Shown piece after piece: positions 1 through 34,808 of a stretch of 34,808 bases of DNA. The position numbers and the translations under genes were made by a program. The notes under the pieces were generated by a model, which saw nothing but the letters and a program-made list of their open reading frames with translations, was not told where the DNA came from and searched no databases. The first letter of the stretch is position 1. Every line of letters begins with the position of its first letter. Where the stretch lies: the NCBI GenBank assembly GCA_947632545.1, contig CANRPP010000011.1, positions 1-34,808 of the forward strand, in the 5' to 3' direction. The DNA is from an uncultured Bacilli bacterium. Lineage in GTDB: Bacteria > Bacillota_I > Bacilli_A > RF39 > UBA660.

Positions 1-79
1 CCTGTTCCCATCCCGAACACAGAAGTTAAGCCACTTTACGCCGACGATAGTGTATGCAAAAATAGGAAGTAGCCAAGAT
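1..79 (+). rRNA. rrf: 5S ribosomal RNA, 3' portion (5' end lies outside the window)
   Basis: CCTGTTCCCATCCCGAACACAGAAGTTAAG...GCCGA...AGTAGCCAAG matches the conserved core of bacterial 5S rRNA; it is followed by a T-run. The exact 3' end is approximate. Confidence 0.93.
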
Positions 80-167
80 TTTTTTGTTTTTATTAAAATA
101 TTATTGTTATGCAGTAATATTTTTTTTAATTTTAAGTGTAAATTAATATCAATTATTGGCAAACTAG

Positions 168-196
168 TTGTATAAGTTTAATTTTTTGATTATAAT
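168..196 (+). promoter_or_regulatory. Putative sigma-A-like promoter for tsaE operon (TTGTAT-17-TATAAT)
   Basis: TTGTAT at 168-173, 17-nt spacer, TATAAT at 191-196, followed by an RBS and the tsaE ATG. Confidence 0.5.
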
Positions 197-214
197 ATAA
201 AAAGGTGATGGAAA

Positions 215-673
215 ATGAATTATAAGGTAGTAACATATTCTGAAAGTGAAACTATAGAACTTGCAGAAAATATAGAATCTGAAAAATTTCCTAATATGGT
301 TATTTGTTTAGAAGGAGATTTAGGTAGTGGTAAAACTGTATTTACAAAAGGTTTTGCACAAGCAATGGAAATTACTGAAGAAGTAACTTCTCCAACATTT
401 AATATAATAAAAGAATATACTACTGGGGAATTGCCTTTATATCATATGGATGTATATCGTCTTGATGGTAAAGTAGATGATCTTCCTATAGAAGAATATT
501 ACACAAAAAAAGGTGTTACAATAATTGAATGGAGTGATACTATAGCAGATTATTTACCAGATAAAAGGCTTGATATAAAGATTAAAAATTCAGATGATGA
601 TGAAAATAAAAGAACTATTATAATTACACCACATGGAAAAAAATATGAAGACTTATGTGAGGCTGTATTATGA
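215..673 (+). CDS. tsaE: tRNA threonylcarbamoyladenosine biosynthesis ATPase TsaE
   Basis: Walker A GDLGSGKT, SPTFNIIKEY, YHMDVYRL and IIEWSD motifs typical of TsaE; adjacent to tsaB and tsaD. Confidence 0.95.
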   Translation: MNYKVVTYSESETIELAENIESEKFPNMVICLEGDLGSGKTVFTKGFAQAMEITEEVTSPTFNIIKEYTTGELPLYHMDVYRLDGKVDDLPIEEYYTKKGVTIIEWSDTIADYLPDKRLDIKIKNSDDDENKRTIIITPHGKKYEDLCEAVL

Positions 674-1299
674 TAACTTTATATATAGATACTTCTTCAA
701 GCTATCTATATACTGGAATAGTTAAAGACTCAAAACTACTAATAGAAGTTAAAGAAGAATTAGGTCATGATTTATCAGAAGTAGCTTTACCTAAAATAGT
801 AGAAATGTTTGATAAAACTTCTTTAAAAGCTAAAGATATTACTAAAATAATAGTAGTTAATGGTCCAGGTTCATTTACAGGTATTAGAGTAGGTCTTACT
901 ATCGCAAAAGTTTTTGCTTGGAGCCTAAATATCCCTATAACTACTATAACTAGTTTAGAAGCTATGGCAGTATCAACTAATAGCAATAAATTATTAGTAC
1001 CTATAATTGATGCACGTCATGATTACGTATATGCAGCAATATATGAAAATGATGTTACAATACTAAAACCTTCATATATAAAACTTAAATCTCTATATGA
1101 TAAATTAGATAAAGAGTACTTATTTATAACTAATGATTTAATTGATTTAAATGGGGAAAAATGTGAATACAATCCAGATATATTAAAAATAGTTAATAAA
1201 TATGTCGATAAAGAAAATATTAATCCCCACATGGTTAATCCTGAATATTTAAAATTAACTGCTGCAGAGGAAAATAAACTAAATGGTAGTGGAACTTAA
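670..1299 (+). CDS. tsaB: tRNA threonylcarbamoyladenosine biosynthesis protein TsaB
   Basis: MITLYIDTSSSYLYTGI, GPGSFTGIRVGLTIAK and IIDARHDYVYAA motifs; start overlaps the tsaE stop. Confidence 0.93.
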   Translation: MITLYIDTSSSYLYTGIVKDSKLLIEVKEELGHDLSEVALPKIVEMFDKTSLKAKDITKIIVVNGPGSFTGIRVGLTIAKVFAWSLNIPITTITSLEAMAVSTNSNKLLVPIIDARHDYVYAAIYENDVTILKPSYIKLKSLYDKLDKEYLFITNDLIDLNGEKCEYNPDILKIVNKYVDKENINPHMVNPEYLKLTAAEENKLNGSGT

Positions 1300-1675
1300 T
1301 AATAAAAATTTATCATTACTAAATAATAGTTTTATAGATAAAGATGACGTATTAAAAGAACTATCTAATAATCCCTTTGCAAAATATTTATTATATTTAG
1401 AACAAGATAGGGTTATTGGATATATTTATTATAGTGATATTTATGATCGATGTGAAATAAATCAAATAGAAGTTATATTGGAAAAAAGAGGTTGTGGTAT
1501 CGCAACTAAACTTATGGATACATTAATTAGTAATGTTTCTAAAACAATCTCTTTAGAAGTTAGAGTTGATAATTTTATAGCAATAAAGTTATATGAAAAA
1601 TTTGGATTTAGTAAAAAAGCTATTAGAAAAGGCTATTACAATGGAATAGATGGTATATTAATGGTTAAGGAATAA
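1283..1675 (+). CDS. rimI: RimI-like GNAT N-acetyltransferase
   Basis: GNAT features (IEVILEKRGCGIATKLMDTLI; LEVRVDNFIAIKLYEKFGFSKKAIRKGYY); lies between tsaB and tsaD as in many Firmicutes. Confidence 0.85.
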   Translation: MVVELNNKNLSLLNNSFIDKDDVLKELSNNPFAKYLLYLEQDRVIGYIYYSDIYDRCEINQIEVILEKRGCGIATKLMDTLISNVSKTISLEVRVDNFIAIKLYEKFGFSKKAIRKGYYNGIDGILMVKE

Positions 1676-1735
1676 GACGCTAGAAAAAAGGGGTCTTTTA
1701 TGTTAAAATAATAAAGAAATGAAGTTGGTGGTATA

Positions 1736-2740
1736 ATGAAAGATACATATATATTAGGTATTGAAAGTAGTTGTGATGAAACTAGCTGTTCTATTGTTAA
1801 AAATGGAAGAGAAGAAATAGCAACAGTTATATCCTCTCAAATTGATATTCATAAAAACTATGGAGGAGTAGTACCTGAAATAGCAAGTAGAGAACATGTA
1901 AAAAATATAACTATTGTAATAGAAGAATGTTTAAAAAGAGCCAATATGAAAATTGATTTAGTAGACGCTATTGCGATTACATATGGTCCAGGATTAATAG
2001 GTTCATTATTAATAGGGTTAGAAGCCGCTAAAACATTGTCATTTATATATAATAAACCATTAGTACCAGTACACCATATAGCAGGTCATATTTATGCTAA
2101 TAGTTTGGAAAAAGAAATGAAATTTCCACTTCTTGCCCTTGTAGTTAGTGGGGGTCATACTGAACTTGTATTAATGAAAGATCACTATAAATTTGAAAAA
2201 CTTGGTGGTACTTTAGATGATGCTATAGGTGAGGCTTATGATAAAGTAGCTAGAGTTATAGGACTTGAGTATCCAGGTGGTCCTAAAATTGATGAACTTG
2301 CTAAAGAAGGTAGTCCTACTTATCAATTACCAATACCTTTAAATGATGATAGTTATAATTTTTCATTTAGTGGTCTAAAGAGTGCAGTTATAAATTTAAA
2401 TCATAAATTAACACAACGTGGTGAAAAAATTAATAAAGCTGATTTAGCAACATCATTTCAAACTGTTGCTATATCATCTATAATTAATAAGACTAAAAAA
2501 GCAATAATTAACTATAATATCAAGAATTTAATAGTAGCTGGTGGAGTTGCTGCAAATAATGGTCTTCGTAATGAAATTAATAATTTAGGTAAAGAACTTA
2601 ATATTGATATTACAATTCCTAAAATGAAATATTGTACAGATAATGCTACAATGATCGCAGCAGCTGGCTATTATGCTTATAAAATGGGTAGAGTAGCAGA
2701 TTTAAGTCTTAATTCTAAATCAAGTGATAAACTTCATTAA
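1736..2740 (+). CDS. tsaD: tRNA N6-adenosine threonylcarbamoyltransferase TsaD
   Basis: ILGIESSCDETSCSIV, PEIASREH, HHIAGHIYAN, VSGGHTELVLM and VAGGVAANNGLR motifs. Confidence 0.97.
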   Translation: MKDTYILGIESSCDETSCSIVKNGREEIATVISSQIDIHKNYGGVVPEIASREHVKNITIVIEECLKRANMKIDLVDAIAITYGPGLIGSLLIGLEAAKTLSFIYNKPLVPVHHIAGHIYANSLEKEMKFPLLALVVSGGHTELVLMKDHYKFEKLGGTLDDAIGEAYDKVARVIGLEYPGGPKIDELAKEGSPTYQLPIPLNDDSYNFSFSGLKSAVINLNHKLTQRGEKINKADLATSFQTVAISSIINKTKKAIINYNIKNLIVAGGVAANNGLRNEINNLGKELNIDITIPKMKYCTDNATMIAAAGYYAYKMGRVADLSLNSKSSDKLH

Positions 2741-2742
2741 AA

Positions 2743-2769
2743 TTATACTCTTTATAGAGTATTTTTTTT
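2743..2769 (+). terminator. Intrinsic terminator after tsaD
   Basis: ATACTC-TTTATA-GAGTAT hairpin followed by a T-run. Confidence 0.75.
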
Positions 2770-2807
2770 AAATATGGTACACTATATATACGAAAGGTAA
2801 TGATTTT

Positions 2808-3107
2808 ATGGATTTAAGAGATGAGTTTAAATATTTAGTAGGTGGTTATTTTGGTATTAGGGAAATGGATAACTATGATTTAAAAGTATATATATTAAAA
2901 GATATAGAAGATTATATTAAAGATTTTATAGAAATTAATCCTATTGATAATTTTAATTATAAAGAAGAAGCAGAAAAAATAAATGATGAAATGCCTTTAA
3001 AGACAAAACTTCAAGATAGTTTACTAGTATTAAATAAAATAGATGCTCCTATGGAATTAATATTTTTAGTTAAAGCTAGATTAGAAGATATGAAAAAAAA
3101 CAATTAA
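2808..3107 (+). CDS. Hypothetical protein (99 aa)
   Basis: Complete ORF with RBS (GAAAGGTAATG region); no family recognised. Confidence 0.7.
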   Translation: MDLRDEFKYLVGGYFGIREMDNYDLKVYILKDIEDYIKDFIEINPIDNFNYKEEAEKINDEMPLKTKLQDSLLVLNKIDAPMELIFLVKARLEDMKKNN

Positions 3108-3121
3108 TTTGCATATATTAG

Positions 3122-3150
3122 TTGAAATATGTAGTAAATACTATTAAAAT
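3122..3150 (+). promoter_or_regulatory. Putative promoter TTGAAA-17-TAAAAT
   Basis: TTGAAA at 3122-3127, 17-nt spacer, TAAAAT at 3145-3150, upstream of the thioredoxin-like gene. Confidence 0.45.
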
Positions 3151-3172
3151 AGTATAAGGAAGAGGTGTTACA

Positions 3173-3886
3173 ATGAAGAATAAAGGTATAGTTATAGTAC
3201 TTAGTTCTTTATTAGTATTAGTAGTTTTATTATTTACTTTTAATAATACTAGTAATATAAATAAAGATTCATATAAATTTAAAGAAGAATATGAAAGTTT
3301 AAATGGTAAAACTCGTGAAAAGGATGGTAAAAAAATAAGGAAAATTCATATCGATATAAATAATCCAATTAAGTATTCATCTGCAAGTGATATAGTAAAG
3401 AAGATGGATAATGGTGATACTTTTGTTGTTTATTTTGGATTTAATGATTGTCCATGGTGTAGAAGTGTTATAGAAAATTTAATAGCTGTTGCAAAAGAAA
3501 AGGATATTGATACTATATATTATGTTGATGTTAAAGATATAAGAGATGAAAAAGTATTAACTGATGGTAAAATTTCTACTAAAAAAGAAGGATCTAAATC
3601 ATATATGAAACTAATAAAAAAACTTGATAATGTTTTAGATGATTATACTTTAATGGATGAAGAAAATAAAGAAGTTTCAGCAGGTGAAAAAAGAATTTAT
3701 GCACCTAATATAGTAGCAGTTGTTAATGGTAAGGCAGAAGAATTAACTGATGGATTAAGTTCTAAACAAAATGATCCATATATGAAATTATCAAAAGAAA
3801 TGAATAATGAATCTAAAAAGAAAATAGAATGTATATTTAAATGTTTGGAAAAGGCTAATGTTTGTACAGCTAAAACTACTTGTTAA
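3173..3886 (+). CDS. Membrane-anchored thioredoxin-fold protein (CPWC motif)
   Basis: N-terminal TM/signal anchor; VVYFGFNDCPWCRSVIENLI gives a CxxC thioredoxin-like active site; Cys-rich C-terminus (CIFKCLEKANVCTAKTTC). Confidence 0.75.
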   Translation: MKNKGIVIVLSSLLVLVVLLFTFNNTSNINKDSYKFKEEYESLNGKTREKDGKKIRKIHIDINNPIKYSSASDIVKKMDNGDTFVVYFGFNDCPWCRSVIENLIAVAKEKDIDTIYYVDVKDIRDEKVLTDGKISTKKEGSKSYMKLIKKLDNVLDDYTLMDEENKEVSAGEKRIYAPNIVAVVNGKAEELTDGLSSKQNDPYMKLSKEMNNESKKKIECIFKCLEKANVCTAKTTC

Positions 3887-3893
3887 TTATTAG

Positions 3894-3925
3894 AAACTGA
3901 TAGAAATATCAGTTTTTTATTTTTA
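3894..3925 (+). terminator. Intrinsic terminator
   Basis: AAACTGATA-GAAA-TATCAGTTT perfect 9-bp stem with GAAA loop plus T-run. Confidence 0.85.
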
Positions 3926-3980
3926 TAAATTAACATTAATTAGATAAATACATATAATACTTTGATTGAAAGGAGAATAT

Positions 3981-4970
3981 ATGAAAAAAATTATAACTTA
4001 TATAGTTGGTGGTATTATTGTTTTAGTACTTGCACTAGCTGTATTTTTAAACTTCAATAAGTCTGATAAAAAGGATATGACTAAAGTTACTTTAGCAGAG
4101 GTTGCTCATACAATTTTCTATGCCCCTCAATATGTTGCAATAGAAAAGGGATATTTCAAAGATTATGGTATTGATATTGATTTAGTTTTAACATCTGGCG
4201 CTGATAAAGTAACAGCAGCAGTATTATCTGGAGATGCAGATATTGGTTTTTCTGGAAGTGAAGCAACAATTTATGTATATAATGGAGGAGAAAAAGATTA
4301 CTTAAAAACATTTGCTCAACTTACACAAAAAGATGGTACTTTCTTAGTATCAAGAAAAAAATATGATAATTTTAAATTAGAAGATTTAAAAGGTAAAAGT
4401 GTAATAGGTGGAAGGGCAGCTGGTATGCCTGAAATGACATTAGAATATGCTCTAAAACAAAATGGTATTGATCCTAAAAATGATGTAGATATTGATACTT
4501 CTGTTGCTTTTGCTGCAATGAGTGGAGCATTTATTGGAGGACAAGGTGACTTTGTTGCATTATTTGAACCAAATGCAACTGAAGTTGAACAACAAGGTTA
4601 TGGTCACGTAGTAGCATCAGTTGGAGAACTTGGTGGAGTTGTACCATATACATCTTATTCGGCTAGAGGAAGTTACATTGAAAAAAATAAAGAATTAATT
4701 AAAAACTTTGATAAAGCTATTCAAAAAGGTTTAGACTATGTTAAAAATCATACTGATAAAGAAGTAGCTCAAACTATATTAAAACAGTTTCCTGATACTT
4801 CATTAAATGATTTAGAGAGTGCAGTAAAAAGATATAGAGAAGCTGATACATGGCCTTCTACAACTAAATTTAGTAAAGAATCATTTGATCATTTACAAGA
4901 TATTATGATTGATTATGGTGCATTAGATAAAAAAGTTTCTTATGATGATTTAATGTATGATATAAAATAA
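3981..4970 (+). CDS. ABC transporter substrate-binding protein (NMT1/THI5/SsuA-like)
   Basis: AEVAHTIFYAPQYVAIEKGYFKDYGIDIDLV and GADKVTAAVLSGDADIGFSG are typical of NMT1/THI5-like SBPs. The ORF track begins at TTG 3966, but ATG 3981 has AAAGGAG upstream. No obvious lipobox Cys. Confidence 0.85.
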   Translation: MKKIITYIVGGIIVLVLALAVFLNFNKSDKKDMTKVTLAEVAHTIFYAPQYVAIEKGYFKDYGIDIDLVLTSGADKVTAAVLSGDADIGFSGSEATIYVYNGGEKDYLKTFAQLTQKDGTFLVSRKKYDNFKLEDLKGKSVIGGRAAGMPEMTLEYALKQNGIDPKNDVDIDTSVAFAAMSGAFIGGQGDFVALFEPNATEVEQQGYGHVVASVGELGGVVPYTSYSARGSYIEKNKELIKNFDKAIQKGLDYVKNHTDKEVAQTILKQFPDTSLNDLESAVKRYREADTWPSTTKFSKESFDHLQDIMIDYGALDKKVSYDDLMYDIK

Positions 4971-4978
4971 TTTGGAAT

Positions 4979-5013
4979 AAAAAAAGCTACACTTAATGTG
5001 TAGTTTTTGTTTT
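4979..5013. terminator. Bidirectional intrinsic terminator between convergent genes
   Basis: A-run + AGCTACAC-TTAAT-GTGTAGT + T-run. Confidence 0.8.
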
Positions 5014-5932
5014 AACCCATTACTTGGCCACCATTATTATGAAGTACTTGACCTGTTACATAACTTGAATCATTTGATGCTAAAAATACAAAAGTTGGAG
5101 CAAGTTCATAAGGCATTGCCATTCTAGCCATAGCAGCATCAGCACCTAGAGATGGAATTTTTTCTTTTACCCAACAAGCAGGTTGAAGTGGAGTCCAATA
5201 ATATCCTGGAGCAATTGCATTTACTCTAATATTTTTTAGAGCTAGATTTCTTGCTAAAGCTCTTGTAAATCCAACTATAGCATCTTTAGTAGTTACATAA
5301 TCAATTAATTGTGGTTCTCCATAAAATGCAGTAACAGAACTTAAATTAATAATAGATGCTCCACTTTTTAAATGTGGTAAGACTTCTTTAGTTAAATAAA
5401 ACATTCCATAAATATTTACTTTCATAGTCCAATCAAATTGTTCATCACTAATATTTTCTAGACAGTCTTGTTGATATTGTACTCCAGCATTATTTACTAA
5501 TACATCAATTTTACCAAATCTTTGTAATGTTGTAGTAACAATTGATTTACAAAAATTTTTATCTGTAATGTCACCAGACATTATAATACATTCTCCACCC
5601 ATTTTTTCTATATATTCTTTTGTTTCTTTAGCATCTTGATGTTCATTATAATAAGGTATTACGAGTTTAGCGCCTTCTTTAGCAAAGGCAACTGCAGCAG
5701 CTCTTCCAAGACCACTGTCTCCACCAGTTATAATGGCAACCTTTCCTTTAAGTTTACCACTACCCATATAATTTGGATTATCAAATATAGGTCTAGGATT
5801 CATTAAATATTCCATACCAGGTTGAACATTTTGTGATTGCTCGGGTGCTACTATATTATATTTTGTACTTTCAATACCTTCTTTACCATAATATTTATAA
5901 AATTTATTTCCAAAGCTATAATCAAAATTCAT
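5012..5932 (-). CDS. SDR family oxidoreductase (YdaD/GSP39-like)
   Basis: KGKVAIITGGDSGLGRAAAVAFAKEGA Rossmann motif, LVNNAGVQYQQ, and Y-x-x-x-K (DYVTTKDAIVGFTRALA); MNPRPIFDNPNYMGSGKLKGK N-terminus as in the general stress SDRs. Confidence 0.92.
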   Translation of the reverse strand: MNFDYSFGNKFYKYYGKEGIESTKYNIVAPEQSQNVQPGMEYLMNPRPIFDNPNYMGSGKLKGKVAIITGGDSGLGRAAAVAFAKEGAKLVIPYYNEHQDAKETKEYIEKMGGECIIMSGDITDKNFCKSIVTTTLQRFGKIDVLVNNAGVQYQQDCLENISDEQFDWTMKVNIYGMFYLTKEVLPHLKSGASIINLSSVTAFYGEPQLIDYVTTKDAIVGFTRALARNLALKNIRVNAIAPGYYWTPLQPACWVKEKIPSLGADAAMARMAMPYELAPTFVFLASNDSSYVTGQVLHNNGGQVMG

Positions 5933-6049
5933 AAATTACCTCCCATAAAAATATATGTTTTAAGTTATAAATAAATTTATAAATATGGTATAGTGTCATT
6001 ACCATTATATATGAACCTTCATAAAATAATATATCTGGGAGGAGATATA

Positions 6050-6799
6050 GTGAAAGATACTATACTTAATGTGAAGGGATTAAAAAAAATTTATCATGAT
6101 AGGAAAAGTGAAATAGAGGCTTTAGAAGATATAAATTTTACTGTTAATGAAAAAGATTTTATATCAATAGTAGGTCCATCTGGATGTGGTAAATCAACTA
6201 TTTTATCGATACTTGCTATGTTAGAAGAAAAATCAGGTGGAGAAGTGATATTAAAAGATAATATAAGTATTGGTTATATGTTACAAAATGATTCATTATT
6301 TTCTTGGAGAACTATATTAGATAACTGTTTAATTGGATTAGAAATTACGGGTAAACTTAATAAAGAAAGTAAAAACTATGTTTTAAAATTATTAAAAACT
6401 TATGGTTTATATGATTTTAAAGATAAGTATCCATCTAGTTTATCTGGTGGAATGAGACAAAGAGTTGCACTTATTAGAACTCTTGCTATAAAGCCTGATA
6501 TCTTGCTTTTAGATGAACCTATGTCAGCACTTGATTATCAATCTCGTCTTGCAATTAGTGATGATATTTATAAAATTATTAAAAATGAAGGGAAAACTGC
6601 AATTATGGTAACTCATGATATAGCAGAAGCTATAAGTATGTCTGATAAAATAATAGTCTTATCTAAAAGACCTTCAAAAGTTAAAAAAATATATGATATA
6701 AAACTATCAAATAAATCTACTCCTATTAATAATAGAAAATGTAAGGAATTTTCTAAATATTATGATATGATTTGGAGGGATTTAGATGTACACATATAG
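6050..6799 (+). CDS. ABC transporter ATP-binding protein (SsuB/TauB-like)
   Basis: Walker A GPSGCGKST, signature LSGGMRQRVALIRTL, Walker B ILLLDEPMSALD. The track start at 5993 is probably too early: GTG 6050 follows GGGAGGAG. Confidence 0.92.
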   Translation: MKDTILNVKGLKKIYHDRKSEIEALEDINFTVNEKDFISIVGPSGCGKSTILSILAMLEEKSGGEVILKDNISIGYMLQNDSLFSWRTILDNCLIGLEITGKLNKESKNYVLKLLKTYGLYDFKDKYPSSLSGGMRQRVALIRTLAIKPDILLLDEPMSALDYQSRLAISDDIYKIIKNEGKTAIMVTHDIAEAISMSDKIIVLSKRPSKVKKIYDIKLSNKSTPINNRKCKEFSKYYDMIWRDLDVHI

Positions 6800-7586
6800 T
6801 AAGGAACATAAAGAATATTTGAAGAAATTAAAAAAAGAAAAGATTATAGTATTTATTTTTAGATTTTTAATTATCTTTATCTTTTTAATAGGTTGGGAAT
6901 TATTATCAAAGTATAATATTATTAATAATTTTTTATCATCTAGTCCTAGTAATGTTTTAAAAACAGCAATTAATTTATTTGCAGATGGTAGTTTATTTAA
7001 GCATATAGGTATTACATTATATGAAGTTATATTAAGTTTTGTTGTTGCTACTGCAGTTGGTTTAATAATTGCTACAATACTTTGGAGTAATAAAACTATT
7101 TCTAAAATAGTAGATCCATATTTAACAATACTTAATTCTCTACCAAAAGTTGCTTTAGGACCTTTAATAATTATTTGGGTAGGAGCTAGTATAAATTCTA
7201 TTATATTTATGGCATTACTTATAAATACTTTTATTACTATAATTAATATATATAATGGTTTCATAGCGACAAATAAAAATTATATTACACTTTTAAAATC
7301 ATTTAGGGCAACTAAAAGACAAATATTTTTTAAATTAATTTTACCAAGTAATTATATAACAATAATAAATGCATTAAAAATTAATATATCTATGAGTTTA
7401 ATAGGTGTTATTATGGGGGAACTATTAGTATCTAAAAATGGATTAGGTTATTTGATAATGTATGGTTCTCAAGTATTTAATATAGATTTAGTAATTACAG
7501 GGGTTGTAATACTTGGAATTATTTCATATTTTATGTATTTTATAATTGAAAAGATAGAAATATATGTAAGAAATAAAAGAAGTTAG
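6786..7586 (+). CDS. ABC transporter permease (SsuC/TauC-like)
   Basis: Multi-TM protein; IGITLYEVILSFVVATAVGLIIA, LPKVALGPLIIIWVG, and the EAA-like loop FRATKRQIFFKLILPSN; overlaps the ATPase stop. Confidence 0.9.
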   Translation: MYTYSKEHKEYLKKLKKEKIIVFIFRFLIIFIFLIGWELLSKYNIINNFLSSSPSNVLKTAINLFADGSLFKHIGITLYEVILSFVVATAVGLIIATILWSNKTISKIVDPYLTILNSLPKVALGPLIIIWVGASINSIIFMALLINTFITIINIYNGFIATNKNYITLLKSFRATKRQIFFKLILPSNYITIINALKINISMSLIGVIMGELLVSKNGLGYLIMYGSQVFNIDLVITGVVILGIISYFMYFIIEKIEIYVRNKRS

Positions 7587-7600
7587 GCTTCTTTTTTTTG
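7577..7600 (+). terminator. Intrinsic terminator overlapping permease stop codon
   Basis: AAGAAG-TTAGG-CTTCTT hairpin followed by a T-run. Confidence 0.7.
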
Positions 7601-7648
7601 GTAATTCTAAATTTTTAAATAATTAAATATAATTATATGGGTGATTGT

Positions 7649-8626
7649 ATGTGTACTAGTATAGCTTTTAAAACTGATGATTTTTATTTTGGTAGAAATA
7701 TGGATTTGGAGTATGATTTTTCACAACGTGTTGTAATAACTCCTAGGAATTATATAATTAACTTTAAAAAAGTAAATCCAATGAAGGTGCACTTTTCAAT
7801 GATTGGTATGGCAACAATTGTGGATGATTATCCTCTTTATGCTGAAGCTGCTAATGAAAAAGGTTTATGTATGTCAGGACTTAATTTTCCAGATAATGCT
7901 TATTATAGTAAGGATTTAGATTATAATAAGGCAAATATTACACCATATGAATTAATTTTATGGATACTTGGACAATGTGAAAATATTTTAGAAGTAAAAG
8001 AATTACTTAATCATACTAATTTGGTTGATATTCCATTTAATAATAATCTTCCAGTAACTAAACTCCATTGGCATATTGCTGATAAAAATGCCTCAATTAC
8101 TTTAGAATGTACAAAAGATGGTATGAAAATATACGATAATCCTGCAGATATATTAACTAATAATCCTCCTTTTGATTTTCATATGACGAATTTAGCTCAA
8201 TATTTTAATCTTGAAACTAATATACCTAAAAATTGTTTTTCTAATGACTTGGGACTTAAACCATTTTGTAAAGGTATAGGAAGTATTGGTCTACCTGGAG
8301 ATTTTTCTTCTCCTTCTCGTTTTGTAAAAACATCATTTTTAATGCTTAACTCTAAGCTTATTCCAAATAAAGATAGCAGTCTTTCACAATTCTTCCATAT
8401 CCTTGATAGTGTAGGAGTAGTAAATGGTAGTATTATGTTAGATAGTGGAGAAGATTATTATACTATTTATTCTTCTTGTATTAATGCCAGTAGAGGGATA
8501 TTTTATTATAAAACTTATAATAATAGCCAAATTACAGCAGTTAATATGTATCATGAAGATATAAATAGTAATAATTTAATAAGTTTTTCACTCGTAAAAG
8601 AGCAGCAAATTGCTTGGTCGAATTAA
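7649..8626 (+). CDS. cbh: Choloylglycine hydrolase / bile salt hydrolase-like Ntn hydrolase
   Basis: Starting at ATG 7649 gives MCTSIAF with the Ntn nucleophile Cys2. Further matches: FGRNMDLEYDFSQRVVITPRNY, VDDYPLYAEAANEKGLCMSGLNFP, LTNNPPFDFHMTNL, GLPGDFSSPSRFVKTSF, YTIYSSCINASRGIFYYKTY. The track start at 7637 would bury the Cys. Confidence 0.92.
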   Translation: MCTSIAFKTDDFYFGRNMDLEYDFSQRVVITPRNYIINFKKVNPMKVHFSMIGMATIVDDYPLYAEAANEKGLCMSGLNFPDNAYYSKDLDYNKANITPYELILWILGQCENILEVKELLNHTNLVDIPFNNNLPVTKLHWHIADKNASITLECTKDGMKIYDNPADILTNNPPFDFHMTNLAQYFNLETNIPKNCFSNDLGLKPFCKGIGSIGLPGDFSSPSRFVKTSFLMLNSKLIPNKDSSLSQFFHILDSVGVVNGSIMLDSGEDYYTIYSSCINASRGIFYYKTYNNSQITAVNMYHEDINSNNLISFSLVKEQQIAWSN

Positions 8627-8642
8627 AATATATTTTGAACAT

Positions 8643-8672
8643 AATAAGTTAGATAATATTTAACTTATTTTT
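8643..8672 (+). terminator. Intrinsic terminator
   Basis: AATAAGTTA-GATAATATT-TAACTTATT perfect stem plus T-run. Confidence 0.75.
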
Positions 8673-8703
8673 TATGTTATAATATTTATATATAAAAAAA
8701 TTA

Positions 8704-10320
8704 ATGAAACAGAGTGATATTATGGATAAAACAGAAAAGATAATAGATGAGATTGTTAGTGGTATTGATAGTAGTTATACTAAAAATGAGAAAATAAGAT
8801 ATGTTTATTTAGAACTTGGTAAAAGATTAAGTAAAGATCCTGATTTCTTCTTTTCACTTTATAATAAATTAGAGGATAAAAATTTATCTGTTTCGCAGTT
8901 AAAAGCTATTTATGATAATGAAGACTTAACAAAAAAGGTAGTTTGTAAATCTTGTAGTAAAGCATTAAAAATGTGTTTTGATAGAATAGGTATAGAATCT
9001 AAAATAATAGAAACTACTAAAAGTGATATTATTAAAGATAATACTGCAGAAGCAGATATACATCATTGTTTTGTATGTTGTAAAGGTGATGATGATAAAA
9101 GTTATTTTTTAATATTAAGTTCTGATTTAGATAATATTCAAATGGGATATAGAACAAAACATTTTGCAAAAAATATTTCTTATATTTTAGATGGTGAAGT
9201 TGCCTATAAGGGAGAAGAAATTCATAATTCAGTTATGACATATGAAGAAATAGAAGAGATTGATAAAAAATTAGGTTATTTAAATAATTATTATTTAAAA
9301 AAGAAGAATGGTAAATTAATATCAGAGCTTGATTATACTGATCATAATATTGTGTTATTAAGAGAAAATTATTTTAAAAATAGATTATATTATTCTCATT
9401 TGTGTGAAAATACTAAAAATAAATTTTATAGAACTGTTCAGGCTATTCCTTGTCCGGATGGTAAAATAATACAATTAAATAATTGTAGTGTTGATTATAT
9501 TAAGACACTAGATTTATCTAAATGGAAGAATAATATAGTAACACTTATTAATCAAAAAATTATGATTGAATTATATAATAATATTGAAAAAGATGATGAG
9601 GATAATTTATATGATCTCATTAATGATAATAAAATAGATGAATGGTTTGATTATATTACTCAAGTAGTTAAAAAACTAGATATATCAAAACTTGATATTT
9701 CTCATAATTTTGATCCTATAAGTTTAGTTAAAAGAACAAAACAATTATTTAATGATATTGAAAAAGAGGATATTAATACTTATTCAATAAGGAAAACTAT
9801 TTTAAATATTGCATATCAATTTGTAGATCCTGCTTTAGTGTTACCAAGAGATGCAAATGCTTATGCTACTAATTATTATATTTCTAGAAAATTTGAAAGT
9901 GAAATGCCTAAGATATTAGAATTGGGAGTTACTACTGATTTTTCTAGATTAGGTTATTCTGAACAAGTAGATACAATTGAAAAAATACTTAGTTCAGTAT
10001 TTCAGGAATTAAACGTAGATAATTGTGGTAATATGAAAGGCTATGATGAAAAACTTCCTGGAGTTAAAAATAGAATAATTACATCAGCTGTAAAAAATAG
10101 AGAAACTGGTGAATATTCATTTTTATTTCATATTACTGGTGATAGTGATGATGATACATATACATATTTGTATGAGCCTATGTTTAATTCAATGTCTGAT
10201 GTTGATTTATTTTCTGTTGCTGAAGATTATATAATAGTTACTAGTAAACTTAATCCAACTATTGATGATATTGAAAACATAGAAATTATTGAAAAAAATT
10301 CTGGTGGAATAAAAAAATAA
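8704..10320 (+). CDS. Uncharacterised 538-aa protein, possibly transglutaminase/cysteine-protease-like in its N-terminal half
   Basis: Long ORF without evident signal peptide or TM. NEKIRYVYLELGKRLSKDPDFFF...CKSCSKALK...HHCFVCC...LILSSDLDN gives a possible Cys/His/Asp order. The start could also be ATG 8722. Confidence 0.75.
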   Translation: MKQSDIMDKTEKIIDEIVSGIDSSYTKNEKIRYVYLELGKRLSKDPDFFFSLYNKLEDKNLSVSQLKAIYDNEDLTKKVVCKSCSKALKMCFDRIGIESKIIETTKSDIIKDNTAEADIHHCFVCCKGDDDKSYFLILSSDLDNIQMGYRTKHFAKNISYILDGEVAYKGEEIHNSVMTYEEIEEIDKKLGYLNNYYLKKKNGKLISELDYTDHNIVLLRENYFKNRLYYSHLCENTKNKFYRTVQAIPCPDGKIIQLNNCSVDYIKTLDLSKWKNNIVTLINQKIMIELYNNIEKDDEDNLYDLINDNKIDEWFDYITQVVKKLDISKLDISHNFDPISLVKRTKQLFNDIEKEDINTYSIRKTILNIAYQFVDPALVLPRDANAYATNYYISRKFESEMPKILELGVTTDFSRLGYSEQVDTIEKILSSVFQELNVDNCGNMKGYDEKLPGVKNRIITSAVKNRETGEYSFLFHITGDSDDDTYTYLYEPMFNSMSDVDLFSVAEDYIIVTSKLNPTIDDIENIEIIEKNSGGIKK

Positions 10321-10346
10321 GAATAGTTTAATTATTCTTATTTTTT
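10317..10346. terminator. Bidirectional terminator between convergent genes
   Basis: AAATAAGAATA-GTTTAAT-TATTCTTATTT long stem flanked by A- and T-runs. Confidence 0.8.
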
Positions 10347-10763
10347 TAATGTACTTGTTATAATTGCAATATCTGAATTGCCTATATCACTAGTGATATT
10401 ATTTAATCTAGTTTTTTCTCCTATTTCTCTAATTTTATTAAGATCATCATCTATTAATTCAGATGTTTTAGATAATGCAGGGTTTTTTATTTGCTCAAAA
10501 TAATTTTCTAGTAGAAATAATGCTTTTAAATAATCATCTGTATCTGCTTCTATTCTAGTAGGTTTTTGTCCTAATGTTTTTAATAATAGTATGGAGTTAT
10601 CAACTTTTTTTAATTCAATAGTTGGTTTTTCTTCGCTTGGAAGATTTAATAGATAATATTTAAAACCATTATTGTTCCTAATTGAAAATATATAATGTTG
10701 ATCATAGTAGTGGTTTGGTTCGCTTATAAAATATACTCTAAAATCACTATTATCATTTTTCAT
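10338..10763 (-). CDS. Hypothetical protein (141 aa)
   Basis: Complete ORF with upstream AGGAGATAAACC-type RBS (reverse strand); no family recognised. Confidence 0.7.
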   Translation of the reverse strand: MKNDNSDFRVYFISEPNHYYDQHYIFSIRNNNGFKYYLLNLPSEEKPTIELKKVDNSILLLKTLGQKPTRIEADTDDYLKALFLLENYFEQIKNPALSKTSELIDDDLNKIREIGEKTRLNNITSDIGNSDIAIITSTLKK

Positions 10764-10864
10764 AGGTTTATCTCCTTTTTGTTTAAATTCTACTAAATAT
10801 ATTATAAAAAGTCAAATTTTGGTATTTTTTTATTTATAAAATGATATATTTTTAGTAAATTCAC

Positions 10865-10892
10865 TTGATTTTTTTTTAAAAGTAGATATAAT
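10865..10892 (+). promoter_or_regulatory. Putative upstream promoter TTGATT-16-TATAAT
   Basis: TTGATT at 10865-10870, TATAAT at 10887-10892, about 100 nt upstream of the adhesin ATG. Confidence 0.4.
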
Positions 10893-10938
10893 AGATAAAC
10901 GTGAGAGAAATGCAATTTATGAAATTTTACAAAAAGAC

Positions 10939-10967
10939 TTGCAAAAAAATTAAAAGTGTGTTATAAT
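10939..10967 (+). promoter_or_regulatory. Putative strong promoter for adhesin gene, TTGCAA-17-TATAAT
   Basis: TTGCAA at 10939-10944, 17-nt spacer, TATAAT at 10962-10967, then the GGAGGGGG RBS and ATG 10997. Confidence 0.7.
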
Positions 10968-10996
10968 ATAGCCACAAATTTGGAGGGGGAAAAGAT

Positions 10997-13171
10997 ATGA
11001 AAAAAGTAATTTCCAAAATAAGTAAAATTTTAACAGCAATTGTTATAACAGCTATGTTAGTATTTGCAGATACTGAATCTACTAATGCTGCAGCAAAATC
11101 AGTAAAGGTTGGTAGTACAACATTATTATCTGGTTATGTTGCAGGTACAAGATTTAGTATTAAGCCTTTAGTAGGAGGAGGCTATGGATATTGTTTAAAT
11201 ATTCATAAAGGTAGTGCCAAAAATACAACTCAGTATTTACAAAAAGAAATGGGAGCAGGTATGGCCTATATACTTAAAAATGGGTATCCTAATAAAAGTT
11301 TTACAGGTAATAAGAGTAAAGACTATTATATTACCCAAGCTGCTGTTTGGTGGTTTTTAGATGATACTACTGGTACATCTTATTTATCTAAATCATTTAA
11401 AACAAAAGGTACTGATAAATCTGGCTTAAGAAAATACATAAAGAAATTAGTTAGTGGTGCTAAAACTGCTAAGAAACAAGGTTATTCAACACCTTCATTA
11501 AATGTTAAAGTAAGTACTAAAAAAACAACTTTAGGTTCTGGTAAGAAATATTATGTATCTAAACCAATAGATGCTAATGCTAAAAATATTGATGGTAAAT
11601 ATAAAGTTACTGTAACTAGTGGTCCTAAAGGTACTATTACTACAGATGTTAACGGTCATCATCAATCTTCATTTAAAGCAAATGAAAAATTCTTAATTAA
11701 GATTCCTGTAAGTAAAATTGGTGAAGGAAAAACTGTAAATGCAAAAGTAAAAGTTACAGCATCAAGTACAATTAAGAAAGCATATAAGTATGCACCTAAA
11801 AATAATAATATTCAACCAATGGTTGTATTACAACCATATACTAAAACTGTTTCAGATACAATTACAGTTAGTGCAACTAGACCAAAGCCTGGTAAAAATA
11901 TTGTTGTACCAACACCTATACCAACAACCCAACCTACACCAGCTAGTGTATCTATTATAAAACTTGATAGAGATACAAATGCAGTTGTTGAAGGTGCAGT
12001 ACTATCTGTAAAAAATTCTAGTGGTAAAGAAGTAGCAAGATTTACATCAACTACAGAAGCATATAAAATGAATAATGTTGCTAACGGAACATATACAGTA
12101 GAAGAAGTACAAGCACCAGCAGGATACGAATTATCAAAAGAAAAACAAACATTTACAATCTCTGATACTGAAAGAACTGCAGAAGTTAGATATTATAATA
12201 AAGCAAAAGAATCAGTTGTATCTATATTTAAATTAGATAAGAATACTGAAAAACCAGTAGCAGGAGCAGGATTAGTAATAAAAGATGCAAATGGTAATGT
12301 AGTTAGATCATTAACATCATCTGTTAACGGAAATAGTATAACAGGTCTTGCAAACGGAACATATACAGTAGAAGAAGTAGAAGCACCAGCAGGATATGAA
12401 TTATCAACAGAAAAAGAAACATTTACTTTAAGTAATGAAACTAAATCTGTATCAGTAAAATTCTATAATAAAGCAAAAGAATCAGTTGTATCTATAATTA
12501 AATTAGATAAGACTACTGATAAACCAGTATCAGGAGCAGTTTTAGAAATAAAAGATGCAAATGGAAATGTCATTAAAAAATTCACATCATCTGTTAATGG
12601 AAATAGTATTACAGGTCTTTCTAATGGAACATATACAGTAGAAGAAGTAGAAGCACCAGCAGGATATGAATTATCAACAGAAAAAGAAACATTTACTTTA
12701 AGTGATGATGTTAAGTCTGTAGAAGTAAAATTTTATAATACTCCTAAAGATAGAGTTGTTACTATTTCTAAAGTAGATAGTACTACTGGTAAGCCAGTAG
12801 CAGGAGCAGTAATTGTTGTAACTAATGAAGCTGGAGAAGAAGTAGCAAGATTTACATCAACTACAGAAGCATATGTAATTAAAAATATTGCTGATGGTAC
12901 ATATACAGTAGAAGAAGAAGAAGCACCAGAGGGATATTTCTTAAATGAAGAATCTCAAACATTTACAATAGATAGTGAACATTTATCTTATCAAGTAACT
13001 ATTGAAGATGTTCCTAAAACTTGTGAAAATGGTGGAAAAGACGATGATGAATGTTATGTAGAAGTTCCTGATACAGCATCAAGTTCACTTCCATTCTGTT
13101 TAATTGGTATCGCTATTGTTTCATCAGGTATCGCATATGTTTACAAAAATAACAAGAAAGCACATAAATAA
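10997..13171 (+). CDS. Thioester-domain (TQXA-type) surface adhesin with four CnaB/SpaA-like repeats and a sortase sorting signal
   Basis: Signal peptide. GYGYCLNIHKG plus YYITQAAVWWFLDD match the Cys/TQ[AG]A thioester domain pattern. Four ~90-aa repeats have the VVSIxKLD...GTYTVEEVEAPAGYELS...VKFYN pattern. C-terminal VPDTA + hydrophobic stretch + YKNNKKAHK. Confidence 0.9.
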   Translation: MKKVISKISKILTAIVITAMLVFADTESTNAAAKSVKVGSTTLLSGYVAGTRFSIKPLVGGGYGYCLNIHKGSAKNTTQYLQKEMGAGMAYILKNGYPNKSFTGNKSKDYYITQAAVWWFLDDTTGTSYLSKSFKTKGTDKSGLRKYIKKLVSGAKTAKKQGYSTPSLNVKVSTKKTTLGSGKKYYVSKPIDANAKNIDGKYKVTVTSGPKGTITTDVNGHHQSSFKANEKFLIKIPVSKIGEGKTVNAKVKVTASSTIKKAYKYAPKNNNIQPMVVLQPYTKTVSDTITVSATRPKPGKNIVVPTPIPTTQPTPASVSIIKLDRDTNAVVEGAVLSVKNSSGKEVARFTSTTEAYKMNNVANGTYTVEEVQAPAGYELSKEKQTFTISDTERTAEVRYYNKAKESVVSIFKLDKNTEKPVAGAGLVIKDANGNVVRSLTSSVNGNSITGLANGTYTVEEVEAPAGYELSTEKETFTLSNETKSVSVKFYNKAKESVVSIIKLDKTTDKPVSGAVLEIKDANGNVIKKFTSSVNGNSITGLSNGTYTVEEVEAPAGYELSTEKETFTLSDDVKSVEVKFYNTPKDRVVTISKVDSTTGKPVAGAVIVVTNEAGEEVARFTSTTEAYVIKNIADGTYTVEEEEAPEGYFLNEESQTFTIDSEHLSYQVTIEDVPKTCENGGKDDDECYVEVPDTASSSLPFCLIGIAIVSSGIAYVYKNNKKAHK
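11945..13021 (+). repeat. Four tandem ~270-bp in-frame repeats (CnaB/SpaA-like domains)
   Basis: Unit starts at about 11945, 12215, 12485 and 12755, exactly 270 nt apart. A 78-nt block is identical between 12356-12433 and 12626-12703; a 36-nt block is identical between 12029-12064 and 12839-12874. Confidence 0.9.
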
Positions 13172-13802
13172 TACTAAACCTAAATTAAGAATCTCACCAA
13201 CTGTAGTAGCTTTTATTGGTACTATAATAATAATGATTGGGGGATTCTTTCTTTCATATAATTATATTAATTCTAAAAAAGTAATGGCATATGATTATAT
13301 GAATAATGTCTTTGTAGCAGAAGCTAGTGAAAATGGAATAGAAGAGGAAAATATAATAGGCGATAGTGATACAGGAGAAAATATTTCAGTTGATCCTAAT
13401 CAATATATTGGTACTTTAATTATCGATAAGATAGGATTTAATAAAGGATTTTATCCAAAAGAATCAGAATATAATGATGTTGATAAAAACTTGTTACTTG
13501 TAAAGGAAGCAGATTATCCTAATGTAGCAAAAGGTAATTTAATAATAGCAGGTCATTCTGGTACTGCTTGGAATTCATTCTTTAATGATTTATATAAGCT
13601 AGCTGTGGGTGATACTGCAAAAGTAGTTTATAATAATAAAACTTATACATATAAGTTTGTAAATATTTATAAAGCACCAAAAGTAGGTAATATTTCAATA
13701 TATAGAAATCAAAATAGAACGACATTAACACTTGTTACATGTACTAATTTTGATAAAACAACTCAAACAATTTATATTGGTGAGTTACAATCTGTAGAAT
13801 AA
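13137..13802 (+). CDS. Sortase family protein
   Basis: N-terminal TM, YIGTLIIDKIG, NLIIAGHSGTAWNSFF (catalytic His) and TLTLVTCTN (catalytic Cys). The start is uncertain: the track has 13104, ATG 13137 is also in frame, and both overlap the adhesin 3' end. Confidence 0.88.
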   Translation: MFTKITRKHINNTKPKLRISPTVVAFIGTIIIMIGGFFLSYNYINSKKVMAYDYMNNVFVAEASENGIEEENIIGDSDTGENISVDPNQYIGTLIIDKIGFNKGFYPKESEYNDVDKNLLLVKEADYPNVAKGNLIIAGHSGTAWNSFFNDLYKLAVGDTAKVVYNNKTYTYKFVNIYKAPKVGNISIYRNQNRTTLTLVTCTNFDKTTQTIYIGELQSVE

Positions 13803-13825
13803 AAGGTTTATAAAAGGGGGCGAAG

Positions 13826-14914
13826 ATGATGAAGGATTTATCATTTTTGGATAAACTTAAAGTTCTTGTAGATGTTTCATCATCTTCAGGACTTTGTATA
13901 GCATCTATAGTTATATTAGTTTTTCTTGCAATTATTATGCTTACAACAAGTAAAAAGAATTCTAAACAAACTAAGCTATTTTATATATTAATTTATATTG
14001 CATTATTAGTTGTTATGTTAATTCAATATGGTTCATCATTTTCTACAATGTTTGATTATATGATGAATAATCTATTTATTGCAGTATATTTTCCAAATTT
14101 AGCGATTTATTTAGCAGCTATAATAGCTACTAATATAATATTATGGAAAACTATATTTAACTTTAAAGAAGATAGATTATTAAAAGTAGTTAATACTATA
14201 ATTTACTGCATAATGCATTATTTACTAGTTTTAATTATGAATGTAGTTACTTCTAGTGGTATTAATGTCTTTGATAATTCATCTGTTTATAGTAATAATC
14301 AAGCCCTAGCCTTAATTGGACTTAGTAGTACTATATTTATGATTTGGATTATATTTATAATTATTTATAAAATAATTAGATCTTCACAAAAGAATAAAGA
14401 AAATGAAGTAGTAAGACCAATACTTCCTTCTAATATAATAGAGACTGCTGTACCTAAAAAAGTAAGAGAAATTATTGAATATAAAGAAATAAATATGCCA
14501 ATACTTCCTTCTAATATATTAGAGATAGTAGCACCTAGAAAAGTTAAAGAAGTAGTTAAATATAAAGAAGTAGAAAGACCTAAATTCTCATCTAATATAG
14601 AAGAAGTTGAGGCCCCTGAAATTGTTAAAGATATGAGACCTAAAATTAAACCTAATATAGATTTATCTACAGAAAAAGATTCTGAATTAGAAAAATATGA
14701 AAATATGTTAACTCTTGATGATTATAAAAGAGTTCTTGATATATTAAAAAATAATAAAGTTCCAGATGATACAATTACTATTGATAATAATATTGGTAAT
14801 GAATCTAGTAGTGAAAATAAAAATACAATTAATATTACTAATGAAAGTGATATTACATATAGTTATGAAGCAAATACAACTAAGACTGTACTTGATCAAT
14901 TACTAAATTTATAA
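13826..14914 (+). CDS. Multi-TM membrane protein with cytoplasmic repeat-containing tail (unknown function)
   Basis: About five hydrophobic segments in the first ~190 aa, then PILPSNIxE-type repeats and a charged tail; RBS GGGGGCGAAG; 23 nt after the sortase. Confidence 0.8.
   Translation: MMKDLSFLDKLKVLVDVSSSSGLCIASIVILVFLAIIMLTTSKKNSKQTKLFYILIYIALLVVMLIQYGSSFSTMFDYMMNNLFIAVYFPNLAIYLAAIIATNIILWKTIFNFKEDRLLKVVNTIIYCIMHYLLVLIMNVVTSSGINVFDNSSVYSNNQALALIGLSSTIFMIWIIFIIIYKIIRSSQKNKENEVVRPILPSNIIETAVPKKVREIIEYKEINMPILPSNILEIVAPRKVKEVVKYKEVERPKFSSNIEEVEAPEIVKDMRPKIKPNIDLSTEKDSELEKYENMLTLDDYKRVLDILKNNKVPDDTITIDNNIGNESSSENKNTINITNESDITYSYEANTTKTVLDQLLNL
14411..14658 (+). repeat. 27-codon in-frame repeats in the tail of the membrane protein
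   Basis: VRPILPSNIIETAVPKKVREIIEYKE / MPILPSNILEIVAPRKVKEVVKYKE / RPKFSSNIEEVEAPEIVKDM. Units are 81 nt apart (CC at 14417, 14498, 14579), with a degenerate fourth at 14639; 21-nt CCAATACTTCCTTCTAATATA is identical in the first two. Confidence 0.8.
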
Positions 14915-14940
14915 AAGTGTCTAATGACACTTTTTTTCTT
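14914..14940 (+). terminator. Intrinsic terminator closing the adhesin/sortase locus
   Basis: AAAGTGTC-TAAT-GACACTTT perfect stem plus T-run. Confidence 0.85.
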
Positions 14941-14991
14941 TTATAATATTTAAATATAGGGTATAATTAATTAAGGAAGTAGGTTTTTATA

Positions 14992-17088
14992 ATGGATATA
15001 AATAATTTAAATGACAAACAAAAAGAAGCAGTATTATATAATGAAGGACCACTTCTTATTTTAGCAGGAGCTGGTAGTGGAAAAACTAGAGTACTAACTA
15101 CTAAAATCGGCTATTTAATAGAAGATATGAAAGTTAGTCCGTATAACATTTTAGCAATTACATTTACTAATAAAGCCGCTAAAGAAATGAAAGATAGAAT
15201 AAATTTACTTATAGGAGATATTTCAAAAAACTTACAAGTATCTACATTTCATAGTTTTGGATTAAAATTATTAAGAGAAAATTGTAATGTATTAGGGTAT
15301 GATAGTAATTTTGTTATTATGGATAGTGAAGATTCTTTAACTGTAGTAAAAAAAATAATAAAAGAATTAAATTATGATCCTAAAGTATATAATCCAAGAG
15401 GTATTAGGAATAAGATAAGTAGTTGTAAAAATGAAATGATTATGCCTAATGATTATTCAAAATATGCTGTTAGTGAATATGAGAAAGTAGTTTTAAAAGT
15501 ATATGAAAAATATGAAGATAAATTACGTCATAATAATTCTGTTGATTTTGATGATTTACTTTTATTACCAATTAGATTATTTAGAGAAAATTCTGATATA
15601 TTAAGTAGATATCAAGATAGATTTAAATATGTTTTAATAGATGAATATCAAGATACAAATGAAGCTCAATACATATTAACTAAAATGATTAGTGAAAAAT
15701 ATAGAAATATAACTTGCGTTGGAGATGATTCTCAAAGTATATATAGTTTTAGAGGAGCAAATTATAAAAATATATTAAATTTTGAAAAAGATTATAAAGA
15801 CGCAAAAACTATCCTTTTAGAAGAAAATTATCGTTCTACTAAAAATATACTTAATGCAGCTAACTCTATTATTAAACATAATACTACTCGTAAAGATAAG
15901 AATTTATGGACTTCTAATCCTGAAGGAGAAAAAATAAAATATTATAGAGCGTATAATGAAAGAGATGAAGCACAATATACAATTAGGAAGATAAAAGAAT
16001 TAACTGCAAGAAATGTATCCTATCAAGATATTGCAATTTTATATCGTACTAATGCTCAATCTCGTATTTTAGAAGAAGAAATGCTAAAAGAAAATCTTCC
16101 TTATAGAGTAGTTGGTAGTTTCTATTTCTATAGTAGAAAAGAAATAAAAGATTTAATTGCTTATTTAAGACTTATTCATAATACAAAAGATAATGTAAGT
16201 TTACTTAGAATTATTAATACTCCAAAACGTGGGATAGGTTTAAAGACAATTGAAAACTTAACTACAAAAGCTGATTTAAAAAATATGAGTATTTATGATA
16301 TAATAGATAGTGGAAAAGAACTAGCTTTTAAGGAAATAATAGAAAAACTTCGCTTAATAAAAGATGATTTGACTTTAACTGAATTGATTGATAAAGTTTT
16401 AGATGCATCAGGTATGAAAGCGGAACTTGAAAGTGAGAAGACATTAGATGCTGAAGTTAGACTTGAAAATTTAGAAGAATTTAAATCAATTACTAAGTCT
16501 TTTGAAGAAAGAGAAGGATTAGTATCTTTAGAAGAATTCTTATTAGAAATTAGTTTAATAAGTGATGTTGAAGAATATAAAGATGATCTTAATAGAATTA
16601 GTTTAATGACAATTCATTCTGTAAAAGGTTTAGAATTTGATAATGTATTTGTAGTAGGTATGGAAGAAGGTATTTTTCCACATATGAATTCGTTAATGGA
16701 GAATTCTGATATTGAAGAAGAAAGACGACTATGTTATGTTGCAGTAACACGAGCCAAAAAGCAATTACATTTAGTTAATGCAAGACGTCGTACTTTATTT
16801 GGTAAAGATCAAATAAATCCTGTAAGTAGATTTATTGGCGAAATTGATTCTTGCGTAATTGAAAGTAATTTATCTGATGAAAAAATAAAACAAGAAGTTA
16901 AGATTAATACTGAAAATATGTTTAGAGATGAAGAAATTGACTATCAAGTAGGAGATTATGTTTATCATGAATCATTTGGAGCTGGTCGTGTTGTTGAAGT
17001 TTCTAATACATTAGTAAGTGTAGCATTTAAACATCCATATGGAATAAGAAAATTAATGAAAAATCATAAAAAATTATCAAAAGTATAG
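14992..17088 (+). CDS. pcrA: ATP-dependent DNA helicase PcrA/UvrD
   Basis: LNDKQKEAV, GAGSGKTRVL, DEYQDTNEAQY, GDDSQSIYSFRGA, LEENYRST, LMTIHSVKGLEFDNVFVVGMEEGIFPH, and VAVTRAK motifs. Confidence 0.96.
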   Translation: MDINNLNDKQKEAVLYNEGPLLILAGAGSGKTRVLTTKIGYLIEDMKVSPYNILAITFTNKAAKEMKDRINLLIGDISKNLQVSTFHSFGLKLLRENCNVLGYDSNFVIMDSEDSLTVVKKIIKELNYDPKVYNPRGIRNKISSCKNEMIMPNDYSKYAVSEYEKVVLKVYEKYEDKLRHNNSVDFDDLLLLPIRLFRENSDILSRYQDRFKYVLIDEYQDTNEAQYILTKMISEKYRNITCVGDDSQSIYSFRGANYKNILNFEKDYKDAKTILLEENYRSTKNILNAANSIIKHNTTRKDKNLWTSNPEGEKIKYYRAYNERDEAQYTIRKIKELTARNVSYQDIAILYRTNAQSRILEEEMLKENLPYRVVGSFYFYSRKEIKDLIAYLRLIHNTKDNVSLLRIINTPKRGIGLKTIENLTTKADLKNMSIYDIIDSGKELAFKEIIEKLRLIKDDLTLTELIDKVLDASGMKAELESEKTLDAEVRLENLEEFKSITKSFEEREGLVSLEEFLLEISLISDVEEYKDDLNRISLMTIHSVKGLEFDNVFVVGMEEGIFPHMNSLMENSDIEEERRLCYVAVTRAKKQLHLVNARRRTLFGKDQINPVSRFIGEIDSCVIESNLSDEKIKQEVKINTENMFRDEEIDYQVGDYVYHESFGAGRVVEVSNTLVSVAFKHPYGIRKLMKNHKKLSKV

Positions 17089-17098
17089 GAGGAATATT

Positions 17099-17476
17099 AT
17101 GTTTGAGATTTTAGAAAAAGATTATTCTCTTTTTATAAGAGAAGATAATGGAAAAAAAATAGGAGTATTGACATTAAAAGATGATGATGTTTATAAGTCT
17201 GTATATGAACTTAATGATGATGAGTTATTCTTTTTATCTACATTTTCAAATATTGATGATTTAGTAAGTGAAGATACTGCAATATCAGTTTTATATAATA
17301 AAGAAAATAAAGAATATGTTGCAGAAATTAAACAAAAAACAACAATTGGTGAATATAATGATCAAGTAGTATGGAATACTGTTAAAAGTAGTTCTGGAAG
17401 TGATTTTATGGAGGCAGTTGAAAATCTTGATAGAAGTTTAGCAAATAATAATAGTAATAGTAAGAGGACTAGATAA
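17099..17476 (+). CDS. Hypothetical protein (125 aa)
   Basis: Complete ORF with AGGAGG-like RBS immediately downstream of pcrA; no family recognised. Confidence 0.75.
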   Translation: MFEILEKDYSLFIREDNGKKIGVLTLKDDDVYKSVYELNDDELFFLSTFSNIDDLVSEDTAISVLYNKENKEYVAEIKQKTTIGEYNDQVVWNTVKSSSGSDFMEAVENLDRSLANNNSNSKRTR

Positions 17477-17478
17477 TT

Positions 17479-18387
17479 ATGAAAGATTTAACACTGGTAA
17501 TTCTAGCTGCTGGAATGGGTAGTAGATTCGGAGGTCTTAAACAAATTGAGCCTATTGGGCCAAATGGGGAATTTATAATAGATTATTCTATTTATGATGC
17601 TGTAGAAGCAGGCTTTAACAAAGTCGTTTTTCTAATAAAAAAAGAAAATTATGAGGACTTTAAAGAAACAATTGGTAAAAGAATAGAAAAACATGTAGAA
17701 GTAGTATATGCCTTTCAAGAAATGGATAATATTCCTAATGGATATAATATTCCAGAAACAAGAGAAAAGCCTCTTGGAACTGCACATGCATTTTTCTGTA
17801 TGAGAGATATTGTTAAAGAACCTTTTGCTATAATCAATGCTGATGATTTTTATGGGAAAGATGCTTATATTAAAGCAGCAGAATTTTTAAGAAAAAAACA
17901 TACTAATAAAATTAATGAATATGGTTTAATTGGTTATTTGATAAAAAATACAATGACAGAATATGGTGCTTTAAAAAGAGGAGTATGTGAAGTAGAAAAT
18001 AATAAGTTATTGAAACTTATTGAAAGTAAAGTTGAACGAATTAATGGAAAAATTATTGCAAAACCTTTAGATGGAAGTAAAGAGTTTACGGTAGATGATA
18101 ATCAAACTGTATCTATGAATATGCTTTTATTTGATTCATCTATATTTCAATATATTGAAAAATTATTTCCTTCTTTTCTTGAAAAAAATAAAGATAATCT
18201 AGATAAAGCAGAGTTCTTAATACCAGATGTTTTATATCAAAGTATAAAAGAAGGTTATGCTACTGTTGAAGTTATAAAAACTGATGCAGAATGGTGTGGT
18301 GTTACTTATAAAGAAGATTTAACTAAATTAAAAGAATTTATTAAAAATCTTATAGAACAAGGTAAATATAAAAAAGAATTATGGTAA
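17479..18387 (+). CDS. Sugar-phosphate nucleotidyltransferase family protein
   Basis: LVILAAGMGSRFGGLKQIEPIGPNGEFIIDYSIYDA N-terminus, KPLGTAHAF, INADDFYG. Confidence 0.88.
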   Translation: MKDLTLVILAAGMGSRFGGLKQIEPIGPNGEFIIDYSIYDAVEAGFNKVVFLIKKENYEDFKETIGKRIEKHVEVVYAFQEMDNIPNGYNIPETREKPLGTAHAFFCMRDIVKEPFAIINADDFYGKDAYIKAAEFLRKKHTNKINEYGLIGYLIKNTMTEYGALKRGVCEVENNKLLKLIESKVERINGKIIAKPLDGSKEFTVDDNQTVSMNMLLFDSSIFQYIEKLFPSFLEKNKDNLDKAEFLIPDVLYQSIKEGYATVEVIKTDAEWCGVTYKEDLTKLKEFIKNLIEQGKYKKELW

Positions 18388-18399
18388 AGGAGAATTATT

Positions 18400-19038
18400 A
18401 TGGAAAATAAAGTTTATTCAAAGATGTTTGGATGGTTATTTGTAGGTTTATTAATAACTTTCTTATCAGGTTATTATTTATCATTAAATGAATTGTTATT
18501 AATGAAAGTATTATCTATTGGGATTATACCAATAATTATTATAGAATTAGGTATTGCCTTATTAATGGGATTTAGAATTACTAAAATGAACCCATTGACT
18601 ACTAAAATATGTTATATAATATATTCTATTGTTACAGGTATAACTTTTTCTTCAATATTTATAACTTTTGAAATGGGTTCAATTATAATGATATTTTTAA
18701 TAACTTCTATACTATTTGGATGTTTAGCAGCATATGGATATTTTACAAAAAAAGATGTTACTAAAATTGGTAATATGTTATTTGTAGCATTGCTTGCTAT
18801 TATAATCATTTCAATTATTAATATATTTTTAAAAAGTAGTAGTATTGAACTTGGTATAGCTATAATATCAATACTAATATTTATGGGATATATTATTTAT
18901 GATATGAACAATATAAAATATTTAGTTAATTCACTAGATGAGGATAAAGCTTCTGTATATGGGGCATTTCAATTATATTTAGATTTTATTAATATATTTA
19001 TAAGGTTAATAGAATTATTTGGAAAAAGAGATAATTAA
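18400..19038 (+). CDS. Bax inhibitor-1/YccA family-like membrane protein
   Basis: Seven hydrophobic segments; AYGYFTKKDVTKIGNMLF and YIIYDMNNIKYL...ASVYGAFQLYLDFINIFIRLIELFG match the YccA/BI-1 pattern. Confidence 0.85.
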   Translation: MENKVYSKMFGWLFVGLLITFLSGYYLSLNELLLMKVLSIGIIPIIIIELGIALLMGFRITKMNPLTTKICYIIYSIVTGITFSSIFITFEMGSIIMIFLITSILFGCLAAYGYFTKKDVTKIGNMLFVALLAIIIISIINIFLKSSSIELGIAIISILIFMGYIIYDMNNIKYLVNSLDEDKASVYGAFQLYLDFINIFIRLIELFGKRDN

Positions 19039-19055
19039 TAAGTAGGGGTGATTAT

Positions 19056-19589
19056 ATGGCTAATAAGTTTTTTAGTTATTCATTTCAAGTTAGTAGAGCA
19101 AAAAAAGCAGGTATAGCATTATTAATACTTATCGTAATTGCAGGGTTAGGATCATTTTTTTGGTATAGAAGTAGAAATAAAGTGACTAATGTAGATGATT
19201 TAGAATATACTGTTAGTTTTGGTATGAATGAATTTAGTGATAAAAGTTGTGATAAAGCTTATAAAATAAATTATGATAAAGAAACATGTGGAAGTATTTG
19301 TATAAAAAAGTTAGATAAAGATGAGGAGTATATCAAAAATACAAGACTTAAAATGGAAGAAAATGGCTTTACAATAAAAAATATAAAAAAGAAAACTATT
19401 AATAAAAGTAGTTGGGAATATTTTTCTACTAGTAATGAAGGACCAATTTTTAGTTATTATGCTAATAATAATACTGATAAGACATATGTTATTGAAAAAA
19501 TAGATCAATCATACTATATGAATAAGAAAAATAAAAATAAATGTAATAAAATATTTACTAAAGCATTTAATTCAGTAAAAATTAGTTAA
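19056..19589 (+). CDS. Hypothetical single-TM protein (177 aa)
   Basis: GGGGTGATTAT RBS, one N-terminal TM, extracytoplasmic domain with several Cys (CDKAYK, CGSICIKK, NKCNK). Confidence 0.7.
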   Translation: MANKFFSYSFQVSRAKKAGIALLILIVIAGLGSFFWYRSRNKVTNVDDLEYTVSFGMNEFSDKSCDKAYKINYDKETCGSICIKKLDKDEEYIKNTRLKMEENGFTIKNIKKKTINKSSWEYFSTSNEGPIFSYYANNNTDKTYVIEKIDQSYYMNKKNKNKCNKIFTKAFNSVKIS

Positions 19590-19599
19590 TTAAAATTTA

Positions 19600-19630
19600 T
19601 GAAGCAGAAGCTTCTTTTTTTTTGGTTTTA
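19600..19630 (+). terminator. Intrinsic terminator
   Basis: GAAGC-AGAA-GCTTC hairpin followed by T9. Confidence 0.65.
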
Positions 19631-19989
19631 TTATATATCGTTAACGGATTTATCAAAATCTAAAAATAAAGAAAATCCATGAGATGTTATCATAAAGTGG
19701 ATGAGTAATAAAAGTTTATTTGATTTTTATTCATTATAGGAAGAACTATTTAATGAAAATTTTAAACTAGCAGAATTCCGCGAGTTTAAAAATGATTCTG
19801 CTAGTTAATCATTTACTATGAGTCCTTCAAGATGGATTAATCTTACAAGTGCTATAAGATTTGTAAGTAAAAGAGGTAAATATAATAGTAGTACATTTGC
19901 ACATCCTGATATTGTACCTTATAAGAGAGTTTGAAAGATTAAATTATACTGCTAAAAAAGAATTGGAAATACTAATTAATAAAAAATAA
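19626..19989 (+). pseudogene. Degraded KilA-N domain (phage-type) gene
   Basis: The frame starting at 19626 reads FYYISLTDLSKSKNKENP*DVIKWMSNKSLFDFYSL*EELFNENFKLAEFREFKNDSAS*SFTMSPSRWINLTSAIRFVSKRGKYNSSTFAHPDIVPY. It has stops at 19680, 19737 and 19806, then shifts to the +1 frame for EFERLNYTAKKELEILINKK* (19927-19989). The order of motifs matches KilA-N domains. Confidence 0.88.
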
Positions 19990-20024
19990 ACAAATAATAA
20001 GTTATATTCATTTAGCTAAAATAA

Positions 20025-22049
<2,025 letters not shown>

Positions 22050-22057
22050 TTAATAAA

Positions 22058-22073
22058 ATGTAAAATTTTACAT
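22058..22073. promoter_or_regulatory. Perfect 16-bp palindrome ATGTAAAATTTTACAT, possible operator
   Basis: Exact inverted repeat in the ligA-22137 intergenic space; a TATAAT-like -10 (AGTATAATTT) lies downstream. Confidence 0.4.
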
Positions 22074-22136
22074 ATTAGTAAATTAAATATATTTATTTAA
22101 AATAGGGATATAGTATAATTTAATCAGGTGGTATAT

Positions 22137-23012
22137 ATGAAACATAAAACTAAAAATTTTAAGTTATTATTTATAGTTATAGCAGTAATTCTAATTATAA
22201 TTTCATTAACAGGTAAAATAATAACTACCAATAAAGGAAGTCTTTCATTATTTACTTTTCAAAGCTTTTATGTAAATGTGTTAGCTATATTATTAGCTAT
22301 ATATAGTACAATCAGAAATAAAAATGCAAATATTTTTATTATAATTTCTTTATTTACTTATCCTTGGACATATTATTTAGTTAATCAAATAGTTACCTAT
22401 TTAACTGAATACAAATTTGTTTTTCAACCTAATTTGTATATTTATTATAGTTCAGCTCTTTTTTTAATTATTTCTTTATTTTTTAATATTAAAAATGTAG
22501 AGAGTAATAAACCACAAAATGAGACTTTAACAAATGGTGACAATATAGATAAAAATAATTTTCTTTTTACAAATATTATTTTAGGATTTAAAGAAATACC
22601 TTATTATACAACAATTTTATTAGTTAATAATATTTCTGATAAAACACTTGATTTAATATATACAATAGATAATAATAAACAAATTAAAAAGATTCCTCTA
22701 GATGCAATTAAAAATATAACATATCGCGATAAAGTAAAAGTTAGTAACTCTATGAAAAAAGTAGAAGAAAATGAAACTAAAAGTGTATTATTATCAGCTG
22801 TTGTATTTGGAGGAAATCCTTTGATGCAATTAGCAGGAAATAGTGGATTTAATACATTATTTGAAACTTTATCCAATAATTATGATAAAGTTGATTATAA
22901 TGTAGAGTATGAAATAAATATTGAATACATAATAGGTAATGAACAACTAAAAGTATTAGTTGATTCAGAAAATAATCCAGACTTATTTATTAAACAAGTA
23001 TTAAATAGGTAA
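22137..23012 (+). CDS. Hypothetical membrane protein
   Basis: Four hydrophobic segments then a soluble C-terminal domain; ATG 22137 preceded by AGGTGG (track start is GTG 22128). Confidence 0.75.
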   Translation: MKHKTKNFKLLFIVIAVILIIISLTGKIITTNKGSLSLFTFQSFYVNVLAILLAIYSTIRNKNANIFIIISLFTYPWTYYLVNQIVTYLTEYKFVFQPNLYIYYSSALFLIISLFFNIKNVESNKPQNETLTNGDNIDKNNFLFTNIILGFKEIPYYTTILLVNNISDKTLDLIYTIDNNKQIKKIPLDAIKNITYRDKVKVSNSMKKVEENETKSVLLSAVVFGGNPLMQLAGNSGFNTLFETLSNNYDKVDYNVEYEINIEYIIGNEQLKVLVDSENNPDLFIKQVLNR

Positions 23013-23031
23013 TTATTAATTAGATTTTACT

Positions 23032-23064
23032 AAACTTGAACTTATAGTAGTTCAAGTTTTTAAA
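23032..23064 (+). terminator. Intrinsic terminator
   Basis: AAACTTGAACT-TATAGT-AGTTCAAGTTT perfect 11-bp stem plus T-run. Confidence 0.85.
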
Positions 23065-23120
23065 TTGTATATAAAAAAATATAGATTTGTGATATAATAG
23101 ATTGGATTAGGAGGAGCCTT

Positions 23121-23420
23121 ATGAAAGATAAATTAACTAAAGAAGAAGTATTACATGTTGCAAATTTAGCACGTATTGAAATAACAGAGGAAGAATTAGA
23201 ATCATATCAAATAAAGTTAAAAGAATTATTAGATCAAGTTAATACAGTTAATGAAATAGATGATAATAATACTGATTATTTAATTGCACCATGGCAAAAT
23301 AATTCAGAATTTAGAGAAGATTCAGTTGGAGGTATGTTAGATCCTAAAGAAGTATTAAAAAATACTCCACGTAAGAGTGGTAATTATATAGAAGTACCGG
23401 TGGTGATTTCTAATGAGTAA
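23121..23420 (+). CDS. gatC: Asp-tRNA(Asn)/Glu-tRNA(Gln) amidotransferase subunit GatC
   Basis: LTKEEVLHVANLARIEITEEELESYQIKLKELLDQV; upstream of gatA and gatB. Confidence 0.95.
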   Translation: MKDKLTKEEVLHVANLARIEITEEELESYQIKLKELLDQVNTVNEIDDNNTDYLIAPWQNNSEFREDSVGGMLDPKEVLKNTPRKSGNYIEVPVVISNE

Positions 23421-24867
23421 ATATTTAGATTTAGATTTAATTGAAATCAATAACTTGCTTAAGAACAAAGTTATTACACCTACTGATTTAGTATTGGAGT
23501 GTTTTGATAGAATTGAGAAAAATAAGGATCTTAATTGTTTTATTACTTTAAACAAAGAAGAAGCATTAAAAAGAGCTAAAGAATTAGAAAAGTTAGAAAT
23601 TACATCATTAACTTATGGTATTCCAATTGCCATAAAAGATAATATAGTTACTAAAGATTTAAGAACAACTGCGGCATCTAAAATGTTAGAAAATTTTATT
23701 CCTATATATGATGCAGATGTTATAAAAAAGATTAATGATAGTGGTATGATTATAGTTGGTAAAACTAATATGGATGAATTTGCTATGGGCTCATCTACCC
23801 AAACTTCATATTTTGGTCATACGAAAAATCCTTGGAATAAAAAGTTAGTTCCAGGTGGTTCTTCAGGTGGTTCTGCAGCTGCAGTAGGATCTAGAATAAC
23901 ACCTATTGCACTTGGCTCTGATACAGGTGGTTCAATTAGACAACCTTCAAGCTTCTGTGGAATAGTTGGTCTAAAGCCTACTTATGGACGTGTATCTAGA
24001 TATGGTTTAATTGCCTTTGCATCAAGTCTTGATCAAATAGGACCTATGACTAGAAATGTATATGAAAATGCTGTAGTTTTAAACACTATTTGTGGAAAAA
24101 GTGAAAATGATTTAACTAGTTTTAATACAAAAGAAGATTTTACTAGATTAATTGATTCTGATATTACTGGTATGAAAATAGCTATACCTAAATTTTATGT
24201 TAATGATGCTATCGATAAGGAAATTATAGATAAACTTGATAGTGTAGTTCAAATATTAAAGAGTAAAAATTGTACTATTGATTATGTTGATATAGACTAT
24301 ATTGATAAAGCTGTACCTCTATATCAGATTATTGCAATGGGAGAAGCTAGTTCTAATTTAGCGCGTTTTGATGGTGTTAGATATGGTTATAGTTATGAAG
24401 ATCCAGAAAATATTGATGATTTATATTTAAAAACTAGAAGATTTGGATTTGGTAATGAAGTAAAAAGAAGAATTATGATAGGTAGTTATTTATTAAGTGG
24501 AGAAAATGCTACAACTTATTATAATAAGGCAATGGCTATTAGAAATAAAATGAGAAATTCATTTTTAGATGTTTTTAAGAACTATGATTTAATTATTGGA
24601 CCTACTGCTACTACTAAAGCTTATAAATTAGGTGCAGATTTAGATGATGCAGTTAAAACTTTTATGGATGATATTTTAACTATTCCTGTTAATATGGCAG
24701 GTCTTCCTGGTATGAATTTACCAATAGGATTTTCTAATGATCATTTGCCTATTGGAATGCAAATTATTGGAGCTCCTTTTGATGAGGCGAAAATATATCA
24801 ATTAGGAAGTTTCATTGAAAAGGAATTAAATTTAGACCTAAATCCAGGGGGTGATACTAATGAATAA
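23413..24867 (+). CDS. gatA: Asp-tRNA(Asn)/Glu-tRNA(Gln) amidotransferase subunit GatA
   Basis: Amidase signature PGGSSGGSAAAVGSRITPIALGSDTGGSIRQPSSFCG; GKTNMDEFAMGSS. Confidence 0.97.
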   Translation: MSKYLDLDLIEINNLLKNKVITPTDLVLECFDRIEKNKDLNCFITLNKEEALKRAKELEKLEITSLTYGIPIAIKDNIVTKDLRTTAASKMLENFIPIYDADVIKKINDSGMIIVGKTNMDEFAMGSSTQTSYFGHTKNPWNKKLVPGGSSGGSAAAVGSRITPIALGSDTGGSIRQPSSFCGIVGLKPTYGRVSRYGLIAFASSLDQIGPMTRNVYENAVVLNTICGKSENDLTSFNTKEDFTRLIDSDITGMKIAIPKFYVNDAIDKEIIDKLDSVVQILKSKNCTIDYVDIDYIDKAVPLYQIIAMGEASSNLARFDGVRYGYSYEDPENIDDLYLKTRRFGFGNEVKRRIMIGSYLLSGENATTYYNKAMAIRNKMRNSFLDVFKNYDLIIGPTATTKAYKLGADLDDAVKTFMDDILTIPVNMAGLPGMNLPIGFSNDHLPIGMQIIGAPFDEAKIYQLGSFIEKELNLDLNPGGDTNE

Positions 24868-26284
24868 ATATATTCCTACAATTGGTATTGAAGTTCATGT
24901 AGAGCTTAAGACTAATACTAAAATATTTTCATCTAGTAAAAATGGTTATGGACAAATGGCTAATAGTTTAACTAATGTTATTGATTTAGGTTATCCGGGT
25001 ACACTTCCAACTGTAAATATTGAGGTTATTAATACCGCTATAAAAGCGGCACATGTCTTAAATTGTAAGATAAGAAGAACACAACATTTTGATCGTAAAA
25101 ATTATTTTTATCCAGATAATCCAAAAAACTATCAAATAACTGAAGCACGTACTCCTATTGGATATGATGGTTATGTTGAAATAGAAGTTGATGGAGAACA
25201 TAAAAAGGTTGAAATAGAAGAAATTCATATCGAAGAAGATACTTGTAAGAGTGCTCATCGTGGAAAAGTTAGTTTATTAGATTTTAATAGGGCAGGTGTT
25301 CCTTTAATTGAAATAGTTACTAAACCATGTATTAGTACTAGTATGGAGGCTAAATTATATTTAGAAAAATTACGTGAATTACTTTTTTATAGTGATATAT
25401 CTGACTGTAAAATGGAAGAAGGTTCTATGCGAGCAGATGCAAATGTTTCAATAAGAAAAAGTGTTTCTGATCCTTTTGGAGTAAAGTGTGAAATTAAAAA
25501 TATTGGTTCTATTTCTAATGTAAAACTTGCTATAGAGAAAGAAATTAATAGACAATCAAAATTACTTGATAGTGGAGAAACTTTTAAGGAACAAACTCGT
25601 CGTTTTGATGATAAGTTAGATGATACTGTTTTAATGCGTGTTAAAGAAACGGGGAATGATTATAGGTATTTCCCTGAACCTGATATTCCATATATTGTTT
25701 TAACTGATGAAATGGTTGATTCTGCAATTAAAAGTTTACCAATGCTTCCTGATGAAAGACGTAAGATATATATTTCTAGAGGAGTTAGTCCTATTAATGC
25801 TAATAAATTAATTTCAAATAGAAGTTTAAGTGATTATTTAAATAAATTTATTGATACAGATTTAGATTTTATGGAAGCAACTAACTTACTTTTAGGTGAT
25901 ATTTCCGCATATTTAAATCGTGAAGAAAAAAGTATTGAAGATACTAAATTAACTATAGATAAATTTTCAGATTTAGTTAAGAAAATATCTGATAATACTC
26001 TAACTAGTAAAAACTTAAAAGATATTTTAGATAAAATATTAGAAGAAGATAAAACAATAGATGAAATTATAAAAGAATGTGGTATTTCTAATATTACCGA
26101 TTCTAGTTTATTAAATGATATTGTCTTAAAAATAATTAAAGATAATCCTGATAGTGTAAATGATTATAAAAATGGTAAAGATAGGGCTTTAAAATATTTA
26201 ATGGGTCAAATTATGAAAGAAACTAAAGGTAGTGCTAATCCAAAACTAGTTAATGATATTTTAATTCAAGAATTAAATAAGTAA
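24860..26284 (+). CDS. gatB: Asp-tRNA(Asn)/Glu-tRNA(Gln) amidotransferase subunit GatB
   Basis: IGIEVHVELKTNTKIFSSS, DRKNYFYPDNPKNYQI, SMRADANVSIR, RYFPEPDIP. ATG 24860 preceded by GGGGGTG (track start GTG 24851). Confidence 0.96.
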   Translation: MNKYIPTIGIEVHVELKTNTKIFSSSKNGYGQMANSLTNVIDLGYPGTLPTVNIEVINTAIKAAHVLNCKIRRTQHFDRKNYFYPDNPKNYQITEARTPIGYDGYVEIEVDGEHKKVEIEEIHIEEDTCKSAHRGKVSLLDFNRAGVPLIEIVTKPCISTSMEAKLYLEKLRELLFYSDISDCKMEEGSMRADANVSIRKSVSDPFGVKCEIKNIGSISNVKLAIEKEINRQSKLLDSGETFKEQTRRFDDKLDDTVLMRVKETGNDYRYFPEPDIPYIVLTDEMVDSAIKSLPMLPDERRKIYISRGVSPINANKLISNRSLSDYLNKFIDTDLDFMEATNLLLGDISAYLNREEKSIEDTKLTIDKFSDLVKKISDNTLTSKNLKDILDKILEEDKTIDEIIKECGISNITDSSLLNDIVLKIIKDNPDSVNDYKNGKDRALKYLMGQIMKETKGSANPKLVNDILIQELNK

Positions 26285-26313
26285 TTGAAAACATAGAATA
26301 CATAGTGTATAAT
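26285..26313 (+). promoter_or_regulatory. Putative promoter TTGAAA-17-TATAAT
   Basis: TTGAAA at 26285-26290, 17-nt spacer, TATAAT at 26308-26313, 30 nt upstream of the 26343 ORF. Confidence 0.65.
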
Positions 26314-26342
26314 AGATAATATAGACTAGGGGATGTGATTAT

Positions 26343-26804
26343 ATGAAAAAGTATATTAAAGAACATAAAATTGTAGTAGTTGCATTAGCGTTTTTGCTTA
26401 TTGTAATTGTATTAGCATTTATTGCTAAACAGGTTTTCTTTTCTGGAACTTCTAATGCTTTATATGGTACTAGATTAGATGGAATTAAAGAAGTAAAGAT
26501 TAGAAAAAGTGAAAAAGAAGCTTTAAGTAGTAAAATTGAAGAAGATAGTGCGGTTAAAAAATGTGAATGTGAGGTACAAGGTAAAATTGTTAATGTTATT
26601 ATAACAGTTAATGATGATGTTGGTATTGATACAGCTAAAGCTTTAGCGGATAAAGTTATGGAAGTTTTTGATACAGACCAAAAAAGTTTTTACGATTTTC
26701 AAGTATTTATAAAAAAAGATATGGAAGCAGGGGATTTTCCAATTATAGGTTATAAACAAAATACTAAAGAAGGTTTTTCTTGGACTAAAGATAGGGTGGC
26801 ATAA
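26343..26804 (+). CDS. Hypothetical single-TM protein (153 aa)
   Basis: N-terminal TM, soluble C-terminal domain; directly upstream of the GGDEF-like gene (1-nt gap). Confidence 0.78.
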   Translation: MKKYIKEHKIVVVALAFLLIVIVLAFIAKQVFFSGTSNALYGTRLDGIKEVKIRKSEKEALSSKIEEDSAVKKCECEVQGKIVNVIITVNDDVGIDTAKALADKVMEVFDTDQKSFYDFQVFIKKDMEAGDFPIIGYKQNTKEGFSWTKDRVA

Positions 26805-26805
26805 A

Positions 26806-28845
26806 ATGAAAAAGAGGTTAATTTTTGTTACAGCAGTAATTATTGCGGTAGTAGCATTTATATTTGTATATAGATATTATAATAATGAAGATAAAACTAC
26901 ATCTTTAACTGTAAATGAAAAAAGATGGGTTCAAGAAAATAAAAGTAAAGATGTAGATATTGAAATTATTAATGACTATCCTATTTATGGTATGGAAGGT
27001 GATGGAGTTTTCTATGATTTGGTTAATGATTTAAAGAAAAATGTTGGCCTATCAATTAATGAAATTCCATATTTAAAAACTAGTAAACCAAGAACTAATA
27101 GTATTAGATTTAGAATTTTAGATGATTCAGAAAAAGTAACTGATAAAGATTTACTTCTATTTAGTGATTATTATATTGCAATAGGGAAAACATATCAAAG
27201 AATTAATCATATTAAAGATATGAAAGATTTAACTTACGGAGTATTTGAATCTGATAAAGATATTGTTAGTTATTATTTAAAATCTGCTACTAATATATCA
27301 TATAAAACTTATAAAACTATTGATGATATGTATAAAGCACTAGATAATAGTGAAGTTAATATGATTATAGTACCTAATATTATGTATTTAGATAAAACTA
27401 TATCTAATAGTGATTATTCTATTAATTATTATTTTACAGAGTTAACTAAAAAAATTGTTTTAACATTAACTAGTGATAATACTGAACTTAATAATATTGT
27501 TACTAAGTATTATAATAAATGGAAAAAATCTAGTTTTGTTAGTGAGTATGATAAAGAGTATTTTAACTATTATATAAAACAGAATAAATTAAGTTCTAAA
27601 GACAAAACTGATTTAATATCTAAAACTTATACATATGGTTATATAGAAAATAGTCCATATGAAGTAAAGAAAAATGGTAAAATTGTAGGTATTGCAGGAG
27701 AATATTTAAATAGGATATCTAGACTTGCTAATATAGATTTTTCATATAAAAAATATAGAGATAAGAAAGAATTAGAAGATGCTATTAATAATAAAGAAGT
27801 AGATATGTATTTTGATTATTATGGTATATCTAATAAAAACTATGAAGCAACATTATCTACATTTATTGAAGATTATGTAGTATTAGGTAATAATTCTGAT
27901 AATTATATAATTAATTCATTTGAAAGTTTAAAAGATAAAGATATTGTTATGCTTTCTGATAATTCATTATATAACTATGTATCAAATAATGCTAAAGCTA
28001 ATATTAAAACTTATTCTACAATTGATAGTTTAATAAAACATTCTAATAATAAATTAATTATAGTTGATAGAAATGTATATGATAAATATCATAAATCTAA
28101 ATTTAGTAAATATGCATTACTATATGTTGATACAATGATGAATGATTATAAATTTATGATTAAGAGTAATAATAAAGCATTTTATAATTTAGTTAATTAT
28201 ACTATTAATACTAATTCATATTATAATTATAAGAATAGTGGATTAGAAAGTATGAATGAATCAATATTAGAAAATAGTAGTTTTGGTGAAGTATATGCAA
28301 TTATTCTTGCTATAATATTTATTCCAATTATTGTTATATTAATAATTGTAAAAATTGCTAAAAAGAAAAAAGAGAATAAGAAAGTAAAAATTACTGATAG
28401 ACATAAATATACTGATATGTTAACCTCATTAAAGAATCGTAATTATTTAAATGCAAAGATGCCTGAATGGGGTAATTCAAATGTATATCCTCAAGCAATT
28501 GTTATGATAGATTTAAATAATGTTAAATATGTTAATGATAATTATGGGCATGAAGAAGGAGATCAACTTATTGTAGATGCAGCTGGTATTTTAGTTAATA
28601 CTCAACTTGAAAATAGTGAAATTATTAGAACAGATGGTAATGAGTTCTTAATTTATCTAGTTGGCTATAGTGAAAGACAAATAGAAACTTATACTAAAAA
28701 GTTATCAAAAGAATTGAAAAAACTACCACATGAATTTGGTGCTGGTGTAGGTTATAGTATGATTGTTGATGAAATAAAAACACTTGATGATGCTATAAAT
28801 GAAGCTACATTAGAAATGATAGCTAATAAAGAAGATTTTAAATAA
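26806..28845 (+). CDS. Membrane protein with two substrate-binding-like (SBP_bac_3-type) extracellular regions and a degenerate GGDEF domain
   Basis: N-terminal TM, large extracytoplasmic region (DIEIINDYPIYGMEGDGVFYDLV...; YTYGYIENSPYEVKKNGKIVGIAGEYLNRISRLA...), TM IILAIIFIPIIVILIIV, then DMLTSLKNRNYLNAKM...IDLNNVKYVNDNYGHEEGDQL...IIRTDGNEFLIYL. Confidence 0.87.
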   Translation: MKKRLIFVTAVIIAVVAFIFVYRYYNNEDKTTSLTVNEKRWVQENKSKDVDIEIINDYPIYGMEGDGVFYDLVNDLKKNVGLSINEIPYLKTSKPRTNSIRFRILDDSEKVTDKDLLLFSDYYIAIGKTYQRINHIKDMKDLTYGVFESDKDIVSYYLKSATNISYKTYKTIDDMYKALDNSEVNMIIVPNIMYLDKTISNSDYSINYYFTELTKKIVLTLTSDNTELNNIVTKYYNKWKKSSFVSEYDKEYFNYYIKQNKLSSKDKTDLISKTYTYGYIENSPYEVKKNGKIVGIAGEYLNRISRLANIDFSYKKYRDKKELEDAINNKEVDMYFDYYGISNKNYEATLSTFIEDYVVLGNNSDNYIINSFESLKDKDIVMLSDNSLYNYVSNNAKANIKTYSTIDSLIKHSNNKLIIVDRNVYDKYHKSKFSKYALLYVDTMMNDYKFMIKSNNKAFYNLVNYTINTNSYYNYKNSGLESMNESILENSSFGEVYAIILAIIFIPIIVILIIVKIAKKKKENKKVKITDRHKYTDMLTSLKNRNYLNAKMPEWGNSNVYPQAIVMIDLNNVKYVNDNYGHEEGDQLIVDAAGILVNTQLENSEIIRTDGNEFLIYLVGYSERQIETYTKKLSKELKKLPHEFGAGVGYSMIVDEIKTLDDAINEATLEMIANKEDFK

Positions 28846-28858
28846 AGGGAGAAGTAAA

Positions 28859-29701
28859 ATGGAGCGAGTTAGAGAGGTTTTAAAAAAAGTTATGACTTAT
28901 ATATCTAGACCTGATATGAGAGTTCTACCTGGGCAACTCGCTTTTTTCTTTGTAGTTTCACTTATACCTTTAATCGCTTTAGTAGGAACAATTGCAGGTT
29001 ATCTTTCTGTTTCAGCATATAAAGTTGAAAATATATTAGATTCAATATTTCCATTTGAATTAACAGATAATTTAGTAACTTATGTTTCAGGTAAAGGTAT
29101 GACCTTTAATATAGCGGTATTCTTTATTTCTGCTTTTATTTTAGCTTCTAATGGTTGTCATTCAATGATTATTACATCTAATCATATGTATGGTGTTAAA
29201 AATAAAGGCTTTTTTGCAAGACGATTTAAAGCTATAGGTATGACAGTTATATTAGTTTTAATTTTATTATTCTTATTAGTTGTTCCTGTATTTGGTGATA
29301 CTATATTTAATATTGTAACTGCTAATATAAGTGATATTTCTGCAGTTAATCTTGCTAGAAATATTTATAATATTTTACAATATCCAATCTCAATTATATT
29401 AGTTTTATTTAATATTAAACTTCTATATACTATAGCGCCTGATAGAAAAATAAAATCTAAAACTACTTATTCAGGTGCAATATTTACAACTATTGGTTGG
29501 ATTTTAGCAACTAAATTATATGCAATATATGCGGGAACATTTTCTAATTATAATATCTTTTATGGTAGTATTTCAGATATTTTATTTTTATTAATGTGGG
29601 TATATATACTTTCATATATATTTGTTTTAGGTATGGCTTTTAATGCTTCAAATACAAAAAAAGATGATTTTGAAACTATGCAATTGACCTTAAAAAAATA
29701 G
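28859..29701 (+). CDS. YihY/virulence factor BrkB family membrane protein
   Basis: AFFFVVSLIPLIALVG, NGCHSMIITSNHMYGVKNKGFFARRFKAIGMT, LYAIYAGTFSNYNIFYGSISDILFLLMWVYILSYIFVLGMAFNA. Confidence 0.92.
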   Translation: MERVREVLKKVMTYISRPDMRVLPGQLAFFFVVSLIPLIALVGTIAGYLSVSAYKVENILDSIFPFELTDNLVTYVSGKGMTFNIAVFFISAFILASNGCHSMIITSNHMYGVKNKGFFARRFKAIGMTVILVLILLFLLVVPVFGDTIFNIVTANISDISAVNLARNIYNILQYPISIILVLFNIKLLYTIAPDRKIKSKTTYSGAIFTTIGWILATKLYAIYAGTFSNYNIFYGSISDILFLLMWVYILSYIFVLGMAFNASNTKKDDFETMQLTLKK

Positions 29702-29712
29702 GTCTTTTTTTC
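29686..29712 (+). terminator. Weak intrinsic terminator at the end of the yihY-like gene
   Basis: GACC...GGTC short stem followed by T-run; stem only ~4 bp. Confidence 0.4.
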
Positions 29713-29724
29713 TTGCTTTAAAGA

Positions 29725-29753
29725 TTGAATTTTATATAGGTAAGTGCTATAAT
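29725..29753 (+). promoter_or_regulatory. Putative promoter TTGAAT-17-TATAAT
   Basis: TTGAAT at 29725-29730, 17-nt spacer, TATAAT at 29748-29753, before the 29775 ORF. Confidence 0.6.
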
Positions 29754-29774
29754 ATAGAATAGGCGAGGTTATTT

Positions 29775-31853
29775 ATGAAAAGAAAGATAATTAAACTAAA
29801 AAATAAAATTATAAGTGAAATAAAACGAATAAAAAAGGATCATCTTATAAAAAAGTATATAAAAAATAATGTTTTATTTTTAACTTTTGTTATAACATGT
29901 GTTGCAAATTCTACTATACTTAGATTTTTTACAATGCATACTTTAGAAAATTATTTAGCATTTAAACCTATTTTAGCAGATGTTAGTATTATGGTTGTTG
30001 TTGGTTCTTTTGGATATTTATTAAAACCTAAAAATAGATTTGGATATTATTTATTTTTCGATATCTTATTTTCTACAATATGTATGATAAATTCAATATA
30101 TTATACTTTTTATACATCTTTTGCATCTGTTTCGATGTTATCGCTTACTCAATATATAACGACAGTTGGAGATGCTGTAGTAGAGAATGTTTTACAAATA
30201 AAAGATTTAATATATATACTTGGACCTATTTCTTTAATAATTGTTCATTTAAAATTAAAAAAGAATAGTTATTATAAAAAAGTTGAAGTTAAGTCTGAAA
30301 GAAAGAAAAGAACACTTAAAACTTTATCTGTAGGAGCAGGTTTAGTATTATTATTTGTTGTTACTTTATCATCTTTAGATATAAGTCGTTTTGCTAAACA
30401 ATGGAATAGAGAATATATAGTTATGAGATTTGGTATATTTATATATCAAGCTAATGATATTTTTACATCTCTACAACCTAAAATTAATTCTTTATTTGGA
30501 TATGATAATGCTATGAAAAATTTTAAAGAGTATTATAAAGATAAAGAAGATAGGCAAACTAATAAATACACTGATATATTTAAAGATAAAAATGTTTTAG
30601 TAATACATGCTGAAAGTATGCAAGTTAATTTATTTAATAAAAGTTTTAATGGTGTAGATATTACTCCTAATTTAAAACGTATTGCAAGTGAAGGAATGTT
30701 TTTCTCTAACTTTTATTCTCAAGTTAGCGTTGGTACAAGTAGTGATTCTGAACTTACTTATAATACGTCTTTAATGCCTACACAAAGTGGTACTGCATTT
30801 GTTTCTTATTTTGATAGAAAGTTTAATGCAACTCCTCAATATATGAATGATTTAGGTTATTATACTTTCGTTATGCATGCTAATAATGCTGATTTCTGGA
30901 ATCGAAGAAGTATGTATAATAGTCTAGGTTATAAGAAGTTTTATAGTAAAGAAAATTATAATGTTACAGAAGATAATACTATAGGTCTTGGTTTAAGCGA
31001 TAAAGAATTCTTTAAACAATCAATTCCTAAAATAAAAAAGATAGATGAAAAAAATGATAAATGGTATGGTCTTATGATAATGTTAACTAATCATACTCCA
31101 TTTTCAGATGTAGAAAAATATGGTGAATTTGATTTAAGTAGTAAAACAACTATAACAAATGAAGAAGGAATAGAAGAAGAAGTAACATATCCATTCCTAG
31201 AAGGTAGAAAATTAGGTAATTATTATAAATCTGCTCATTATGCAGATCAAGCATTAGGTGAATTATTTACTGAACTTGATCAAAATGGTTTACTTGATAA
31301 TACTGTAGTTATAATTTATGGAGATCACGATGCTAGAATATCAAGAAAAGAATATGACTATGAAGCTAATTATGATAAAACTACAGGTACTAAACTAGAT
31401 AAAGAAGATCCTAATTATAAAGAATATGATACCTATCAATATGAATTAGGTAGAAAGGTTCCCTTTATTATCTGGACTAAAGATATGAAAGGAACTAATC
31501 TAAATATGGAAGTTACTGATGTAATGGGAATGTATGATGTAATGCCAACTCTTGGTAATATGCTAGGATTTTATAATGAATATCAATTGGGTCATGATAT
31601 ATTTAATATTAAATCTGATAATATTGTAGTATTTCCTAATAGTAATTGGGTAACTAATGATATATATTATAATAGTCAAAAAGGTGAATATTATTCTATA
31701 AATGGTGAAGCTATTAGTGAAGAAAAAATTAAAGAGAATAATACTTATGCATCTAAATTATTGAATGTTTCTAATAATATAATAGTATTTGATTTATTAA
31801 AGAAATTACAAGAAGAAAATGAAGTATTTAAAAATTCTAATGAAGGGAGTTAA
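29775..31853 (+). CDS. LTA synthase-like sulfatase family membrane protein
   Basis: Five TM segments, then a sulfatase fold: VLVIHAESMQVNLFN, VGTSSDSELTYNTSLMP, FVMHANNADFWNRRSMYNSLGYKKFY, MLTNHTPF, VVIIYGDHDARI. Confidence 0.9.
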   Translation: MKRKIIKLKNKIISEIKRIKKDHLIKKYIKNNVLFLTFVITCVANSTILRFFTMHTLENYLAFKPILADVSIMVVVGSFGYLLKPKNRFGYYLFFDILFSTICMINSIYYTFYTSFASVSMLSLTQYITTVGDAVVENVLQIKDLIYILGPISLIIVHLKLKKNSYYKKVEVKSERKKRTLKTLSVGAGLVLLFVVTLSSLDISRFAKQWNREYIVMRFGIFIYQANDIFTSLQPKINSLFGYDNAMKNFKEYYKDKEDRQTNKYTDIFKDKNVLVIHAESMQVNLFNKSFNGVDITPNLKRIASEGMFFSNFYSQVSVGTSSDSELTYNTSLMPTQSGTAFVSYFDRKFNATPQYMNDLGYYTFVMHANNADFWNRRSMYNSLGYKKFYSKENYNVTEDNTIGLGLSDKEFFKQSIPKIKKIDEKNDKWYGLMIMLTNHTPFSDVEKYGEFDLSSKTTITNEEGIEEEVTYPFLEGRKLGNYYKSAHYADQALGELFTELDQNGLLDNTVVIIYGDHDARISRKEYDYEANYDKTTGTKLDKEDPNYKEYDTYQYELGRKVPFIIWTKDMKGTNLNMEVTDVMGMYDVMPTLGNMLGFYNEYQLGHDIFNIKSDNIVVFPNSNWVTNDIYYNSQKGEYYSINGEAISEEKIKENNTYASKLLNVSNNIIVFDLLKKLQEENEVFKNSNEGS

Positions 31854-31855
31854 TT

Positions 31856-32518
31856 ATGGCTAGAAAAATTAGAAGGAGACCAAAGAAAAAATTAATTGTA
31901 ATGATAATTGTAGTAGCAATTTTATTAATAGGGTTAGGGATATATTTTACTATATCTAATAAAAATACTGTAAAAGAGCATAAAGTAGTATCTAAAATAC
32001 CTAGTTATGGTTATACTTTAAAAAGTAATAAAAGTTCACATTATAAAAGATTATTTCAGGAATTAAAAGATGTTTTAACTAAAGATAAAGTTGATGAAAA
32101 AAAATATGTTAAGACTATTACTAAAATGTTTATTGTTGATTTTTATTCTTTAAAAGATCATGTTGCAAAAACAGATGTAGGTGGAGTAGACTTTGTTCAT
32201 AGTGATGCTATTGATAATTTTATTTTAAATGCAGAAGATACTTTATATAAGTACGTTGAAAGTGATATATATGGTCAAAGAAAACAAAAATTACCTGAAA
32301 TAGATGAAGTTAGTATTAAAAGTTGTAAAACTACAGAATATACATATAATGATAATACTGATTCTAATGCATATGAAGTAAAAGCTTCATGGACATATAA
32401 AAATAAATCAGTTGCTGAAGATTATCAAACTGATGCTACATTTATATTTATGCATGATGGAAAAAAATTAGTTTTGGTAGAAGTATTAAATGGAGAAGAG
32501 GAAGAAGACGAAGATTAG
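31856..32518 (+). CDS. Hypothetical single-TM protein (220 aa)
   Basis: Basic N-terminus MARKIRRRPKKKL plus TM; soluble domain; immediately after the LTA synthase-like gene. Confidence 0.78.
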   Translation: MARKIRRRPKKKLIVMIIVVAILLIGLGIYFTISNKNTVKEHKVVSKIPSYGYTLKSNKSSHYKRLFQELKDVLTKDKVDEKKYVKTITKMFIVDFYSLKDHVAKTDVGGVDFVHSDAIDNFILNAEDTLYKYVESDIYGQRKQKLPEIDEVSIKSCKTTEYTYNDNTDSNAYEVKASWTYKNKSVAEDYQTDATFIFMHDGKKLVLVEVLNGEEEEDED

Positions 32519-32734
32519 TAGTTTTCTTTTTTTAACCTATGTTATAATATATTACAATTTACGGGACTTTTATATGAGCCATATCTTAAGTAAAACTAAA
32601 GTGTTAGATATGGAAAATATAGATAAAACAATAATTTTTGATGTCAATCTTAATTTTTCTTCAATGGATTTAAATTATTTTGGCATGGAAATAATGAGAG
32701 ATTTAAAGAAAAAAATTATAAAATTCCTTCTTTT

Positions 32735-32763
32735 TTGAAACTTTTATTAAAGTATGATAGAAT
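32735..32763 (+). promoter_or_regulatory. Putative promoter TTGAAA-17-TAGAAT
   Basis: TTGAAA at 32735-32740, 17-nt spacer, TAGAAT at 32758-32763, upstream of the 32788 ORF. Confidence 0.5.
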
Positions 32764-32787
32764 ATATAAATAAAAGAGGAGATTATT

Positions 32788-33477
32788 ATGACAAAGAATA
32801 AGTCTAATAAGAAATTTAGACCAATAATAAAATTATTTTTGTGTTTAATTTATTTTATAATAATATGTATTTTAGTATTTGTATCATTTAGACTATTTCA
32901 AAAAGATCAAAGAATAGTTAATTGGAATGAAGTCTCTTCAACTGATGAATATTCATATCTTAATATATCTCAAATGTCAGAAGCATTTGCAGTAACTGAT
33001 GATAATAAACAAATTCATTTTGTTATAGTACAAGATGAAACATTAGAATGGCATACATATTTAATTGCTATTAGAAAAGAAGATTATAATAATTATAAAA
33101 GTATTATAGATTATACATATGAAAGAACTAAAGATAAACCTGATAATATAGTAGTATATGGTTATCCTAAAAAAATAACTAAAAAAATAAAAAAACTTGC
33201 TATTAAAAATATTATTAATTTTGTACCAATAGAAAATAAAACTATATTAACTAATGATAATTTTGAAGATTATATGACTAATACATATTTAGATACAACT
33301 ATTCCTAAAACTCATAAGACTAATTATATTATAGTATCATTATTAGTACTAGCATTAATATTATTCATATTAATAATATTTACTATTTTTGATAAAGATA
33401 GAATAGTAGATGAAGTTGAAGAAATAATAGAAAAAGAAAATAGTAAATTAAAAAAGAAAAAGGAAAAAGAGGAGTAG
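32788..33477 (+). CDS. Hypothetical membrane protein (two TMs, 229 aa)
   Basis: N-terminal and C-terminal TM segments flanking an extracytoplasmic domain; AGAGGAG RBS. Confidence 0.75.
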   Translation: MTKNKSNKKFRPIIKLFLCLIYFIIICILVFVSFRLFQKDQRIVNWNEVSSTDEYSYLNISQMSEAFAVTDDNKQIHFVIVQDETLEWHTYLIAIRKEDYNNYKSIIDYTYERTKDKPDNIVVYGYPKKITKKIKKLAIKNIINFVPIENKTILTNDNFEDYMTNTYLDTTIPKTHKTNYIIVSLLVLALILFILIIFTIFDKDRIVDEVEEIIEKENSKLKKKKEKEE

Positions 33478-33482
33478 ATATA

Positions 33483-33728
33483 ATGCATTATAAATATAAA
33501 ACAAATGGTACTTGTTCTAAAGAAATAGATTTTGATATTAATGATAATAAAATAAGTAATTTATCTTTTACTGGTGGTTGTAATGGTAATTTAAAAGCAA
33601 TATCTAGTCTAGTTGAAGGTAAAGATATAGATTATGTAATAGAAAGATGTAAGGGAATAACTTGTAATAATAAAAATACATCTTGTGCAGATCAATTAGC
33701 TAAAGTATTAGAAAGTGTAAGGGGTTAA
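33483..33728 (+). CDS. TSCPD-domain protein (TIGR03905-like)
   Basis: YKTNGTCSKEIDFDI, LSFTGGCNGNLKAISSLVEG, TSCADQLAKVLE. Confidence 0.88.
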   Translation: MHYKYKTNGTCSKEIDFDINDNKISNLSFTGGCNGNLKAISSLVEGKDIDYVIERCKGITCNNKNTSCADQLAKVLESVRG

Positions 33729-33730
33729 TT

Positions 33731-34072
33731 ATGAAAAAATACTTATATCAATATATTGGTAATATAGATTTAATCTTAAAAGAAAATAAAAAAGTAAACT
33801 ATAAAAAATTAAAGGAAGAACACTTAATAAAAATAAATTTCTTTCAACATGAAAGATTAATACATTTACTTGTTACTTTATTTTATGCATTATTTACTTT
33901 TATAATATTTTATTTTAGTAAAATATTTATACCCTTTATTTTTATAGCGTTAATATTAATAATATTTTTAATCTTTTATGTAGTTCATTATTTTAGATTA
34001 GAAAATGGAGTTCAATATTTATATAAGCAATATGATATGATAGAAGAAAGGATTAAAAAAGATGAAAAGTAG
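33731..34072 (+). CDS. Hypothetical membrane protein (113 aa)
   Basis: Complete ORF with two TM segments; overlaps the next ORF start. Confidence 0.72.
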   Translation: MKKYLYQYIGNIDLILKENKKVNYKKLKEEHLIKINFFQHERLIHLLVTLFYALFTFIIFYFSKIFIPFIFIALILIIFLIFYVVHYFRLENGVQYLYKQYDMIEERIKKDEK

Positions 34073-34724
34073 TAAAACAGTTAATATAATATTTGGTTTA
34101 TTATTTTTATCATTAGGAATAATATTACTTGGTAATAATATAAAGTTATGGGATATAAATTCATTTTTTAATGGATGGTGGAGTTTATATATAATTATAC
34201 CTTCTATAATAAATTTAATTAGAGGTGGTAGTTTATTATCATCACTTACTACTATTATTATTGGAGTATTATTACTTTTTTGTAGTCTTAATATAATAAA
34301 TTGGAGTTTTATATATAAAATTGTTATACCTATAGTAATTTTATATATTTTTATATCATTAATAGTAAGTTATAAAAAGAAAATAGATATACCTAAAGCA
34401 AGTGGTAATGATAATACTTTAAATGCTGTATTATCTGGTAGGGATGAAGTTATTAGTAGTAAGTTTAATGGTACTAGATGTATATCAATATTTGGAGGAA
34501 TAGATCTAGATATTAGTAAAACTAAAATAAATAAAGATACTATAATTAAATGTGTTTCTATATTTGGACAAACTAATATAAAAACACCTACAAATGTAAG
34601 TATAAAAACAAGTGGTATTAAAATATTTGGAGGAGTAACAAATAAAACTTTAGGTAGAGGAGATAAAAAACCTACACTTTATATTAAATATGTATGTATA
34701 TTTGGAGGAGTAAATATTAGATAA
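34062..34724 (+). CDS. LiaF-like membrane protein
   Basis: TM hairpins followed by a beta-repeat domain (SIFGGIDLDISKTKI...SIFGQTNIKTP...KIFGGVTNKT...CIFGGVNIR) typical of LiaF/cell wall-active antibiotic response proteins. Confidence 0.82.
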   Translation: MKSSKTVNIIFGLLFLSLGIILLGNNIKLWDINSFFNGWWSLYIIIPSIINLIRGGSLLSSLTTIIIGVLLLFCSLNIINWSFIYKIVIPIVILYIFISLIVSYKKKIDIPKASGNDNTLNAVLSGRDEVISSKFNGTRCISIFGGIDLDISKTKINKDTIIKCVSIFGQTNIKTPTNVSIKTSGIKIFGGVTNKTLGRGDKKPTLYIKYVCIFGGVNIR

Positions 34725-34808
34725 TATTTTACTTTTTTTATTTATAAGGAAAGTGCGTTTAAAATAAAAATAAAAAATATTATTTGTTCGATTGACATAT
34801 ACAAACAT

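Follow-up and report, generated by a model that had tools for sequence, protein, structure and literature searches.

Thioester domains (TEDs) have been described as N-terminal domains of proteins that are anchored by sortases and have isopeptide stalks (PMC4450167). In the SfbI-like, TIE-type adhesins, an N-terminal TED with Cys and Gln motifs is combined with a CnaB stalk and a sorting signal (PMC4450167). The Cys-His-Arg triad of the sortases has been called ubiquitous (PMC9520033). In S. pyogenes SrtA, replacement of the Arg by Ala abolishes activity, and this Arg bonds the P4 and P3 carbonyls and not the P1 carbonyl (PMC9520033). Whether the Arg acts as an oxyanion stabiliser or as a substrate positioner is debated, and further work has been called for (PMC9520033). 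A laboratory-evolved, LMVGG-specific S. aureus sortase A with an Arg-to-Ser replacement remained efficient (cited in PMC9520033).

Layout of the locus and its thioester adhesin

The window, that is, the whole stretch of 34,808 nucleotides analysed, carries at 10997–14914 three co-directional genes on the + strand, which encode an adhesin, a sortase, and an unnamed membrane protein that we designate MP (third gene, 13826–14914). The initial annotation had described three consecutive same-strand genes of these kinds, and the open reading frames and domain matches bear this out. A promoter-like site with an extended −10 element (TTGCAA-17-TATAAT with a TG extension; 10939–10967, + strand) was located by consensus scan only. 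A hairpin resembling an intrinsic terminator, with a T run after it, was found by hairpin scan at 14913–14934 (+ strand), and such hairpins are enriched 3′ of MP across the adhesin-sortase-MP modules. The site previously called a strong promoter exists, but its function is only plausible because promoter-like sites occur in the region at chance frequency (76 versus 75.5 expected by chance in the consensus scan); the terminator previously placed at 14914–14940 is likewise present as a hairpin with a T run, though with the coordinates given above. The three genes are probably transcribed as one operon.

The adhesin gene (10997–13171, + strand; ORF, Pfam, and NCBIfam) encodes a TED/SpaA(CnaB) surface protein of 724 residues with a signal peptide and a C-terminal sorting signal. 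The TED (11186–11464, + strand) matches PF08341 (E = 5.5e-13; 49.7 bits, curated cut-off 22) and includes Cys66 (codon 11192–11194) and the Gln of the TQXA motif, Gln114 (codon 11336–11338). It is followed by 4 SpaA/CnaB repeats (11945–13024, + strand; PF17802 ×4, E = 2.7e-66), in which a Lys/Glu/Asn isopeptide pattern, with Asp in the last repeat, can be read from the residues. A VPDTA sorting motif (13064–13078, + strand) precedes a stretch of hydrophobic residues and then a basic tail; a VPxT-type signal ends the adhesin in most modules, and adhesin length and repeat number differ among modules. The protein thus has the features of TED/TIE adhesins, namely a TED above cut-off, the Cys and Gln residues, isopeptide domains, and a sorting signal, in agreement with the thioester-domain adhesin, 4 CnaB-like repeats, and VPDTA motif proposed initially.

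The thioester is likely formed between Cys66 and Gln273 (codon 11813–11815, + strand; IQPMV, a motif assigned following PMC4450167), since both residues are invariant in 52 of the 52 adhesin TEDs compared. The Gln inside the TQXA motif, apparently taken as part of the thioester in the initial annotation, was rejected as the partner because Cys66/Gln273 is the invariant pair and because the TQXA Gln is dispensable for thioester formation (PMC4450167).

A wall-less host, in which a sortase would be odd, was ruled out by the presence of 5 Mur-ligase-type genes in the window's genome, and most species of the order RF39 are predicted to keep peptidoglycan (PMC10868615). Because these genes are present, anchoring of the adhesin to a wall precursor is plausible.

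Sortase with Gln at the catalytic Arg position

The ORF-finder start of the sortase gene (TTG, 13104) falls within the adhesin gene. The ATG at 13137 is the likelier start, which gives a gene at 13137–13802 (+ strand) with a 35-bp overlap with the adhesin gene; overlaps of this kind are usual among the modules (median 28 bp). The assignment as a sortase, already made from the sequence alone, is confirmed by a PF04203 match (E = 4.9e-15; 55.8 bits, cut-off 26.6) and by the fold, which was placed by AlphaFold and Foldseek (best E 2.7e-10), the nearest solved sortases being C. perfringens SrtD5 (4d70), a class C sortase (4d7w), and L. rhamnosus SrtA (7f87). None of the NCBIfam cut-offs for class C, D, E, and F sortases was reached (best 48 bits versus a cut-off of 160).

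Two members of the superfamily triad, His140 (13554–13556) and Cys202 (13740–13742), are present, and the third, Arg, is not: its position is occupied by Gln210 (13764–13766). The His is kept in 138 of 138 sortases and the Cys in all 129 that could be read at this position. Among 125 MP-linked sortases, the Arg position holds Gln in 123, His in 1, Tyr in 1, and Arg in none, whereas the other sortases compared carry Arg there, bar one exception. This Arg-to-Gln change is absent from the initial annotation.

The substitution is not an alignment artefact, which was ruled out by the spacing to the following strand and by an alignment with class-B-like sortases of the same genome (L061), where the Gln falls on the Arg column. 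In a profile alignment to the solved LPXTG transpeptidase 2kw8, the Gln region ends next to the 2kw8 Arg, and both sortase types have a small residue (mostly A, G, C, or S) five places after the Gln/Arg position. In the MAFFT alignment, a gap shifts the class C rows, so that the His preceding their Arg stands in the Gln column. A second Arg, Arg190 (13704–13706), located twelve residues N-terminal of the Cys, is typical of the clade and kept in 124 of the 125 MP-linked sortases; it is a candidate helper residue. We infer that the enzyme works with Gln in place of the catalytic Arg. Polymerisation of pili in the manner of class C sortases was ruled out, because there is no second pilin and no lid: most loci have 1 adhesin per module rather than the several pilins of class C systems, and no conserved DP[FWY] lid was seen in the sortase alignment.

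In a tree built without the Arg/Gln column, the Gln-type sortases group in a single clade (SH-aLRT 94), inside which the MP-linked sortases are nested (83–90); the tree has several long branches, and its deep placements are unsure. The Gln-type clade is confined to the Bacilli family of the window; the sortase homologues recovered from outside it carry Arg. Within the family, sortases that are TED-linked but lack MP are mostly of the Gln type too, and one of them (L277) retains Arg with the same spacing (CKNNGNQRLIVIAEL versus CRHNTNKQIIVICEQ). The simplest history is a single Arg-to-Gln change in a TED-linked sortase, with MP captured afterwards. The window's genome encodes 4 further sortases; 3 of the 4 have Arg, and 3 adjoin proteins with NPNTS-type signals. 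It also has a TED-sortase module without MP (L059); because such modules exist, MP is dispensable for some Gln-type sortases.

Membrane protein MP and its linkage to the sortase

MP (13826–14914, + strand) is a five-TM protein of 362 residues, examined by ORF, profile, AlphaFold, and fold searches. It consists of (i) a conserved five-helix membrane domain (13826–14413, + strand), predicted by AlphaFold with high confidence; (ii) a tail of repeats of approximately 27 residues (LPSNIxE..P..V; 14417–14638, + strand), predicted with low confidence; and (iii) a conserved helical tail motif, LTLDDYKRVLDILK (14708–14749, + strand; alignment and AlphaFold). Self-comparison of the tail gave 32 identities at offset 27, and no other offset in the range 20–31 gave more than 16. 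Loops 1 and 3 and the segment just after helix 5 are rich in basic residues (means of 3.2, 2.1, and 3.3), whereas loops 2 and 4 have fewer (0.7 and 1.7); the domain is therefore predicted to be N-out/C-in, which would place the tail in the cytoplasm.

Comparison of 127 distinct MPs showed that tails differ in length and repeats; 93 are long, and 28 MPs have none. Of the 93 long tails, 71 contain a motif like LTLDDYKRVLDILK, compared with 0.04 in shuffled tails, although its pattern was drawn post hoc from the same sequences. The constant membrane domain, the variable tail, and the one constant motif suggest that the tailed forms may act as scaffolds or regulators and have a partner in the cytoplasm, the least certain step of our reading. 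Given the 28 tail-less MPs, a cytoplasmic link is not the universal task of MP.

Searches of Pfam, NCBIfam, PDB sequences, PDB folds, and viral folds gave no match to MP above threshold. Identity with a known transporter, receptor, or peptidase was rejected, the Pfam hits to Peptidase_U57 (E = 0.08) and SPC25 (E = 0.43) being noise, as are the best fold hits (PDB E = 1.2, viral E = 0.5). MP represents a new, unnamed protein family. The initial annotation had described the third product as a multi-TM protein of no recognised family with a tail of ~27-residue repeats, and had proposed a profile or structure-prediction search of the product starting at 13826; this search returned the five-helix domain and no family match, and the offset test agrees with the repeats.

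By profile search, with a handful of weak matches, MP is present in 106 of 291 genomes and 57 of 150 genera of the window's family. In a sample of 395 genomes of the class Bacilli, 17 matched; a wide distribution in Bacilli was ruled out, since 15 of these genomes are in the one family and the matches in the other two are marginal (E about 4e-4). Many records of the relatives come from gut metagenomes and bear the title uncultured Bacilli or Tenericutes; a placement in RF39 or a similar order would be compatible with this.

In a first survey, covering 60 relatives and a scan of public genomes, a sortase gene preceded MP in all 48 loci found, some genomes being counted twice. The linkage set of 127 distinct MPs was compiled from the family profile search and further fetched regions; these are related genomes, and the counts are not independent. 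A sortase gene is located directly upstream of MP on the same strand in 123 of the 127 (gap of at most 57 bp in 122; median 17 bp). The exceptions are L079, in which the sequence breaks off immediately upstream of MP; L159 and L177, in which gene order is altered within the module; and L182, in which no sortase is nearby. Terminator-like hairpins occur within 160 bp 3′ of MP in 37 of the 123 loci (versus 7 of 369 random segments) and between sortase and MP in none of the 123.

MP and sortase relatedness are correlated (Spearman 0.65), and in 105 of 125 cases the nearest relative by sortase is among the five nearest by MP, where approximately 5 are expected. The module is intact across species while the flanking genes differ, and a second, diverged module elsewhere in the window's genome (L060) has a tail-less MP of 25% identity. 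The adhesin-sortase-MP module travels as a unit. Agreement across genera and chromosomal settings is a stronger argument than counts from related genomes. The three-gene surface-display unit proposed from the sequence is upheld by this linkage, the short same-strand gaps, the lack of intervening hairpins, and the congruent relatedness; homologues of MP mostly unlinked to sortase/TQXA genes, named beforehand as evidence against it, were not found.

Proposed anchoring module and comparison with known systems

The observed gene content, linkage, residue conservation, and clade structure are best explained by a dedicated, co-expressed adhesin-anchoring module, with a sortase using Gln for Arg and MP as its membrane partner, and we consider this reading probable. 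The adhesin would be secreted by Sec, its isopeptide bonds would lock the CnaB stalk, and its thioester domain (Cys66-Gln273) would bond covalently to the target. The neighbouring dedicated sortase would cut the VPDTA signal and join the adhesin to a cell-wall precursor; His140 and Cys202 would carry out the chemistry, while the Gln amide, perhaps aided by Arg190, may take over the hydrogen bonds to the substrate backbone carbonyls. The Gln could thus serve the carbonyl-positioning role described for Arg. The most likely task of the five-helix domain of MP is to keep the sortase and the adhesin precursor at one membrane site or to stabilise them there, and the disordered cytoplasmic tail may tie this site, through its helical motif, to a cytoplasmic partner. 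Only tentatively do we extend this to a new anchoring machine, in which a natural His-Cys-Gln sortase class and a dedicated MP are tied by the tail to the cell interior.

Other sortases have small membrane factors for which a stabilising or protecting role has been proposed, and MP might act likewise without being a localisation scaffold, its tail being incidental. The tie of MP to the sortase is indeed tighter than that to the adhesin, whose length and repeats vary while sortase-MP spacing is constant, and the tail-less MPs (28 of 127) are linked to the sortase equally well. We nevertheless regard this reading as rather unlikely, because the motif kept in most tailed MPs suggests a cytoplasmic job and because Gln-type sortases without MP exist. 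Less probable still is a sensor or transporter, reporting adhesin binding or serving another surface task, that is merely co-regulated with the adhesin and sortase: the predicted cytoplasmic tail with its conserved motif could signal, and no fold match ties MP to a known scaffold, but neither was a transporter or receptor fold found, and the strict position of MP beside the sortase gene, together with the congruent relatedness, speaks for a tie that is physical or functional. That the Gln-type sortases are degenerate pseudo-enzymes, with the Arg-type sortases of the same genome doing the anchoring, would fit the essential Arg of S. pyogenes SrtA (PMC9520033) and the Arg-bearing sortases encoded alongside, but is very improbable, since drift would not fix one replacement over a deep clade with invariant His and Cys and nearly invariant Gln, the genes are intact and coupled to VPxT-signal adhesins, and 3 of the other sortases adjoin proteins with NPNTS-type signals.

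The Gln clade occurs naturally, and Arg-bearing sortases are encoded in the same genomes and in near relatives, so that the role of the Arg becomes directly testable; MP contributes a protein family that is new and whose genetic tie to sortase anchoring can be tested. A literature search, with most subscription journals outside its scope, returned no report of a Gln-type sortase clade or of MP.

Compared with the TIE-type adhesins, the adhesin has the same arrangement of TED, stalk, and sorting signal, and covalent attachment is predicted for both; it differs in that Val is first in its sorting motif and in that its own unusual sortase and MP are encoded alongside. The sortase has the β-barrel fold, the His and Cys, the Thr before the Cys, and the membrane anchor of class A–F sortases, and differs from them in its Gln and in falling below the class C to F cut-offs. 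Like the evolved Arg-to-Ser sortase A, it has no Arg at this position; that enzyme is engineered, active, and carries Ser, whereas this one is natural, carries Gln, and is putatively active. SipA, from pilus operons, and the Actinomyces protein SafA are membrane proteins encoded with or acting on a sortase; MP showed no tie to them by sequence or by fold, and a five-helix layout with a long tail like that of MP is not known from them. The locus is thus of the sortase-anchored thioester-adhesin kind, with an enzyme that is a sortase homologue by fold and profile and from which one defining active-site residue is absent.

Further sortases in the genome of the window

The same genome, on contig C5, carries another thioester-domain (TED) adhesin and Gln-type sortase (L059:6523-8455), which are present without the five-TM membrane protein (MP), and the adhesin of this MP-less module ends C-terminally in VPNTK. 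Three class-B-like sortases on contigs C10 and C13 (L061, L062, and L063) have the Arg and are adjoined by small surface proteins, most of which terminate in NPNTS-type signals; these sortases and their small surface proteins are an anchoring set apart from the others. Another sortase, on the minus strand of contig C2 (L064:5437-6219, corresponding to about 28436-29218 of the contig), has Ser at the expected Arg position (TCTRFYGDSDYSFVVDAR). Nearby are genes that we take, naming them from sequence alone, to be CpaF- and CpaB-like Tad-pilus genes, as well as a 1132-aa surface protein.

Genes upstream of the module

The 538-aa (window 8704-10320) and 141-aa (10338-10763) ORFs upstream of the module matched no family in Pfam or NCBIfam. 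The window also encodes a choloylglycine (bile-salt) hydrolase family protein (7637-8626; PF02275, E=1.3e-97), which is in keeping with a gut habitat.

Variant arrangements in other regions

In region L034, a UvrD-like helicase ORF (9744-12098) ends C-terminally in the MP tail and is adjoined by a sequence that repeats the neighbouring gene exactly. This arrangement reflects either a tandem duplication accompanied by fusion or a misassembly of the metagenome genome concerned. A TED-linked sortase of genome G299, which belongs to the same family as the window (L277:2697-3356), retains the Arg, with spacing identical to that of the Gln type, and is possibly a relic of the ancestral state.
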